A stretch of 64,000 nt of DNA from Blastomonas sp. AAP53 (lineage in GTDB: Bacteria; Pseudomonadota; Alphaproteobacteria; Sphingomonadales; Sphingomonadaceae), in assembly GCF_000331245.1 (NCBI RefSeq), contig NZ_ANFZ01000009.1, forward strand, positions 744,001-808,000, given 5' to 3'. Position numbers and translations under genes: made by a program. Within the stretch, counting starts at the first letter, position 1. Each line of letters opens with the position of its first letter. Below the pieces are notes generated by a model. The model saw only the letters and a program-made list of their open reading frames with translations. It had not been told where the DNA came from and did no database searches. This document shows, piece by piece, positions 1-64,000 of the stretch.

Positions 1-223
1 CATCATCGACCTTGGGATAGCCCTCGTCCTTCAGCCAGTGCCAGGGGTCGGTGATGGTCACACCGTGGCGTTCGAAGCTGTACGGCCGCTGCTCGGCGAT
101 GGGCGGCTTGGCGGTTTGCGACATGGAGGCTCTTTCGTTGGCTAAGGCGGGAGACGTGAAGGCCAGCGCCGCGCCGATGGCGGCGTTGACGACGGCAGGC
201 GGCATGGGCAGTCGGATCGACAT
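1..223 (-). CDS. ptrB: Oligopeptidase B-like S9 peptidase, N-terminal part (runs off the left edge)
   Basis: Only the first 74 codons are in the window; the catalytic domain lies beyond base 1. The start at 223 gives a short hydrophobic leader (AAIGAALAFTSPALA), then the N-terminal beta-propeller entry typical of oligopeptidase B: PPIAEQRP, followed by HGVTITDPWHWLKD and GYPKVDD. The family hydrolyses peptides after basic residues and is a prolyl-oligopeptidase relative (known of the family). The leader suggests a periplasmic form; a downstream in-frame ATG (SQTAKPP) could give a cytosolic form instead. It is divergent from the Xaa-Pro aminopeptidase gene at 347, so two peptidases share this intergenic region. 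Confidence 0.8.
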   Translation of the reverse strand, partial: MSIRLPMPPAVVNAAIGAALAFTSPALANERASMSQTAKPPIAEQRPYSFERHGVTITDPWHWLKDEGYPKVDD

Positions 224-346
224 GGAACGCTTCCTTTCAGGCACTATCCTGACAGCGCACGCCGAAACTGGCACCGGGCTGGCGCGAGACGTGGATAATC
301 TCTATCTTGCTGACCAACCGCTTTTGCAAGGAGTTGATAGCGCCCC

Positions 347-2137
347 ATGTTGATGTCCACCCATGAAGCCCGCCTCGCCGCGCTGCGCGAAGTCCTGAAG
401 CGTCAGGGCCTGGACGGCTTTGTCGTACCGATCTGCGATGAGCACATGAGCGAATATATCGGCGACTATGCCCAGCGACTGGAATGGCTGACCGGCTTTG
501 GCGGGTCGGCGGGCTCGGTCGTGGTGCTGGCCGATCGCGCAGCGATCTTCGTCGATGGGCGCTACACTATCCAGGTGCGCGATCAGGTCGACGGGCGGCT
601 ATTCGAATATGTCGGCACTGCGCAGCAATCGCTCGCCGACTGGCTGGGCGAAAACGTGCCCGAAGGCGGCGCCATCGGTTATGATGCCTGGCTGCACACG
701 CGCGATTGGGTCAAGCAGGCCTCCGCCAAACTCGCCAGGCGCGGCGCAAAACTGCAGCCGGTGGAGAGCAATCCGGTCGATGCCGTCTGGCACGATCAGC
801 CGGCGCGTCCCGATGCCGTGATGAACCCCCACCCCATCGCTTATGCAGGCCGCGAATCTGCCGAGAAGCGCGCCGATATCGCTCAGTGGCTGAATGAACA
901 GGGGCTCGATGCCGCCGTGATCACCGCGCTGGATTCGGTGGCCTGGGTGTTCAACGTGCGCGGCGGCGATGTGACGCACACGCCGGTGACGCTGTCTTAT
1001 GGCGTCGTGCACAAGGATGGCAGCGCCGACCTGTATGTCGCGCCTGAAAAGGTGAACGACGATCTGCGCCAGCATCTCGGCAACCAGGTAGCACTGCACA
1101 GCTATGACGGCTTTTCCAAGGGACTCGACGCGCTTACCGGCAAAGCGGTCGCGGTCGATCCCGAGCGTGCGGTCGCGGCCATCTTCTCGCGACTGGAGGC
1201 AGCAGGCGCGAAGATCGTTGCCCGGCGCGACCCCAGCGTGCTGCCGCGCGCGACGAAGAACAGCACCGAGATCGATGGGCACCGCGCCGCGCAGGCGCGC
1301 GATGGCGCAGCGGTCAGCCGCTTCCTCCACTGGCTGTCGATCGCAGCACCTCAGGGCGGCGAGACCGAGCTGTCGGCAGCAGCAAAACTGCTCGAATTCC
1401 GCGAGGCGACCGGCAAGCTGATTGACACCTCGTTCGATACCATTTCGGGCGCGTCGTCGAACGGCGCGATCTGCCATTACCGGGTGAGCGAAGAGACCAA
1501 TCTGCCGATCGTCATGGACAGCCTGTACCTGGTCGATTCCGGCGGCCAGTATCTCGACGGCACCACCGACATCACCCGCACCATCGCCATCGGCACCCCG
1601 ACGCAGGAGATGAAGCGCCGTTTCACCCAGGTGCTCAAGGGCCACATCGCGCTTGCCACCATCCGCTTCCCTCACGGCACCAGCGGCGGGCAGCTCGATG
1701 CGCTGGCGCGGCAGTATCTATGGGCCGATGGCGTCGATTACGCCCATGGGACCGGCCATGGCGTCGGCAGCTTCCTTGCAGTGCACGAAGGACCTCAGCG
1801 GATCGCCGCGTTCGGCGGCCAGGGCGAGCCCTTGCGACCCGGCATGATCTGCTCGAACGAGCCTGGCTATTACAAGGCAGGCGAATTCGGCATCCGGATC
1901 GAAAATCTGGTGCTGGTCACCCCATTGGAGATCGCAGGCGCGGAACATGACGTGCTGGGCTTCGAGACGCTGACGTTCGCACCGATCGACCGCAACTGCA
2001 TCGATCCCGCGCTGCTCAGCCCTGCCGAAACCGACTGGCTCAATGCCTATCACGCGCGCGTCATGCAGGTCGTCGCCCCGCAGCTGGATGGGGACGCTCT
2101 TGTCTGGCTGGAACAGGCCTGTGCCCCCATCGGCTGA
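347..2137 (+). CDS. pepP: M24 family Xaa-Pro aminopeptidase (aminopeptidase P)
   Basis: A 596-residue protein that should remove N-terminal residues preceding proline using a dinuclear metal centre. It has the three-part long-form layout: two creatinase-like N-terminal domains (about 1-300) and a C-terminal pita-bread domain. The five metal ligands are visible: D397 (VDSGGQY), D408 (GTTDITRT), H471 (HGTGHGVGSF), E505 (SNEPGYY) and E519 (IRIEN). Start 347 is favoured because AAGGAG lies at 328-333; an in-frame ATG at 353 is possible but further from it. A strong hairpin terminator follows at 2260. Confidence 0.95.
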   Translation: MLMSTHEARLAALREVLKRQGLDGFVVPICDEHMSEYIGDYAQRLEWLTGFGGSAGSVVVLADRAAIFVDGRYTIQVRDQVDGRLFEYVGTAQQSLADWLGENVPEGGAIGYDAWLHTRDWVKQASAKLARRGAKLQPVESNPVDAVWHDQPARPDAVMNPHPIAYAGRESAEKRADIAQWLNEQGLDAAVITALDSVAWVFNVRGGDVTHTPVTLSYGVVHKDGSADLYVAPEKVNDDLRQHLGNQVALHSYDGFSKGLDALTGKAVAVDPERAVAAIFSRLEAAGAKIVARRDPSVLPRATKNSTEIDGHRAAQARDGAAVSRFLHWLSIAAPQGGETELSAAAKLLEFREATGKLIDTSFDTISGASSNGAICHYRVSEETNLPIVMDSLYLVDSGGQYLDGTTDITRTIAIGTPTQEMKRRFTQVLKGHIALATIRFPHGTSGGQLDALARQYLWADGVDYAHGTGHGVGSFLAVHEGPQRIAAFGGQGEPLRPGMICSNEPGYYKAGEFGIRIENLVLVTPLEIAGAEHDVLGFETLTFAPIDRNCIDPALLSPAETDWLNAYHARVMQVVAPQLDGDALVWLEQACAPIG

Positions 2138-2259
2138 ACACCTCCTGCAAGCTGGAGAGCTTGCGGCTTGACGTAAACGGAATGTTGCGACGCACAATTG
2201 CCGATGGTGCAATTGACGTCGCGTCACCGTGCAAATTCGTTGCAATTTTGTCACGCAAG

Positions 2260-2290
2260 GCGCGGAATCGCTTGGGATTCCGCGCTTTTT
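2260..2290 (+). terminator. Rho-independent terminator after pepP
   Basis: A 10-bp perfect stem GCGCGGAATC/GATTCCGCGC with a six-base loop is followed by CTTTTTGTTT-type T-rich sequence. It lies 120 bases after the aminopeptidase stop and before the TonB receptor gene, so the receptor probably has its own promoter downstream. Confidence 0.8.
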
Positions 2291-2388
2291 GTTTGTGGCC
2301 TACGCACGTCAACCATAAGGACGGTCCAAAGCAATACGAGGTCCGGAACAGGGCCGACTTGTCAGCCATTTTAGGGGAGAACACCCAG

Positions 2389-4995
2389 ATGACCTTCACC
2401 TCCACACGCCTGAAAACCATTCTGCTCTCGGGCGCAGCCATCGGCACGCTTGCCATGCCATCCACCGTGCTCGCGCAGGATGTTGCGCAGGACGCAGAAA
2501 TCGCCGACACCAATGTCATCATCGTGACTGCATCCAAGCGCGAGCAGTCGCTGCAGGAAGTGCCGATCTCGGTATCGGTGACCAGCGGCGAGACGATCGA
2601 GCGGGCTCAAATCCGCGACGTGCTTGATCTGCAGACCGTGGTACCCTCGCTGCGAGTCAGCCAGCTGCAGACCTCGTCGGCCACCACCTTCATCATCCGC
2701 GGCTTCGGCAACGGCGACAACAATTTCGGCATCGAGCCTTCGGTCGGTGTGTTCATCGACGGTGTGTTCCGTTCGCGCTCGGCATCGGCGATTTCCGACC
2801 TCAACTTCATCAGCCGCGTCGAAGTGTTGAACGGCCCGCAATCGACGCTGTTCGGCAAGAACGCCAGCGCCGGCGTGATCTCGATCGTGACCAAAGAGCC
2901 GCAATATGAGTTCGGTGGCCAGGTCGAAGCAAGTTACGGCAATTTCAACGCGTTCAACCTGCGCGGCGAAGTGACCGGGCCGATTACCGAGAACATCGCA
3001 TTCTCGCTCGACGGCACCTATCAGAAGCGCGACGGCTTCGGCCGGATCGTCAACCTCAACGACGCCGACATCAACAACCGCAACCGCTGGTCGGTACGCG
3101 GCAACCTGCTGATCGAGCCCACCTCCGACATCAAGATCCGCCTGATTGCGGATTATTCGAAGATCGATGAAAGCTGCTGCCAGACAAGCAACGTCATCGT
3201 CGGGCCGGTCACGGCAGGCGCAGTCGGCGGAATTGGCGGCCAGTTTCCGACCGACTTCTTCAGCTTTGACAATTTCGTCAACGCCGTGCCGTTCAACCGC
3301 AACGAGAACTACGGTTTCTCTGGCCAGGTTGACTGGTCGCTTGGCGCGTTCAGCCTGACCTCGATCACCGCTTATCGTGAATTGACCAACGCCTTCACGC
3401 AGGACGTCGACTTCACCAGCGCCGACATCACCGCTGAAACGCGCGATCAGGCCGTGTCCACCTTTACGCAGGAACTGCGCATTGCGAGCGACTTCGATGG
3501 TCCGCTCAACTTCCTGCTGGGCGGCTATTATTTCGATGAAAGCATCACCCAGGACAGCAACCTGACGATTGGTCGTGACTTCCGCAACTTCGCCGCGATC
3601 CAGGCCGCGCCGGCTGCACTGCTTCCGCCTAACGCGACCGCAGCGCAGCGCGTTGCTGTCGGAAATGCGGTTCTGAACAGCATTGAGGCAGGTCTGGGTC
3701 TGCCGCTGGGCAGCATTCTGGGTGGCAATTTCCTGACACAGGAACGTTTTGCGCTCGATAACAAGTCATGGTCGATCTTCGGCACGGTCGATTTCGAACC
3801 GATCGATGGCCTCGTTTTCACCGCCGGTTTCAACTACACCGACGACAAGAAGAACTTCGCGATCAACTTCGACGCACTGGATCCGCTGGCCAGCATCAAC
3901 TTCGTCGATGCCTTCATCACCGGGGCAACGGGCGGGGCTATCCGCACCCGTCAGCAGTTCCAGGCGCTTCCGGCGGCCAACCAGCAGGCACTGCTCGCTG
4001 CGGCGACCAACCCTGGCGTCAACACCCTGCTGCCCCTCGCGGTGCTGCAGTTCCAGACGCAGTCGCCCGATGTTCCGAACGCGGTCGAAGATGGCCGTAC
4101 CCGTGACGACAAGTTCACGTACCTGTTGCGCGCTGCCTATCAGGTCTCGGACGAGGTCAACGTCTATGCCAGCTATGCCACCGGCTTCAAGGCGAGCTCG
4201 GTGAACCTGTCGCGCGATAGCCGTCCGCTGTCGACCGACTACATTCCTGGCCCTGGCCCTGCGGGACGCGGTTCGTCCTTCGCCGCGCCAGCATCGCCGA
4301 TCACCAATGCTGGCCTGAACACGCCCAACCTTTCGACCGGCACCCGCTTTGCCGGGCCGGAAGAAGCCGAGGTTTATGAAATCGGCGTGAAGGCGCAGTG
4401 GGAAGGCCTTGGTGTCAATCTCGCGCTGTTCGATCAGACGATCCAGGGCTTCCAGAGCTTCCTGTTCACGGGCCTTGGCTTCGGGCTGGCAAATGCAGGT
4501 CAGCAGTCGGTCAAGGGCTTCGAGCTCGACACCACTGTCCAACCGTCTGACGCGCTGGTGTTTACGTTCGCTGCGACCTATCTGGATGCCAAGTACGACG
4601 ATTTCACCACGGGCCCGCTCGGCAACCTGTCGGGTCTGCGTCCTGGCGGCATTCCGGAATGGAGCCTGCGCACATCGGCCACGTACACGCACGAATTTGG
4701 CGACAGCGGCACCAGGTTGATCAGCCGCCTGGATTACAGCCATGAAAGCAACGTCAATATTCTGGACGGGATCGTGGGCTTCAATGCGGACCAGTTCCGC
4801 CGCGAAGTCAATCTGGTCAACGGCTCGATGACGTTGCAGCTCGACAATGGGCTCGAGATCGGTGCCTTTGCCCGCAACCTGCTGGATCAGCAGTTTATCC
4901 TGACGGTCTTCCCAGGCGTTGCGCAGGCCGGCACGGTGTCGGGCTATCCCAACGCTCCGCGCACTTTCGGCGGCCTTGTCCGCTTCAAGTTCTGA
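2389..4995 (+). CDS. TonB-dependent outer-membrane receptor
   Basis: An 868-residue outer-membrane beta-barrel receptor that would import an unknown substrate using TonB energy. The start at 2389 follows GGGGA and opens with a signal peptide (KTILLSGAAIGTLAMPSTVLAQ). A TonB box-like VIIVTASK and a plug domain (about 55-170, including RGFGNGDNNF and VEVLNGPQSTLFGKNA) come next, then a long barrel ending in an aromatic/basic strand (GGLVRFKF). Reading upstream of 2389 is open but lacks a signal peptide. It resembles the large sphingomonad receptors often annotated for siderophores or plant-derived compounds; the substrate cannot be read from the sequence. A strong terminator follows. Confidence 0.93.
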   Translation: MTFTSTRLKTILLSGAAIGTLAMPSTVLAQDVAQDAEIADTNVIIVTASKREQSLQEVPISVSVTSGETIERAQIRDVLDLQTVVPSLRVSQLQTSSATTFIIRGFGNGDNNFGIEPSVGVFIDGVFRSRSASAISDLNFISRVEVLNGPQSTLFGKNASAGVISIVTKEPQYEFGGQVEASYGNFNAFNLRGEVTGPITENIAFSLDGTYQKRDGFGRIVNLNDADINNRNRWSVRGNLLIEPTSDIKIRLIADYSKIDESCCQTSNVIVGPVTAGAVGGIGGQFPTDFFSFDNFVNAVPFNRNENYGFSGQVDWSLGAFSLTSITAYRELTNAFTQDVDFTSADITAETRDQAVSTFTQELRIASDFDGPLNFLLGGYYFDESITQDSNLTIGRDFRNFAAIQAAPAALLPPNATAAQRVAVGNAVLNSIEAGLGLPLGSILGGNFLTQERFALDNKSWSIFGTVDFEPIDGLVFTAGFNYTDDKKNFAINFDALDPLASINFVDAFITGATGGAIRTRQQFQALPAANQQALLAAATNPGVNTLLPLAVLQFQTQSPDVPNAVEDGRTRDDKFTYLLRAAYQVSDEVNVYASYATGFKASSVNLSRDSRPLSTDYIPGPGPAGRGSSFAAPASPITNAGLNTPNLSTGTRFAGPEEAEVYEIGVKAQWEGLGVNLALFDQTIQGFQSFLFTGLGFGLANAGQQSVKGFELDTTVQPSDALVFTFAATYLDAKYDDFTTGPLGNLSGLRPGGIPEWSLRTSATYTHEFGDSGTRLISRLDYSHESNVNILDGIVGFNADQFRREVNLVNGSMTLQLDNGLEIGAFARNLLDQQFILTVFPGVAQAGTVSGYPNAPRTFGGLVRFKF

Positions 4996-5070
4996 TCCAT
5001 TCCACAGTTGACCGGGCTTGGTCACAACCATGGCGGCGCAAGACCGCAACAGGTTGAAAACAGGGACATA

Positions 5071-5096
5071 GGGGGGCTTCATGCCCCCCTTTTTTT
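5071..5096 (+). terminator. Rho-independent terminator after the TonB receptor
   Basis: GGGGGGC (5071-5077) and GCCCCCC (5083-5089) form a seven-bp G/C stem with a five-base loop, followed by seven T residues. It ends the receptor transcript just before the thioesterase gene. Confidence 0.9.
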
Positions 5097-5144
5097 GTGT
5101 ATGCCGTTCGCACAGACAGACAACCTATCAAGGGGGGAACCAGC

Positions 5145-5612
5145 ATGACGGACGCGCCTACCCGCGCCCAGTTCCGCAGCATCGCGCCCAAGCGCGTGCA
5201 CTATCACGAGGTCGATATGCAGAATATCGTCTTCAACGCGAACTATCTGATGTACGCCGATGTCGGCATTACCGAGTATTTCCGCGCGCTGAACCTAGCC
5301 AGCGGCAAACCGGAAAGCGCCGGCTTCAACCTGTTCGGGCCCGACCACGACATGATGGTGCGCCACGCCGAAGTCGACTTTCGCGCCAGCGCGGTGGCCG
5401 ACGACATGATCGATCTGGCGGTGCGGCTCAAACGCTTCGGCAACAGCTCGATGACCAGCGAGTGCGCGATCTTTCGCGGCGACGAGCTGCTGACCGTGGT
5501 GACGATCAGCTACGTCCATTTCGCCACCGCCACCAAGCGGCCTGCACCTGTGCCTGCCTGGTTCAAGGACATGGTCGCAGCCTTCGAGATCGTGCAGCCC
5601 GAAGGGTTTTGA
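5145..5612 (+). CDS. Hot-dog fold acyl-CoA thioesterase (YbgC/FcbC-like)
   Basis: A 155-residue member of the 4-hydroxybenzoyl-CoA thioesterase superfamily, expected to hydrolyse a cytosolic acyl-CoA. The N-terminal block HEVDMQNIVFNANYLMYAD carries the catalytic acid region typical of the family, and the hot-dog helix and sheet continue to VTISYVHF. The start at 5145 sits behind AGGGGGGAA; the upstream in-frame ATG at 5097 lies inside the T-tract of the preceding terminator and is unlikely. It stands alone between two terminators. The substrate is unknown. Confidence 0.85.
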   Translation: MTDAPTRAQFRSIAPKRVHYHEVDMQNIVFNANYLMYADVGITEYFRALNLASGKPESAGFNLFGPDHDMMVRHAEVDFRASAVADDMIDLAVRLKRFGNSSMTSECAIFRGDELLTVVTISYVHFATATKRPAPVPAWFKDMVAAFEIVQPEGF

Positions 5613-5638
5613 CGCCAGCGCTGATGCAGGCAGACAAG

Positions 5639-5669
5639 AAAAAAGGCCGGTGGTGACACCGGCCTTTTT
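5639..5669. terminator. Bidirectional terminator between convergent thioesterase and FKBP genes
   Basis: AAGGCCGGTG and CACCGGCCTT form a perfect 10-bp stem with a GTGA loop, with A-rich sequence on one side and T-rich on the other. It lies between two convergent stop codons and can serve both. Confidence 0.9.
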
Positions 5670-5677
5670 GCGTTGGA

Positions 5678-6280
5678 TCAGTTGCCCGGCATTCCCGGCG
5701 GTGGCGCGCCCGGCGCTCCGGGGCCACCCTGGCCCTGAAGCTGCTGCTGCATTGCGCGCAGCTGCGCTTCGGGGATGAATTCGACCAGATCGACATCGAA
5801 CACCAACAGACTGTTGGCCGGGATAACGACTTCACCGGTCTGCGGGTTGGTCTTTTCCTCGGCGCCATAGCCCAGCTCGGCCGGGATCCAGAGGCGGTAC
5901 TTCCCGCCGCGCTGCATGCGCTTCAAACCTTCGGAAAAACCGGGGATCGAGCCGGCAACCGGCATCGGCACGCGCTCATTGGCATCGAACGGCGTGCCGT
6001 CCATCAACGTGCCCTTATAGTTGATCAGCGTGACGTCCGCGTCGGTCGGCGATGGGCCGCTGCCCTTCACCAGTTCCTTGAACTGCAGACCGCTTTCTGT
6101 GGTCACCACGCCAGGTTCGTCAGCGTTGCTGGCAAGGAAGCCTGCGCTCGAAGCGGGAACAGCCTGAAGCCCTGCCCAAGCGGTGCCGCCGGCAACAGCC
6201 ACGGCAACAGCGACGCCCAGCCACAATTTGGTGATCGAGCCCTTGGCGAGCGGCGGAATGGGAACGCGCGTAACGGACAT
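5678..6280 (-). CDS. FKBP-type peptidyl-prolyl cis-trans isomerase
   Basis: A 200-residue membrane-anchored isomerase. A single N-terminal transmembrane segment or uncleaved signal (about 19-42, LWLGVAVAVAVAGG) leads into one FKBP domain (about 65-170), with family landmarks LINYKGTLMDGTPFD, PGFSEGLKRM and RLWIPAELGYG, and ending VFDVDLVEF. The tail is rich in Gly, Pro and Gln (GGPGAPGAPPPGMPGN). It should assist folding of exported proteins at the periplasmic face; this is inferred from the anchor. It shares a bidirectional terminator with the thioesterase. Confidence 0.93.
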   Translation of the reverse strand: MSVTRVPIPPLAKGSITKLWLGVAVAVAVAGGTAWAGLQAVPASSAGFLASNADEPGVVTTESGLQFKELVKGSGPSPTDADVTLINYKGTLMDGTPFDANERVPMPVAGSIPGFSEGLKRMQRGGKYRLWIPAELGYGAEEKTNPQTGEVVIPANSLLVFDVDLVEFIPEAQLRAMQQQLQGQGGPGAPGAPPPGMPGN

Positions 6281-6411
6281 GGCAGCCTCCGGATACAGGA
6301 ATCACGAACCCCAGCCAACGCCACATTACCTCAATGAGATAACGGAGCCGGCAGGGGTCTTTGGGGCGAATCGACTAACCGATCCGCCCATTTCGCGATG
6401 CTATAACTGGC

Positions 6412-6618
6412 TTACTTACCGCCGTCACGCTCGACGCGCTTGCGCTCGAGCTTGCGAGCGCGACGCACAGCGGCAGCCTTTTCACGGGCGCGCTTTTCCG
6501 AGGGCTTTTCGTAATGACGACGCAGCTTCATCTCGCGATACACACCTTCGCGCTGCAGCTTCTTCTTGAGCGCCCGCAGCGCCTGGTCAACATTGTTATC
6601 GCGTACAAGAATCTGCAT
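6412..6618 (-). CDS. rpsU: 30S ribosomal protein bS21
   Basis: A 68-residue, highly basic protein matching bS21 from end to end: [39 protein letters not shown] and an Arg/Lys-rich tail. It is a small-subunit protein near the anti-Shine-Dalgarno region and helps translation initiation. Length is normal for the alphaproteobacterial form. It is transcribed alone, after the SRAP gene on the same strand. Confidence 0.97.
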
Positions 6619-6808
6619 AAACTTACGTCAGCTCCATTTCGAATCGTAGCTTGCCATATCCGCTCGCGCCACGCCTGGGGCGCGGAAAACGGTCAGCTAA
6701 GCCATAGCTTGAAGGCCAATAAAACAGGGCACGCCAGCCACCGGGCTGTCGGTCACATGCGGGCCGTTACCAGCGCACTGCGGCGTTTTCAAGGAATTTC
6801 GCCCGTTT

Positions 6809-7456
6809 TCAGTCGAAAAGACTGGGCTGTGTTCCAGTTGCATCGGTCGCACCCCGGCCTGGCAGCGCGCACATGGCATTATCCGGGAACGGGGTGACCC
6901 ATGCTCTGGCTTGTTCCCAATCCCCATGCAACCACGCACGCAGCGCCTGCCCTACCAGCATCACCGGCATCGCCTTCGGGTGCACCGCGCCAACCAGTTC
7001 ATTGGGCTCGCAGGTCAGGAACGCAAACCGCGCGCCTTCTTCGCCTGGTCGCCATATCCCGGCAAAGGCGAAGGGGTCTCCCGATTTGAGCGCAAACCAG
7101 TGCTGGCGCTTGCGGCGGGTGACAGGATCGGGCGCAGCACCATATTCGCAAAACGCGGTCACCGGCACCAGGCAGCGCCGCGCCGGATCACGCAGTGCCG
7201 AACGCCACATCGGCGATGCGAGGTTGCGGACATTGGTCACCGGGCGCTTCACCTCGCCGAACGGCGGCCAGCCCCAGCGCATCAATCCCAGCGAAGCGCC
7301 GTGCTGCTGCGCGATCACGACCGGGGCCTCGTAATCGGGGTATATCGCCTCGAATGACGCCAGATTCAGATCGCCTGCATCCACCTCGCCAAGCGCAGCG
7401 CCAAACAACTGGCGGATTGCATCGGCGTTGCTTGTCATGCGATACAGGTTGCACAT
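6809..7456 (-). CDS. yedK: SOS response-associated peptidase (SRAP, YedK/HMCES family)
   Basis: A 215-residue protein that crosslinks to abasic sites in single-stranded DNA. The start at 7456 puts the catalytic Cys at position 2 (MCNLYRM) after Met removal. Other active-site residues fit the family: N75 (TNVRNL), E104 (FCEYG) and H159 (VHPKAMPVML). The reading frame is open upstream, but any earlier start would bury Cys2 and is rejected. A uracil-DNA glycosylase gene lies 1.4 kb away, but no operon link is seen. Confidence 0.95.
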   Translation of the reverse strand: MCNLYRMTSNADAIRQLFGAALGEVDAGDLNLASFEAIYPDYEAPVVIAQQHGASLGLMRWGWPPFGEVKRPVTNVRNLASPMWRSALRDPARRCLVPVTAFCEYGAAPDPVTRRKRQHWFALKSGDPFAFAGIWRPGEEGARFAFLTCEPNELVGAVHPKAMPVMLVGQALRAWLHGDWEQARAWVTPFPDNAMCALPGRGATDATGTQPSLFD

Positions 7457-7486
7457 AGCCACCAAACATAATGAGAGGACAGCGAG

Positions 7487-8248
7487 ATGGCCACCGCGTT
7501 GAAAAACAGCCCGCAGATGACGACTGAGGAACACGAGGCGCGCAAGCTGCTGGCATCGTGCTACCGGGTGTTCGACATGATGGGATGGTCAGAAATGATC
7601 TACAACCACATCACGCTCAAGGTGCCGGGCGAGGAAGACGCGTTCCTCATCAACCCTTACGGCCTGCACTTCAGCGAGGTCTGCGCCTCCAACCTCGTCA
7701 AGATCAATTCCGAGGGCGAAAAGCTCGACGGATCGCCGTACCCCGTCAATAAGGCCGGCTTCACGCAACACAGCGTGTTCCACAAGCGCATTCCCGACAT
7801 GCACTGCATAATCCACACGCACACCACCGCGACCATGGCGGTGTGCTCGGTCGAGGGCGGACTGCAGCCGACCAATTTCTACGCCTGCAACTTCATCGGC
7901 AATATCGCCTATCACGATTTCGAGGGCGTCACCGTCCGATCGGAAGAGGGCGACCGGCTGGTTGAAGCGGTTACCGGCAAGCGCGTGCTGATGCTCAAGA
8001 ACCATGGCCCCGTCGTCATGGGACGTACTCTGCCCGAGGCGTTCATCACCTATTGGTCGCTGCAGCGCGCCTGCGAGATCCAGCTCGCCACCATGTCGAT
8101 GGGCCAACCGATTCTCGTTTCCGACGATGTCATCAAGGTGCACCAGCGCGATCTGAGCCAGGTGCAGCTGCCGATGGGTGCGGGCGTGCCGGATTTTGCC
8201 GCGATGGTGCGCAAGGTCGACAAGATCGACCCCAGCTGGCGCGACTGA
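7487..8248 (+). CDS. Class II aldolase/adducin family protein
   Basis: A 253-residue cytosolic protein of the fuculose-1-phosphate aldolase/adducin fold. The zinc-site histidines appear in IIHTHTTATMAVC and the later LKNHGPVVMGRTL; the early ISLG-like strand is replaced by MGWSEMIYNHITLKV, the pattern of the broad aldolase II/adducin group. GAGAGGA lies just before the start. The substrate is unknown: related proteins are annotated from sugar-phosphate aldolases to decarboxylases. It is followed by a 2Fe-2S oxidoreductase subunit on the same strand, 59 bases on. Confidence 0.88.
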   Translation: MATALKNSPQMTTEEHEARKLLASCYRVFDMMGWSEMIYNHITLKVPGEEDAFLINPYGLHFSEVCASNLVKINSEGEKLDGSPYPVNKAGFTQHSVFHKRIPDMHCIIHTHTTATMAVCSVEGGLQPTNFYACNFIGNIAYHDFEGVTVRSEEGDRLVEAVTGKRVLMLKNHGPVVMGRTLPEAFITYWSLQRACEIQLATMSMGQPILVSDDVIKVHQRDLSQVQLPMGAGVPDFAAMVRKVDKIDPSWRD

Positions 8249-8307
8249 CCCTCAAGCCGCGGCGGGATGGGTGACAGGCCCGTTCCGCCCGGTTATGCGC
8301 TGATGCC

Positions 8308-8847
8308 ATGACCAAATTCACCGTCAACGACCGTCCGGTGCAATACCGGCTCGATCCTGCCACGCCGCTGCTGTGGGCCTTGCGCGACGCATCCAACCTC
8401 ACCGGCACCAAATATGGCTGCGGCAATGGCGATTGCGGCGCGTGCATGGTGGTGGTCGATGGCGAAGCGATCCGCTCGTGCCTGGTCAGCATTGCCGAGG
8501 TCGAGGGCCGCTATGTCACCACCATCGAAGCGCTGAGCCGCGACCGCAGCCATCCGGTGCAGCAGGCGTTTGTGGCAGAACAGGCGGTGCAGTGCGGATT
8601 CTGCACGCCGGGCATGATCATCGCGGCCAGCGTGCTGCTGCGCAAGAACAGCGACCCCAGCGATGCGGAGATCGACGCTGCCATCCGCAACCTGTGCCGC
8701 TGCGGCACCTATCCGCGCGTCCGGGCGGCCATCAAGCGCGCCGGGCGCGTGATGCGCCGACAGGAGACGATAGCAGCCGCGCCGCCGCCGGGGATCTCGC
8801 CCGAAGATGCCGCCAGGGATGTGCCCGCGCTCGCTCCGCCGGAATAG
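8308..8847 (+). CDS. (2Fe-2S) small subunit of a xanthine dehydrogenase/isoquinoline oxidoreductase-type enzyme, without its partner
   Basis: A 179-residue electron-transfer subunit with two 2Fe-2S clusters. The plant-type ferredoxin cluster is C38, C43, C46 and C58 (YGCGNGDCGACM); the second, all-helical cluster is C96, C99, C130 and C132 (CGFCTPGM, CRCGTYPR). It is closest in layout to isoquinoline 1-oxidoreductase or aldehyde dehydrogenase alpha subunits. Such subunits normally lie next to a molybdopterin large subunit of about 700 residues, and none is present here; the next gene is a convergent uracil-DNA glycosylase. The partner may be encoded elsewhere. Confidence 0.92.
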   Translation: MTKFTVNDRPVQYRLDPATPLLWALRDASNLTGTKYGCGNGDCGACMVVVDGEAIRSCLVSIAEVEGRYVTTIEALSRDRSHPVQQAFVAEQAVQCGFCTPGMIIAASVLLRKNSDPSDAEIDAAIRNLCRCGTYPRVRAAIKRAGRVMRRQETIAAAPPPGISPEDAARDVPALAPPE

Positions 8848-8857
8848 CGGTTCCCGA

Positions 8858-9514
8858 TCAGCTGGAGCGCTCGGCCAGCGCCTGCGCGAACACGGCTTCG
8901 AACATCTCTGCCGTAAGCCGCCCGGTATTGGTGTTGTACCGGCTGCAGTGATAGCTGTCGATCAGCACCCTGCCCTCACCCAGATCGTGCCGCGCGCCAT
9001 GCCCGAAGGCAAATTGCGCAGGGCGCAGGCCCAGATGGCGCAGAAAGCTGTCATGTGCGATCCGCCCCAGCGCGATGAAGACCTTGAGCTGCGGCAGAGC
9101 TTCCAGCTGCGCGCCCAGGAAGCGGCGGCAGGTGTTGATTTCCTGCGGCGTGGGTTTGTTCTGCGGCGGCAGGCATTTGACCGAATTGATGATGATGACC
9201 CCGTCCAGAGTCAGCCCGTCATCGATCCGCGCATCATAGTTTCCGCGCGACAAGCCGAATTTTTCCAGCGTGGCAAACAACAGGTCGCCTGCATAATCGC
9301 CGGTGAACGGCCGTCCGGTCCGGTTGGCCCCCTGCATGCCCGGGGCCAGCCCTACGATGCCCAGCCACGCGCCAGCGTCACCGAACGCAGGCACCGGCGC
9401 ATTCCACCAGTCAGGATGCTTCACCTGGCATTGCCGGCGCAATTCGACGAGGCGCGGGCATAACGCGCAGTCCAGCGGCGGTTCGGTGTGGGATAGGGGG
9501 CTTACGTCCTGCAT
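8858..9514 (-). CDS. Family 5 uracil-DNA glycosylase (UDGb type)
   Basis: A 218-residue base-excision repair enzyme removing uracil and related deaminated bases. Motif A GLAPGMQGANRTGRPFTGD (about 55-73) and the C-terminal HCSRYNTNTGRLT (about 189) are diagnostic for UDGb. Four cysteines (C16, C19, C114, C129) are placed to bind the family 4Fe-4S cluster. The start at 9514 is only 22 bases from the divergent folK start, so the promoters must overlap the opposing coding regions unless the true start is internal. Confidence 0.92.
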   Translation of the reverse strand: MQDVSPLSHTEPPLDCALCPRLVELRRQCQVKHPDWWNAPVPAFGDAGAWLGIVGLAPGMQGANRTGRPFTGDYAGDLLFATLEKFGLSRGNYDARIDDGLTLDGVIIINSVKCLPPQNKPTPQEINTCRRFLGAQLEALPQLKVFIALGRIAHDSFLRHLGLRPAQFAFGHGARHDLGEGRVLIDSYHCSRYNTNTGRLTAEMFEAVFAQALAERSS

Positions 9515-9536
9515 CGCACCGCGCTAGGCGGTGGCC

Positions 9537-10031
9537 ATGGATGGATCAAGCCAGCATCATTATCTGATCGCACTGGGATCGAACCGGCGTCACCATCGCA
9601 TTGGTGCCCCGGCCCGCGTGCTGCAGGCCGCATTGGTCGCGTTGGCGAGCGAGGGCATGGACGTTGCGGCAGCAGCGCCGGTCATCGAAACACCGCCCAT
9701 AGGCCCGTCGCTGCGCCGCTACGCCAACAGCGCTGCCATCATCCGCACGCCGTTGCTGCCCGATGCGCTGCTCGCGCTGCTCAAGCGGGTCGAAGGACGC
9801 TTCGGCCGGCGACGCGGACAGAGATGGTCGGCGCGCACGCTCGATCTGGATATCATCCTGTGGTCGGGCGGCAGCTGGGTTTCCGCCAGGCCGACGCTCA
9901 TCGTCCCCCACCCCGCCTATCGCCGCCGCGATTTCGTGCTGCGCCCGGCCAGCATGCTTGCCCCGCGCTGGCGCGACCCGCTGACCGGCCTGACCCTTGC
10001 CCAGTTGCATCACCGTGCGACGCGGGGTTGA
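9537..10031 (+). CDS. folK: HPPK: 2-amino-4-hydroxy-6-hydroxymethyldihydropteridine diphosphokinase
   Basis: A 164-residue folate-pathway enzyme that pyrophosphorylates hydroxymethyldihydropterin with ATP. It opens with YLIALGSN and carries the two HPPK hallmarks: RTLDLDIIL (the Mg-binding Asp pair) and VPHPAYRRRDFVLRPASM. ATG at 9537 is preferred over GTG at 9531 because AGGCGG lies just upstream. DHFR (folA), another folate gene, is in this window at 55552 but not linked. A tRNA-Lys gene follows on the same strand. Confidence 0.94.
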   Translation: MDGSSQHHYLIALGSNRRHHRIGAPARVLQAALVALASEGMDVAAAAPVIETPPIGPSLRRYANSAAIIRTPLLPDALLALLKRVEGRFGRRRGQRWSARTLDLDIILWSGGSWVSARPTLIVPHPAYRRRDFVLRPASMLAPRWRDPLTGLTLAQLHHRATRG

Positions 10032-10115
10032 CCCGGCAGGGCTGCCCGACTAGGGGGATGCCCGCACCGGAAAACACCCGTGCACCGATGGCGCATCCAC
10101 CGCGCCACCCCCAGG

Positions 10116-10191
10116 GGGCCCTTAGCTCAGTCGGTAGAGCAACTGACTTTTAATCAGTAGGTCGCTGGTTCGAACCCAGCAGGGCTCACCA
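10116..10191 (+). tRNA. tRNA-Lys(TTT)
   Basis: A full cloverleaf. The acceptor stem GGGCCCT/AGGGCTC closes with one G-U pair, the D-arm contains TAGCTCAGTCGGTAGAGC, the anticodon arm ACTGA/TCAGT holds loop CTTTTAA with anticodon TTT at 10149-10151, and the T-arm is GCTGGTTCGAACCCAGC. The 3' CCA is encoded. Confidence 0.98.
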
Positions 10192-10239
10192 TTATTTTTT
10201 CAGTGAGTTGCACAGCGCCTTGCCTGCGCGAATCTGGCT

Positions 10240-10782
10240 TTACGGCAGTTCCAGACAGGCACCGGTGGCAGGGACCAGCCTTGGCCAATCGGTCACCGGC
10301 GTGCCTTGACGCGTCGCGATGATCGCTGCGATCGGGCCGCCGTGGGTGATGACCAGGGCTCGCCTGGCAGGCAGGCTCTGCCATGCCGCGATCGCGCGGG
10401 CCGCCATTTCCATCGTCGTTTCGCCATCGCCCGGACGATACGCTTCGGCATCGTCGATCATGCCATCCATGGCATTGCCCGTTTCGCGCCAGATCGCCGC
10501 CCAGCTGCGCCCCTCCCAGTCGCCGAAATCGCGCTCCATCCAGGCCGGATCGGCTTGTGCAGGCAACCCGGTGAACGCCGCGATCGCTTCCGCCAGAATG
10601 CGCGTCCGGCGCAGGCCCGAATGCAGCACGACATCGGGGGCCCATTGTGCCAGCTGGCGCGCGAGGATGCGGGCATGGGCTGCACCTGCACGGCTCAGCC
10701 CCATGTCGCTATGCCCATAGCACCGCCCCCGCCATGCGAGCGCGACCTGCGTATGCCGGACCAGCAGGACCTGGCGGCTCAC
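10240..10782 (-). CDS. cobC: Histidine-phosphatase family protein, probable adenosylcobalamin-5'-phosphate phosphatase
   Basis: A 180-residue phosphoglycerate-mutase-fold phosphatase. The phosphohistidine motif is LLVRHTQV at the N-terminus and the second His is in VITHGGPIAAI near the C-terminus. As the last gene of the cobalamin operon it probably removes the phosphate from the CobS product (Salmonella CobC naming). It starts at GTG 10782, which shares GTGA with the cobS stop, so translation should be coupled. The long open frame upstream is a shadow of cobS. The nonspecific nature of the family makes the substrate an inference from context. Confidence 0.88.
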   Translation of the reverse strand: MSRQVLLVRHTQVALAWRGRCYGHSDMGLSRAGAAHARILARQLAQWAPDVVLHSGLRRTRILAEAIAAFTGLPAQADPAWMERDFGDWEGRSWAAIWRETGNAMDGMIDDAEAYRPGDGETTMEMAARAIAAWQSLPARRALVITHGGPIAAIIATRQGTPVTDWPRLVPATGACLELP

Positions 10783-11573
10783 CCCGCCACCGCGGTTGCC
10801 GTCAGCAACATGATCAGTTGCCCGGCATAAGCCGAAAATCCCAGGCAATCGCCGGTGCTGCCGCCGATGCGCCGCAGCAACAGCGCGCGGAACCACCCAA
10901 GAAAGGCGCCTGCACCCAGCAGTGCTGCGAGCATCGGCAGCGGAAATGCCAGCGCAAAGCCCAGCAGGCCGGGCAACGCGGTTGCCAGCGCAGTGAGCAG
11001 TACCGACGTACCCACGCCCGATCCGATGTCCTTGGCAAGACCCGTGCCCTGCGGCGCGGGCGCGACCCAGGTCATCAACACCACCACCAGCAACCGGCCA
11101 AAGCTGGCCGCTGCAACGAGGGTGAGAAAGGCGCAAAGCGGTGTCATCTGCTCAAGCACCGCCAGCATCAGCGCCACACGCAAACCGACCGCAAATATCA
11201 GGCCCAGGCTGCCATAGCTGCCGATCCGGCTGTCCTTCATGATCCGCCGGACATCATCCGCGCTGTGCCCGCCACCAAAGGCGTCGCAGAAATCGGCGAC
11301 CGCATCCTCGTGGAACGCCCCGGTCAACCTGGCTTCGAACGCCAGCGCGATCAGCACCGCGACCAGTGCCGGCCAGAGGCTGTCCGCCGCCAGCGCAATG
11401 CCAGCCGTGATAGCGCCAATGCCTGCGCCCACCAGCGGGAACCAGCCCACCGCCTGCGCCAGTCCGGCGTTGACCTGCTGTGCGCTCAGGGAACCGGTCC
11501 CGGGAACGGGAATGCGGCTGAGGAACTGCACCGCGAGCACCGGCGGGGCCCAGACAGGGCATCTTCGGTTCAC
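10779..11573 (-). CDS. cobS: Adenosylcobinamide-GDP ribazoletransferase
   Basis: A 264-residue polytopic membrane enzyme (CobV in Pseudomonas naming) that joins alpha-ribazole phosphate to adenosylcobinamide-GDP, closing the nucleotide loop. The family block FHEDAVADFCDAFGGG supplies the Mg-binding acids, followed by several hydrophobic helices (for example LGLIFAVGLRVALMLAVL). The likely start is GTG 11573, one base after the cobT stop; earlier in-frame starts lie within cobT and lack family similarity. The gene overlaps cobC by GTGA. Confidence 0.94.
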   Translation of the reverse strand: MNRRCPVWAPPVLAVQFLSRIPVPGTGSLSAQQVNAGLAQAVGWFPLVGAGIGAITAGIALAADSLWPALVAVLIALAFEARLTGAFHEDAVADFCDAFGGGHSADDVRRIMKDSRIGSYGSLGLIFAVGLRVALMLAVLEQMTPLCAFLTLVAAASFGRLLVVVLMTWVAPAPQGTGLAKDIGSGVGTSVLLTALATALPGLLGFALAFPLPMLAALLGAGAFLGWFRALLLRRIGGSTGDCLGFSAYAGQLIMLLTATAVAG

Positions 11574-11574
11574 A

Positions 11575-12573
11575 TCAGCCTCCGATGTCCGCCAGCCGCG
11601 CGACATCGCACAGCAACGCAGCGGCGCTATCGAGCATGGGCAGCGCGACCAGCGCACCACTCCCCTCGCCCAGCCGCATCTGCCATTCCAGCACCGGTGC
11701 CAGGCCCAGCCGCGCCAGCGCCGCGCGGTGGCCGGGCTCGGCGGACAGATGGCCCGCGATCATGCGCAGGCGGGTTCGGGGGCACAGGTGTTCGGCGATC
11801 AGCGCGGCGGCCGTGGTCACATAACCATCGAGCAGCACCAATGCGCCGAGCCGCGCCGCCTCGGCATAGAATCCTGCCATGGCAACGATCTCGAAGCCCG
11901 CAATCGCCGCCAGCGCCGCCTTGTCGGTGCAGCCGCTCAGCCGCTCGACCGCTGCGGCCACGATATCGCGCTTGATCGCGCGCATCGCTGGATCAGCGCC
12001 TGCCCCACTGCCGGTCGCGGTCTCGGCGTCGATGCCCGTCAGCGCGTGGGTGAGGCAGGCAGCGGCCGTGGTGTTGCCGATGCCCATCTCGCCTGCCATC
12101 AGCAGGCGATGGCCTGCGTCGATTGCGCGCTGCGCCTCGGCCGTTCCCAGATTCCAGGCAGCGTCGAACTGCGCGACCGACATCGCCGGGCCCTGGCTCA
12201 GGTCCGCCGTGCCCGCAGCAACAGGCTGCGAATGAAAGTGCACAGGCCAGGGACCGCGTGGCGGCTGCGCCATACCGGCATCGATCACCCGAACGTCGAC
12301 GCCATGTGCATTCGCCAGGGCCGTGCTGCTCGCTTTGCCCTTGAATATGGTCTCGACCATCGCGGTCGTTACTGCCGGAGGCCAGGCCGTCACGCCTTGC
12401 GCCACCACGCCATGATCGGCGGCAAACAGCACCAGTCGTCGCGGACGAGTGACCGGGGTGAGCGACTGGCTGGCGATCGCCAGGTCGACCGCCAGCAACT
12501 CCAGCCGCCCCAGGCTACCCACGGGCTTGGCGAGGCCATCCAGTTTTTCCTGCACGAGATCACGCGTTATCAT
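11575..12573 (-). CDS. cobT: Nicotinate-nucleotide--dimethylbenzimidazole phosphoribosyltransferase
   Basis: A 332-residue cytosolic enzyme that makes alpha-ribazole phosphate, the lower ligand of cobalamin, from dimethylbenzimidazole and nicotinate mononucleotide. Landmarks are KPVGSLGRLE near the N-terminus, FAADHGVVAQGV, GEMGIGNTTAAA and the C-terminal RLGEGSGA with the catalytic Glu. Start 12573 (MITRDLVQEK) is favoured, with AGGTG upstream; ATG at 12603 is an alternative. It is separated from cobQ by 75 bases, the only real gap in the operon. Confidence 0.96.
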   Translation of the reverse strand: MITRDLVQEKLDGLAKPVGSLGRLELLAVDLAIASQSLTPVTRPRRLVLFAADHGVVAQGVTAWPPAVTTAMVETIFKGKASSTALANAHGVDVRVIDAGMAQPPRGPWPVHFHSQPVAAGTADLSQGPAMSVAQFDAAWNLGTAEAQRAIDAGHRLLMAGEMGIGNTTAAACLTHALTGIDAETATGSGAGADPAMRAIKRDIVAAAVERLSGCTDKAALAAIAGFEIVAMAGFYAEAARLGALVLLDGYVTTAAALIAEHLCPRTRLRMIAGHLSAEPGHRAALARLGLAPVLEWQMRLGEGSGALVALPMLDSAAALLCDVARLADIGG

Positions 12574-12648
12574 CTGGACACCTGTGGTTGTGTGATGGGA
12601 CATCGTTGCGTTGCCATCGCAACGGAAAGGGAGGAAGCAAACCACGCC

Positions 12649-14109
12649 TCAGCCATGACTTTGGCCTGCTATCGCAAGCAGCCGACCGATATCGACATGC
12701 TCTTCCAGCGCTGCCGCGAGCGCATCGAGCGCCTGGTCGATCCGGTGGCTCTGCGCGATGCCGTCGCTCTGTGCCCCCAGCCGCGCCAGCCAGGCCCCGC
12801 GCTGGGCGGGAAGATAGAACAGCCGGTGGATGTAGCAGCCGGCGATCTGCCCATCGGCGCTGATGACGCCGTCCTCGGCGCCATCGGCCAGTCGCAGCAA
12901 TGGCTGCACCGGGCCCATCGCATGGGTCTGGCCGACATGGATTTCATAGCCCGCAAAGGGCTGGCCATCGCGCAGGCTAGTACCCGTTACATCAACGACC
13001 CGCTTGTCACCGGTGAGCTGGGTGACAATGGGCAGATAGCCCAGCCCCGCCACCGTTCCGGGCACGCCCTCGACGCCATTGGGGTCCGTGATGCTTTCGC
13101 CCAGCATCTGGTATCCGCCGCAGATTCCTAGAAGCGCCCCGCCGCGCCGGACATGGGCTGCGATATCGATATCCCAGCCCTGCGCCCGCAGAAAGGCAAG
13201 GTCGGCGATCGTCGCCTTGGTACCCGGCAGGATGATCAAAGCCGCATCTCCGGGCAGAGGCTGGCCTGGCGGCACCATCACCATCCGCACGCCAGGCTCG
13301 TGCTTCAGCGGATCGAAATCGTCGAAATTGGCGATCCGCGAGAGCATCGGCACCGCAATCGTGATCGCGCCATCGCCGCCGATGGCAGCATCCAGCACAA
13401 CCGCATCCTCGGCGGGCAGCTGCCGTGCAGCGGCAAGCCAGGGGATGACACCCATGCCGGACCAGCCCGTGCGGCGTTCGATCTCGGCATAGCCATCGTC
13501 GAACAATCGCACGTCGCCGCGAAACTTGTTGATCAGGAAGCCGTGGATCATCGCCGCATCGTCCGCGTCGATCACGGCCTTGGTGCCGACGATCGAGGCG
13601 ATCACACCGCCGCGGTCTATATCGCCCACCAGCACCACTGGAACCTTCGCCGCGCGGGCAAAGCCCATATTGGCGATGTCGCCGGCGCGCAGATTGATCT
13701 CCGCCGGGCTGCCTGCGCCTTCGACGATGACGATGTCGGCCTGAGCCTTCAACCGGTGCCAGGATTGCAGCACCGCCGCGAGCAACTCGCCCTTGCGGTG
13801 CTGATAGTCGGCCGCACCCAATGTGCCCACAACCTTGCCGTGCACCACCACCTGCGCGCCGGTGTCCGACTGCGGCTTGATCAGCACCGGGTTCATGTCG
13901 ATGCTGGGAGCCACACGGCAGGCCAAAGCCTGCAGCGCCTGCGCGCGGCCGATCTCGCCGCCTTGCGCGACAGCCGCATTGTTCGACATGTTCTGCGGCT
14001 TGAACGGGCGTACGGTCAGCCCGCGATTGGCGAGCAACCGGCACAGCCCTGCCACCAGCACCGATTTGCCGACATCCGATCCGGTCCCCTGCAGCATCAC
14101 AGCAGCCAT
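12649..14109 (-). CDS. cobQ: Cobyric acid synthase
   Basis: A 486-residue amidotransferase (CbiP in Salmonella) that adds four amides to adenosylcobyrinic acid a,c-diamide. The N-terminal synthetase domain has the nucleotide-binding GTGSDVGKS and [10 protein letters not shown]; the C-terminal glutaminase domain has the Cys nucleophile in [12 protein letters not shown] and the His in CYIHRLFYL. Start 14109 follows an excellent GGAGGTG and overlaps the end of cbiB by 13 bases. Its presence means the cell can use corrinoids one step earlier than cobinamide. Confidence 0.96.
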
Positions 14110-15023
14110 GCAACACCTCCCACGATCGCCCACATCAACAGACATGCGCGGCGATAGACCCACAGTGCGCGCTGCAGATCGGCAGCATCGGGCGGCGCGC
14201 CATCGCCCAGCCAGGCGCGGTGCGCCGCTTCGCCGTCATAGCTTACCGGCCCGCCCAGCCTGCGGCCCAGCGCGCCCGCCATTGCCGCCTCGGGCCAGCC
14301 ACCATTGGGCGAGGCATGATCGAGTGCATCGCGCAGCATCGTGCGCCATCCGCCCGGTCCAGCCAAGCAGATCAGCACGCCCGAAATCCGCGCGGGGATG
14401 AAATTGACCAGATCATCGCTGCGCGCCGCCGCCCAGCCGAAATGCAGATGGCGCGCATCGCGGTGGCCGATCATCGAATCGGCCGTGTTCACCGCCTTGC
14501 AGATCAGCAGGCCCGACAGGCCCGCGACGAGGAACCAGAAGGCTGGCGCGACCACGCCATCGCAGAAGCTTTCGGCGAGGCTCTCGATCGCCGCTACCGC
14601 AATGCCGTTTTGATCCAGCGCTGCGGTATCGCGCCCCACAATCCGTGCGACCGCGTCGCGCGCCGCTGCCAGATCGCCGCGCAGCAGTGGCCGGGCGACC
14701 GCGCGGACATGATCGTCCAGACTGCGCTGCGCAAGGCCGGTGGTCGCCTGTGCCATCACCATTAGCACCGCCATCGTGTCGCCCACCCAGCATTCGATCA
14801 ACCAGCCGATCGCGCCGACACCGCCTGCGACCAGTCCCACAAGCAGCAGCCCCATCGCCCGGCGGCGCATGGCGCTGCCTGCATTCCAGCGCCGATCAAG
14901 CATGGCGATGGCCGCGCCGATCCACATCACCGGATGACCGATCACGGCCAGCAGCCAAGCAGGATAGCCAATCACCGCCTCGGCGATCAGCGCCAGCAGC
15001 AACTGTTCGGGCCGCGCCAGCAT
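14097..15023 (-). CDS. cbiB: Adenosylcobinamide-phosphate synthase
   Basis: A 308-residue inner-membrane enzyme (CobD in Pseudomonas naming) that attaches aminopropanol phosphate to adenosylcobyric acid. The family signature is clear: [18 protein letters not shown] at the N-terminus, [30 protein letters not shown] in the middle, and [13 protein letters not shown]. Several transmembrane helices alternate with these blocks. It starts on TGATG shared with the btuD stop and overlaps cobQ at its end. Confidence 0.96.
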
Positions 15024-15802
15024 CAGCTGCGCGCCATCTGCGAGGTGACGATGAAGCGCAGCCCATCTGGCGTCGTGGCGATGTGCGCGGCAACGCCATA
15101 GGTATCGACGATCCTCTGCGGGGTCAGCACATCAGCAGGCGGCCCGTGCGCCGCCACCCGGCCATCGCATAGCAACAGCACCTCGTCCGCGACCCGGATC
15201 GCGTGGTTGAGATCGTGCAGCACCACGATCACGCCCGCGCCGCCGCGCGCAAAATCGCGCAGGCACGTCAGCGTATCGAGCTGATGCGCGGGGTCGAGAT
15301 TGGCGAGCGGTTCATCGGCCAGCAGCCATTGCGGTTCGCCCGCCAGCACACGCGCGAGCAAAACGCGCGCACGCTCGCCGCCCGACAGCGCCGTCATCGG
15401 CCGCGCGGCAAAGCGGGTGACATCGGTCGCCGCCATCGCGCGAGCGACAGCGATGCCATCTGCCTCGGTCTCGCCCCAGCGCGCGCGGTGCGGATACCGC
15501 CCCAGCTTGACGAGCGATGCGACATCGATATCCCAATGCACATCACCGCCCTGTGGCAGCAGGCCGATCTGCCGCGCCAGATCGCGCAGGCCGATCGCAT
15601 CACGCGGTTGGCCACCCAGCATCACCCGGCCATCATCGGGCGTGCGTAGTCCAGCCAGGCAGGCCAGCAATGTCGATTTGCCAGCCCCATTGGGGCCCAG
15701 CACTGCCGTCACGTGCCCGGGGGTAAAGCGCGCGCTGACCGCGTCGAGCACGCGGCGACCGCCGAGCTGGAGCGTCAGGTCTTCTGCGGCCAGCACGCTC
15801 AT
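15023..15802 (-). CDS. btuD: Corrinoid ABC transporter ATP-binding protein
   Basis: A 259-residue ABC ATPase of the iron/B12 importer class. Walker A is GPNGAGKS, the signature is LSGGERARVLLARVLAGE, Walker B is WLLADEP, and the switch His is in VVLHDLNHAI. It would power inner-membrane import through BtuC. The family also includes heme and siderophore ATPases; the operon and riboswitch assign it to corrinoids. The start at 15802 shares ATGA with the btuC stop. Confidence 0.93.
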   Translation of the reverse strand: MSVLAAEDLTLQLGGRRVLDAVSARFTPGHVTAVLGPNGAGKSTLLACLAGLRTPDDGRVMLGGQPRDAIGLRDLARQIGLLPQGGDVHWDIDVASLVKLGRYPHRARWGETEADGIAVARAMAATDVTRFAARPMTALSGGERARVLLARVLAGEPQWLLADEPLANLDPAHQLDTLTCLRDFARGGAGVIVVLHDLNHAIRVADEVLLLCDGRVAAHGPPADVLTPQRIVDTYGVAAHIATTPDGLRFIVTSQMARS

Positions 15803-16770
15803 GCCAGCCTCCGTCGCATCCGCAGCAGCACGACCAGAAAAAACGGCCCGCCGAGCATCGACATCGCAATCCCCAGCCGCAATTCGCTCACCGTCGGCAG
15901 CGCGCGCACCAAGCTGTCGGCGAGCAGCAACAGCAGCGCGCCCGCCAGCGCCGAGGGCAGCAGCACCGCCGAGGGCCGATTGCCGACGAAAGGGCGCACC
16001 AGATGCGGCACGATCAATCCGACAAAGCCGATGATCCCGGCGGTCGCCACCGAGGCACCAACACACAGCGCGACGCCGATGACGATCAGCAGCTGCAGCC
16101 GCAGCGGATCGACCCCCATCGAGCGCGCAGCGGATTCGCCCAACGTCAGCGCATCGAGCGTGCGCCCGGTGCAGGCGAGCAGCGCTGCTCCCAGCGCCAG
16201 CAGTGGCAGCGCCAGCGTGACATCGTCCCAGCTGCGGTCGGTCAGCGCGCCCATCAGCCAGGTGACGATTTGCGAGGTCGCAAACGGCGTGGGAGCCAGG
16301 CTGATCGCCAGCGCGGTCATCGACCCCGCGACGCTCGAGATGATCACGCCTGCCAGCGTGAACACGATGATGCTGCCCGACCGCCCGACCAGCAGCGCCA
16401 GCAGCGCCATCGAGATTCCCGCTCCGGTCAGAGCGAAAACGGGCAGCAGCCAGGCCGAAGCCGCATAGCCGAAATAGAGCGAGATGACCGCGCCCAATGC
16501 CGCGCCGGACGACACGCCGAACAGCCCGGGATCGGCGAGCGGATTGCGCAGATAGCCCTGCATCGCCGCGCCCGACAGGCCCAGGGCCGCGCCCACCATC
16601 ACAGCCAGCACCGTGCGCGGCAGACGCAGCTCGGCGATGATCGGCCAGCGTGGATCACCCGCAATCCAGGCATCGAGCGGGATCCAGACCTTGCCCGCCA
16701 TCAACGACAGCACAAAGGCCGCGGCGATGCCGGCGGCCAGCGCAAGGTTGAGCCCAAGCGCGCGGTTCAT
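15799..16770 (-). CDS. btuC: Corrinoid ABC transporter permease (FecCD family)
   Basis: A 323-residue polytopic permease with about ten hydrophobic segments. It carries the family block RLPRTVLAVMVGAALGLSGA followed by MQGYLRNPLADPGLFGVSSG, and the C-terminal FVGLIVPHLVR and GGPFFLVVLL, all typical of BtuC/FecCD permeases. Start 16770 shares ATGA with the btuF stop; the open frame upstream lies inside btuF. With btuF and btuD it forms a complete importer. Confidence 0.94.
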   Translation of the reverse strand: MNRALGLNLALAAGIAAAFVLSLMAGKVWIPLDAWIAGDPRWPIIAELRLPRTVLAVMVGAALGLSGAAMQGYLRNPLADPGLFGVSSGAALGAVISLYFGYAASAWLLPVFALTGAGISMALLALLVGRSGSIIVFTLAGVIISSVAGSMTALAISLAPTPFATSQIVTWLMGALTDRSWDDVTLALPLLALGAALLACTGRTLDALTLGESAARSMGVDPLRLQLLIVIGVALCVGASVATAGIIGFVGLIVPHLVRPFVGNRPSAVLLPSALAGALLLLLADSLVRALPTVSELRLGIAMSMLGGPFFLVVLLRMRRRLA

Positions 16771-17609
16771 AGCGTCCGCCGGATCTGCGCGAGATGGCCG
16801 ACCGCCTCGATGATCGTCGGGCCGCCACAATGCAGCAGCCGTTCGGGATAGCGCCGCACCGCGATCCTGTGCGTCAGCCCCGCCAGCACCGGGTGGCGCA
16901 GCATCCGGTCGCTGTGGTCATCGGCCCCTACCGATAGCAAAACCTCGGGCGAGCGTCCCACCAGATGTTCCAGCGGCAGAACATCCCATCGCTTCAGGCC
17001 ATAATCGGCGCTCATGTTACGATAACCTGTACGCTGCAGCAGTTCGCTGGCGAGCGTCCCCTCACCCGGCACCAGACCTCCGCCCTGCCAGATCAGGGCT
17101 GCGGGGGCTGCCTTATGCTGCACCGATGCTGCGCGAACAGCAGCATCGATCCGCGCGACCAGCGCCTCGCCCGGCGCGCGCTGGCCCACCGCCGCTGCAA
17201 TCGTGCGGATCTGCATTGTGCTTTCGGCAATACTTTCGGGCACGCCGATCTGGATCAGCGCGATGTTCATCCGGCGCAGTGCCGCCACCGTCGCCGGGGC
17301 GACATGGGCTCCGGCGATCACGATATCGGGGGCAAGCGCCACCACCTCTTCCGCGGTGCCGGAGGTCGCGACAAATCGCCGCGCCTGATCTAGGGGGATA
17401 GAGGTCGCGCGCGGATCGTGCGAATAATGGCTGATCGCAGCGATCTGCTGCGGCGCTGCCACCTGCATCAGCACCGCATCGACGCACGGGTTGATCGAGA
17501 CGACGCGGGGCAGCGCCTCGGGCCCTCGCCGTTGCGAAGTCCGATCAGCCGCCTGCGAAGAACAGCCAGCGACCGAAAGCCCCAGCAACAAGGCGAAGGC
17601 GCGGATCAA
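16767..17609 (-). CDS. btuF: Corrinoid-binding periplasmic lipoprotein
   Basis: A 280-residue class III substrate-binding protein. The N-terminus is a lipoprotein signal (FALLLGLSVAGCSS, Cys at 16). RVVSINPCVDAVLMQVA and EEVVALAPDIVIAGAHV are the standard BtuF/FhuD-type blocks. The start is TTG at 17609, sharing TTGA with the cobO stop, an unusual start that makes translational coupling likely and perhaps keeps the level low. Specificity for corrinoids is inferred from the operon. Confidence 0.9.
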   Translation of the reverse strand: MIRAFALLLGLSVAGCSSQAADRTSQRRGPEALPRVVSINPCVDAVLMQVAAPQQIAAISHYSHDPRATSIPLDQARRFVATSGTAEEVVALAPDIVIAGAHVAPATVAALRRMNIALIQIGVPESIAESTMQIRTIAAAVGQRAPGEALVARIDAAVRAASVQHKAAPAALIWQGGGLVPGEGTLASELLQRTGYRNMSADYGLKRWDVLPLEHLVGRSPEVLLSVGADDHSDRMLRHPVLAGLTHRIAVRRYPERLLHCGGPTIIEAVGHLAQIRRTL

Positions 17610-18217
17610 TACTCGACCCCCTTCTGCGCCTTGAACCCGGCATGATAGGGGTGCTTTACCTCGCCGAACTCGGTCACCAGATCAGCGATTGCGATCAGCT
17701 CGGGCTTCGCGTTCCTGCCGGTAATGCAGATGTGCTTGGTAAGCGGGCGATCCTTAAGGCACGCGACGATCTCTTCGATCGGCAGCGTGTTCTGGCGCAG
17801 CACGATGTTGAGCTCATCAAGGATGATGAAGTCGTAATCCGGATCGAGGATCAGCGCCTTCGACCGTTCCCAGGCGGCGCGCGCCGCATCGATATCGCGC
17901 GCGCGGTCCTGCGTGTCCCAGGTGAAGCCCTCGCCCATTACCTCGAAGGTCAGAAGGTCGGGATTGGCCTGGAAGAAATTCTTCTCGCCGGTCTCCCAAC
18001 TGCCTTTGACATATTGCACGATGCCGACCTTCATCCCCCAGCCCAAGGAACGGATCGCCATGCCGAAGGCGGAGGACGACTTGCCCTTGCCGTTGCCGGT
18101 GTGGACGATCAGCAGTCCGCGTTCGAGCGTCCGGCGTGCCTGCATCCGCTCGCGCGCGGCCTGCATCCGCTGCATCCGCGCATTGTGACGGGCAAAATCC
18201 TCTTCGGTCTCGATCAT
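17606..18217 (-). CDS. cobO: Cob(I)yrinic acid a,c-diamide adenosyltransferase
   Basis: A 203-residue CobA/CobO/BtuR-type enzyme that moves adenosyl from ATP to the cobalt of Co(I) corrinoids. The ATP-binding loop is HTGNGKGKSSSAFG; VGIVQYVKGSW, FIILDELNI and CITGRNAKPELI follow in family order. The start at 18217 shares ATGA with the preceding decarboxylase gene. It acts after import and before nucleotide-loop assembly. Confidence 0.96.
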   Translation of the reverse strand: MIETEEDFARHNARMQRMQAARERMQARRTLERGLLIVHTGNGKGKSSSAFGMAIRSLGWGMKVGIVQYVKGSWETGEKNFFQANPDLLTFEVMGEGFTWDTQDRARDIDAARAAWERSKALILDPDYDFIILDELNIVLRQNTLPIEEIVACLKDRPLTKHICITGRNAKPELIAIADLVTEFGEVKHPYHAGFKAQKGVEY

Positions 18218-19245
18218 GTCATTCTCCAGGTGGAAAGAGCCTTGTCCAGTCTGGCCCAGTCGCTCTCGTCGCGCGGCAAGCCGATCCGCAGCCAATAGGG
18301 TTCGTAGTCGAACGGGCGGGTCAGCACGCCCGCCTGCGCCAGATGGACGAACAGGCGATCGCGGTGGCAAACGGAGACCAGTGCGAAAAACGCCGTGCGG
18401 CCGACGATTGTGATGCCGTGCCGGGTCAGCAGGTCAGCCAGTCGCTGCGAGGCTGTGGTGAGACGCAGCCGCTGCGCATCGTGCCACGCGGTGTCGCGAT
18501 AGGCCGCCAGACCGGTCGCCAGCGCAGGCCCTGAAATCGGCCAGTCCCCGATCAGCGCGCGCAGGTCCGCTGCGATGGAAGGCGGGGCGATGACGAATCC
18601 CAGGCGCAATCCCGCCAGGCCGAAAAACTTGCCGAAGGAGCGCAGCACGATCAGCCCCGGCCAGTCGCACCCCGCAAGGCTGCCGGCCAGGTCAGCGTCC
18701 GCAAACGCCTCGTCGACGATCAGGTGAGCGCCGCGCGTCGCCATCGTCAGGGCTGCCCATTCCAGCAGAATGCGATCGGCGATCAGGCCATCGGGATTGT
18801 TGGGTCGGGCCAGCACCAGCACGTCATGCGTTGGCGCCATGATCTCGATATCGTCGACCGCGCACTCCGCAGCGTGGTGGCCGCCCCACATCGATGCATG
18901 GCCCGAATAGCCGGGCCGGACGATGGCCGGGCGAAAAACAAACGAGCGGCGCCCCAGCAACAGCCCCAGCAGCCGCATCGCCAGATCGCTGCCCGGCACC
19001 GCAACGACGCGCGCCGGGTCAGCGCCGAAAAACGCGGCGGCAGCAGCTTCCAGCGCCGCAAGCTCGGCGGGGTCAGGCAGCCGTTCGGCTGGCTCCGATG
19101 CTGTGCTGGCCGGGTAATGCCAGGGCGCAATGCCGGTGGAGAGATCCGTCCACTGGGCAATCTGCGGAAAGGTGGCGCGCGCAATGTCGATGCGTCCGCC
19201 GTGAAGGGCGAAGTCCTGGACTACAGCGCGCGCCGCCTGTGCCAT
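18214..19245 (-). CDS. cobD: Threonine-phosphate decarboxylase (PLP-dependent, CobC/CobD type)
   Basis: A 343-residue fold-type I PLP enzyme (Salmonella CobD, Pseudomonas CobC) making the aminopropanol phosphate used by CbiB. Visible landmarks are the N-terminal DFALHGGRIDIAR, the Asn/Asp cofactor contacts in LARPNNPDG and LIVDEAFAD, and the Schiff-base Lys in SFGKFFGLAGLRLGF. Compared with aminotransferases it is short, as expected for this decarboxylase. The start at 19245 overlaps the btuB stop by one base (TGATG). Confidence 0.92.
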   Translation of the reverse strand: MAQAARAVVQDFALHGGRIDIARATFPQIAQWTDLSTGIAPWHYPASTASEPAERLPDPAELAALEAAAAAFFGADPARVVAVPGSDLAMRLLGLLLGRRSFVFRPAIVRPGYSGHASMWGGHHAAECAVDDIEIMAPTHDVLVLARPNNPDGLIADRILLEWAALTMATRGAHLIVDEAFADADLAGSLAGCDWPGLIVLRSFGKFFGLAGLRLGFVIAPPSIAADLRALIGDWPISGPALATGLAAYRDTAWHDAQRLRLTTASQRLADLLTRHGITIVGRTAFFALVSVCHRDRLFVHLAQAGVLTRPFDYEPYWLRIGLPRDESDWARLDKALSTWRMT

Positions 19246-21185
19246 CAGTAGCGCAACCGCACGCCGGCATAGCCGGCACGGCCTGGCGATCCATAGCGGA
19301 ACACCGTTTCATAGCGTTCGTCGAACACATTCTCGACGCGGCCGTAGAGGTCGATCCGGTCGGTCAGCGGGAACGAGGCGCGCAGGTCGGCCAGCACATA
19401 GCCTTCGACCTTGCGGCTGTTGCTGGCATTATCGAAATTCGCGCCGACATGGGTCAGCGTCACCCCAGTCTCCAGCCCAAAGTTCCAGCGATAATCGATC
19501 AGCGCGGTGACGCTGTGCTGCGGACGCCGGACCAGCTGCCGCCCGAAATTGGCGTTGCCCGGCGACCGGTTGGTGGCATTGGTATAGGTGTAGTTGGCCT
19601 GCAACCGCAGCGCATCGACAGGCTGCATCACAAGCCCGATCTCGACCCCCTCCGCACGTGCCTTCGACACGTTGTCGTACGTGCCCGAGGGACGGCCTGC
19701 GCAGATGCCGATGCGTGGCAGCGGGCACGAGATGAAGATGATCAGGTCATCGGATGTACGCCGAAAATAGGTGGCGCTGGCCTGCAGCCGGCCTTCGACA
19801 AGGCTTTGCGTGATCCCTGCATCCCAGCCTTTCGAGCGTTCGGGCTGCAGCAACTGGTTGCCATACTCGCTTTGCAACTGAAACAGCGAAGGCGCCTTGA
19901 ACCCTTCGGCATAGCTCGCGCGCAATGTCGTGCCGGTCTGAGCGATGGCATAAACCCCGCTGGCGCCAAAGGTGGTCGCACCGCCAAACCGGTTGTGGTC
20001 GTCATGACGCACCCCTCCGGTCAGCGTGAGGCCAGCAACTGGGCTGGCGACGATCTGCGCGTACGCACTGTCAATCTGCGCGCGGCCGATGGTTGCAACC
20101 GCGCCATAGCTGCTGCTGGAAAAGCGCGAGGTTTCGCGTTCCAGGCCGCCAGTCAGCTGCCAGCCATCGCTAATGTCGAAGATGCCCTGATACTCGATCC
20201 GCTCGTTGCGGCCGTGGCCTGCGAATGTCTCGGTTGCAGGCCCATCCAGTGCGATGCTGCGCCGCCTGGTGTCGGTGTAGGCATAGCCCAGCCGGTTGCG
20301 GAAACGCCCGTCGAACAGCGCAGCAATGAGCCCGGCATAGCCGACCAGCTCGCGGGTGCGGGATTCCTCGTTGACGTCACCGAAGGCAAAGCTCGGCGGC
20401 GGGAAGCCGTCGATATTGACCCGGCCTTCGGAATACCAGCCGCGCGCATCGAGCGAGATGGCATCGCTCAGGGCCAGGTTGAAATTGCCGTTGGCGCCGT
20501 AGTTCTCATAGCCGTCCTTCTCGACGCCGCCCAGCGCCTCGCTGAAGGCCGAGATGCCATCGGTGCGGAAATAGCCGGCGCCGACGCTCGCCGACAGCGG
20601 CCCTGCCTTGCCCGCGACATTTGCGACAAGCTGGGCGGTATCACGATAGCCATATTCGCCGCGCAGGTTGACGCTGAGGTCTTCGTTCGGCGGGCGGGTG
20701 ATCATGTTGACCACCCCGCCGATCGCCTGGCTGCCCCACAGCACCGACGAAGGGCCGCGCAGCACCTCGATCCGCTCGATATTGCCGATCAGCAGGTTGC
20801 CGAAGTTGAAGCCGCCGCCGGGCGACGATGGGTCGTTGAGCTTGACGCCATCGACCAGGGCGACGGTCTGGTCGCTTTCCGCGCCGCGAATGAACACTGA
20901 TGTTCCCGTGCCGATGCCGCCGTTGCGCGCGATGCTGACCCCGGGCACGGTGCGCAGCACATCGGCAACCGTCTGCGTCTGTCGCCGCTGGATGTCCTCC
21001 GAATCGATCACGGTGATCGACTGACCGACCCTCTCGACCGGCTGTGCGCTCCGGTTGGCAGTGACGACGATGACCGGCTCACGCGATGACGCGCTGACGG
21101 CATCGTCCTGCGCAGTCGCGGTTACAGCGCTGCACAGGCCCAGAACGAGAGTCGAAACGGTGATTTTAAGGAACGGATTTCGCAT
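19245..21185 (-). CDS. btuB: Vitamin B12 TonB-dependent receptor
   Basis: A 646-residue outer-membrane receptor, the size of BtuB. It has a signal peptide (LVLGLCSAVTATAQ), TonB box-like VIVVTAN, a plug (about 45-165, with RTVPGVSIARNGG, VFIRGAESDQT and IERIEVLRGPSSVLWGSQA) and a barrel ending GYAGVRLRY. First gene of the cobalamin operon, downstream of a cobalamin riboswitch, so corrinoid import is a strong assignment. AGGGGA lies before the start and may be hidden in a hairpin (21192-21213). Confidence 0.95.
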   Translation of the reverse strand: MRNPFLKITVSTLVLGLCSAVTATAQDDAVSASSREPVIVVTANRSAQPVERVGQSITVIDSEDIQRRQTQTVADVLRTVPGVSIARNGGIGTGTSVFIRGAESDQTVALVDGVKLNDPSSPGGGFNFGNLLIGNIERIEVLRGPSSVLWGSQAIGGVVNMITRPPNEDLSVNLRGEYGYRDTAQLVANVAGKAGPLSASVGAGYFRTDGISAFSEALGGVEKDGYENYGANGNFNLALSDAISLDARGWYSEGRVNIDGFPPPSFAFGDVNEESRTRELVGYAGLIAALFDGRFRNRLGYAYTDTRRRSIALDGPATETFAGHGRNERIEYQGIFDISDGWQLTGGLERETSRFSSSSYGAVATIGRAQIDSAYAQIVASPVAGLTLTGGVRHDDHNRFGGATTFGASGVYAIAQTGTTLRASYAEGFKAPSLFQLQSEYGNQLLQPERSKGWDAGITQSLVEGRLQASATYFRRTSDDLIIFISCPLPRIGICAGRPSGTYDNVSKARAEGVEIGLVMQPVDALRLQANYTYTNATNRSPGNANFGRQLVRRPQHSVTALIDYRWNFGLETGVTLTHVGANFDNASNSRKVEGYVLADLRASFPLTDRIDLYGRVENVFDERYETVFRYGSPGRAGYAGVRLRY

Positions 21186-21191
21186 GTGTAT

Positions 21192-21213
21192 CCCCTGTCA
21201 AACAACAAGGGGT
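21192..21213 (-). promoter_or_regulatory. btuB: Possible Shine-Dalgarno-sequestering hairpin before btuB
   Basis: On the minus strand ACCCCT pairs with AGGGGA-type sequence across an 11-base loop, and the AGGGG arm is the btuB ribosome binding site. This could be part of the riboswitch expression platform. The short stem and the distance of about 130 bases from the aptamer make this tentative. Confidence 0.4.
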
Positions 21214-21339
21214 CACGCGCACCAATGGCACAGCAGAGCTATCGCTGGCTTGTCACCCGCGCGCGCCACCCCGATCGATGTCGTCACGCGAGGATAGACC
21301 TCGATCACGCTGAACACCCCGTCCGCGCAAAGGACTGAC

Positions 21340-21525
21340 CGCGTCAGGCAGGTCTCCTGGCTCCCGGGTCGTCACGTTCGCCCCGCCTTCCCAGGTGCAA
21401 AGCACCCAGTGGCATAAGGGGCGACCGCTCGCCGGTCACAGTTGCGGGGACAGCCGCGGATTACAGGGCTAGATACCTGCTTCCGCGTTCCCTATTAATC
21501 CCATCTCTGGGAACCTGTCGCCTCG
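21340..21525 (-). promoter_or_regulatory. Cobalamin riboswitch controlling the btuB operon
   Basis: On the minus strand the core elements occur in the right order: GGGATTAATAGGGAA, CCGCGGCTGTCCCCGCAACT with TGTGA after it, then TGCCACTGG, and the B12 box GCCAGGAGACCTGCC (plus positions 21347-21361). These are the conserved segments of the adenosylcobalamin aptamer. Ends are approximate. High B12 should repress uptake and assembly genes downstream. The aptamer points away from cobU, whose transcript would run antisense to it or start inside it. Confidence 0.95.
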
Positions 21526-21565
21526 CCGCACTATTGCGAGTGAGAACGCATTGCAAGGGAAATGG

Positions 21566-22114
21566 ATGGATGCGGTGCTGACCTTCATCACCGGCGGCGC
21601 ACGATCGGGCAAGAGCGCGCGCGCCCAATTTCTGGCGGAAGGTCAAGTTGGCGATCTGGTGTATCTCGCCACTGCACAGGCGTTCGATGACGAAATGTCC
21701 GACCGCATCGCGCGACACCGCGCGGATCGGGGGGTGCGCTGGCGCACGGTCGAATGCCCCATCGACCTGCCGCAGGCCATTGCATGCGAAGGCGGCGAAG
21801 GCCGTGTGCTGCTGGTCGATTGCCTGACATTGTGGACCAGTAACCTGCTGCTGGCGGATCACGATTTCGGCGTCGCCTCGCAGCGATTGCTCGATACGCT
21901 CACCAGCGCCAGCGCGCCGATCATTGTGGTCAGCAACGAAGTCGGCATGGGCATCGTGCCCGACAACGCATTGGCGCGCCGGTTTCGCGACATGGCCGGG
22001 CGGTTGAACCAGGATGTCGCGACCATTGCCGACCATGTCGAACTGGTAGTGGCAGGGCTGAGCATGGCCCTGAAGTCACCTGCCCCAAGCCAGGCCGGAC
22101 GCTCAGCCGGTTGA
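21566..22114 (+). CDS. cobU: Adenosylcobinamide kinase/adenosylcobinamide-phosphate guanylyltransferase
   Basis: A 182-residue bifunctional enzyme (CobP in Pseudomonas) that phosphorylates and then guanylates adenosylcobinamide. The P-loop is GGARSGKS; RADRGVRWRTVE, LLVDCLTLWTSNLL and VVSNEVGMGIVPDN follow, as in CobU. ATG 21566 with AAGGGA five bases upstream is chosen over TTG 21551. It supplies the missing step between CbiB and CobS of the operon on the other strand but is transcribed divergently, so the riboswitch would not act on its transcript in cis. Confidence 0.95.
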   Translation: MDAVLTFITGGARSGKSARAQFLAEGQVGDLVYLATAQAFDDEMSDRIARHRADRGVRWRTVECPIDLPQAIACEGGEGRVLLVDCLTLWTSNLLLADHDFGVASQRLLDTLTSASAPIIVVSNEVGMGIVPDNALARRFRDMAGRLNQDVATIADHVELVVAGLSMALKSPAPSQAGRSAG

Positions 22115-22157
22115 GCCGACAAGTCTTGGGTAATGGCACCGTGCCGCTGATCCGGGA

Positions 22158-24179
22158 TCAGCCCGCTGCGCGCCCGAGTGGAGGTCCCGGTTGCGGCCGG
22201 GGCTCGTGCGCGATCGCCGAGCACATCGCGCGCAGGTTCACGAACGGCATCGGACGTCCGAACAGAAACCCCTGCAGCTTGTCGCATCCAGCAGCGCGCA
22301 ACAGTGTGGCCTGCTCGTGCGTTTCCACCCCTTCGGCGGTGACCTCCATATCCAGGCCCCGCGCCAGATTGATCGCCCCTGCCACCAGGAAGGACGCCTT
22401 GCTGCCGGGGCTGAGTCCGGCCAGCAGCGACTTGTCGATCTTCACATGGCTGAACCCGTACGTGCGCAGATAATGGATGCTGGTAAAGCCCGTGCCGAAA
22501 TCGTCCAGCGCGATCGAAAGCCCCATCGCCTTGAACGACTTGATCGTCCGGATCGCCGCTTCGGGCTGCGACAGGAGATAACCTTCGGTGATCTCCAGCT
22601 GCAGCCGCTGCGGCGGAAACCGGGTCTGTTCCAGCACGTGGGCGACCTGCCGCAGAAAGCCGGGATCGCGGAACTGCGCCGGCGATACGTTCACGCTCAG
22701 GCTGATATTGTCGAGCGCCAGAACATCCCGGCAGGACCGTTCGAGCACGAACATGCCCAGCGGATGAATCTGCCCTGTCGCCTCGGCAATCTCGATGAAC
22801 TGTTGCGGTACCAGCACCCCTGCGGGGCGCCTTGGCCAGCGGATCAGCGCCTCTGTCGCCACGATCTGCCCGGATTGGGCATCGACCACCGGCTGATAGA
22901 AGACATCGAACTCGTTGTTGGCGAGACCCGTTCCGATCTCGGCCTCGATCTCCATGCGGCGGATGCGGCCGCGGTCGAGCGCAGAATCGTAAACCGCGAT
23001 CTTGCCCTTCCTGCTGGTCTTGGCATGGTACATCGCCGTGTCGGCGCGACGCAGCAGCTCGTGCGAAGTGCAGGCACCTCCGATATTGGTGGCGATGCCG
23101 ATGCTGGCGCCGACCTGCAGCACATGTTTGTCAACCAGGACCGGCAGCGCAATCTCGTCGCTGATGCGTTCAGCCATCGCCGCGGCCACAGCGGCTGCGC
23201 CCGGTGTATCGATCAGCACGACGAACTCGTCCCCGCCCACCCGGGCCAGCATGGAATGCGGCGGGCAGATTTCGCGGATGCGAACGCTCAGGCTGCAGAT
23301 CAGACTGTCTCCGGCCTGGTGCCCGTGCGTGTCGTTGATGTCCTTGAAGCCATCCAGATCGATGAACAGCACCGCCAGCCCGTCGAGCGCGTCGACTGGA
23401 CGGGCATCGATCCGGTCGAGATTGACCAGCAGCTGGCGACGGTTGGGCAGCCCGCTCAGGGCGTCCGTCAGGGCGATCTTGCGGTTCTCATCGCTGAGCT
23501 TTTCCGTTTCCGCCTGCCGGTTGCGCAGATCGCGCTGCGACCGGATAAGGTTGGAAAAATCGAGGTTATAGCGATGGGTGACGATCATCATCCCTACCCC
23601 GACACAGCCCAGAACAACCGCTTCTGCTGCCATCCTGCCCTGATCGGCCACGCTGAAGAAGATGATGAAACACACCGTGCTGGTGGCCGCAACGCGCATC
23701 GCCGCTGCTCTCAGGGTCATCAGGCAGAACACCGTGCTGACCTGCGTCAGCCCCAGGAAAAAGGTCAGGTTTCCGCGCGCATAGGCATCGCCGCTGCTGT
23801 AGATCCCCATGCACCAGAATTCGAAGGCGAGCGTCATGATCACCGCCAGCATGCAGGTCCGCCGGATCTGCTTTGCAATTTCCGCGTCAGAAAACATCTG
23901 GGCGTCGTATTGCCGCCACCACCATGCTGCCCGAAACAGCGCGATGACACAGATGATGACCGGGATGACCAATGTCTCAACAACCATGGTCGGCTTGAAG
24001 AATGCCGCCATGACCGCGCTCGCATTGCAAACGAGTATCAGATACAAAAGCGGCATTTGTTTCGAGAAAGACTGAAACTGAGCACGCGCCAGGTCAGGAT
24101 CATTATTGTCGAGTGAAAACAGGCCGCTCGCGACCTGTCTCACTGTCAACTCTCCGGTATGCTGCTTTATGCCTGCCAT
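22158..24179 (-). CDS. Membrane GGDEF-EAL protein (cyclic-di-GMP turnover)
   Basis: A 673-residue inner-membrane protein. About six hydrophobic segments (roughly 40-200) form the sensor, followed by a GGDEF domain with intact GGDEF at 315-319, then an EAL domain with intact EAL at 443-445 and DDFGTGFTS and EGVET later. The autoinhibitory RxxD site upstream of GGDEF is absent. Both cyclase and phosphodiesterase motifs look functional, so the net direction cannot be told. It converges on cobU, with no obvious functional link to it. Confidence 0.93.
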
Positions 24180-24377
24180 AACACCCCGGGGCTTAAGTGT
24201 AATTGTTTACGGAAGTCTGAAGCGCCCCGCCCCTGCCAGCCGCGCTGCCCCCGGCTCCCGGCAAGGTTGCCGCATGGCGACCAGCGCCAGCGTCCTTCGC
24301 GGTCGGTCACCTCAACAAGGGGCTTCACCCATTGTATTCATCCACTTATGGTCCGGCCGAACATAAAAGGAATCACC

Positions 24378-26210
24378 ATGAAACCTGCCATCCGCCTTGC
24401 CGTTTCTGCGCTCGCCATCGCCTGCGCCCTCCCCATGGCCGGAGCTCGCGCCGAGATCGCCCAGGCGACCCCGGCAGCCACCAGCGAGGATGCAGCGCTC
24501 ACCGCATTTCTGGACAGCGAGTTCGAGGCCTGGGTCAAGATGCAGCCCCAGCTGGCGACGCGGCTGGGTCGCAAGGATGGCGGCGATCAGTGGAACGACA
24601 TCGGCGATGAGGCCGCAGCGGCCCAGCTGGCCTGGCGGCAGGACAGTGTCGCGCGGATGAAGGCCAGGTTCGACCGGGCAAAGCTCTCTGCCGAAGCACA
24701 GGTGAATTACGACATCTGGGCGCTGGAGGCAGAGCGCGCGGCGCTGTCGCAGGCCAACCGCGTGTACCGCCCGCCGTTCTATTCGCGGCTCTATTCGGCG
24801 CACAGCCAGTTGCCCGATTTTCTGATCAACACCCACAGCGTCGCCGATGCGACCGACCTGAAGAATTATATCGCCAGGCTGCGCGGCATTCCCGCCGTGC
24901 TGGACGTTGCCATCGCGCGCACCCAGGCGAGCGAGAAAGCCGGCATCCGTCCGCCCAGGTTCCAGATCGAGACGATCATTTCGGGCAGTGAAAAGCTCAC
25001 CAGCGGCGCACCGTTCAGCGCTGGTTCCGACGCAGCTCTATGGGCCGATGTGAAGGCCAAGACCGAAGCGCTGGTGACCGCAGGCAAGCTGCCCCGCGCG
25101 CAAGCCGATGCCCTTCTGGCAGAAGCACGCGAGGCCATTGTGGCGCTGAAACCCGCCTATGACCGCGTGGTCGCCTGGGCCAGGGCCAGCCTTCCCAACG
25201 CACCGAGCGGCAAGGTGGGCGCGATCACCCTGCCCGAAGGTGCTGCCTATTACGCGAACGAGCTCAAGCTCAACACCACCACCGATTACACCGCAGAGCA
25301 GATCCATGCCATCGGCCGGTCGGAGGTTGCGCGGATCGAGGCTGAACAGGATGCGCTGGCCAAACAGGCAGGTTTTGCCGATCGCAGTGCCTATTATGCC
25401 GAGCGTGCCAAGCTGTTCCCGCCCAAGCCTTATGACGACGCGGCGCGCAAGGAGTATCTCGATACCGCCAACGCGTTCGTGCAGCACACCCGGACCTTGC
25501 TGGAGCCGTATTTCAACACGCTGCCGGCCTATGGCATCGAGGTGGTGCGCGAGCCGGCGTTCTCGGAAGTTGCCGGGGGCGCTGCGCACGCTTCGGCCCC
25601 CAGCCCCGATGGCGCGCGTCCGGCCAAGACCTATGTGCATCTGGTCGGCACCGTTCCCGATCCGGCTGCGATGTACACGCTGATGTGCCATGAAGCTGTG
25701 CCCGGCCACAACATGCAGGGCGATATCCAGGTCCGCCAGAAAAGCGGCCCCCAGTTCCGCGCGGTCACCGGCTATGTCGCCTTTGGCGAGGGCTGGGCGC
25801 TCTATGCAGAATCCCTGTGCAAGGAGATGAACGCGTTCCCCGATATCGCGGCGGATTTCATGCGGCTGGATGCAGAACTGTTCCGCGCCGCGCGACTGGT
25901 GGTCGATACCGGGCTGCATGCGATGGGCTGGACCGAGGAAGAGGCGGTCACGTACATGAACATGACCGGTCGTCAGCCGATCGAGCGGTCGCGGTCGGAA
26001 ATCCGTCGCTACATCACGCTGCCCGGGCAGGCGACCGGATACAAAATGGGCATGCTCAAGATCGTCGAACTCCGGCGCAAGGCGGAAAGCAGCCTGGGTC
26101 CCAAGTTCGACATCAAGGGCTTCCACGACCTGCTGATCGCATCCGGATCGCAGCCGCTGTCCATTCTGGAACGGCGGGTCGATGACTGGATCGCGAAAAG
26201 CCGAGGATGA
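24378..26210 (+). CDS. DUF885 family secreted protein, probable metallopeptidase
   Basis: A 610-residue protein with a clear signal peptide (LAVSALAIACALPMAGARA) after an AAAGGA ribosome site. The DUF885 zinc motif HEAVPGH begins at residue 438, and VAFGEGWALYAESL follows with the distal Glu; both are typical of this family. Predicted to be a periplasmic peptidase or carboxypeptidase; no substrate is known from sequence. The frame is open upstream to 24159, but that extension lacks a ribosome site and would hide the signal peptide. Confidence 0.9.
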   Translation: MKPAIRLAVSALAIACALPMAGARAEIAQATPAATSEDAALTAFLDSEFEAWVKMQPQLATRLGRKDGGDQWNDIGDEAAAAQLAWRQDSVARMKARFDRAKLSAEAQVNYDIWALEAERAALSQANRVYRPPFYSRLYSAHSQLPDFLINTHSVADATDLKNYIARLRGIPAVLDVAIARTQASEKAGIRPPRFQIETIISGSEKLTSGAPFSAGSDAALWADVKAKTEALVTAGKLPRAQADALLAEAREAIVALKPAYDRVVAWARASLPNAPSGKVGAITLPEGAAYYANELKLNTTTDYTAEQIHAIGRSEVARIEAEQDALAKQAGFADRSAYYAERAKLFPPKPYDDAARKEYLDTANAFVQHTRTLLEPYFNTLPAYGIEVVREPAFSEVAGGAAHASAPSPDGARPAKTYVHLVGTVPDPAAMYTLMCHEAVPGHNMQGDIQVRQKSGPQFRAVTGYVAFGEGWALYAESLCKEMNAFPDIAADFMRLDAELFRAARLVVDTGLHAMGWTEEEAVTYMNMTGRQPIERSRSEIRRYITLPGQATGYKMGMLKIVELRRKAESSLGPKFDIKGFHDLLIASGSQPLSILERRVDDWIAKSRG

Positions 26211-26360
26211 CGCTACGGCCAGCAAAACCGGGTTGCATGACGAAACCGGCTTTTGCTGGCCCAACAATTCTCTATATGGGCTGGGAGGAGACGGCACAGG
26301 TTGCCGTCCAGCCCGGACGGACACCCAGCCATTTCTGAACCCACCACCGCCGCAGTCGAA

Positions 26361-27752
26361 ATGACCCCCACCGATGCCGGTGCAGAAGATGGCGGGGGCA
26401 TGCGTGTGGCAGCCGCGCCGCCACGCCCCGGTCAGGGCAAATTCCTGACCGGCAGCCTGATGCGCCACGTTGCGGTAATGACGCTGACCTCCAGTATCGG
26501 CCTGCTCGCCCTGTTCATCGTCGATTTTGTCGACCTGTTCTTCATCTCGCAACTGGGCGACCCGGCGTTGACCGCCGGGATCGGCTTTGCGAGCACGTTG
26601 CTGTTCCTCAATTCCTCGCTGAACATCGGATTGATGATCACGATCAGCGCATTGGCCGCGCGCCGCATCGGCATGGGGCGCAGCGATTCGACGCGTGCCC
26701 TGCTGGGGGAAGTGCTGATGCTGGGCATTGGGCTTTCCGGCGTGATTGCGCTGGTTTTCTGGATTTTCGCGCCGCAATGGGTCGAGATGATGGGCGCCAG
26801 CGGCACCGCAAAGGACGCCGCCGTCAGCTATATCCGCATCGTCGCGCCCTTTGGACCCGTGACGGTGACCGGCATGGTCTGTTCGGGCTTCCTGCGCGCG
26901 TATGGCGATGCGCGCCGCGCGATGAACACCACGCTGGCCATGGCGGCCGGCAATGCGGTGTTCGATCCGATCCTGATGTTCGGGCTGGATTGGGGTTTCG
27001 TCGGCGCGGCCTGGGCTACGGTCATCTCGATACTCTTGATGGCCATCACCGGCATCGTGCCGATCCTGTCGCATTATGGCGGCTTTGCGATGCCTTCGCG
27101 CGCCAGTTTCAAGGAAAATCTGTTTGATATCCGCAAGATCATGGTGCCTGCGGTCCTGACCAACCTTGCAACGCCGGTGGGGGGAATCATCGCCTTCCGT
27201 CTGATCGCGGTGTACGGCGAGGCCTCGGTCGCCAGCTATGCCGTCATCGGCCGGATCATCCCGCTCGCGTTCTGCCTGCTGTTTTCGCTGTCGGGATCGA
27301 TCGGCCCGATCATCGGCCAGAATTACGGTGCGGGCCAGATTGATCGCGTACGCGGTACCATCGACAGGGCCGTGGTGTTTGCGGCCGGGTTTACCCTGTT
27401 GATATGGCCGCTGCTGATCCTGGGCAGCGACACGATCGGCTGGATCTTCGATCTGCCAGCTGGCGGCATGGACCTGATCCACGCCTTTGCCTGGATCGTG
27501 GTGCCATTGTTTTTCTTCAACGGTCTGCTGTTCATCTCCAACGCCAGCTTCAACAATCTGGACCGCGCCAACTGGTCAAGCTGGACCAACTGGGGTCGCA
27601 ACACCGTGGGCGTGCTGCCTTTTGCCATCGTCGGCAGCCAGATGGCCGGAGCCCCCGGCGTGCTGATCGGCCAGGCGATCGGCGGGGTGCTGTTCGGTCT
27701 CGGCGCCTATTGGCTGACCCGACACAGGGTGAACGCGCTTCAAAAATTGTAG
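26361..27752 (+). CDS. MATE family efflux transporter
   Basis: A 463-residue, 12-helix cation-coupled multidrug exporter of the MATE family. It consists of two six-helix halves, with the characteristic start GSLMRHVAVMTLTSSIGLLA and the repeat FDIRKIMVPAVLTNLATPVG at the second half. Landmarks include the VDLFFISQLGDPALTAG loop and GPIIGQNYGAG. The start is uncertain: ATG 26361 or 26400 are both possible. It stands in the same direction as the DUF885 gene, 150 bases on. Confidence 0.92.
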   Translation: MTPTDAGAEDGGGMRVAAAPPRPGQGKFLTGSLMRHVAVMTLTSSIGLLALFIVDFVDLFFISQLGDPALTAGIGFASTLLFLNSSLNIGLMITISALAARRIGMGRSDSTRALLGEVLMLGIGLSGVIALVFWIFAPQWVEMMGASGTAKDAAVSYIRIVAPFGPVTVTGMVCSGFLRAYGDARRAMNTTLAMAAGNAVFDPILMFGLDWGFVGAAWATVISILLMAITGIVPILSHYGGFAMPSRASFKENLFDIRKIMVPAVLTNLATPVGGIIAFRLIAVYGEASVASYAVIGRIIPLAFCLLFSLSGSIGPIIGQNYGAGQIDRVRGTIDRAVVFAAGFTLLIWPLLILGSDTIGWIFDLPAGGMDLIHAFAWIVVPLFFFNGLLFISNASFNNLDRANWSSWTNWGRNTVGVLPFAIVGSQMAGAPGVLIGQAIGGVLFGLGAYWLTRHRVNALQKL

Positions 27753-27830
27753 GTTAACCGATTTGGCCCTGGCCCGTGTTGCAGGTATTCAGGGCTAGTG
27801 TGTTCACTCCATGCGATTGCCAGTGCGCCT

Positions 27831-28826
27831 ATGTCGGTATCTGAAGCTCCCCTCATAACCGTTCTGATGAGCGTCTATAACGCCGAGCGCTATGTCGCCG
27901 AGGCGATCCAGAGCATCCTTGGGCAGACCGAGGGGCGCTTCGAGTTTCTGATCGTCAACGATGGCTCGCGCGACGCCTCGGGTTCCATCCTGGATCGCTA
28001 TGCCGCGCAGGACAGCCGGATCCGGGTGATCCATCAGGAAAACCGCGGGCTGATCTTCAGCCTGAACCGCATGCTCGATGAAGCACGCGCGCCGCTGGTC
28101 GCGCGGATGGACAGCGACGATGTGTCCCGGCCCGAGCGTTTTGCCGTGCAGCTGGCCTATATGCAGGCCAACCCGCAGATCGCGGTCCTCGGCACCAATA
28201 CCGACGAGCTCGATGCGGACGGAGCCTTTTTTCCCTGCAGCGACTATCATCCCGAACATTCGGCAGACATCCGCGAGCGGTTGATGGTCGCGAGCACGAT
28301 GTGCCATCCATCGGTCATGATGCGCCGCGATATGATCCGTGCGCTGGGCGGCTATCGCGCGGCCTTCCGCCATTGCGAAGACTATGACCTTTGGCTGCGC
28401 GTCAGTGAGCAGCACGACCTGCACAACCTGCGCGACCGCCTGTTTCTCTATCGCCGCTCGCCTGACCAGGTGAGCGAGAAGCACATCCTGGTGCAGGCGA
28501 TCGGTGCTGCATGCGCCCGCTTTGCCGCTAGAGAACGCCGCGCCGGACGACCCGATCCGTTCGAAGGCGCAACCGAGCTGCCCTCGCTCGATCAGATCGA
28601 TGCGGTGCTGGGTACCCGGAGCGTGGGTTCGGGCATGCGGCTGGAAGTGATCGACAGCATCAAATACTCGCCTGACGCGATGAATGGAGGCGGGCTGGCG
28701 CTGATGAAGGCGCATCTGCGCGAGGGTGGTACCAAGGACGGGTTCTGGCGCACGGCTGTCCGCATGGTGAAATTCGGCATGCTGCCCCAGGCGCTGAACC
28801 TGTCGTTTGATCTGGTGCGCTACTGA
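27831..28826 (+). CDS. Family 2 glycosyltransferase
   Basis: A 331-residue cytosolic GT-A transferase. It begins LITVLMSVYNAERYVAEAIQ, has FEFLIVNDGSRD, and the metal-binding DxD as MDSDD at about 95. No transmembrane helices are visible. It should move a sugar from an activated donor onto an exopolysaccharide, O-antigen or similar acceptor. It stands alone without other polysaccharide genes, so the product is unknown. ATG 27831 is chosen; GTG 27798 is possible. Confidence 0.92.
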   Translation: MSVSEAPLITVLMSVYNAERYVAEAIQSILGQTEGRFEFLIVNDGSRDASGSILDRYAAQDSRIRVIHQENRGLIFSLNRMLDEARAPLVARMDSDDVSRPERFAVQLAYMQANPQIAVLGTNTDELDADGAFFPCSDYHPEHSADIRERLMVASTMCHPSVMMRRDMIRALGGYRAAFRHCEDYDLWLRVSEQHDLHNLRDRLFLYRRSPDQVSEKHILVQAIGAACARFAARERRAGRPDPFEGATELPSLDQIDAVLGTRSVGSGMRLEVIDSIKYSPDAMNGGGLALMKAHLREGGTKDGFWRTAVRMVKFGMLPQALNLSFDLVRY

Positions 28827-28875
28827 CCTGACATTCTCGCGGGTATTTCAAGACGTTAATTCCTGTCACATCGGC

Positions 28876-28892
28876 TGTCCCGGTGAGAGACA
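28876..28892. promoter_or_regulatory. Inverted motif TGTCCC-N5-GAGACA, copy 1
   Basis: A 17-base imperfect inverted repeat that lies 100 bases before the SleB-like hydrolase gene. The same half-sites with the same spacing occur at 30248 in the next intergenic region. It could be an operator; no protein is assigned. Confidence 0.35.
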
Positions 28893-28991
28893 GCGCAAAT
28901 TGCTCGCTGATTTGGTAACCGTTTTGCGCTAGGGCGACGGCTGTGACGGCGATCACGCCGCCTGTATCCAGTCAAGGATAGGTCCTGCTTC

Positions 28992-30098
28992 ATGCCTTCC
29001 GGTTTCTCCCGCTTGCTATCTGCCCAGGGCATGGGTCTGCGCGAGTGGGCGGCATGGCTGCTTGTCGCGCTGCTGGTGTCGCTGGGGGCATCGCAGATCG
29101 TGCGTGCGCAGCGGAGCGACCATCTGGATGATGCCCCGCGCTATCAGCCTGCCGACGGCCTGGCCTTTGAACGCGCGGGGGAAAACTTCCCCGGCTCTGC
29201 CTTCTATTATCTCGACGACAGTGGATCGCTGGTTCAACCGTCGCCGGCGGTGCTCTCCAGCGGCGACATCGGCCTTGGCGCGTCTGGCGCCTTCGTCCGC
29301 GGCGTGATGCTCAGCGGAACGCCCACCGACCAAGCCCGCGCGCTCCAGTGCCTGACTGCGGCGATCTATTACGAAGCGGCGATGGAGCCCGATGCCGGTC
29401 AGCAGGCAGTCGCGCAGGTCGTGCTCAATCGCATGATGCACCCCAGCTACCCCAATACGGTGTGCGGTGTGGTCTATCAGGGGTCGGAGCGGGTTACCGG
29501 ATGCCAGTTCTCTTTCAGCTGTGATGGCGCGATGGCCCGGGCCCCCAGCGCGGTGTATTGGGCGCGCGCGCGCCGCGTCGCGGAACGCGCCCTGTCGGGC
29601 TATGTCTACAGCCCAGTCGGCACCGCCACCCATTATCACACCACCGAAGTGTCGCCTTACTGGGCTCCCAGCCTTGATTTTATCGGCACCATTGGCGCGC
29701 ACCGTTTCTACCGCTGGAAGGGTGCAGCCGGACGCAGCGCTGCGTTCAACACCCGTTATCTGGGCGCTGAACCGTTCCCCGGCCCCAAGCCGCGTGCGGT
29801 GTTGATGCTGGCAGGCGGGAGCGATCCACTCGATCCGCTCGCGCTTGCCAAGGCCTACGAGACGGCGCGGTTGAAGGCCGAGGCAGACAATGCCGTGCAT
29901 CTGGAGTCGCAGCGGCTGGGCCGGGTCGCTCCTGCCGCAGCTCAGGCGCCGGGCGCCTCCCCCAGCCCGGCTTATGCGGCGGATATAGCGCGACGCGGTG
30001 GCGATGCCGTCGTGCGAGGATCGAATCTGCCGGACAACAGCCAGATTCGACCGGAATACCGCAACAGCGGCCAGTGGATTCGCCAACCCGGCACCTGA
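28992..30098 (+). CDS. SleB-like cell wall hydrolase (Hydrolase_2 domain)
   Basis: A 368-residue protein with one N-terminal transmembrane segment (WAAWLLVALLVSLGASQI) and a periplasmic Hydrolase_2 domain (about 115-230). The catalytic Glu lies in IYYEAAMEPD, and CQFSFSCDG and ATHYHTTEVSPYW are typical family blocks. It should cleave peptidoglycan glycan strands. The C-terminal third is Ala/Gly-rich and probably unstructured. It precedes the CHASE2-EAL gene on the same strand, 428 bases away. Confidence 0.92.
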   Translation: MPSGFSRLLSAQGMGLREWAAWLLVALLVSLGASQIVRAQRSDHLDDAPRYQPADGLAFERAGENFPGSAFYYLDDSGSLVQPSPAVLSSGDIGLGASGAFVRGVMLSGTPTDQARALQCLTAAIYYEAAMEPDAGQQAVAQVVLNRMMHPSYPNTVCGVVYQGSERVTGCQFSFSCDGAMARAPSAVYWARARRVAERALSGYVYSPVGTATHYHTTEVSPYWAPSLDFIGTIGAHRFYRWKGAAGRSAAFNTRYLGAEPFPGPKPRAVLMLAGGSDPLDPLALAKAYETARLKAEADNAVHLESQRLGRVAPAAAQAPGASPSPAYAADIARRGGDAVVRGSNLPDNSQIRPEYRNSGQWIRQPGT

Positions 30099-30526
30099 TC
30101 GCCCGGTTGCCCTTCCCTTCCTGGCGCCTTTACCAATCCCCTTTGAAACCTGCCGTGTTTACCATAGCCGGCAACCAGCTTCGCCAAAGCGCGATTAGCT
30201 TCTGTGCGGCTAAGGTCGGTAATCAGCAGATTAACCGCGCTGTCGCATGTCCCATAATGAGACAGCACAGCACGGCGGCAGGGCACGGCAAAGCTGCGGC
30301 TCGGCTGTGTCGTCCTGCCCATTTGGTTCAACATAAAACGCTTATAGATCGAGAGGTTAGGACAGCGAAGGGGGAAAAATACAGCGCAGAGCGGGCGCGG
30401 CTGGAGTGCTCATCGCCGACTGAATGCCGGGCTTCGCCAGGATTTTACATGAATCCGCCGATCCGGTGCAAATTTGCACTTAGTTAACCCCCTGCGCGGT
30501 AAGACGGTTTACGAGGAAGTAACCAA
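30099..30526. other. Long intergenic region without a recognised gene
   Basis: This 428-base stretch has AT-rich patches and no convincing reading frame on either strand. It holds the second copy of TGTCCC-N5-GAGACA at 30248. The last 60 bases are AT-rich and end in GAGGAAG before the CHASE2-EAL start, so promoter elements for that gene are likely here but cannot be pinned down. Confidence 0.7.
30248..30264. promoter_or_regulatory. Inverted motif TGTCCC-N5-GAGACA, copy 2
   Basis: A 17-base near palindrome (TGTCCCAT and ATGAGACA arms, seven of eight matching) lying 263 bases before the CHASE2-EAL gene. The motif matches copy 1 at 28876 in both half-sites and spacing. Confidence 0.35.
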
Positions 30527-32845
30527 ATGAAGTCTGTCGCCACTCGTACCAGCAAAGGCCCGGCCAACCCGATGCGCATCCTGCTCATCTGGACGCTGGT
30601 ATCTGGCCTGCTGTTCGGGCTGGCAGAGTTTGGCGCACCGCTCGACGATGTATTTCGGGTCGCGCGCAACAAGTTTCGCGAACACGATGCCAGCGGCCAG
30701 GTGGTGGTCGTGGGAATCGATAGCGCCGCCCAGCAGGAACTCGGCGACTGGCCATGGCCCGCAGACCGCTATGCACGGATGGTCGAGCAACTGGGCAACG
30801 CTGGTGCCCGCAACATCTATTTCGATTTTCCTCTCAATGTCAGCAAGGACGACGTCCACCTGAAGCTGCTTGCCAGCACCATGGCAAAGCTCGACGGCAA
30901 GGTTCACATTGCCGCCAATTTTGCACCTGAAACCGCTGAGAACGAAAAAACCCAGCTGTTGCCGCTACCACAGCTCCGCAATGTCACAAGCCTGATCAAC
31001 ACCAACGTGCGGACCAATGGCTTCAACACAGTCTGGACTGTTCCGTACAGCAACCGCGTCGCCGGTATTCCCGTTCCTTCGCTCGCTTCTGCGGTCTCGG
31101 ACGAAACCGGGGGCGCCGCCGAGGCTTTCCCGATCGACTATTCGATCAACATGGACTCGCTCCCGTATATCAGCGCGGCGCAGGTTCTGCGGTCCAATGC
31201 CAGCATACCCGCCGTCAAGAACCGCGACGTCGTGATAGGCACCAATGCAACGGGCATTGGCAACCGATACGCGGTTCCTGGCAATCGCCCCGCTGCCAGT
31301 GTCTTCGTGTCTGCGCTTGCTGCAGAAACGCTGCTGGCCCAGCGCCCGGTGCAATACGGCTGGTGGTGGCCATTTGCGATTGCTTTGGGGGTCTGTGCCC
31401 TGATGCTGCGCGTATCGCGCAGCAGACTCGTGCTGGGCATGCTCATCCTGCTGCCCATCTGCTCGATCGGCCTGCCGCTGGCGCTGGAAAGTCTGGGCTA
31501 TTTTACCTCCATCATGCCAGCCACGATCCTGATGCTGGGCTCGATGGGGCATCTCGCCTGGAGGCTGCACCGTCAGCGCTACGATGAGCGCGGCATGATC
31601 AACGAAGTGTCGGGCCAACCCAATCTCAACGCATTGCGGGCGCTCGGCACAGACAGCCAGGACGGGCTGATCGCGGCACGCATCCACAATTATGCCGAAG
31701 CCGCAACCGCGCTGCCCGCCGCTGCAGAAAAGGAGCTGGTCGACCAGATCATCATGCGCCTGTCGCTCGGCAATGGCGGATGCAAGGTCTATCAGGGCGA
31801 CGAAGGCATCTTCATGTGGCTGATTCCCGCATCGTCGATCAACAATGTCGGCGACCAGCTGGCCGGGTTGAGCGCCATTTTCCGCAGCCCCGCCAACATC
31901 TCGGGCCGACTGATCGATCTTGGCATTGCCTTTGGTGTGGATGCCGATCCGGGTCGATCGATCCAGAGCCGTATGTCGAGCGCCCTGCTGGCGTGTCAGG
32001 AAGCCCAGAATGCCGGCGAACACTGGCGCGTTTACGACCCTACCAAGCTGGAGGCGACCGAATGGCGCGTGACCATGCTGGGCGAGCTGGATGCGGCCAT
32101 CGACAACGGCGAAGTGTGGGTCGCTTTCCAGCCCAAGCTGGATCTGCTCTCTGGCGAGATCTGCGGCGCCGAGGCACTCGTCCGCTGGACGCACCCTGAA
32201 AAGGGTCCGATCAATCCCGAAGAGTTCATCACAGCCGCCGAACGCCATGACCGAATCGAGAAGCTGACCGAGCATGTGCTGAACCGCGCCGTGCAGGTTG
32301 CATCCCGCCTCAACCGGGATGGCAGGAAATTCGATATGGCGGTAAACCTGTCACCCAGGCTGATCGGCCACGCAAACCTGAAACCCATGGTGATCCAGAC
32401 CCTCCGCCGCCATGGCCTGGCTGCGGAACGGCTGATCCTGGAGATCACCGAAACCGCAGCCATGTCGAGCGCTGAAGCTGCGATGCAGGAGCTGCGCGAC
32501 CTGCGCAGCATTGGCCTGCAGCTATCCATCGACGATTACGGCACAGGCTTTTCCACGCTCGACTATCTCAAACGCTGCCCCGCGACAGAGCTCAAGATCG
32601 ACCGCAGTTTTGTTCGCATGCTGGTGAGCAGCCGCTCTGACCGGATCATGGTCAACTCGACGATCGAACTGGCGCATTCGCTGGGCGAGGAAGTGGTGGC
32701 CGAAGGCGTCGAGGATAACGAAACGTTGCAATTGCTCGGCCAGATGGGCTGCGACAAGGCGCAGGGCTATCTGATCGCACGGCCGATGCCATATGAGGCG
32801 CTGATCGACTATCTGGCGAATTATTCCTCAGCGAAAGCCGCCTGA
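30527..32845 (+). CDS. CHASE2-degenerate GGDEF-EAL protein, probable cyclic-di-GMP phosphodiesterase
   Basis: A 772-residue membrane protein. An N-terminal CHASE2-like extracellular sensor (about 35-270, with VVVVGIDSAAQQELGDWPWPAD) is followed by about three transmembrane helices (280-350), a degenerate GGDEF domain and a C-terminal EAL domain. The GGDEF site is replaced by QGDEG, so the cyclase is probably dead; the EAL motif (GAEALVRW) and DDYGTGFST are intact, so hydrolysis is the likely activity. GAGGAAG is present before the start. Confidence 0.92.
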   Translation: MKSVATRTSKGPANPMRILLIWTLVSGLLFGLAEFGAPLDDVFRVARNKFREHDASGQVVVVGIDSAAQQELGDWPWPADRYARMVEQLGNAGARNIYFDFPLNVSKDDVHLKLLASTMAKLDGKVHIAANFAPETAENEKTQLLPLPQLRNVTSLINTNVRTNGFNTVWTVPYSNRVAGIPVPSLASAVSDETGGAAEAFPIDYSINMDSLPYISAAQVLRSNASIPAVKNRDVVIGTNATGIGNRYAVPGNRPAASVFVSALAAETLLAQRPVQYGWWWPFAIALGVCALMLRVSRSRLVLGMLILLPICSIGLPLALESLGYFTSIMPATILMLGSMGHLAWRLHRQRYDERGMINEVSGQPNLNALRALGTDSQDGLIAARIHNYAEAATALPAAAEKELVDQIIMRLSLGNGGCKVYQGDEGIFMWLIPASSINNVGDQLAGLSAIFRSPANISGRLIDLGIAFGVDADPGRSIQSRMSSALLACQEAQNAGEHWRVYDPTKLEATEWRVTMLGELDAAIDNGEVWVAFQPKLDLLSGEICGAEALVRWTHPEKGPINPEEFITAAERHDRIEKLTEHVLNRAVQVASRLNRDGRKFDMAVNLSPRLIGHANLKPMVIQTLRRHGLAAERLILEITETAAMSSAEAAMQELRDLRSIGLQLSIDDYGTGFSTLDYLKRCPATELKIDRSFVRMLVSSRSDRIMVNSTIELAHSLGEEVVAEGVEDNETLQLLGQMGCDKAQGYLIARPMPYEALIDYLANYSSAKAA

Positions 32846-33019
32846 GCAGCGTTCGCTGCCCCGCCGGTACTCCCCATTCTGCACCGGTACAGTCACGTCC
32901 GATCACGCAACCGGCTTGGCTGCGACATCCTGTGTTAACCTCTTGTTGAGCAATTTACATTCTGTTAGCCTTGTTTTGGGCGCGTATCGTATTCGCGCTC
33001 AAATAAGGAGTGCTAAAAA

Positions 33020-33088
33020 ATGGCAAAGCGTACCAAACAGCCTGCACGCGGCTTCTGGGATTGGCTCATGGGCGGCGGCTGGAACTAA
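33020..33088 (+). CDS. Small 22-residue tryptophan-rich peptide gene
   Basis: ATG at 33020 is preceded by AAGGAG at 33005-33010 with ideal nine-base spacing, and the stop at 33086 is followed within 31 bases by a perfect 12-bp terminator. The N-terminal half is basic (KRTKQPAR) and the C-terminal half is hydrophobic with three Trp (FWDWLMGGGW). The layout SD-ORF-terminator argues for a real short gene. A TTAA-N7-TTGA site resembling a CtrA box lies at 32935-32949. Function unknown; membrane-interacting peptide or leader are both possible. Confidence 0.6.
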   Translation: MAKRTKQPARGFWDWLMGGGWN

Positions 33089-33118
33089 TTCGGAAGATTT
33101 TTCCGTAATTTCAACCGG

Positions 33119-33151
33119 ATGGCCTCGGCTGCAAAGCCGAGGCCATTTTTT
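33119..33151 (+). terminator. Rho-independent terminator after the small peptide gene
   Basis: ATGGCCTCGGCT and AGCCGAGGCCAT form a perfect 12-bp stem with a GCAA loop, followed by a T-run. It belongs to the small-peptide transcript; the next gene is on the other strand and ends 175 bases further on. Confidence 0.92.
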
Positions 33152-33326
33152 GTGCGGACGGATGCGCTCGCCGGAAGGCGCGGTTTCATCGCACTAATGT
33201 TCAAGCAAGAACGACGCTGATGCCAAGCAACGGGGCATGCCGTTCCGCAACTGGCGATTCGAGATCGCCGACGAAACTGTAAACCAGCCCAATTAGAACC
33301 GCGCGTTTACTCTACGGCAGATAAAG

Positions 33327-34610
33327 CTACTTGCGCTGAAAATTCGGCGCGCGTTTTTCGAGGATCGCATCGATCGCTTCGCGATGGTCATCCATCTGCT
33401 GGAGCACGCCTTGCCAGATCGCCGCCTGATCGAGATGTTCGGCCAGCGAGACATCGCGCGCGTCCTTGATCAGCCTCTTGGTCTTGCGGATTGCTGCGGG
33501 CGGAAACTGGGCGACCATGCGCGCCAGTTCCATCGCACGCGGCATCAATTCCGCAGCCGGCACGACTTCGGAGACAAGGCCGTATAGCTCGGCCTTGGCA
33601 GCATTGATAAACTCACCGGTCAGCATCATCTGGCTGGCTTTGGCCAGTCCGACGATCCGCGGCAACAGCCAAGCCCCGCCATCACCCGGAATGATCCCCA
33701 CGCGCAGGAAGCTTTCGGCAAAAACCGCATCGTCTGCAGCGATTCGGATATCGGCCATGCAGGCCAGATCGCAGCCCGCCCCGATCGCATGCCCGCGCAC
33801 CGCAGCGATCACCGGAACAGACATGCGGTCCATGGTCAGCGGAATGCGCTGGATCTGCGTCTTGTACCAGTTTTCGAGCTCCATCGGGCTCATGTGCTGC
33901 TCAGCCGTCAGCGCCTTGATCTGCTTGATGTTGCCCCCCGAACAGAAGCCCGGCCCATCCCCGGTCAGCACGACGCAATCGATACCGGGGTCGGCATCGG
34001 CCACCTCCAGCGCGGCGACGAGCGCGCCGATCACCTCTTCGGACAGCGCATTGCGCGTTTCGGGCCGGTTGAGCGTGATGGTCGCGATCCGATCCTCGAC
34101 CGCATATCGCACCGGCGGCGATGGTGCATCGGCCTCGCGCGCGATCCGGTCCGCGTAGGTGCCGCCGTGGAAAAGCAAGGGCGGCCTGCCCTCGCTCTCG
34201 TAATCGATGACCTCGCCCACCATGATCACATGATCGCCGCCCTCGTAAAGGTGCCGCGTGTTGCACACCAGACGCGCCGAGCAGCCGGGAATGCGTGGCG
34301 GGCCAGTGTCGCCGAAGTCCAGCCCTGCGAACTTGTCTTCGGCGCGTGAGGCAAACCGGTTCGAGAGTTCATCCTGATCGCTTGCAAGAATATGGACCGC
34401 GAACTGACCCGCCTGTTCGAACGCCGCCATGGAACGCGCCGAGCGCGCCAGCGACCACAGGACCAGCGGTGGATCGAGCGAGACGGAATTGAAGCTGTTG
34501 GCCGTGACGCCCACGGCCCTGCCTTCGGCATCGCGGGTGGTAACGATGGTGACGCCGGTGGCGAACTGCCCCAGTGCATTGCGATAGGTTCTTGGATCGA
34601 AATGGGCCAT
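33327..34610 (-). CDS. Fusion of flavin reductase domain with crotonase (enoyl-CoA hydratase/isomerase)
   Basis: A 427-residue two-domain protein. Residues 5-155 form a flavin reductase-like domain (ALGQFATGVTIVTT, VTANSFNSVSLDPPLV, FAVHILASDQDELSNRFA). Residues 168-427 form a crotonase with oxyanion-hole blocks FCSGGNIK (about 222-228) and RGHAIGAGC (272-280). The two Glu of classical hydratases appear replaced (Asp 281 and Phe 301 by eye), and IPGDGGAWLLPR resembles PaaG-type isomerases. The two are joined by a short linker with no stop or frameshift. The domains normally occur on separate proteins; function unknown. Confidence 0.9.
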   Translation of the reverse strand: MAHFDPRTYRNALGQFATGVTIVTTRDAEGRAVGVTANSFNSVSLDPPLVLWSLARSARSMAAFEQAGQFAVHILASDQDELSNRFASRAEDKFAGLDFGDTGPPRIPGCSARLVCNTRHLYEGGDHVIMVGEVIDYESEGRPPLLFHGGTYADRIAREADAPSPPVRYAVEDRIATITLNRPETRNALSEEVIGALVAALEVADADPGIDCVVLTGDGPGFCSGGNIKQIKALTAEQHMSPMELENWYKTQIQRIPLTMDRMSVPVIAAVRGHAIGAGCDLACMADIRIAADDAVFAESFLRVGIIPGDGGAWLLPRIVGLAKASQMMLTGEFINAAKAELYGLVSEVVPAAELMPRAMELARMVAQFPPAAIRKTKRLIKDARDVSLAEHLDQAAIWQGVLQQMDDHREAIDAILEKRAPNFQRK

Positions 34611-34745
34611 GCATGGGGATTAGCCGCACTCGCAGACCGGGCGCAATGGCCAAAGCGGTCATCGCTGCCCGACAATTCGCTTGGTCGCCTGCCGGGCGAT
34701 CGGTAAACAGGAGATCGGCAGAAAACAGCGGGGGCGGCCAGAGCG

Positions 34746-35885
34746 ATGAGTGGCGAATTTGAAGCAGCAGGCGCGATTGCCGAGGGCGGGCTATGGGCCC
34801 GCGCTGCTGAACCGAACGCCGGGGAAGCCACGGCACAAGGCCATGGCAAATGCCTCAACTGCGCAACGGTGCTCACCGGGCCGCATTGCCATCAATGCGG
34901 CCAGGCCGGCCATGTCCATCGTTCGTTCTCGGCGTTCTGGCACGATATCCTGCACGGCGTCCTGCATTTCGACGGCAAGTTCTGGAACACGCTGCCCCTG
35001 CTGGTGTGGAAGCCGGGGCATCTGACGCGGCGCTATATCCATGGCGAGCGCGCCAAGTTCATCAGCCCGATGGCGCTGTTCCTGTTCTCCATCTTCATGA
35101 TGTTCGCCGTCTTTTCCTATGTCGGCTCGCCCGGCTCGGCAGACAGCGCCAAGGACGTGGTCACCGCCGATGGCGTCAAGGTTACCGGCTGGCGCGAAGG
35201 CATGCAGGCCGGGATGGTCAGGCTGGAGGCGCAGATCGAAGAAAAAACCAAGGCGATGCAGGCTCTTGGTGAAAACGATCCTGGTGCCAAAGCGCTGGCA
35301 GCAGAGGTGCGGGAGCTCAAGGCCCAGGTCAACGGCCTGTCCTTCGCGACCGAAGGCAAGGCGCGCTACCCTGATGTCCTCAACAATGGTGACGGCGAGG
35401 ACGCAAGCCAGTTCGATCTGGGAGGAGAGGTCGACACCGGGTGGGAAGGCTTTGACAGGCTGGTCAACAAGCTGGCGGCAAAGGCCAACAAGAACCCTGA
35501 GCTGCTGCTCTACAAGCTGCAGTCCAACGGCTACAAATTTGCCTGGCTGCTGATCCCGCTATCGATCCCGTTCGTCTGGCTGGCCACACTCGGCAAGCGC
35601 GGCCACCGGTTTTATGATCACGCGGTGTTCACCACCTATTCGATCGCGTTCATGTCGCTGTTGTTCATCGTCGTGACACTGGCCAGCAAGTTCAATATCG
35701 CGCCCGGGTTTGTTACGGCTGCGGCGGTTTTCTACGCGCCGTTCCACATGTACCGGCAGTTGCGCCATGCCTATGGCTCATCGCGTGTAGGTGCAATGCT
35801 CCGGCTGGCGGTGCTGCTCACCTGCACCATCTTCGTCGTGACGGAGTTCATGATGATCCTCGTCAGCCTGGGCCTGATGGGCTGA
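34746..35885 (+). CDS. DUF3667 domain membrane protein
   Basis: A 379-residue protein with an N-terminal zinc-ribbon-like segment (KCLNCATVLTGPHCHQCGQ, about 36-54) followed by the DUF3667 block HGERAKFISPMALFLFSIF. About three or four hydrophobic segments occur: one at about 100-120, then several after 255. A charged coiled-coil-like region (about 155-200, KTKAMQALGEND) lies between them. The function is unknown; the family is common in sphingomonads. It converges on the thioesterase gene. Confidence 0.85.
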   Translation: MSGEFEAAGAIAEGGLWARAAEPNAGEATAQGHGKCLNCATVLTGPHCHQCGQAGHVHRSFSAFWHDILHGVLHFDGKFWNTLPLLVWKPGHLTRRYIHGERAKFISPMALFLFSIFMMFAVFSYVGSPGSADSAKDVVTADGVKVTGWREGMQAGMVRLEAQIEEKTKAMQALGENDPGAKALAAEVRELKAQVNGLSFATEGKARYPDVLNNGDGEDASQFDLGGEVDTGWEGFDRLVNKLAAKANKNPELLLYKLQSNGYKFAWLLIPLSIPFVWLATLGKRGHRFYDHAVFTTYSIAFMSLLFIVVTLASKFNIAPGFVTAAAVFYAPFHMYRQLRHAYGSSRVGAMLRLAVLLTCTIFVVTEFMMILVSLGLMG

Positions 35886-35898
35886 CCAGACGGCGCGT

Positions 35899-36303
35899 TC
35901 AGCTTCCGAAGAAGCGCCGCTTGATATCCTCGGCCAGCCGCGCGGGGCGCAGCGTCTCGGCATCAAGGCAGCACCAGCTCGATTTCACCTCGGCCAGAAC
36001 GTCCTCGCCGCGCCGGATGATGGTCTCGTAAAACGCGCGTGCGCCGTGCACCTTTTCCAGCACCACGGTGGCGATCACCTGATCGTCCAGAAACGCCGGC
36101 TTGCGATAGGTGATCTCGTGCTTCAGCGCGACCCACAGATGCTCTGCCACTGCCTGCGGCGGGGCGATGTTCTGCCAGTGGGCAACGACCGCATCCTGCA
36201 CCCATTTGAGGTAATGGGCATTGTTCACATGCCCCATGAAATCAATCTCTGAGGCATCGACCGAAATCGGGTGGTGGTGGCTTATGGCATTGGGGTTTGT
36301 CAT
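35899..36303 (-). CDS. Acyl-CoA thioesterase, 4HBT family (YbgC-like)
   Basis: A 134-residue hot-dog fold protein. The catalytic block SEIDFMGHVNNAHYLKWVQDA has the Asp and the HVNN region, and the family's second half, SSWCCLDAETLRP, is present. It should hydrolyse a short- or medium-chain acyl-CoA. It sits 100 bases after the TonB receptor gene on the same strand; its start at 36303 gives the conserved N-terminal length. Confidence 0.9.
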   Translation of the reverse strand: MTNPNAISHHHPISVDASEIDFMGHVNNAHYLKWVQDAVVAHWQNIAPPQAVAEHLWVALKHEITYRKPAFLDDQVIATVVLEKVHGARAFYETIIRRGEDVLAEVKSSWCCLDAETLRPARLAEDIKRRFFGS

Positions 36304-36402
36304 CAGGGCCCAGTGTAGCTGGTGTCAGCAGTTTACGGAAGCGGAAATGCCGCAGACCATCACTGGCCCACGGCATTTCCACGACCCGGAATGCTGCGCT
36401 GT

Positions 36403-38793
36403 TCAGAAGGCGTAGCGCGCAATCACCTGGAACACGGGACCGGCTTCCTCGGCTTCGAGTTCGTATTCATCGAAGCTGCGGGTTTCCTGGTCTTCAACGG
36501 TATTGAACTTGTTGAAGACTTCGCGCTTCTTGCCGTTGAGCAGGTTGGAGCCCACCGCGCGGATGGTAAAGCTGTCGCCAATCCGCTTTTCGATGAAGAT
36601 TTCCAGATCGGCACCATAGCTGGTGGTGACCTCCTCGCCGACCACACGGCCAAAGGCGTTACCCTGCTTGCGATAGGTCGCACCGAATGCCACGCCGATC
36701 GGCTTGATGTCCTGGATCGCGCCGAAGTTGTAGACGTATTTCGACTGGTCGTTGAAGCGGCGCTTGCCGAACTGGTCGGTGATCTCGCTGTCCAGATACG
36801 ACACGTTGCCGAAGATGCCCGTATCGGGCAGGCCCAGGAAACCAAGGTCGGTCGAAATGTCGAATTCGACGCCATAGACCTTGCCGTCGCCGACATTGAG
36901 CGGCTGGAAGACGAAGGTGCGGTCACCTCCTTCTGCGTCGTCCTCGGAGCCCGGCAGTCCGGTGTTGGTCAGCTCAATCAGGTTCTGCACATCGCGATAG
37001 AAGAAATTGATACCGACGATGCCTCCGCGACCGATGCGCCGTTCGTAGCCCAGGTCAAAGCCCCAGGCGGTTTCGGGATCGAGCCCAGGATTGCCGAGCA
37101 GGTCGTTATCGCCCAGTTCGGCCTCCAGCAAGGCAGGCGAGATGAAATTGAACTCGGGTCGGCGATTGGTCCGCGCGACAGAACCGATGATCCGGTCGCG
37201 ATCGGTGATGTCATATTTGAACGACGCTGACGGCAGCAGCTTGGAGTAATCATTACCCTGCACGCCAGCGGCGGGCACCGTCGCGTCGATGATCGTCAGG
37301 TCGGTCGTTTCATAGCGAACACCCGCCTCCCATGACAGCCCGCCATTGCGCCCCTCGACCAGCGCGAAGCCATCGATACGACGTTCTTCGATGCTGTTCA
37401 CGCCGCCGGGTTCGGGGACAAGAGCAGGAAATCCGGTGCTCAGTTCGGTCGGGTTGCGCTCAAACTGGTTCCACGTGCGCGCCGAAGCGACGTTGAAACG
37501 GTTCCGCACGGCCAGGATTGATGTGTCGCGGTCCTTGTCCTGATAGAAGCCACCGAACACCAGCTTGACCTCATCGGTCAGGTCGACTGTGTGTTCCAGC
37601 TTCGCGGTGAACTCGCTGTCGTCGGTATCGACATGGGTCAGATCACCCGTGAAACGCGGCGTCGCGCGGTCGAAATCGATCTCATATTCGGTTTCGCGCT
37701 GTTTGTCGGTAAAATTGGCGTAGCCAATGCGCAGCGAGGTCTTGCCCGCTGACCATTCGTGGCTGAGCTTGCCGTCGATCGTGAAGCTTTCCTGATCGAT
37801 CTCGTTCACATTGGCGTTGTCGGTAAGCAGATTGCCGCTCGCAGCCCCATTGCGCACCGGGCCGTTGACCGCCGTGGGATCATTGTATTCGAAGCTACGC
37901 TCGTCTTCGGTGCGGTCGGTGCGCACGTAAAAGCCGCGAATCTGAAAATCGGTATCCGCGCCGTCAATCTCGTAGGTGGCGTTGACCGAATAGTCCTTGC
38001 CGTCACGCGTATCGGTCTGGTCTTCCCGATTGTCGAAATCCTGCGTGGCGAAACTGGGATTGTTTTCCGGCGAATCGCTGTAGCGCAGGCTCGACTTCAA
38101 CTTGGGGTTATGCCGCCCCTGGAAGTTGCCGCCGACGAGCAGACGGCCGGGACCCACCTGGCCGCCGAACACCGCGCCGAAGCTGGGCTCGAACTCTTCG
38201 TCGTCATAGTACAGCGCGCCACCGCGAACATAGCCGCCATCGAGCTGATAGCCATCGCGCAGCACGATGTTGAGCGAGCCTGCCACCGCATCACCGGTGC
38301 GGCGTGCCGAGTTGGAGCGGACGATTTCGACCCGCGAGATCAGTTCGGCGGGAATACGGTCGAGGAAGAAACTGCGATCCGCCTGGCCACCGGGAACGCG
38401 CTCGCCGTTGATCAGGATCTGCGTGTAGCCCGGCGGCAAGCCGCGCAGACGCGGGCCATCGCTTTCGATCACGTCGGAAAGGAATGTGACCGAAGGAACG
38501 CGCTTGAGGGCATCGCCCGCAGTCAGCGGCTCGAAGCGCTGAAAATATTCGGTGCCGTATTCGAGCACCGGCTCGGCACCGTCAATACGGTTGCGATAGC
38601 CGATCTGGCCCTGGACCACGATATCCTGCGATGTGACGATGGGTGCGTCTGCATCGCGCGTCGGCTGCTCGTCAGCAGCAGCGTCCTGCGCCTGGCCCAG
38701 CCCCGGGGTCAGCGCAGCCAGCGCGATCCCTGCGAGCATGGTGGCGCGCACGCGCACGGCAGCGGACGGGCCGAAGCCCCGAAATTTTGTCAT
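36403..38793 (-). CDS. TonB-dependent receptor, probable phytate-related receptor
   Basis: A 796-residue outer-membrane receptor with a signal peptide (LAGIALAALTPGLGQAQ), TonB box-like SQDIVVQGQ and a plug containing RLRGLPPGYTQILINGERV and ISRVEIVRSNSARRTGDAVAG. The barrel ends FQVIARYAF. It is divergent from the beta-propeller phytase gene; phytases of this type are known to neighbour TonB receptors in Alpha- and Gammaproteobacteria, so import of phytate or a degradation product is inferred. Nothing in the sequence itself shows the ligand. Confidence 0.92.
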   Translation of the reverse strand: MTKFRGFGPSAAVRVRATMLAGIALAALTPGLGQAQDAAADEQPTRDADAPIVTSQDIVVQGQIGYRNRIDGAEPVLEYGTEYFQRFEPLTAGDALKRVPSVTFLSDVIESDGPRLRGLPPGYTQILINGERVPGGQADRSFFLDRIPAELISRVEIVRSNSARRTGDAVAGSLNIVLRDGYQLDGGYVRGGALYYDDEEFEPSFGAVFGGQVGPGRLLVGGNFQGRHNPKLKSSLRYSDSPENNPSFATQDFDNREDQTDTRDGKDYSVNATYEIDGADTDFQIRGFYVRTDRTEDERSFEYNDPTAVNGPVRNGAASGNLLTDNANVNEIDQESFTIDGKLSHEWSAGKTSLRIGYANFTDKQRETEYEIDFDRATPRFTGDLTHVDTDDSEFTAKLEHTVDLTDEVKLVFGGFYQDKDRDTSILAVRNRFNVASARTWNQFERNPTELSTGFPALVPEPGGVNSIEERRIDGFALVEGRNGGLSWEAGVRYETTDLTIIDATVPAAGVQGNDYSKLLPSASFKYDITDRDRIIGSVARTNRRPEFNFISPALLEAELGDNDLLGNPGLDPETAWGFDLGYERRIGRGGIVGINFFYRDVQNLIELTNTGLPGSEDDAEGGDRTFVFQPLNVGDGKVYGVEFDISTDLGFLGLPDTGIFGNVSYLDSEITDQFGKRRFNDQSKYVYNFGAIQDIKPIGVAFGATYRKQGNAFGRVVGEEVTTSYGADLEIFIEKRIGDSFTIRAVGSNLLNGKKREVFNKFNTVEDQETRSFDEYELEAEEAGPVFQVIARYAF

Positions 38794-38982
38794 ATGGAAA
38801 ATCCCCCGAATCAGACAGCGTTGTCGCTGTTGCAGACGGCCCGCTAACAGGGGTCCGCGACGGGTGGATGACGCGAGTATTGCGCTTTTGCGTCAGTTTG
38901 TGCGCAAAACTGTCATGAACGCGCCACATCAGCGTGGCAGCGGCGCGGTCTGGCAAATGGTTGCTGCAAAGGAATGTTCACG

Positions 38983-40062
38983 ATGGCCGCACGTTTCCCC
39001 CTCCCCCTGCTCGGCACCAGCTTGCTGGCGCTGCTCGCCAGTGCCTGCGCGCCGTCCGAAATTCCGCTCGAGACGCGGATCGCCAATGCGTTGCCTGCTG
39101 TCGATATCGCCGCCTCAGCAGAAACCGTGCCCGTCGGCACCGCCAATGCCGATGCTGCAGATGATCCGGCGATCTGGCGCAACGCTGCCAATCCTGCCGC
39201 CAGCCTGATCGTCGGCACCGACAAGAAGGCGGGGCTCTATGTATACGGCATGGACGGCAAGGTGCGCGGATCGTCGCTGACCGGGCGCTACAACAATGTC
39301 ACTTTGTTCGAGGGCGAGCATGGCATCGTCGTCATCGCCAGCGACCGCACCGATCCGGTCAATTCCAAGCTCGCGCTGTTCCTGCTCGATCCGGCGACCG
39401 GCGCCCTGTCACCGCTGGCCAGCGTCCCCAGCGGCGCGGGCGAAGGCTATGGCGTGTGCGTCACCGGCGCACCGCGCATCGCCATGGTGGGCGCGGCCGA
39501 TGCCATGACCGCTTATGCCGCGATCAAGGATGGCACCGTCCGCCAGATCCAGATCAGCCACAAGGGTGGCAAGGTCGAACACACAATGGGCGCAAGCTGG
39601 AAGCTCGCGACGCAGATCGAAGGCTGCGTGATCGATCCCGCGACCGGCACCCTGTTTGTCGGTGAGGAAGATGTCGGTATCTGGAAGATCGACGTTGCCA
39701 ACCCGGCGTCGGCCCCGGTGCTGTTCGCCTCCGCCGATGGCAAGGCGCTGGTCGCCGATGTCGAAGGCCTGGCCATCGCCACCAATCCGGGCGGCAACAG
39801 CTATCTGATCGCCTCGAGCCAGGGCGACAATGCCTATGCTGTGTTCGACACCGCAACGGGCCAGCTGCGCGGCCGTTTCCGCATCAATGGCGGCGCGATC
39901 GATGGCACATCGGAGACCGATGGCATCGAGGTTGCCGTCGGTGATTACGGCCCCGGCTTCGAGCAGGGCGTGTTCATCGCGCAGGACGGCGACAACGGCG
40001 GCGGCACGCAGAACTTCAAGCTGGTGAGCTGGGCGACGATCATCGCCGCCCTGGGGCTGTAG
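38983..40062 (+). CDS. phy: Beta-propeller phytase (3-phytase family)
   Basis: A 359-residue secreted enzyme that should release phosphate from calcium phytate. The N-terminus (FPLPLLGTSLLALLASAC) looks like a lipoprotein signal. The family signature ADDPAIW and the acidic calcium-binding loops (DRTDPVNSKLALF, EGCVIDPATGTLFVGEED, DVEGLAIATNPGG, SQGDNAYAVFD, SETDGIEV) are present in order. AAAGGA supports ATG 38983 over the in-frame ATG at 38974. It is divergent from a TonB receptor and converges on queF with a two-base gap. Confidence 0.94.
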   Translation: MAARFPLPLLGTSLLALLASACAPSEIPLETRIANALPAVDIAASAETVPVGTANADAADDPAIWRNAANPAASLIVGTDKKAGLYVYGMDGKVRGSSLTGRYNNVTLFEGEHGIVVIASDRTDPVNSKLALFLLDPATGALSPLASVPSGAGEGYGVCVTGAPRIAMVGAADAMTAYAAIKDGTVRQIQISHKGGKVEHTMGASWKLATQIEGCVIDPATGTLFVGEEDVGIWKIDVANPASAPVLFASADGKALVADVEGLAIATNPGGNSYLIASSQGDNAYAVFDTATGQLRGRFRINGGAIDGTSETDGIEVAVGDYGPGFEQGVFIAQDGDNGGGTQNFKLVSWATIIAALGL

Positions 40063-40064
40063 GC

Positions 40065-40523
40065 TCAGCCCCGCCCGCGATAGCCCGGAACCTCCTGCGG
40101 TGGCAGCCACAGCCCCGCAGGTGGTTCACCCGATTGCCAGAACACATCGATGGGAATGCCGCCGCGCGGGTACCAGTAGCCGCCGATGCGCAGCCAGTGC
40201 GGCTGCATTTCGTCGAACAATCGCTCGCCGATTCCCACGGTGCAATCCTCGTGGAACGCCTGGTGGTTGCGGAAGCTGCCCAGGAACAGCTTGAGCGACT
40301 TCGATTCGACCATGACCGCGTGCGGAGCATAATCGATCACCAGATGCGCAAAATCGGGCTGGCCGGTGACCGGACACAGCGACGTGAACTCGGGCACGGC
40401 AAAGCGCACGAGGTACGGTTTGCCGGGACGCGGATTGGGCACATAGTCCAGCGCGGCGTCTTCAGGCGAGGTCGGCAGGGGGCTGTCTTTGCCCAGAAAG
40501 CGTGTTTGGGGTTGATTGGACAT
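40065..40523 (-). CDS. queF: NADPH-dependent preQ0 reductase (queuosine biosynthesis)
   Basis: A 152-residue type I QueF that reduces the nitrile of 7-cyano-7-deazaguanine to preQ1. The catalytic Cys is C50 ([13 protein letters not shown]), with the catalytic Asp at 57, and the QueF motif is ESKSLKLF, then [10 protein letters not shown] with the conserved Glu and His. ATG 40523 is preferred to 40532. No other queuosine gene is in the window. Confidence 0.96.
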
Positions 40524-40694
40524 GCGCCTCATCTAATGCGGCACACGGCTGATGTCATCTCCTGCCCTGCATTCAGCACCGATTAAGCGCAAAACCCGCG
40601 TGGACGGGGGCGATCATGGGCGGGTGACAGCTGCCATCACACAGGCCGCAGCGGCAAACAGGCGAATTTGGGGACGATGGGGAAGAATTTCGGC

Positions 40695-42224
40695 ATGACC
40701 GTTCGGGACAGTGCGCTGGGGATCGCATCGCAACCTGGCAGAACCGCGCTGCTGGCGCTGGCCCTGGTCGGCACCCTCGCATCCGCACCGGCCGCATGGG
40801 CGCAGGACAACAGCCCGGGCAGCTTCACGCTGCCGCCCGGCCAGCAGCAGACCAACGAACCACCGTCGAACGTCCAGGGCCCGGTCGATTCGGAATCCAC
40901 CCCGCCGCGCCGCACCGATCAGCCGGCAGAACCCGCCGCGCAGCCACCGGTCACGACGATTGCGCCGGTGCCGTTGCCCCGGCAGGAAAGGCAGCGTCCG
41001 CGCAGCACGACCCCGCCGCGCACGACGACCACCGCGCCTCGGCCCGCGCCCCGGCCCGCCCCACAGCCCGCGCCCCAGGCTGTGCGGCCACAGGCTGCCG
41101 CACCGGTCGCGCCCGCGCCGACACCAGTCGTGCCCGCTCCAACCGAGCAGCTGCCGGCCGAAACGCCCGATACTCCCGTCGCAGCGCCGCTACCGACGCC
41201 CGAGCTGCCAACGCTTCCCCTGCCCGACAGCACAGCCGAGGCAGAGATGGACCCGGCCGAAGTCGAAGACGGCGGTTCGCTTTGGTGGTGGGCCGCTGCC
41301 GGGCTGATCGCGCTGATCAGCCTGATCGTGATGGTGCTGCGCAAGCCCAAGCCTGCCGTTGCCGCAGCGGCTGCAGCACCCACCGCAACCGTGCCGACGC
41401 CGCCGCTGCGCAATTCGCGGCCGGTGGCACCGCCGCCTGCGCCCCCTGCCCCAGTCCCGGCCTCGCCCGCATTCGAACCTTTGGTGTTTCAACCCCAGGC
41501 CACGCCGGCTCGCGATCTCCGGCCTGCCGCTCCGCCGCCGCCGCCCGCGCCCCCACAGCAGCCGCCAGCATCGACGGCAGAGCTTGAGGCGCAATCGCAG
41601 GCGCTGGCCAGCGGCATCCTCCCCGATGCCGCGCTTGCTGCTGGCCCGGCCAGCACGTCCGCGCCGGTCAGCGCGCCCAAGGGCAAGCCGGTTCTGCACG
41701 ATTTCGGGCAATCCGATCAGCCTGTCGAGGTCCCCCGCCTGCTGCTCGATTTCACGACGCTGGGCATCGATGTGACGTTGGTGAATGCCGTTGCGCGCTA
41801 TCATCTGGGCGTCACCAACATGGCCGACATAGCGGTCAGCAAGCTCGCATTGCACGGCGCCATCATTCAGGCGCGGCGCGGCATGCCGCCTACGGTCGAT
41901 CCGATGCGTGGTGACAGCCTGTTGCCGCATCTGCAGAAGATCGCCGATATCGAACCCGGCAGCACGCAAAGGTGCGAAGGCCAGATCCGCCTGCCGCTCG
42001 CCCAGATCGAACCGATCGAGATGCAGGGCCGCCTGCTGTTCGTGCCGGTGGTGCACATCTGGATTGGCTATGACGGTCCCGATGGCACCCGCTACGCCGT
42101 CACCCAGTCGTTCGTGCTGGGCGAGGAAAGCAGCCCGCCGGGACCGCGCGTCGGGCCGCTGCGGCTGGACCTGGGCCCACGCCGCTTCACCTCGATCGGC
42201 CAGCGCCCGCTGCAGCCAGCCTGA
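40695..42224 (+). CDS. Proline-rich membrane protein of unknown function
   Basis: A 509-residue protein. A signal peptide or anchor (TALLALALVGTLASAPAAWAQ) is followed by a Pro/Ala/Thr-rich segment (about 40-190), a transmembrane helix (about 200-220, WWWAAAGLIALISLIVMVL), a second Pro/Ala-rich segment (to about 325) and a conserved-looking C-terminal domain (about 340-509), with RLLLDFTTLGIDVTLVNAVA and LGVTNMADIAVSKL, resembling a beta-sandwich. If the signal is cleaved, the C-terminal domain would be cytoplasmic. I do not recognise the family. GGGGAAG lies nine bases before ATG 40695; 40677 is possible. Confidence 0.75.
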   Translation: MTVRDSALGIASQPGRTALLALALVGTLASAPAAWAQDNSPGSFTLPPGQQQTNEPPSNVQGPVDSESTPPRRTDQPAEPAAQPPVTTIAPVPLPRQERQRPRSTTPPRTTTTAPRPAPRPAPQPAPQAVRPQAAAPVAPAPTPVVPAPTEQLPAETPDTPVAAPLPTPELPTLPLPDSTAEAEMDPAEVEDGGSLWWWAAAGLIALISLIVMVLRKPKPAVAAAAAAPTATVPTPPLRNSRPVAPPPAPPAPVPASPAFEPLVFQPQATPARDLRPAAPPPPPAPPQQPPASTAELEAQSQALASGILPDAALAAGPASTSAPVSAPKGKPVLHDFGQSDQPVEVPRLLLDFTTLGIDVTLVNAVARYHLGVTNMADIAVSKLALHGAIIQARRGMPPTVDPMRGDSLLPHLQKIADIEPGSTQRCEGQIRLPLAQIEPIEMQGRLLFVPVVHIWIGYDGPDGTRYAVTQSFVLGEESSPPGPRVGPLRLDLGPRRFTSIGQRPLQPA

Positions 42225-42327
42225 CGCGACGAACTGCGCTGCGGGCGACTTGCCAACGGGCACCCGTGCGTGCCAAGCATGGATGGTATACGGAACACGC
42301 GTTCCGAGCCGAGAGGGTCCATCGATC

Positions 42328-43857
42328 ATGCGCAGCAGGTTTGCTACTTCCGTTCTAGCCCTTTCCATCTGCCTGGCCGCTGCGCCGGTAGCCGCGCAGG
42401 AGGGTGGCAAGGCTGCTGGCAAGGGACCGGAAAAATCCACCCCGGTCGTGGCCGAACCGATGGTATCGGTGACCCGGCACAGCGGCACCTTCGGTGGCCA
42501 GCGGATCGCTTACACCGCTACCGCCAGCGACACCTATCTCAAGGACGACAAGGGCAACCCGCGGGCGCGCATCTTCTCGGTCAGCTATATCAAGGATGCG
42601 CCCGAGGCTAACCGCCCGGTGACCTTCCTGTTCAACGGCGGCCCCGGATCGGGATCGCTGTGGCTGCACATGGGTGCGTTCGGCCCCAAGCGCGTCGCCA
42701 TCCCCAATGACGGCCGCGACGATGGCGCCCCGCCGTATCGCATTATCGATAACCCCGACAGCCTGCTCGATACCACCGACATCGTGTTCATCGATCCCGT
42801 CGGCACCGCCTTCTCGACGGCGCTGGGCGAGACCGACCCCAAGGAATTCTGGGGCGTCACCAAGGACGCCAAGTCGATCGCCGAATTCATCCGCATCTGG
42901 CTGTCGCAGAACAACCGCTGGAATGCGCCCAAATATCTGGGCGGTGAAAGCTATGGCACCACCCGTACCGCCGCCGTCGTCAACGAGCTTGAAGGCACGT
43001 ACAACGATGTCGCGTTCAACGGCCTACTGCTGATCTCGACCATCCTCGACTTCGGCGCGCAGGCCGAGGTGCCGGGCAACGAAATGCCCTATGTGCTGAT
43101 GGTCCCCAGCATGGCGGTGACCGCGCTCTATCATGGCAAGACCACGCCAGCCGCCACCGGACCCGGACCCGCCGCGCTCGCCGCCGAGGCCAAGGCGTTC
43201 GCGACCAACGAATATCTGCCCGCATTGATGAAGGGCACAGCTCTCGTCGGCGAGGAGCGCGCCGCCATCCGCGCGAAGCTCGCACGCTATACAGGCCTGA
43301 CCGAACAGTATCTCGAAAGCGCCGATCTGCGCGTGACGCCGGGGCGGTTCTACAAGGAGCTGCTGCGCGATCGCGGGCTCGTCGTTGGGCGGCTCGATGC
43401 GCGCTATACCGGCAAGGATTATGACAACGCCGGCGAAACGCCCGACAACGACCCCAGCTTCTACGGCATCGACGGCAGCTATACCGCCGCGTTCAACGCC
43501 TATGTCCGGCAGGAGCTGAAGTTCAATCCCGAACGGCAATATGTCACCATCGGCGGGGTACGCGACTGGGACTGGGACTTGCCCGGCAATGGCGGCGAAG
43601 CACGCTATTACAAGAACGTCGCGCCTTACATCGGCAAGGCCTTGCGCGAGAACAGCGGCCTTCGCGTGCTGGTGGCGCAGGGCTGGTACGATTTCGCCAC
43701 GCCCTTCTTCGGGGCGGAATATTCGCTGACCCGCACCGGCATGCCCACCGATCGCATCGAATATACCAGCTATGACGCCGGGCACATGATGTACGTGAAC
43801 GAGACCGACCTGACGAAACTGTCTCGCGACATCCGCGGCTTCATTGGCAAGCGATGA
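42328..43857 (+). CDS. S10 family serine carboxypeptidase, secreted
   Basis: A 509-residue periplasmic or secreted protein with a signal peptide (VLALSICLAAAPVAAQ). The triad is visible: S208 in GGESYG, D455 in GWYDFATPF and H486 in YDAGHMMY, with the oxyanion block FLFNGGPGSGSLW. It should remove C-terminal residues from peptides. The start follows GAGAGGG; reading frames open upstream are in the preceding gene's territory. It is one of several secreted peptidases in the window. Confidence 0.94.
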   Translation: MRSRFATSVLALSICLAAAPVAAQEGGKAAGKGPEKSTPVVAEPMVSVTRHSGTFGGQRIAYTATASDTYLKDDKGNPRARIFSVSYIKDAPEANRPVTFLFNGGPGSGSLWLHMGAFGPKRVAIPNDGRDDGAPPYRIIDNPDSLLDTTDIVFIDPVGTAFSTALGETDPKEFWGVTKDAKSIAEFIRIWLSQNNRWNAPKYLGGESYGTTRTAAVVNELEGTYNDVAFNGLLLISTILDFGAQAEVPGNEMPYVLMVPSMAVTALYHGKTTPAATGPGPAALAAEAKAFATNEYLPALMKGTALVGEERAAIRAKLARYTGLTEQYLESADLRVTPGRFYKELLRDRGLVVGRLDARYTGKDYDNAGETPDNDPSFYGIDGSYTAAFNAYVRQELKFNPERQYVTIGGVRDWDWDLPGNGGEARYYKNVAPYIGKALRENSGLRVLVAQGWYDFATPFFGAEYSLTRTGMPTDRIEYTSYDAGHMMYVNETDLTKLSRDIRGFIGKR

Positions 43858-43913
43858 GACGAACGGAGACGCTCACCGCTTTTTTCGCCTTATATTTGCA
43901 ATGAATTCAAGGC

Positions 43914-45020
43914 ATGTTCTTGGCTATGCTCAAGACCTTTGTTGCGGCGCTTTTGGTGCCATTCACCTTTGCCAGCGCAACTCCGCCGGTCGTAGCGCTG
44001 AAAACGCCACCGGTCGCGACCGAACGTTTCGTCATCGCCTGGTTGCCCGGCGAAGTGCGTTGCGACCGGGCCATTGTGACCCCCGAATATCTCGAGCGGC
44101 CAATGGCAACATTGGGCTGGAACAATACCGTTCAACCCGGTTCGGTGTCCTACATGTTCGATATCGATTCGAGCGGTCGTACGACCAGCATCCGCAGGAT
44201 CACCAAGGATGTCCGCGCCATTGGATCAGACGACATCGCACCCTCGCTTGCAGCAACCCGGTTTGCTGCCGGTAGCGGACAAACCAACTGCACGATTCTG
44301 TATGTGCCGCGCCAGTCGAGCATCGATACCACCGCCGTCGCCGACCTCATGGCCTATTCGGTGAACGCCATCTCCGGTCCGTTGCCCAAAGAGGCATGGG
44401 AGCGGATGTATGCTGGCAGCGACTGCCGCGACGAACGCGAGCTAGGCCTTCAGGCGCGTGTGTATCCGGACTTCAAGTTCATCCCCGCGACACCTGGCGT
44501 GCGGGAATGGTCGATGGTCGGGTATGACATCAAGGACGACGGCGCGACGGCGAACATCAAGACCATCGGCGGCACCCGCAACGCCGCGCTGGATCTGGCC
44601 AGCCGCAAGGCCGTCGAGGACACCCGCTATTACAAGGGCGGGCGCAAGGCCTGCCGCTACCCCTATTGGCGCGGCCCGGCCACGCTGGCGCCCCCTGCCA
44701 TTCCCGATGAGGAACAGTTCCGCCCCGCTGGCGCAACTTGCCCCCAGCGCCACGAATGGTCCGTCAAGCCGGCACTGCGCTTCCCTGAAGCCTATCGTCG
44801 CCGCGCCATCGAAGGCTGGGCCATCGTCACCTATGACGTCGCGCCATGGGGCGAGGTGTCGAACATCCAGGTGGCCGCCAGCCAGCCGACCGAGGACTTC
44901 GGCAATCAGGCTGTCATGGTGGTCCGCGCGGGCAAGGCCGTGACCACCCAGGGCTTTGTCGGGTGCACCGAGCGGGTGAAATTCGCGATGGGGCCGCGTC
45001 AGGATAACGACCAGAACTGA
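43914..45020 (+). CDS. Secreted protein with TonB C-terminal-domain-like repeats
   Basis: A 368-residue exported protein (signal LKTFVAALLVPFTFASA). Three segments look like TonB C-terminal domains: about 75-110 (SVSYMFDIDSSGRTTSI), about 200-240 (SMVGYDIKDDGATANIK) and 294-340 (FPEAYRRRAIEGWAIVTYD, then GEVSNIQVAASQP). Only the last carries the full pattern. It lacks the cytoplasmic anchor and proline-rich arm of a TonB energy transducer and is probably a periplasmic relative. Six or more Cys may form disulfides. ATG 43926 is an alternative start. Confidence 0.7.
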   Translation: MFLAMLKTFVAALLVPFTFASATPPVVALKTPPVATERFVIAWLPGEVRCDRAIVTPEYLERPMATLGWNNTVQPGSVSYMFDIDSSGRTTSIRRITKDVRAIGSDDIAPSLAATRFAAGSGQTNCTILYVPRQSSIDTTAVADLMAYSVNAISGPLPKEAWERMYAGSDCRDERELGLQARVYPDFKFIPATPGVREWSMVGYDIKDDGATANIKTIGGTRNAALDLASRKAVEDTRYYKGGRKACRYPYWRGPATLAPPAIPDEEQFRPAGATCPQRHEWSVKPALRFPEAYRRRAIEGWAIVTYDVAPWGEVSNIQVAASQPTEDFGNQAVMVVRAGKAVTTQGFVGCTERVKFAMGPRQDNDQN

Positions 45021-45288
45021 GCGGCCGTTCAGCCTGTCCCATACCGATCACGAGCCGCTGCGATCGTTGCGCAATTCTGCGGGCCGATTTCCGCTGTGCC
45101 TGGTCGATCAGCTGATAGCGCTAATCGATCGGAAAAAGCCGTCCTGACAAGGGTCAGATTAACCCGACGTAGAAGCTTTTTCGTCAATGACATGGATCGG
45201 TTTCAATTCCTCCGCCACTGCCCCACGCGCATATGATGACATACGGCAGGCCGGTCGGGGAAGTCGGGTCAGTACGAGGCTGGATGGC

Positions 45289-46374
45289 ATGAACGATCTC
45301 AAGGTTTCCAACGATACGTCGGCATATGAAGTGCCTGCTGCGCTGGATGCACAAGGCAGGCTGACCGGCGCGTGCGTCCGTCAGGCGCTGACGATGATGG
45401 ATACGCATGGCCTGGTCATCCTGACCGACCTGCTGTCGGACGCCGAGGCGGATATCGGGCTTGAACTGATCCGTCAGACCATCGCAAACCCGGATCGCAG
45501 CCAGTGCTCCTTCGCCAGCGAGACGGATAACCGCTATGTGCGTCGCGACTTCTGCTCGCTGCCTTCGACGCCGGCTGTCACGCGCTTTGCGGCCACCATG
45601 TGCCAGCGGCTGGAGGACGTGATTTCGGAATATTGTGGCCGGTCGCGCCCGCTGCTGGAAGTCGCCACCTTCACCAGCTATCTGGGCTCATCGCACCAAT
45701 ATATTCACCGCGACCCCAGCGGCGTGATCAGCCTTTTTGCTGCCGTGGAAGACGTATCGGACGAACAGGGCGGAACGGTGTTCGTTCCCGGCACGCACGC
45801 CTATGGCGGTTCCGACAATGCGCATGGCGGCCAGGCCTCGGCGCTGATGGAGCTGTTCCGAACGCAGTGCAACTGGCGGATCCTGGTTCACAACCTCAAA
45901 AAGCTGTGGAGCATGCGGAGGGACGATGCGACGCCCCTGGCACCGGGCGAGTTCTGGGACCGACTGTTTTCGCGCAAATGGGATCAGCACCAGCCCAACC
46001 TGCTGCGCTTCATGCTGGGAAAGAACTCGCAGTTCAGCCTTCGCAATCTTGGCCCGCGCATGTTGTGGAAGCTCTACCGCCACCGCAAGGCGCTGAGTGA
46101 GCTGTTTCCCCTGGTGCAGACCGCGCCGCGCAAGGGCTCGGTCATTCTCTATCGCAGCGACCTGCTCCACGCCGGACCCGACAACCGCTCGCCCGTTCCG
46201 CGCCAGATCTTCGGGATGAGCATCGCACGCGATATCATCGATACGAAATACTGGCATGATGGCTATTCGCCGCACCCCAGTTTGATGGCCCAACCGCTGA
46301 GCTTTGGTGATCTTCTGGATCATCCGGCCCTGCCCGCAACATCCAGTGTGCTGAACCACCGCCTGAGCGCGTGA
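45289..46374 (+). CDS. Phytanoyl-CoA dioxygenase (PhyH) family protein
   Basis: A 361-residue Fe(II)/2-oxoglutarate oxygenase of the PhyH superfamily. The metal triad is readable as H and D in QYIHRDPSG and H in LLHAGPDNRS, with the 2-oxoglutarate Arg following (SPVPRQIF). The double-stranded beta-helix core is otherwise intact (GGTVFVPGTHA). The substrate is unknown. ATG 45289 is chosen; the in-frame ATG 45187 would add a segment with no family likeness. It stands alone behind 268 bases without a gene. Confidence 0.87.
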   Translation: MNDLKVSNDTSAYEVPAALDAQGRLTGACVRQALTMMDTHGLVILTDLLSDAEADIGLELIRQTIANPDRSQCSFASETDNRYVRRDFCSLPSTPAVTRFAATMCQRLEDVISEYCGRSRPLLEVATFTSYLGSSHQYIHRDPSGVISLFAAVEDVSDEQGGTVFVPGTHAYGGSDNAHGGQASALMELFRTQCNWRILVHNLKKLWSMRRDDATPLAPGEFWDRLFSRKWDQHQPNLLRFMLGKNSQFSLRNLGPRMLWKLYRHRKALSELFPLVQTAPRKGSVILYRSDLLHAGPDNRSPVPRQIFGMSIARDIIDTKYWHDGYSPHPSLMAQPLSFGDLLDHPALPATSSVLNHRLSA

Positions 46375-46552
46375 TCGGATCGGGTCTACCAACCGCGACC
46401 CGTGGTGGCGAACTGCGCAGAGAGCCCTTTCCAACCGGCCCCCTGGATAAATGCCGGCTTTTGACCGTGGTACAAAAAACTGCCATTTGTGCCGCCAGCG
46501 CGCCCCGCAACGATGCCCGTCGCGCACACCGGCAACATCCACAGGGAAACCC

Positions 46553-46642
46553 ATGACCAAGACCACCCTCCACGGCATCCCCAATTGCGAGCAGTTGGGA
46601 GAGGTTGTGGCCCAGATCGCTGAGGCTTGCCGCGCGTCGTAA
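46553..46642 (+). pseudogene. Truncated arsC/Spx-like 5' fragment
   Basis: A short frame with a ribosome site (AGGGA) begins MTKTTLHGIPNC, matching the first 12 residues of the intact arsC-like gene at 47294 (MAKIVLHGIANC), including the catalytic Cys region, and then departs into unrelated residues and a stop. Nucleotide identity to the intact gene is low, so this is a diverged homologue, not a recent copy. It looks like the stump of a broken gene. Confidence 0.55.
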
Positions 46643-46741
46643 CGACCGCTTTCAGGCTTAACGACTGGATCGCGCAATGACTGATATTGGGTGGAAAGTG
46701 GAACGGCAGGTTTGCGGCGAGGTTCCGCGACAAGCTGCCCT

Positions 46742-47116
46742 TCAGCCCACGTCATCATCTAGCGAGAAGGTCTCTCGCTCGATCTCCATTTTCGCACCCC
46801 GCATACGCTCGTGAGCGCAGTCGAAATGGGCGTAAATGGCCTGTGTTGGCGCTTCTACAGTGTCGCTCCATAGCCTGCTCAGTTCGACATAAAGTGCGTC
46901 GGCATGGTCGGGAGAGATACAGTCCCCGCAGAACCAACATTCGTAGCCTTCACCAAGCAGCACGTTGACGAGTGCGGGCTGCGTATCGACGGCGGTCAGC
47001 ATCTCGATCAGAGCGGCACGATCACGGGCCACAAGAGCTTCATCAAAGGCGGGAAGCAATCCCGCAGCAAAGAGTCGCTCGTTCAGCGACATTCCAGAGA
47101 ATCGTTCCTCGCTCAT
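46742..47116 (-). CDS. Small hypothetical protein with CxxC motif
   Basis: A 124-residue protein of unknown function. The N-terminal half is helical (SLNERLFAAGLLPAFDEALV) and reminiscent of small alphaproteobacterial proteins annotated as hypothetical; a CWFCGDCIS metal-site-like block lies at about 60-68. The C-terminus is acidic. It is the only gene between the broken arsC fragment and the intact arsC-like gene, on the opposite strand to both, in an AT-richer stretch. Confidence 0.7.
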   Translation of the reverse strand: MSEERFSGMSLNERLFAAGLLPAFDEALVARDRAALIEMLTAVDTQPALVNVLLGEGYECWFCGDCISPDHADALYVELSRLWSDTVEAPTQAIYAHFDCAHERMRGAKMEIERETFSLDDDVG

Positions 47117-47191
47117 AGCTGCATGCTAACGTCCCATTGCGGGATGCGCCACAGCAGCCACAAACGGCAAAAATGGGGTCGTTTGCCGAAC

Positions 47192-47225
47192 GGCAGCTTT
47201 TTTGACGATAGAGTGAAAAGCTGCC
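47192..47225. repeat. Inverted repeat, possible terminator or operator
   Basis: GGCAGCTTTT and AAAAGCTGCC form a perfect 10-bp stem with a 14-base loop in the gap before the arsC-like gene. A second, shorter inverted repeat (CGGCAAA/TTTGCCG) lies directly before it. No T-run follows on the plus strand, so a transcript terminator is not certain. Confidence 0.5.
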
Positions 47226-47293
47226 ATCCAGTTTATCTACGGCATACGCAATGATGTCATTCTACAACACCGACAAAATATCAAAGGAAATCA

Positions 47294-47644
47294 ATGGCTA
47301 AGATTGTCCTTCATGGGATTGCAAATTGCGACACGATGAAGAAGGCGCGCGTGTGGCTCGATGCGCAGGGCATCGGCTATGACTTTCACGACTATAAGAA
47401 GGTCGGGATCACCGCCAAGAAGCTGAACGCGTGGGCGGATGTCGTCGGATGGGAGATTCTGCTCAACAAGGCGGGGACCACGTTCCGCAAGCTGCCCGAT
47501 GCAGACAAGGCGGGGATTGATCGCGACAAGGCGATCGCGCTGATGGTCGAACAGCCATCGCTGATCAAGCGTCCGGTGCTCGAGCATCCCGGCGGCGTGC
47601 TGGTCGGCTTCAAGCCCGACATTTATGCAGGCGCGCTGACCTGA
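47294..47644 (+). CDS. ArsC/Spx/MgsR family protein (YffB-like)
   Basis: A 116-residue thioredoxin-fold protein of the arsenate reductase-like family. The active-site-like Cys lies in HGIANCDTMKKAR, and the family C-terminal block QPSLIKRPVLEHPGGVLVGF is present. Family members may act as arsenate reductase-like or glutathione-linked thiol enzymes; no arsenic genes are adjacent, so arsenate reduction is not claimed. The first codons are AT-richer than the neighbours. DUF427 gene follows on the same strand. Confidence 0.9.
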   Translation: MAKIVLHGIANCDTMKKARVWLDAQGIGYDFHDYKKVGITAKKLNAWADVVGWEILLNKAGTTFRKLPDADKAGIDRDKAIALMVEQPSLIKRPVLEHPGGVLVGFKPDIYAGALT

Positions 47645-47707
47645 ACCGCTGTCATATCGCTGTCGTCGTTCCCATCTAGGTGGAACCACTGACAGGAGAA
47701 TGAGAGC

Positions 47708-47992
47708 ATGCCCAAGGCCATCTGGAACGGCACCGTCATCGCCGAGAGCGACGACACCGTCGTCGTCGAGCGCAACCATTATTTCCCGCGGGAAAGCGTG
47801 CGCGCCGATCTGCTGAAGCCCAGCTCCACGACCAGCGTCTGCGGCTGGAAGGGCACGGCATCCTATTACTCGATCGAGATCGACGGCAAGACCAACGCCG
47901 ATGCGGTCTGGTATTACCCCGAGCCCAAGGATGCAGCGAAGGAAATCCGCGACCGGATGGCGTTCTGGAAGGGTGTAGAGGTGGTCGCGTGA
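47708..47992 (+). CDS. DUF427 domain protein
   Basis: A 94-residue single-domain protein with the full DUF427 pattern: KAIWNGTVIAESDDTVVVERNHYFP, CGWKGTASYYSIEIDGK with conserved CxWKG, and WYYPEPKDAAKEIRDRMAFW. The role is unknown. AGGAGA lies before the start. The stop overlaps the GTG start of the following phosphodiesterase (GTGA), so the two are translationally coupled. Confidence 0.92.
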   Translation: MPKAIWNGTVIAESDDTVVVERNHYFPRESVRADLLKPSSTTSVCGWKGTASYYSIEIDGKTNADAVWYYPEPKDAAKEIRDRMAFWKGVEVVA

Positions 47993-49002
47993 TTCTCGCC
48001 GCGATGGCGCTGGCGGCTGGCGCACCCGGTCCGCTGATCATCGCCCATCGCGGCGCGAGCGGCGAGCGGCCCGAACACACGATCGGCGCCTATGAACTGG
48101 CGATCGACCAGGGCGCGGACTTCATCGAGCCCGATCTGGTCAGCACCAGGGACGGCGTGCTGGTGGCACGGCACGAGAACGAGATATCGGAAACCACCGA
48201 TGTCGCCGCCCATCCCGAATTTGCCAGCCGCAAGACCACGAAGGTCATCGACGGACAGAGCCTGACCGGCTGGTTCACCGAGGATTTCACTCTGGCCGAG
48301 CTGAAGACTTTGCGCGCGCGCGAGCGGCTGCCACAGCTGCGCCAGGCCAACACGGCCTATGACGGGCGCTGGGATGTGCCGACGCTCGATGAGATCATCG
48401 CGTTGGTGCAGCGGCGCGAGAAGGACACCGGGCGCAGGATCGGGCTGTATCCCGAGACCAAGCACCCCAGCTATTTTCGCACTCTGGGCCTGCCGCTGGA
48501 AGAGCCCTTGGTCAGGACGTTAGCTGAAGCAGGCTATGTCAGCCCGGATGATCCGGTTTTCATTCAGAGTTTCGAGGTCGGCAATCTCAAGCGGCTGGAC
48601 GGCATGACCAGGCTGCCCCTCATCCAGCTGATGGCAGCCCCGGCTGGACCGCCAGACCTGCCCGATGCCACTTACGCTGCCATGAGCACACTGGCAGGCC
48701 TCGCCGAGATCGCGCTTTATGCCGATGGCGTGGGCGTGGAAAAGGCGATGGTGATCCCGCGCGATGCCACCGGTCATCTGGCTCAGCCCACCAGCCTGGT
48801 GCGCGATGCGCATGGCGCAGGCCTGAAGGTGCATGTCTGGACCTTCAGGCGGGAGAACTATTTCCTGCCGATGAACTTGCGCGCTGGCGACAGTCCGCTG
48901 GCGCATGGTGATGTTATCGCCGAGATTCAGGCGTTCAAGGCCACCGGCATCGACGGGCTGTTTTCGGACAATGTCGCAGAGGCGGTTGCCGCGGTGCGCT
49001 GA
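47989..49002 (+). CDS. Glycerophosphodiester phosphodiesterase (GlpQ-type)
   Basis: A 337-residue TIM-barrel enzyme that should release glycerol-3-phosphate from glycerophosphodiesters. The catalytic block AHRGASGERPEHT (His and Glu) is followed by EPDLVSTRDGVLVARHE with the second His. The GTG start gives a short hydrophobic N-terminus, possibly a weak export signal as in periplasmic GlpQ. The start is set by GTGA overlap with DUF427. It ends one base before the convergent phosphatase-like gene. Confidence 0.92.
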   Translation: MILAAMALAAGAPGPLIIAHRGASGERPEHTIGAYELAIDQGADFIEPDLVSTRDGVLVARHENEISETTDVAAHPEFASRKTTKVIDGQSLTGWFTEDFTLAELKTLRARERLPQLRQANTAYDGRWDVPTLDEIIALVQRREKDTGRRIGLYPETKHPSYFRTLGLPLEEPLVRTLAEAGYVSPDDPVFIQSFEVGNLKRLDGMTRLPLIQLMAAPAGPPDLPDATYAAMSTLAGLAEIALYADGVGVEKAMVIPRDATGHLAQPTSLVRDAHGAGLKVHVWTFRRENYFLPMNLRAGDSPLAHGDVIAEIQAFKATGIDGLFSDNVAEAVAAVR

Positions 49003-50097
49003 TCAGGGCTTCGGCGGACTGCCGCCCGACGCGGTACCCTCTTCGACCGCAGCCTTCTTGCCGTCGCGGATCGACATGACCATGTCCTTGCGATCGGCAG
49101 CATCGGGCGCTTCGGGCTCATCGTTCAGGATCGTGGCAACGCGTGGTGCCATGCATACCGTCGCGGACACCGGCAGATGGTCCGACCCGACATTTTCCAG
49201 CACCTTCATGTCGACCAGAGTAAAATCGGGCGACATAAACAGATGGTCGAGCGGCCAGCGCAGGCCCGGCAGGTTGGCGGGGAAGGTCGAATACAGGCCG
49301 CGACCGATCCGCGGATCGAGATAGCCGCCGATCCGCTTGAACATCTGCGAGGTCCGTGACCAGGCGACATCGTTGAAATCGCCCATCGCCAGGACCGGCA
49401 GATCGGTCTGCTTGGCGTGGCGCGCAGCGATCGCGATTTCCGCATCGCGCTTTTCGGTGTTCTCGCCCGGTGCCGGCGGCCGCGGATGGAGCCCGATAAA
49501 GCGGAACTTCGCCCCCGCACGCGTCGAGATCGTCGCGAACACCGATGGGGTTTCGGTATCAATCAGCCAGGTGATTTCGGCATCCTCCACCGGCAACCGC
49601 GAAAGGAATATGAGGCCGTACAGATTGCCCAGCGGCGCCGACTGGCGGTGCGGATAGCGATCGATCACCGGCTTGAGCGCGGTTTCCCAGCCCTCGTCGG
49701 TTTCGAGCAGCAGCACGACATCGGGGTCCACGCGATCGATCAGCTTGAGCGTGCGGGCATAATCGCGGTTGGTCTGCAGCACGTTGAACGAGAACGCGGA
49801 CAGGCAGTTGTCCTTGTTGATCACCGCCTTGGCGACCTCTGGCTTGGCGAGCGTGGTGTAGGGATAGATGCGAAAGCCCTGCCAGCCGATCACCAGCGCC
49901 ATCGCAATTACGACCAGCATCCGCGCCCAACCGGTCAGGATGGGAATCGCCAGGATCAGTGCGATCACAGCCAGCAGAATGAGCGCCACACGCGGAAAAT
50001 CCCACATGCGGATGTACCAGCGATAGCTGGTCAGCAGGCTGAGCGCGGTGCCGGTCGCGGCCATCGCGGCGAGCACATAAACTACAGTTCGCAACAT
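49003..50097 (-). CDS. Membrane-anchored endonuclease/exonuclease/phosphatase family protein
   Basis: A 364-residue protein. Three N-terminal hydrophobic segments (within about 1-75) anchor an EEP catalytic domain (about 100-320), recognised by [35 protein letters not shown] and the C-terminal GSDHLPVSA, which carry the metal and general-base residues. Family members hydrolyse phosphodiesters; the substrate is unknown. The C-terminal 45 residues are low-complexity. It converges on GDPD with adjacent stops. Confidence 0.9.
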
Positions 50098-50230
50098 CCT
50101 GGGTGAATTCCGTCTATCGTCTGGGGGCGGCGCTCTTGTCGCTTGCTATCGGGCAATACGCAATGGTGGGTTTGGTATAACTTGCGTGTTGTGTTTGCGC
50201 AGGCGATTTCGCCCCGCTACACCAACCCCC

Positions 50231-51103
50231 ATGTCCACAACCTACACGCTCGACACATCGACCAGCCGCGCCAATCCTACGCCGGCGCCCATGAAGCGCC
50301 TGACCGTGCCCGCGATCCAGCGGCGCAAGACCGGCGGCGTTACCGCGCAGCCGGTGGTGATGCTGACCGCCTATACCGCACGCATGGCGCAACTGCTCGA
50401 TCCGCATTGCGACATCCTGCTGGTCGGCGATTCGCTGGGCCAGGTGATCTACGGCCTGCCCAGCACCGTGCCGGTGACGCTGGAGATGATGGCGGCGCAT
50501 GGTGCCGCCGTGGTGCGCGGCAGCTATCACAGCATCGTCGTCATCGACATGCCGTTCGGCAGCTACGAAGCCTCGCCCGAGCAGGCATTCGCCAGCGCCG
50601 CCCGGCTGCTGAAGGAAACCGGCGCGGCGGCGGTGAAGCTGGAAGGCGGCGCGGCGATGGCGCCCACGGTCAGGTTCCTCACCGAGCGCGGCATTCCGGT
50701 GGTCGGCCATGTCGGCCTCACCCCGCAGGCGATCAACATCCTGGGCAGCTATGCCGCGCGCGGACGCTCCGACAGCGAGGCGGACAAGATCGTGAGCGAC
50801 GCCAGGGCGCTCGATGAGGCAGGCGCCTTTGCCATCGTCGTCGAAGGCGTGGTCGAACCGATCGCGATTGCCGTCACCGAAGCGGTGGCCGCCATCGTCA
50901 TCGGCATTGGCGCATCGGCGCGCTGCGATGGCCAGGTGCTGGTCACCGAGGACATGCTCGGGCTGTTCGAGCGCACCGCGCGCTTCGTCAAGCGGTACGA
51001 GAACATGGCCGAGGTCATCGAGAATGCAGTGAAAAGCTACGCCGGAGAAGTCACCGCGCGCAGCTTCCCCAGCGCCGACCAGACCTACGCACCCAAGGAC
51101 TGA
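50231..51103 (+). CDS. panB: 3-methyl-2-oxobutanoate hydroxymethyltransferase
   Basis: A 290-residue TIM-barrel enzyme transferring hydroxymethyl from methylene-THF to alpha-ketoisovalerate in pantothenate synthesis. The family Mg-binding site and pocket show in [36 protein letters not shown] and [12 protein letters not shown] 50231 is the most upstream start with typical length; 50291 is also possible. There is no clear ribosome site. panC is not adjacent. Confidence 0.96.
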
Positions 51104-51110
51104 ACCGCGC

Positions 51111-52226
51111 TCATTTCTCGCTGCGCGCAAGCAAGGCGACCAGCTCGTCCTTCCAGAACCGCGCCCAGGTGTGGTTGCTGTGCCCGCGCGTCTCGTCGGT
51201 AGCCTTGGTCAGCAGGTATTTGCCATCGGGCAGCCTTTTTCCGAAGTCCTCGGCCACCCCATAATCCCAGGGATTGATGAAGTCGTCCGACGAATTGATC
51301 CAGGTGACCGGCATCGTCATCGCCTCGACGGTCTTTGACGGGTCGTAATTGCGCGAGGATTCAATCTGGTAGATCGTGTCGTTGGCATCGATCCCCTTGA
51401 TCGACGCTTCGATCCGCTGGGTGATGTACCTGTCCGCCGCATCACGCGTGGGAAAGGCCTTTTGCAGATACAGTGGCGCAAAGCCCGCCACCTGCAGCAG
51501 GCTCGCCGCCACGCGCAGCCCCATCGTCGGCGGACTGGTGTAATCGCCGTTGTTCCATACAGGGTCAGCCTTGATCCCCTCGATCGCAGCCTTGCGCCAC
51601 ATGCGGTTGTGCCCGGCAATGGGCATCGGCAGGCACGCCATCGGCATCATCGCCTGGACGAAACCGGGATCGAGCTGACCCCAGACGAAGCCGTGCATGC
51701 AGCCCATCGACGTGCCCATCACCAGTCGCAGGCGGTCGACCTTCAAACCGTCGGTCAGCATCTGCCGCTGGGCGCGGACCATGTCGGTATAGTCGTACGC
51801 CGGAAAGCGCATCTTCAGCCCGTCCGAGGGCCTGGACGATTTGCCGTGGCCGATATTGTCAGGAAGGATGATGTAATATCTGCTGATGTCGAGAGGCTGC
51901 CCCGGCCCGAACAGTTCGAGTGCAAATTGTGGCTGAAGGAACTGGAGCCCGGAGCCCCCGGTGCCATGCAGCACCATCACCGCATTGTTCACGCGCCCAT
52001 CCGGCCCGCGCCGGGGCGTGCCCAATGTGGCGTAGTGCATCCGCAGTTCAGCCAGGGTCTCGCCGGTCCCAAATCTGAAATCCTTGAGGATGACATCACC
52101 GTGCGTCAGCATGGCAGCATAATCAGGCTGCGGCGCGGCGATCGGCGGCCCCGGCTGGGCCTGCGCCGAGCCGACGGCAGCCATCATAGTGAAGGCGCAA
52201 ACTGCTCCCAACATCTTCAATTTCAT
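51111..52226 (-). CDS. Secreted MetX-like alpha/beta hydrolase
   Basis: A 371-residue alpha/beta hydrolase with a signal peptide (MLGAVCAFTMMAAVGSAQAQ). It has the homoserine acetyltransferase family fold: nucleophile elbow GTSMGCMHG, acid in NSSDDFINPWDYG and His in RGHSNHTWARFW. Its periplasmic location argues against methionine synthesis, so the family function does not transfer; ester hydrolysis is a plausible role. The start is the signal-peptide Met; upstream frame is a shadow. Confidence 0.88.
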   Translation of the reverse strand: MKLKMLGAVCAFTMMAAVGSAQAQPGPPIAAPQPDYAAMLTHGDVILKDFRFGTGETLAELRMHYATLGTPRRGPDGRVNNAVMVLHGTGGSGLQFLQPQFALELFGPGQPLDISRYYIILPDNIGHGKSSRPSDGLKMRFPAYDYTDMVRAQRQMLTDGLKVDRLRLVMGTSMGCMHGFVWGQLDPGFVQAMMPMACLPMPIAGHNRMWRKAAIEGIKADPVWNNGDYTSPPTMGLRVAASLLQVAGFAPLYLQKAFPTRDAADRYITQRIEASIKGIDANDTIYQIESSRNYDPSKTVEAMTMPVTWINSSDDFINPWDYGVAEDFGKRLPDGKYLLTKATDETRGHSNHTWARFWKDELVALLARSEK

Positions 52227-52311
52227 GCAAAAACCCCCGGTGGTTCTGAACGCTTGCCCGTCAGCATTGCAGGCGTGCACGCCCGACGCAACCTGATAGT
52301 GGGGCCACCGC

Positions 52312-53028
52312 TCAGCCTGCCACCTGCACACGGTTGCGACCGTTGCGCTTGGCACCGTACATCGCGGCATCTGCCTGCGCGAGCGCGGCGTCCAGCGACA
52401 TCCCTGCGGCGAAAGGCGCTACGCCAATCGAAATGGACAGGGCGATCGGCGTGCCATTGGCGGTTTTCACGGCCAATGCGGCGATGGCGTCGCGCGCGCG
52501 CTCGGCAATGGTGATCGCCAGCGGCAGAGGCATGCCTGCAAGCAGGATGGCAAATTCCTCACCCCCGACACGGCCCAGCAGATCGTCAGTGCCAAGCGCC
52601 GCCGTGAAGGTCTTTGCCACCATGCGAAGAGCATGGTCACCTGCGGCATGACCATGGGCATCGTTGATCGTCTTGAAATGGTCGATATCCGCCAGCAGCA
52701 CACAGGCGGGGTCATTGCGGTCATACGCCTCTGCATGCCGGTAGAATGCGGCGCGATTGAGCACGCCGGTCAGATGATCCCGATCCACCTGCAACCGCAA
52801 TTCTGCCTGGGTCAGCATCAGTTGCTCGTTCAGCCTGCGGTTGGCCTCGCTCTGCCGAACGAGCACGGCGCTGATCGGACCGGAAATGCAAGCAGGGCAG
52901 ATCACCGTGAAAACCCAGAAGGGCCACGGGATGTGCTCGCCGGTCAGCATTACCATCATCGCCATCGCCAGGAGTGTGGCAACGATACTGAATGCGACGG
53001 CGATGAGGATCTTTCGCCATTGCTCCAT
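52312..53028 (-). CDS. Membrane diguanylate cyclase (GGDEF)
   Basis: A 238-residue protein with two N-terminal transmembrane helices (about 7-29 and 35-58) and a GGDEF domain with active GGEEF. The RxxD inhibitory site is lost (GTDD). It should make cyclic-di-GMP without product inhibition. It lies next to a second GGDEF gene on the same strand. Confidence 0.92.
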   Translation of the reverse strand: MEQWRKILIAVAFSIVATLLAMAMMVMLTGEHIPWPFWVFTVICPACISGPISAVLVRQSEANRRLNEQLMLTQAELRLQVDRDHLTGVLNRAAFYRHAEAYDRNDPACVLLADIDHFKTINDAHGHAAGDHALRMVAKTFTAALGTDDLLGRVGGEEFAILLAGMPLPLAITIAERARDAIAALAVKTANGTPIALSISIGVAPFAAGMSLDAALAQADAAMYGAKRNGRNRVQVAG

Positions 53029-53092
53029 GTAAAGGCGTGTAAAGCGAAAGCCTTAAGACACTGCAAATGCCAAATTATTCCCCGTCAGGGTG

Positions 53093-53719
53093 TCAGCGGC
53101 AAACCGTGCGCGAGCGCTTGGAGCGATACATCTGGCTGTCTGCGCGGGCCAGAACCTTGTCCGCCCGGTCATCCGGATTGATGAACGCATGCCCGAATGT
53201 CGCTGACAGGCTGGCCGCGCCTTCGCCAAAGCCGACCTGGCAGGCGGCAATGCCTGCCGTCAGCTGCGCGACCTTCAGGTCGACGTCGCTTTCGCTGATG
53301 GCGCCAAGCAGCAAGGCAAACTCGTCCCCGCCGATGCGTGCGACGATATCGGTCGAACGGACGTTGGCCGTCAGCACATGCGCGATCGTGCACAGTGCTT
53401 CGTCGCCAGCGGCGTGGCCAAAGGTATCGTTGATGCCCTTGAGATCGTCGACGTCCAGAAACAGCAGGACCGCTCGGCTCTGGTAGCGCTGGCAGTGCGC
53501 GATCGATCCCGCCACCGCCTGCTCGAAATAGCGGCGATTGAACAGCGGGGTCAGCGTATCGCGGCAGATTTCCTCTTCGAGCTGGCGAATGCGTGCGGTC
53601 AGCAGTGCATTTTGCTCGCGCAGATCGGCGCAGAGCAATGCAAGCTGTTCATGGCTCAGCGCCACGTCCGCCTGGGGTGCCTGTGCCCCCGCGCTGCCCT
53701 GTAGATCGGTCATCTTCAT
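53093..53719 (-). CDS. Soluble diguanylate cyclase (GGDEF) with intact I-site
   Basis: A 208-residue protein with a coiled-coil-like N-terminus (EQLALLCADLREQNALLTAR) and a GGDEF domain with intact GGDEF; the inhibitory RxxD site is present as RSTD five residues before it. Unlike its neighbour it should be product-inhibited. ATG 53719 (or 53713) is chosen; the open frame upstream to 53782 has no support. Confidence 0.9.
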   Translation of the reverse strand: MKMTDLQGSAGAQAPQADVALSHEQLALLCADLREQNALLTARIRQLEEEICRDTLTPLFNRRYFEQAVAGSIAHCQRYQSRAVLLFLDVDDLKGINDTFGHAAGDEALCTIAHVLTANVRSTDIVARIGGDEFALLLGAISESDVDLKVAQLTAGIAACQVGFGEGAASLSATFGHAFINPDDRADKVLARADSQMYRSKRSRTVCR

Positions 53720-53945
53720 GTCGTTCTGCCTGCAAACCCCTTGTGAGAGCGCTCTACGCTTCGCATAGCAAGGCCGATGCATCGCGGCATGATCAAAATA
53801 TCGGTAACCACGTATATTCTGTGCACAAGCGGGACATAGTGACGGCCGACACAGTCCCTTTCATTTTCACGCGCAGGATGATTGCGGGTGCCGGACTTTG
53901 GCTTTAAGACGCTGATCACACCAGCAATAACGCGGAGATTCCTGC

Positions 53946-54464
53946 TTGGCCGAGCCATCCCCGAAGCCCGACCGCCAAGGCCCTGAAGGGGTACCGGTTG
54001 CCATCATCATGGGCAGCCAGTCCGACTGGGATACCATGTCGGGGGCCGCCGCCGTGCTGGACGATCTGGGCGTGGCGCATGATTGCCGCATCGTATCTGC
54101 GCATCGCACCCCCGAACGGATGGTCGCCTTTGCCAAGGGAGCGGTTGAAAACGGGTTTCAGGTCATCATCGCGGGCGCCGGCGGGGCGGCACACCTGCCC
54201 GGCATGGTGGCCAGCATGACGCGGCTTCCGGTGCTGGGCGTTCCGGTTTCCAGCAAGGCGCTGAGCGGGCTCGACAGCCTGCTCTCGATCGTCCAGATGC
54301 CCGGCGGCGTACCGGTTGGCACGCTGGCGATCGGCCCGGCAGGCGCCAAGAATGCCGGACTGATGGCGGCATCGATCCTGGCGCTGAACGACCCGGCCCT
54401 GGCAGAGCGTTTGGACGCTTGGCGCACCGCACAAAGCGATTCGGTGGGCGAACGCCCGGCATGA
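53946..54464 (+). CDS. purE: N5-carboxyaminoimidazole ribonucleotide mutase
   Basis: A 172-residue purine-pathway enzyme converting N5-CAIR to CAIR. The class I PurE hallmarks are [38 protein letters not shown] and [14 protein letters not shown]. The only reasonable start is TTG 53946, with GGAG eight bases upstream; the ATG in IIMGSQ would delete the fold. It is coupled to purK by ATGA. Confidence 0.96.
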
Positions 54465-55555
54465 CCGACATGATTGCACCGGGCAGTACCATCGGCATCA
54501 TGGGCGGCGGTCAGCTGGGCCGGATGCTCAGTCTCGCCGCAGCGCAGCTCGGCTATCGCTGCCATATCTTCGCGCCGGAACCGACCAGCCCCGGCGGCGA
54601 GGTTTCGGCCGAGACGACCTGTGCCGATTATGCCGACAGCGCCGCACTCGCCGCGTTCGCGCACGGCTGCGATGTCGTGACCTACGAGTTCGAGAATGTG
54701 CCCGTCGGGCCGCTCGACACCATTGCCGGCACCGTGCCGCTGCGCCCCTCCCCGCGCGCGCTCGAAATCGCGCAGAGCCGCATTGACGAAAAGCGGTTCG
54801 TCGCGGACCTGGGTGGACGCACCGCGCCGTTCGGCTTTGCCGAGACCGCAGCCGAAGTGGCCGCCGCGATGTCGGTTGCCGGAACCCCCGCCATCATCAA
54901 GTCGAACCGCATGGGCTATGACGGCAAGGGCCAGGCCCGCGTGATGCCCGGCGACGATCCGGTCGCACGCTGGTACGAGGCAGGCGGCGTGCCTGCGATC
55001 ATCGAAGGCTTCGTGACGTTCGAGGCAGAGTTCTCCGTCATTCTCGCCCGATCGCCACAGGGTGAAATCCGCTTCTGGGACAGCGCGCACAACGAGCATG
55101 TCGGCGGCATTCTGGACCTGTCCACGGTCCCGGCTGGCCCCGCCATCGCTGCCCAGGTGCCGCAGGCGCGCGAGCTGGCTGCCAGGGTTGCCGAAAAGCT
55201 CGATTATGTCGGCGTGTTGACGCTGGAGTTCTTTGCGACGGCAGACGGCCCGGTGTTCAACGAGATGGCCCCGCGCGTCCACAACAGCGGCCACTGGACG
55301 ATCGAAGGCGCGTTCACCAGCCAGTTCGAAAACCACATCCGCGCGATCTGCGGCCTGCCGCTGGGCGAAACGGCGCTCGCCTGCCACCGCGCCGAGATGC
55401 GCAACCTGATCGGAGAGGCCGCGCACAGCTGGCCGGATCTGCTTTCCGACCCCGCCAACCATCTGCACCTGTACGGCAAGCATCGCGCCGAACCCGGCCG
55501 CAAGATGGGCCATGTCACACGCATTACGCTAGAGCCTGGGGCAAGGCAGCTATGA
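54461..55555 (+). CDS. purK: N5-carboxyaminoimidazole ribonucleotide synthase
   Basis: A 364-residue ATP-grasp enzyme that carboxylates aminoimidazole ribonucleotide with bicarbonate and ATP. It opens [13 protein letters not shown], has VTYEFENVP, and the ATP-grasp core ([12 protein letters not shown]) with [22 protein letters not shown]. The start shares ATGA with purE, and the stop shares ATGA with folA. Confidence 0.96.
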
Positions 55556-56049
55556 ACCATCCCGATATCTTCCTGGTGCTGGCGCGCGCGCGCAACGGCG
55601 TCATCGGTGCGAACGGCACCCTGCCGTGGCACCTGCCGATGGATCTGCGCCACTTCAAGGCGCTGACCCAGAACAAGCCAATGATCATGGGCCGCAAGAC
55701 CTTCGACAGCCTGCCCGGCCTGCTGCCCGGTCGCCGCCATATCGTGCTGACCCGCAGCAAGGACTGGTCCGATGACGGCGCTGAGGTCGTGCACAGCGTC
55801 GAAGAGGCAATTGCGGCGGCCAACGCTCCGCACGTCGCGGTGATCGGCGGCGCGGAGATCTTTGCCCTTTTCCTGCCGAGGGCAGACCGGATCGAACTGA
55901 CCGAGGTCCATGCCGAGCCCGAAGGCGACACCATCATGCCGCCGTTCGCGCCTTCCGAGTGGCAGGAAAGCAGCCGCGCCGACCACCCTGCCGACCCGGA
56001 AAATCGCGATCGCCCGGCGTTCAGCTTCGTGACCCTCGTGCGCCGGTGA
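55552..56049 (+). CDS. folA: Dihydrofolate reductase
   Basis: A 165-residue enzyme reducing dihydrofolate with NADPH. Visible blocks are FLVLARARNGVIGANGTLPW with the Asp of MDLRHFKAL, MIMGRKTFDSLPG and VIGGAEIFALFLPRADRI. ATG shares ATGA with purK; the stop shares GTGA with the dipeptidase gene. The Asp of the active site and the RK pair for NADPH are intact. Confidence 0.95.
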   Translation: MNHPDIFLVLARARNGVIGANGTLPWHLPMDLRHFKALTQNKPMIMGRKTFDSLPGLLPGRRHIVLTRSKDWSDDGAEVVHSVEEAIAAANAPHVAVIGGAEIFALFLPRADRIELTEVHAEPEGDTIMPPFAPSEWQESSRADHPADPENRDRPAFSFVTLVRR

Positions 56050-57230
56050 TCCGCAAGATCGTTCTGGGGCTGGCTCTGGTGCTGGGAGCGGGACTGGCCT
56101 TCACCGTCACCGTGTTGCCTGGCCTGTTCGAGAGCCAGACGAATGTCGTGACCGACGAGCCGCTGCCCGCGGTGCGCGCCGATGCGGCCAGGCTGCACGC
56201 CTCGTTGCAGATCGCCGACCTGCATGGCGACACGCTGTTGTGGAAGCGCAGCGTGCTCGACAAGGCCAGTCGCGGCCAGATCGATCTGCCCCGGCTGGAA
56301 ACGGGCAACGTGGCGCTGCAGGTGTTTTCCTCGGTCTCGAAGACGCCCAAAGGGCAGAATTACGACAGCAACCCATCGGATACCGACAATATTACATTGC
56401 TCGCCATGGCGCAGCTGCAGCCGGTAAAAACCTGGTTCTCGGTGCACGAGCGCTCTATGTATCACGGACGCAAGCTGGAAGTGGCAGCCAAAGCCTCCAA
56501 CAGCCGCCTGATGCTGATCCGCAAGCCCGATGATGTCGACCGCCTGCTGGCCGCCCGCGCCGCTGGCGATCAGGTGACCGGCGCGCTCTATTCGGTCGAA
56601 GGGCTGCAGAACCTGGAGGGCAAGGCGGAAAATCTCGACCGGCTCTACGGCGTCGGCATGCGGATGGCCGGCCTTGTGCATTTCTTCGACAACGAACTCG
56701 CCGGATCGATGCACGGCGAGGCCAAGGGCGGGCTCACGCCCTTCGGCCGCCGCATGGTCCGCGCGATGGAGGCCAAAGGCATCATCGTCGATATCGCGCA
56801 TTCCAGCCACAAGTCGGTCGCCGATATCCTCGCCATGGCGCGCCGACCGGTCGTCTCCAGCCATGGCGGCGTGCAGGCGGTGTGCAAGGTCAACCGCAAC
56901 CTGTCCGACACTGAAATCCGCGGTGTCGCCGCCACCGGTGGCATCATCGGCATCGGCTATTGGGATGGCGCATTGTGTTCGACCGATCCGAAGAAAATCG
57001 CGCAGTCGATCAGGCATGTGCGCGATCTGGTCGGCATCCAGCACGTCGCGCTGGGCAGCGATTTCGATGGTGCGGTGACCACGCGGTTCGACACGAGCCA
57101 GATCGTCCAGGTGACGCAGGCGTTGATCGATATCGGCTTGTCCGAGGCCGAAATTCGCAGCGTGATGGGTGGCAATACGCTGCGCCTCATCAAACAGGGC
57201 ATTGAACCGCAGCCCGGCAAGGCCCTATAG
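56046..57230 (+). CDS. Membrane-type dipeptidase (M19, renal dipeptidase family)
   Basis: A 394-residue zinc dipeptidase with an N-terminal signal or anchor (IVLGLALVLGAGLAFTVTV). The zinc ligands include H60 and D62 (ADLHGDTLLW), the Glu in LYSVEGLQ and the His pair in IVDIAHSSHKS and VSSHGG; the terminal GSDFDGA is typical. It is expected to act in the periplasm on dipeptides. The start is GTG 56046, in GTGA overlap with folA. Its place in a nucleotide/cofactor operon is unusual. Confidence 0.93.
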   Translation: MIRKIVLGLALVLGAGLAFTVTVLPGLFESQTNVVTDEPLPAVRADAARLHASLQIADLHGDTLLWKRSVLDKASRGQIDLPRLETGNVALQVFSSVSKTPKGQNYDSNPSDTDNITLLAMAQLQPVKTWFSVHERSMYHGRKLEVAAKASNSRLMLIRKPDDVDRLLAARAAGDQVTGALYSVEGLQNLEGKAENLDRLYGVGMRMAGLVHFFDNELAGSMHGEAKGGLTPFGRRMVRAMEAKGIIVDIAHSSHKSVADILAMARRPVVSSHGGVQAVCKVNRNLSDTEIRGVAATGGIIGIGYWDGALCSTDPKKIAQSIRHVRDLVGIQHVALGSDFDGAVTTRFDTSQIVQVTQALIDIGLSEAEIRSVMGGNTLRLIKQGIEPQPGKAL

Positions 57231-57237
57231 GGCGGCC

Positions 57238-58161
57238 ATGATCAGGGTGGAGGGCAGCGACCGGCTGCCAGAACGGTTGCGCGGGGGCATCATCGCGCTG
57301 GGGAATTTTGACGGCTTTCATGCCGGTCATCAGGCCGTGATCGGGCGTGCCATCGCCTGGGCCAAGGCCGAGGCCCGGCCCGCGATCGTTGCCACCTTCG
57401 ATCCGCACCCGGTGCGCTATTTCAAGCCCGATGTCGCGCCCTTCCGCCTCACCAGCCTCGACCAGCGCCAGGCGCTGTTTGCTGAGGCGGGCGCGGATGC
57501 GATGCTGGTGTTCGCGTTCGACGAGACGCTCGCCAACACCCGCGCGGAAAGCTTTGTCGCCGATCTGCTGGTCAAGCGCTTCGGCGCGGCGGGCGTCGTC
57601 ACCGGCGAGGATTTCACCTTCGGCAAGGGTCGTGGCGGCAACATCCATGTGCTGCGCGATCTCGGCGCGCTGATGGGGCTGAAAAGCCATGCGGTTGGCC
57701 CGGTGACCACCGAGGATGCGGTGATCTCCTCCAGCCGCATCCGGCAATGCCTGATCGAGGGCAGACCTGACGAAGCCGAACGGCTGATGACGCGGCCCTT
57801 CGCGGTGCAGGGCGTGGTGCAGCATGGCGACAAGAACGGCCGCCTGCTGGGCTTTCCCACCGCCAATATCGATATGGGCAGCTATCTGCGGCCCATGTAC
57901 GGGGTTTATGCCGTCACCGGGCACCTGGCCGATGGCCGGGTGCTGAAAGGTGCCGCGAACCTCGGCATCCGTCCGCAGTTCGATCCGCCCAAGGAACTGC
58001 TCGAGCCGCATTTCTTCGACTTCAACGAAGACCTGTACGGCCAGACGATCGAGGTGGCGCTACGCCACTTCATCCGGCCCGAAGCGAAGTTCAGCGATTG
58101 GGACGAGCTCAAGCGCCAGATCGATGCGGACTGCGTGCGCGCGCGGGAATTGCTTGCCTGA
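57238..58161 (+). CDS. ribF: Bifunctional riboflavin kinase/FAD synthetase
   Basis: A 307-residue enzyme making FMN and FAD from riboflavin. The N-terminal nucleotidyltransferase has GNFDGFHAGHQ, FDPHPVRYF and SSSRIRQCL; the C-terminal kinase has GDKNGRLLGFPTANI, YGVYAV and the family end LRPEAKF-like RHFIRPEAKFSDWDEL. It starts seven bases after the dipeptidase stop and is 30 bases from ileS, the usual ribF-ileS order. Confidence 0.97.
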   Translation: MIRVEGSDRLPERLRGGIIALGNFDGFHAGHQAVIGRAIAWAKAEARPAIVATFDPHPVRYFKPDVAPFRLTSLDQRQALFAEAGADAMLVFAFDETLANTRAESFVADLLVKRFGAAGVVTGEDFTFGKGRGGNIHVLRDLGALMGLKSHAVGPVTTEDAVISSSRIRQCLIEGRPDEAERLMTRPFAVQGVVQHGDKNGRLLGFPTANIDMGSYLRPMYGVYAVTGHLADGRVLKGAANLGIRPQFDPPKELLEPHFFDFNEDLYGQTIEVALRHFIRPEAKFSDWDELKRQIDADCVRARELLA

Positions 58162-58191
58162 AAGCGCCGCGCCCCTTAAGCGCCAGCGTCT

Positions 58192-61100
58192 ATGACTGAT
58201 CAATCTGCAAGCCCCGCCACGGACTATAAAGACACCGTCTTTTTGCCCGCCACCGACTTCCCGATGAAGGCTGGCCTCGCCCAGAAGGAACCGGCTATTC
58301 TGGCGCGCTGGCAGGAGGCCGACCTCTACCGCCAGCTGCGCGACGCGCGACAAGGTCGTGAAAAGTTCATCCTCCACGATGGCCCGCCGTACGCGAATGG
58401 CGACATGCATATCGGCCATGCGCTCAACCATATCCTCAAGGACATGGTCTGCCGCACCCAGTCGCTGCTCGGCAAAGACGCGCCGTACGTTCCCGGCTGG
58501 GACTGCCACGGTCTTCCGATCGAGTGGAAGATCGAGGAGCAGTATCGCAAGAAGAAGCTCAACAAGGACGAGGTCGATCCGGTCGCGTTCCGCGCCGAAT
58601 GCCGCGCTTATGCCCAGCATTGGGTGAACACCCAGCGCGAGCAGCTGAAGCGCCTCGGCATCAACGGCGACTGGGACAACCCGTACCTGACAATGGATTT
58701 CGCCGCCGAAGCGACCATCGTGCAGGAGCTGATGAAGTTTGCGGAAACCGGCCAGCTCTATCGCGGCGCCAAGCCGGTGATGTGGTCACCGGTCGAAAAG
58801 ACCGCACTCGCCGAGGCCGAGGTCGAATATGCCGATGTGACGAGCACGCAGATCGATGTGGCGTTCGAGATTGTCGAGGCTCCGAATGCGCCCGAACTGG
58901 TCGGTGCCTATGCGGTCATCTGGACGACCACACCGTGGACGATCCCGGTGAACCAGGCTTTGGCTTATGGGCCTGATGTCATGTATATCCATTGTCTTGA
59001 CGGAAGTGGCCCAGAGCAACGCGAGATACTTATCGCTGAGCCACTCAAGGCACAGGTTGAAGCCCGGCTAGGACGCACGTTCCTGGAAATTGGCTGGTAT
59101 CCGGGCTCCACTCTAGCAGGCGCCACCGCCCGCCACCCGATGTCGGGCAAGCTGTTCTCCGGCGAAAGCCGGAGTCCAGGAGCGGAGGGCACGAACCCAA
59201 CCCTGGACCCCGGCGTTCGCCGGGGAACGGCAGAAGAGATGGCAGCGCTCACCCGCGCGGCAGAATTCTTCGATCGCCCCCGCCCCTTCCTGCCCGGCGA
59301 TTTCGTCACCACTGACGCAGGTACTGGCCTCGTCCATATGTCGCCCGACCATGGCGAGGACGATTTCGACCTGTGCAAGGCGCATGGCATCGAGCCGGTG
59401 TTCGCGGTCGAGGGCGACGGGCGCTATCGCGATGACTGGGCGTGGCTCGGCGGTGCGGATGAACGGCGGATGTCGGTGATCAACCCCAAGTTCAATGCGC
59501 CCGATGGCCCGATCTGCGAGGACCTGCGCGCGGCAGGGGCGTTGCTCTCGGCCGATGCGTTTCAGCACAGCTATCCGCACTCGTGGCGCTCCAAGGCGCG
59601 GGTGATCTATCGCTGCACGCCTCAGTGGTTCATCCCGATGGATAAACCCATAGAGCCCCTCCCCTTCAGGGGAGGGGTTGGGGTGGGGAATGGAATTTCC
59701 GTCGCCAGTGACTCCCCCACCCCCAACCCCTCCCCTAAAGGGGAGGGGCTTAAGACACTCCGCCAAACCGCGATGCAGGCGATCACCGACACCCGGTGGG
59801 TCCCCGCCAAGGGCGAGAACCGCATCCGCTCGATGGTCGAGGGCCGCCCCGACTGGGTGATCAGCCGCCAGCGCGCCTGGGGCGTTCCGATCACCCTGTT
59901 CGTCAACCGCAAGACCGGCCAGTATCTCAAGGACATTCACGTCAACGCGCGCATCGTCGCCGCGATGCGCGAGGCCGGTGTCGATGCGTGGAACGACGCC
60001 GCCGCCCCTGCCCTGCTCGGCTCCGATTACGACATTGCCGATTACGAGCGCGTCACCGACATTCTCGATGTCTGGTTCGACAGCGGCTGCACCCATGCAT
60101 TCGTGCTCGAAAGCGGCAAATGGCCCGATCTGACGCGGCCCGAAGGCCATGTCGGCCCCTGGGCGGACCTGTATCTCGAAGGATCGGATCAGCATCGCGG
60201 CTGGTTCCAGTCCTCGCTGATGGAAAGCTGCGGAACACGCGGCCATGCGCCGTACAAGGCGGTGCTGACCCATGGCTTCACCATGGACGCCAAGGGCATG
60301 AAGATGTCCAAGTCGCTGGGCAACACCATCGATCCGCTGACGCTGATCAAGGATTCGGGCGCGGACATCCTGCGGCTGTGGGCGCTGTCGGTCGATTTCA
60401 CCGAGGATCACCGCATCGGCAAGGAAATCCTCGCCGGCGTCTCGGACCAGTATCGCAAGCTGCGCAACACCTTCCGCTACATGCTCGGCGCGCTCGCCGG
60501 GTTCGATGAGGCCGAGCGGGTTGCGGTCGAGGATATGCCCGAGCTGGAGCGCTATGTGTTGCACCTGCTCGCGGATCTGGACACGAAGCTCAAACAGGCT
60601 ACGCAAGACTTCGACTACAACACCTACGTCCGCACGCTCGCCGATTTCGCCAACAACGACCTGTCGGCGTTCTTCTTCGATATCCGCAAGGATTGCCTCT
60701 ATTGCGACATCGGCCCCGCGCACCCGCACGGCACCGACAAGCGCCGCGCCTACCGCACGGTGCTGAACGTGCTATTCGAGGCTCTGGTGCGCTACACCGC
60801 ACCGGTTTTGGTATTCACGGCAGAGGAAGTGTGGACCACGCGCTATCCCGATGGCGGCAGCGTGCATCTGCTGGAATGGCCGGAGCTGCCGGAACTCGGG
60901 GACAGTGAAGGCAATCGCGACCTTGATGGCCTGAATGACATCGAACGCAAATGGGATCGTCTGCGCAAGCTGCGTCGTGACGTAACCGAAGCGATAGAAC
61001 CTCTGCGTCGCGACAAAACTGTTCGCTCCAGCCTTGAGGCCGAAGTGAAAATCGGCGGCGATACTGCATCGCAAGGCGATTTCTCGGCAGCCGAAATGGC

Positions 61101-61257
61101 AGAGCTGTTCATCACTGCAGATGTGGCATTGGCCCCTGTCGAAGCCATCGAAGTCACGCGCACCAGCCACCACAAATGCGGCCGCTGCTGGCGTCACCTC
61201 CCCGAGGTGACCGAGGACGGGAACCTGTGCGATCGCTGCTCAGAGATGCTGGCGTGA
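58192..61257 (+). CDS. ileS: Isoleucyl-tRNA synthetase with two in-frame repeat insertions
   Basis: A 1021-residue class I synthetase, longer than the usual 930-970. The catalytic motifs HIGH (H73) and KMSKS (K704) are intact, and a C-terminal zinc finger (CGRC and CDRC) is present. The extra length comes from two palindromic repeats that stay in frame: one at residues about 321-346 in the editing region, before FLPGDFVTTDAGTG, and another at about 488-520, between PQWFIPMDKP and TLRQTAMQAI. Both encode Gly/Pro/Ser-rich loops with no family likeness. The gene is essential, so the inserts must be tolerated. Confidence 0.97.
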   Translation: MTDQSASPATDYKDTVFLPATDFPMKAGLAQKEPAILARWQEADLYRQLRDARQGREKFILHDGPPYANGDMHIGHALNHILKDMVCRTQSLLGKDAPYVPGWDCHGLPIEWKIEEQYRKKKLNKDEVDPVAFRAECRAYAQHWVNTQREQLKRLGINGDWDNPYLTMDFAAEATIVQELMKFAETGQLYRGAKPVMWSPVEKTALAEAEVEYADVTSTQIDVAFEIVEAPNAPELVGAYAVIWTTTPWTIPVNQALAYGPDVMYIHCLDGSGPEQREILIAEPLKAQVEARLGRTFLEIGWYPGSTLAGATARHPMSGKLFSGESRSPGAEGTNPTLDPGVRRGTAEEMAALTRAAEFFDRPRPFLPGDFVTTDAGTGLVHMSPDHGEDDFDLCKAHGIEPVFAVEGDGRYRDDWAWLGGADERRMSVINPKFNAPDGPICEDLRAAGALLSADAFQHSYPHSWRSKARVIYRCTPQWFIPMDKPIEPLPFRGGVGVGNGISVASDSPTPNPSPKGEGLKTLRQTAMQAITDTRWVPAKGENRIRSMVEGRPDWVISRQRAWGVPITLFVNRKTGQYLKDIHVNARIVAAMREAGVDAWNDAAAPALLGSDYDIADYERVTDILDVWFDSGCTHAFVLESGKWPDLTRPEGHVGPWADLYLEGSDQHRGWFQSSLMESCGTRGHAPYKAVLTHGFTMDAKGMKMSKSLGNTIDPLTLIKDSGADILRLWALSVDFTEDHRIGKEILAGVSDQYRKLRNTFRYMLGALAGFDEAERVAVEDMPELERYVLHLLADLDTKLKQATQDFDYNTYVRTLADFANNDLSAFFFDIRKDCLYCDIGPAHPHGTDKRRAYRTVLNVLFEALVRYTAPVLVFTAEEVWTTRYPDGGSVHLLEWPELPELGDSEGNRDLDGLNDIERKWDRLRKLRRDVTEAIEPLRRDKTVRSSLEAEVKIGGDTASQGDFSAAEMAELFITADVALAPVEAIEVTRTSHHKCGRCWRHLPEVTEDGNLCDRCSEMLA
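59154..59228 (+). repeat. Palindromic repeat in frame inside ileS (CCGGCGAAAGCCGG type)
   Basis: A 75-base, 25-codon element with 27-base inverted arms (59154-59180 and 59202-59228) that match except at a few positions, with core TCCGGCGAAAGCCGGAGTCC. The middle 21 bases form the loop. Similar palindromes are common in intergenic regions of sphingomonads (recall, not checked). Its length in whole codons keeps ileS open. Confidence 0.85.
59654..59750 (+). repeat. Palindromic repeat in frame inside ileS (GC-clamp type)
   Basis: Two 35-36 base arms, 59654-59688 and 59715-59750, are inverted copies of each other, and each arm is itself a hairpin (CCCCTCCCC with GGGGAGGGG). It reads on one strand as LPFRGGVGVG and SPTPNPSPKGEG, a peptide pattern seen widely where this repeat invades coding sequence. 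It interrupts the ileS core between conserved blocks. The opposite strand is also open over the element. Confidence 0.9.
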
Positions 61258-61276
61258 GCGTGCTGCCGATCCCTCT

Positions 61277-61378
61277 CCGTCATGCTGAACTTGTTTCAGC
61301 ACCCATCCATCGTCTGGGTGCCGATAGGGCGAAGGCGCTTGGTGCCCGATGGGCCCTGAAACGAGTTCAGGGTGACGG
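61277..61378 (+). repeat. Palindromic repeat between ileS and lspA
   Basis: Arms CCGTCATGCTGAACTTGTTT and its inverted partner ending in AACGAGTTCAGGGTGACGG enclose a 40-base variable centre. It fills most of the 148-base gap between ileS and lspA and might shape the junction transcript. It is a third sequence type, unlike the two inside ileS. Confidence 0.88.
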
Positions 61379-61405
61379 TTTTGTGCCGCGCCGGGAGCGC
61401 ATCGC

Positions 61406-61978
61406 ATGACCCTCGCTCGTTTCCGGACCGAGGGTATCGCGCTGGCGTTCGCCATTCTCGTCATCGACCAGATCGTCAAGTTCATCGTCGCAGGGCCGCT
61501 GGCGCTGAGCAGCCGGTTGCAGATCGAGATCATGCCGTTCTTCAACCTGACCTGGGCGGAGAATCGCGGCGTCTCGATGGGGTTCCTCACCGCGCAGACC
61601 GATACCGCCCGCTGGCTGCTGGTCGCGCTCACCGGGCTGATCGCCGCGGTTGTGCTGCTGTGGATGTGGAAGGAGCGCGCGCGCGGGGACATCATCGCGC
61701 TCGGCATGATCCTGGGCGGGGCCTTGGGCAACATCGTCGATCGTGCTCGGCTAGGCTATGTCGTCGATTATGCCGACCTGCATTTCGGCACATTCCGGCC
61801 GTTCATGATCTTCAATATCGCCGATGCCGCGATCACTCTGGGCGTGCTGTTATTGCTTGCCCGCGTTCTGATAATCGGCGACAAAGCCACCAAATCCGAA
61901 GGCCCTACAGCGGGCGTTCAGCATGGCGAGCATAGCGGTGACGCTACAGTGGCCAAGACGGAGAATGACCATGTTTAA
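61406..61978 (+). CDS. lspA: Lipoprotein signal peptidase II
   Basis: A 190-residue, four-helix inner-membrane aspartic protease that cleaves the signal of lipidated prolipoproteins. Catalytic Asp residues lie in GNIVDRARLG and FNIADAAITLG; LTWAENRGVSMGF is the family block. The C-terminal 25 residues form a hydrophilic tail longer than usual. Its end overlaps the next lipoprotein gene by eight bases. Confidence 0.96.
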   Translation: MTLARFRTEGIALAFAILVIDQIVKFIVAGPLALSSRLQIEIMPFFNLTWAENRGVSMGFLTAQTDTARWLLVALTGLIAAVVLLWMWKERARGDIIALGMILGGALGNIVDRARLGYVVDYADLHFGTFRPFMIFNIADAAITLGVLLLLARVLIIGDKATKSEGPTAGVQHGEHSGDATVAKTENDHV

Positions 61979-62399
61979 TTCGGGGCGCAAACTGGCCCTT
62001 ATCGCCGGTATCTCGGTCGCAGCCGCGACGCTTTCTGCCTGCGGCTCTGGCGGCGGCATCTTCGACCGCGAGCGGCCCGATGAATTCGCCGTATCGCGTC
62101 AGGCACCCCTGGTGATCCCGCCCGATTTCGCCCTGACCCCGCCGACCCCCGGCGCTGCGCGTCCACAGTCGGTTGCCGCCAGCCAGCAGGCGCTCGATGC
62201 CCTGTTCGGTGGCCCGCAGCAGCGCAGCGGTGTCGAAGGCGCAGCACTCGACCGTGCCGGATCGCCCGATGCCGCGATCCGCTCGCAGGTCGGCGACCCC
62301 AAGACTCAGACCACCGACAAGGGTGCCACCACCCGCGATATCGTCGCTGCGCCCGAAGGCGATGGCCAGGACGCGAAAGCCTCCGTGCCGCAGCCATAA
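61971..62399 (+). CDS. bamF: DUF3035 lipoprotein, BamF-like
   Basis: A 142-residue lipoprotein with lipobox LSAC after a signal (ALIAGISVAAATLSAC). The DUF3035 core is RPDEFAVSRQAPLVIPPDF, which is the family of BamF, a BAM-complex accessory in Caulobacter-type bacteria. The C-terminus is low-complexity. ATG 61971 with GGAG seven bases upstream is favoured over 61965. It overlaps lspA, a fitting partner since it needs lipid processing. Confidence 0.9.
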   Translation: MFNSGRKLALIAGISVAAATLSACGSGGGIFDRERPDEFAVSRQAPLVIPPDFALTPPTPGAARPQSVAASQQALDALFGGPQQRSGVEGAALDRAGSPDAAIRSQVGDPKTQTTDKGATTRDIVAAPEGDGQDAKASVPQP

Positions 62400-62417
62400 G
62401 CGCATTCAACCAGACAC

Positions 62418-62456
62418 AAAAAAGCCCGGCGATCCAAGGATCTGCCGGGCTTTTTT
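62418..62456. terminator. Bidirectional terminator between bamF and dxs
   Basis: GCCCGGC and GCCGGGC form a stem with an inner GATCC/GGATC stem; A-run before and T-run after let it stop transcription from either side. bamF and dxs are convergent here. Confidence 0.92.
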
Positions 62457-62477
62457 ATGTCTGTTGCTGAGGTGGGA

Positions 62478-64000
62478 TCAGGCGCGCGCGCCATCCCCCA
62501 CCACCGCCACGCCAGCGCTGTTATGGCGCAGCGCCTTGAGCACGCAGTCGACGATGCCGTCGGCGTCGAGCCCGGCTTCGGCATACTGCTTTTCGGGCTT
62601 TTCATGTTCCTGGAAGATATCGGGCAGACGCAATGTGCGCAGCTTGAGCCCCGAATCGATCAGGCCCGCATCCGACGCCATGGTCAGCACATGCGCGCCC
62701 AGGCCACCGATCGCACCCTCTTCCACCGTAACGCACACCTCGTGCGTCGCCAGCAGCTTGCGGATCATCTCTTCGTCGAGCGGCTTGGCAAAGCGCAGGT
62801 CGGCGACCGTGGTCGACAGGCCCTTGGCATCGAGCAGGTCAGCGGCCTTCTGCGCTTCTGCGAGACGCGTGCCGAGCGAGAGGATCGCGACCTTCTTGCC
62901 CTCGCGCACGATGCGGCCCTTGCCGATTTCCAGCCGCTCCGGAACCTCGGGCAGTGCCACGCCGGTGCCATTGCCGCGCGGATAGCGGAACGCGATCGGG
63001 CCGCTGTCGTGACAGGCGGCGGTGTAGGTCATGTGGACCAGTTCGGCCTCGTCGGCGGCGGCCATCACCACCATGTTGGGCAATGTCGCCAGATACGTGA
63101 CGTCGAACGATCCGGCATGCGTCGAGCCATCGGCCCCCACCAGCCCGGCGCGATCGATCGCGAAGCGCACCGGCAGATTCTGGATCGCGACATCGTGCAC
63201 CACCTGGTCATAGGCGCGCTGCAGGAACGTCGAATAGATCGCGCAGAAGGGGCGCATGCCCTGCGCTGCCAGGCCAGCCGCGAAGGTCACCGCGTGCTGC
63301 TCGGCAATGCCGACGTCGAAGCTGCGGTCGGGGTGCGCCTTGGCGAACTTGTCGACCCCGGTGCCCGAGGGCATTGCCGCAGTGATCGCGCAGATCGTGG
63401 GGTCGGTATCGGCGAGCTTGGCCAGCGTTTCGCCGAACACGTTCTGGTACGCAGGCGGGCCAGCTGCTGCCTTGTCCTGCTTGCCGGTGATGACATCGAA
63501 CTTGGCAACACCGTGATATTTGTCGGCAGCCGCTTCGGCAGGCGCATAGCCCTTGCCCTTTTGCGTCACGACATGGATCAGGCACGGCCCTTCGGCAGCG
63601 TCGCGGACATTCTCGAGTACTGCGACCAGCTGGTCCATGTTGTGACCGTCGATCGGGCCGACATAATAGAAGCCCAGTTCCTCGAACAACGTGCCGCCCA
63701 TCGCCATGCCGCGCGCGTATTCATCGGTCTTGCGCGCCGCCTGGTGCAGGCTCTTGGGCAGCTTGCGCGCCAGACGCTTCAGCGCCTCGCGCACGCCCAG
63801 GAACTCGCGGCTCGATACGATGCGCGCGAGATAGCCCGACAGCCCGCCCACCGGCGGTGCGATCGACATGTCGTTATCGTTGAGGATCACGACCAGCCGG
63901 TTACCCGCACGCTCGGCGTTGTTCATCGCTTCATAGGCCATGCCGGCGCTCATCGCGCCATCGCCGATCACCGCGATCGCCTTGCCGGGCGCTCCCGTCA
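62478..64000 (-). CDS. dxs: 1-deoxy-D-xylulose-5-phosphate synthase, C-terminal part (runs off the right edge)
   Basis: About 507 codons of the usual 620-640 are present; the N-terminal part is beyond base 64000. The frame enters as [21 protein letters not shown], the TPP-binding domain. [24 protein letters not shown], and the C-terminal transketolase domain ([16 protein letters not shown]) follow. It makes DXP from pyruvate and glyceraldehyde-3-phosphate, the entry step of the MEP isoprenoid pathway. An internal ATG near 63971 is not the start. Confidence 0.97.

Follow-up and report, generated by a model that had tools for sequence, protein, structure and literature searches.

A 22-codon tryptophan-rich micropeptide gene co-inherited with one clade of CHASE2-EAL proteins in the Sphingomonadaceae

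Downstream of a CHASE2-EAL gene in Blastomonas sp. AAP53 lies an unannotated frame of 22 codons, which raises two questions: whether so short a frame encodes a protein at all and, if it does, what that protein acts upon. Proteins of 11-40 residues escape standard annotation, and the frame was noticed by inspection of the 64,000-nt stretch of DNA analysed here (the window). The original prediction described a complete mini-gene, and its frame, Shine-Dalgarno (SD) site, terminator and CtrA-like box were all found at the positions given. Together with the gene directly upstream, the locus comprises the following features:

30527-32845, plus strand: CHASE2 / degenerate GGDEF / EAL protein of 772 aa, the conserved upstream partner, with phosphodiesterase residues intact
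32935-32949, plus strand: CtrA-like box TTAA-N7-TTGA, a motif match with putative CtrA identity
32953-32971, plus strand: conserved promoter core ATTTACATTCTGTTAGCCT, from the genus alignment, with putative function
32975-33003, plus strand: 5' UTR hairpin GGGCGCG...CGCGCTC, with compensatory changes across the genus that preserve its pairing
33005-33010, plus strand: Shine-Dalgarno site AAGGAG, 9 nt from the ATG
33020-33088, plus strand: 22-codon micropeptide gene, product MAKRTKQPARGFWDWLMGGGWN, from ORF inspection, genus conservation and pN/pS
33119-33151, plus strand: intrinsic terminator with a perfect 12-bp stem, a GCAA loop and a T run, its pairs covarying in the genus

The frame runs from an ATG at 33020 to a TAA at 33086-33088, and its 22-aa translation carries the three Trp residues and the basic N-terminus that had been predicted, around a Trp-rich core of the type GFWDWLxGG that is predicted to form a short helix. 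All nine Blastomonas genomes searched encode the peptide (82-100% identity), with a pN/pS of 0.14 in frame vs 1.83 and 1.67 in the shifted frames, and values of 0.05-0.22 were obtained in six further ortholog groups. A chance ORF is ruled out by this genus-wide occurrence and the in-frame ratio. The original prediction would have been abandoned had relatives lost the peptide; in relatives it is retained, most of the changes are synonymous, and divergent orthologs occur family-wide. Judged by these comparisons, the 22-aa frame is a genuine protein-coding gene that is selected as a protein, and we infer that it is expressed.

The signals around the frame are conserved as well. The predicted ribosome site is present, GGAGTGCT at the SD is invariant across the nine Blastomonas genomes and the wider SD block GGAGTGCTAAAAATGGCAAAGCGTACCAA is nearly invariant in the genus. 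The terminator is likewise as described, with arms ATGGCCTCGGCT and AGCCGAGGCCAT (33119-33130 and 33135-33146) forming 12/12 pairs before the T run; its stem begins 30 nt past the stop codon, and it was absent from the list of a simple scan and recovered by folding and later terminator detection. Both the terminator and the 5' hairpin show changes on both sides that preserve their pairs within Blastomonas, and the transcript region folds more stably than shuffled sequences (z -3.9). Synonymous positions of codons 1-5 never vary in the genus, which points to an extra RNA-level constraint on the start region. Many orthologs (L108, L131, L133, L139 and others) have their SD embedded in a hairpin, as with CCTCCTGTATCAAACAGGAGG of L131. 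SD-site pairing is slightly higher in orthologs (0.62 vs 0.52, p 0.019, a weak difference) and the SD in the window is unpaired (pairing 0.14), so the embedded SD hints at translational control in some orthologs that is statistically weak and not seen in the window.

Upstream of the leader, Blastomonas shares a nearly invariant promoter block, GTTAA-N3-CTTGTTGA-C-A-TTTACATTCTG, and the core ATTTACATTCTGTTAGCCT likely includes the -10 element. TTAANNNNTTGTTRA has a single match in the whole genome, which is the micropeptide promoter site. Across the family the box takes the consensus TTAA-N3-CTTGTTAACCAT, about 60-70 nt upstream of the peptide ATG, and in the Erythrobacter-like group it has diverged to a shifted motif, TTTAGACTTTACAAAC. 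A full CtrA site reads TTAA-N7-TTAA; the box in the window is imperfect, with G replacing A in the second half-site, and this genome contains few full TTAA-N7-TTAACC sites. A CtrA-like box scoring 8-9 of 9 was found upstream of 22 of the 40 peptide orthologs; its frequency was 3.1% among 193 other genes and 1.5% among shuffles. Such a box also precedes the EAL genes themselves in six of the 40 peptide-linked cases, where a longer stretch was scanned. The near-CtrA site that had been proposed at 32935 is present, and at the level of the family the enrichment of the box supports its putative CtrA identity. CtrA probably activates the peptide promoter, as the motif and its enrichment suggest. Motility and c-di-GMP signalling are reported to be under CtrA control in sphingomonads, where a phosphodiesterase was upregulated together with CtrA; for Sphingomonas, reports describe a phosphodiesterase linked to CtrA and lower c-di-GMP (PMC8921679).

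Beyond the genus, a family-level profile search covered 249 genomes and an order-level search yielded further members. The divergent orthologs are 11-42 aa long, occur in dozens of Sphingomonadaceae genera and share the core [FI]W[DES]W[LF]xGG, which in those found by profile follows a basic start ([KR]GFW[DES]W[LFM]xGG). Each is a stand-alone gene, and they have a common anatomy of box, short leader (often with a hairpin), SD, short ORF and usually a terminator, the last being detected for 35 of the 40 peptide orthologs. The shortest were missed by every profile and revealed by scanning downstream of EAL orthologs; MFGSIWDWIFN, MFRSIWDWIYS and MAWSIYDWFFG have 11 codons, MFRIWRWFFSDD has 12, and orthologs as small as MFGSIWDWIFN are notable for the limits of gene size. 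A pattern scan of contigs added hosts such as Sphingobium, Sphingosinicella, Parasphingopyxis, Chakrabartia, Aurantiacibacter and Alteraurantiacibacter, the chance matches elsewhere lying mostly within longer frames or without an SD. At class level, where searches scored only some candidates per genome, no convincing match was found beyond the family Sphingomonadaceae. In the pattern scan of GTDB contigs, stand-alone peptide genes adjacent to an EAL gene were confined to contigs that bear a Sphingomonadales label or else a vague or evidently mistaken one, such as L151 ('Proteobacteria') and L168 ('Rhodospirillales'), both of which carry the peptide and the EAL gene. The metagenome contig L151 (JADDQD010000038.1) has two tandem micropeptide copies downstream of its EAL gene (reverse strand, about 2200-2760), each with a terminator; the two peptides are nearly identical, and their DNA differs synonymously (pN/pS 0.05).

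The peptide has no counterpart among the catalogued families searched. No profile in Pfam, NCBIfam or PADLOC matched any of 22 family members at E up to 0.1, the best PHROGs match for two of five members was a family of unknown function at E 0.066 or weaker, and Rfam gave only sub-threshold matches on the micropeptide locus, with no family at its cut-off. A mobile or phage gene was rejected, as tblastn of the peptide against phages and plasmids returned E about 2 at best. A search of the literature, in libraries that are themselves incomplete, returned no description of this micropeptide gene; public records may already list some of the longer orthologs as hypothetical proteins.

Several other features of the window were recorded. 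The minus-strand gene at 33327-34610 encodes a 427-aa fusion of an N-terminal flavin reductase (PF01613) with an enoyl-CoA hydratase (PF00378), which has relatives of the same length in Blastomonas L106 and L107 and one of 446 aa in L091. A DUF3667 protein (PF12412; 34746-35885, plus strand) is kept beside this fusion in several loci, and a cobalamin riboswitch (Rfam RF00174, 121.9 bits) lies at 21330-21533 on the minus strand.

The question of what the peptide acts upon starts from its neighbour, since the micropeptide gene lies directly downstream of the CHASE2-EAL gene in the window, a linkage that the original prediction does not mention, and the same arrangement recurs across the family. 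In a maximum-likelihood tree of 58 CHASE2-EAL proteins, the peptide marks one clade of 43 members with 100/100 support, made up of 40 with the peptide gene adjacent and three from Blastomonas in which the EAL gene has relocated; the 15 other CHASE2-EAL genes, which form one side of the branch, have none. As some of the labels were assigned by eye, a mechanical criterion was applied as well (an ORF of 9-45 aa with an SD and W.W/Y within 450 nt), and it picked out 36/40 clade members, 0/15 other EAL genes and 1/165 control regions. The peptide gene follows on the same strand at 57-358 nt, and in many members of the Erythrobacter-like group just 57-62 nt separate the EAL stop from the peptide ATG. 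The upstream same-strand gene was the EAL ortholog in 19 of the 21 loci compared and, among named genomes, in 27 of 30 Sphingomonadales matches, the other three being two of the moved Blastomonas cases and one at the edge of a fetched stretch. The outer flanks on both sides differ between genera, and the downstream neighbour, convergent in 13 of 19 cases, is not conserved between them. The peptide was not found in any genome that demonstrably lacks an EAL ortholog. These comparisons show co-inheritance of the peptide gene with one EAL clade.

In three Blastomonas species (G001, G002 and G007; loci L107, L105 and L145) the EAL gene has relocated and the peptide is kept with its promoter and terminator; the three separations represent one event in a supported clade. 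The micropeptide unit is thus self-contained, and any action on the EAL protein can occur in trans, for which these loci offer a natural test.

The partner contains CHASE2 (PF05226) and EAL (PF00563) domains. Its EAL catalytic residues E549, N607, E639, D669, D670, K690, E726, E729 and Q746 do not vary among the 43 members of the clade, and the domain matches structures of active phosphodiesterases, aligning with BifA, PdeA, MucR and others (Z above 32); a pattern search of the middle domain returned no GGDEF-type signature for any of the 58 EAL proteins. From what is known of the family, the CHASE2 domain would face outward, and the partner is expected to be a c-di-GMP phosphodiesterase governed by it. 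Few residues set the peptide-linked clade apart from other EAL proteins, and they indicate no binding site.

Because the peptide is co-inherited exclusively with one membrane-bound phosphodiesterase, this enzyme is its most likely target, and a place at the membrane surface is suggested by how short the peptide is, by its basic start and by its aromatic helix. We therefore favour, at a probability of roughly 0.45 and so somewhat short of even odds, the reading that the micropeptide acts on the adjacent CHASE2-EAL phosphodiesterase as a tiny regulator. The gene would be transcribed from its own promoter, probably activated by CtrA, and the transcript would end at its own terminator. The peptide would most likely lie at the inner face of the cytoplasmic membrane and there modulate the neighbouring membrane-anchored enzyme (the sign of the effect being as presumptive as the effect itself), which would couple CtrA activity, and with it motility and cell-state control, to c-di-GMP breakdown. 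AlphaFold placed the core at a pLDDT of about 73 when the EAL protein was modelled with a read-through linker and the peptide, and at 74, with a similar short helix, in the control of linker and peptide without EAL; docking is therefore unsupported and none is claimed.

It is somewhat unlikely that the translated peptide has another target, such as the membrane, the divisome or the flagellar machinery, and that the two genes are inherited side by side and seldom part because the peptide promoter is located within the 3' end of the EAL gene or close to it. Such an overlap could account for part of the adjacency. The short EAL-peptide distances of the Erythrobacter-like group speak for this reading, as does the separation from the EAL gene that is tolerated in the three Blastomonas species. 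Against it, the pair is intact in 40/43 members even though spacing reaches 358 nt and the flanks are repeatedly reshuffled, and no genome shown to lack an EAL ortholog yielded the peptide. We regard as improbable the proposal that the peptide acts as a signal in the periplasm or outside the cell, where it would be the cognate ligand of the neighbouring protein's CHASE2 sensor; the two would then form a c-di-GMP switch that senses a peptide, a Gram-negative counterpart of the streptococcal peptide-receptor pairs SHP/Rgg and ComS/ComR. This role would suit a tiny peptide that evolves fast but conserves its aromatic core and whose gene adjoins that of a receptor-type enzyme with a presumably outward-facing CHASE2 domain; however, it has a basic N-terminus and no signal peptide, some orthologs are just 11 aa, and the compared loci contain no conserved linked exporter or protease candidate.

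The covarying hairpin and terminator, the stable fold, the invariant synonymous sites of codons 1-5 and the slightly raised SD pairing would also be consistent with a dual-function or regulatory small RNA of about 150 nt in which the ORF is secondary. This is decidedly improbable, since between genera the RNA sequence diverges freely while the W-x-W protein core persists, pN/pS is low in seven groups and no Rfam family was reached; the pure small RNA version is disfavoured by pN/pS. A type I toxin-like membrane peptide, with which the small size, the Trp content and the SD within a hairpin of many orthologs agree, is very improbable given vertical single-copy inheritance with one enzyme gene, the open SD of the window and the lack of a known family in Pfam or PADLOC. 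As for a Trp-codon attenuator with a trpL-type leader peptide, a short ORF with neighbouring Trp codons is indeed followed by a terminator, and the trpL peptide of rhizobia, 14 aa long, does act in trans (PMC7298713), but the reading is extremely improbable. Between the Trp codons sits a conserved residue that is acidic or polar in most cases, nearly all orthologs having a W-[DESRN]-W/Y core with no consecutive Trp run, and one core Trp is replaced by Tyr in several. The variable, mostly convergent flanking genes leave no conserved operon to control, and a cis-attenuator or trp leader is rejected because downstream genes are convergent or unrelated.

Regulation of the adjacent phosphodiesterase by the micropeptide would have partial precedents. 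Small-protein genes also lie beside c-di-GMP enzyme genes in Yersinia (HmsE with HmsD) and E. coli (YcgZ/YmgAB with BluF), where, as here, the neighbour is a membrane or EAL signalling gene. HmsE and YcgZ/YmgAB are, however, much longer and not known to be related in sequence, whereas the Sphingomonadaceae micropeptide is 11-42 aa long with a W-x-W core, and its gene has a promoter and a terminator to itself. The streptococcal SHP (SHP/Rgg) and ComS/XIP (ComS/ComR) systems similarly place a tiny pheromone gene with an aromatic core beside its receptor gene, but the micropeptide has no visible hydrophobic leader or export system, its host is Gram-negative and its partner is a CHASE2-EAL enzyme rather than a cytoplasmic Rgg regulator. 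Like peTrpL / rnTrpL of alphaproteobacteria, whose peptide acts in trans (PMC7298713), the gene is a very short ORF with Trp codons ahead of a terminator, but it lacks the downstream trpE(G) and the Trp run and has another promoter and neighbourhood. The partner itself belongs to the CHASE2-GGDEF-EAL proteins, among which the peptide gene is confined to a single ortholog clade.

The fixed EAL partner makes the micropeptide traceable across the family and provides both a search route and a concrete hypothesis. Should the CHASE2-EAL phosphodiesterase prove to be modulated by the peptide, few regulators of c-di-GMP turnover would be as small, and were it instead a ligand of CHASE2, it would represent a first peptide ligand class for that domain. 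Modulation of the enzyme could reveal what CHASE2 domains respond to, and would tie CtrA control to the lifestyle switch of the Sphingomonadaceae.
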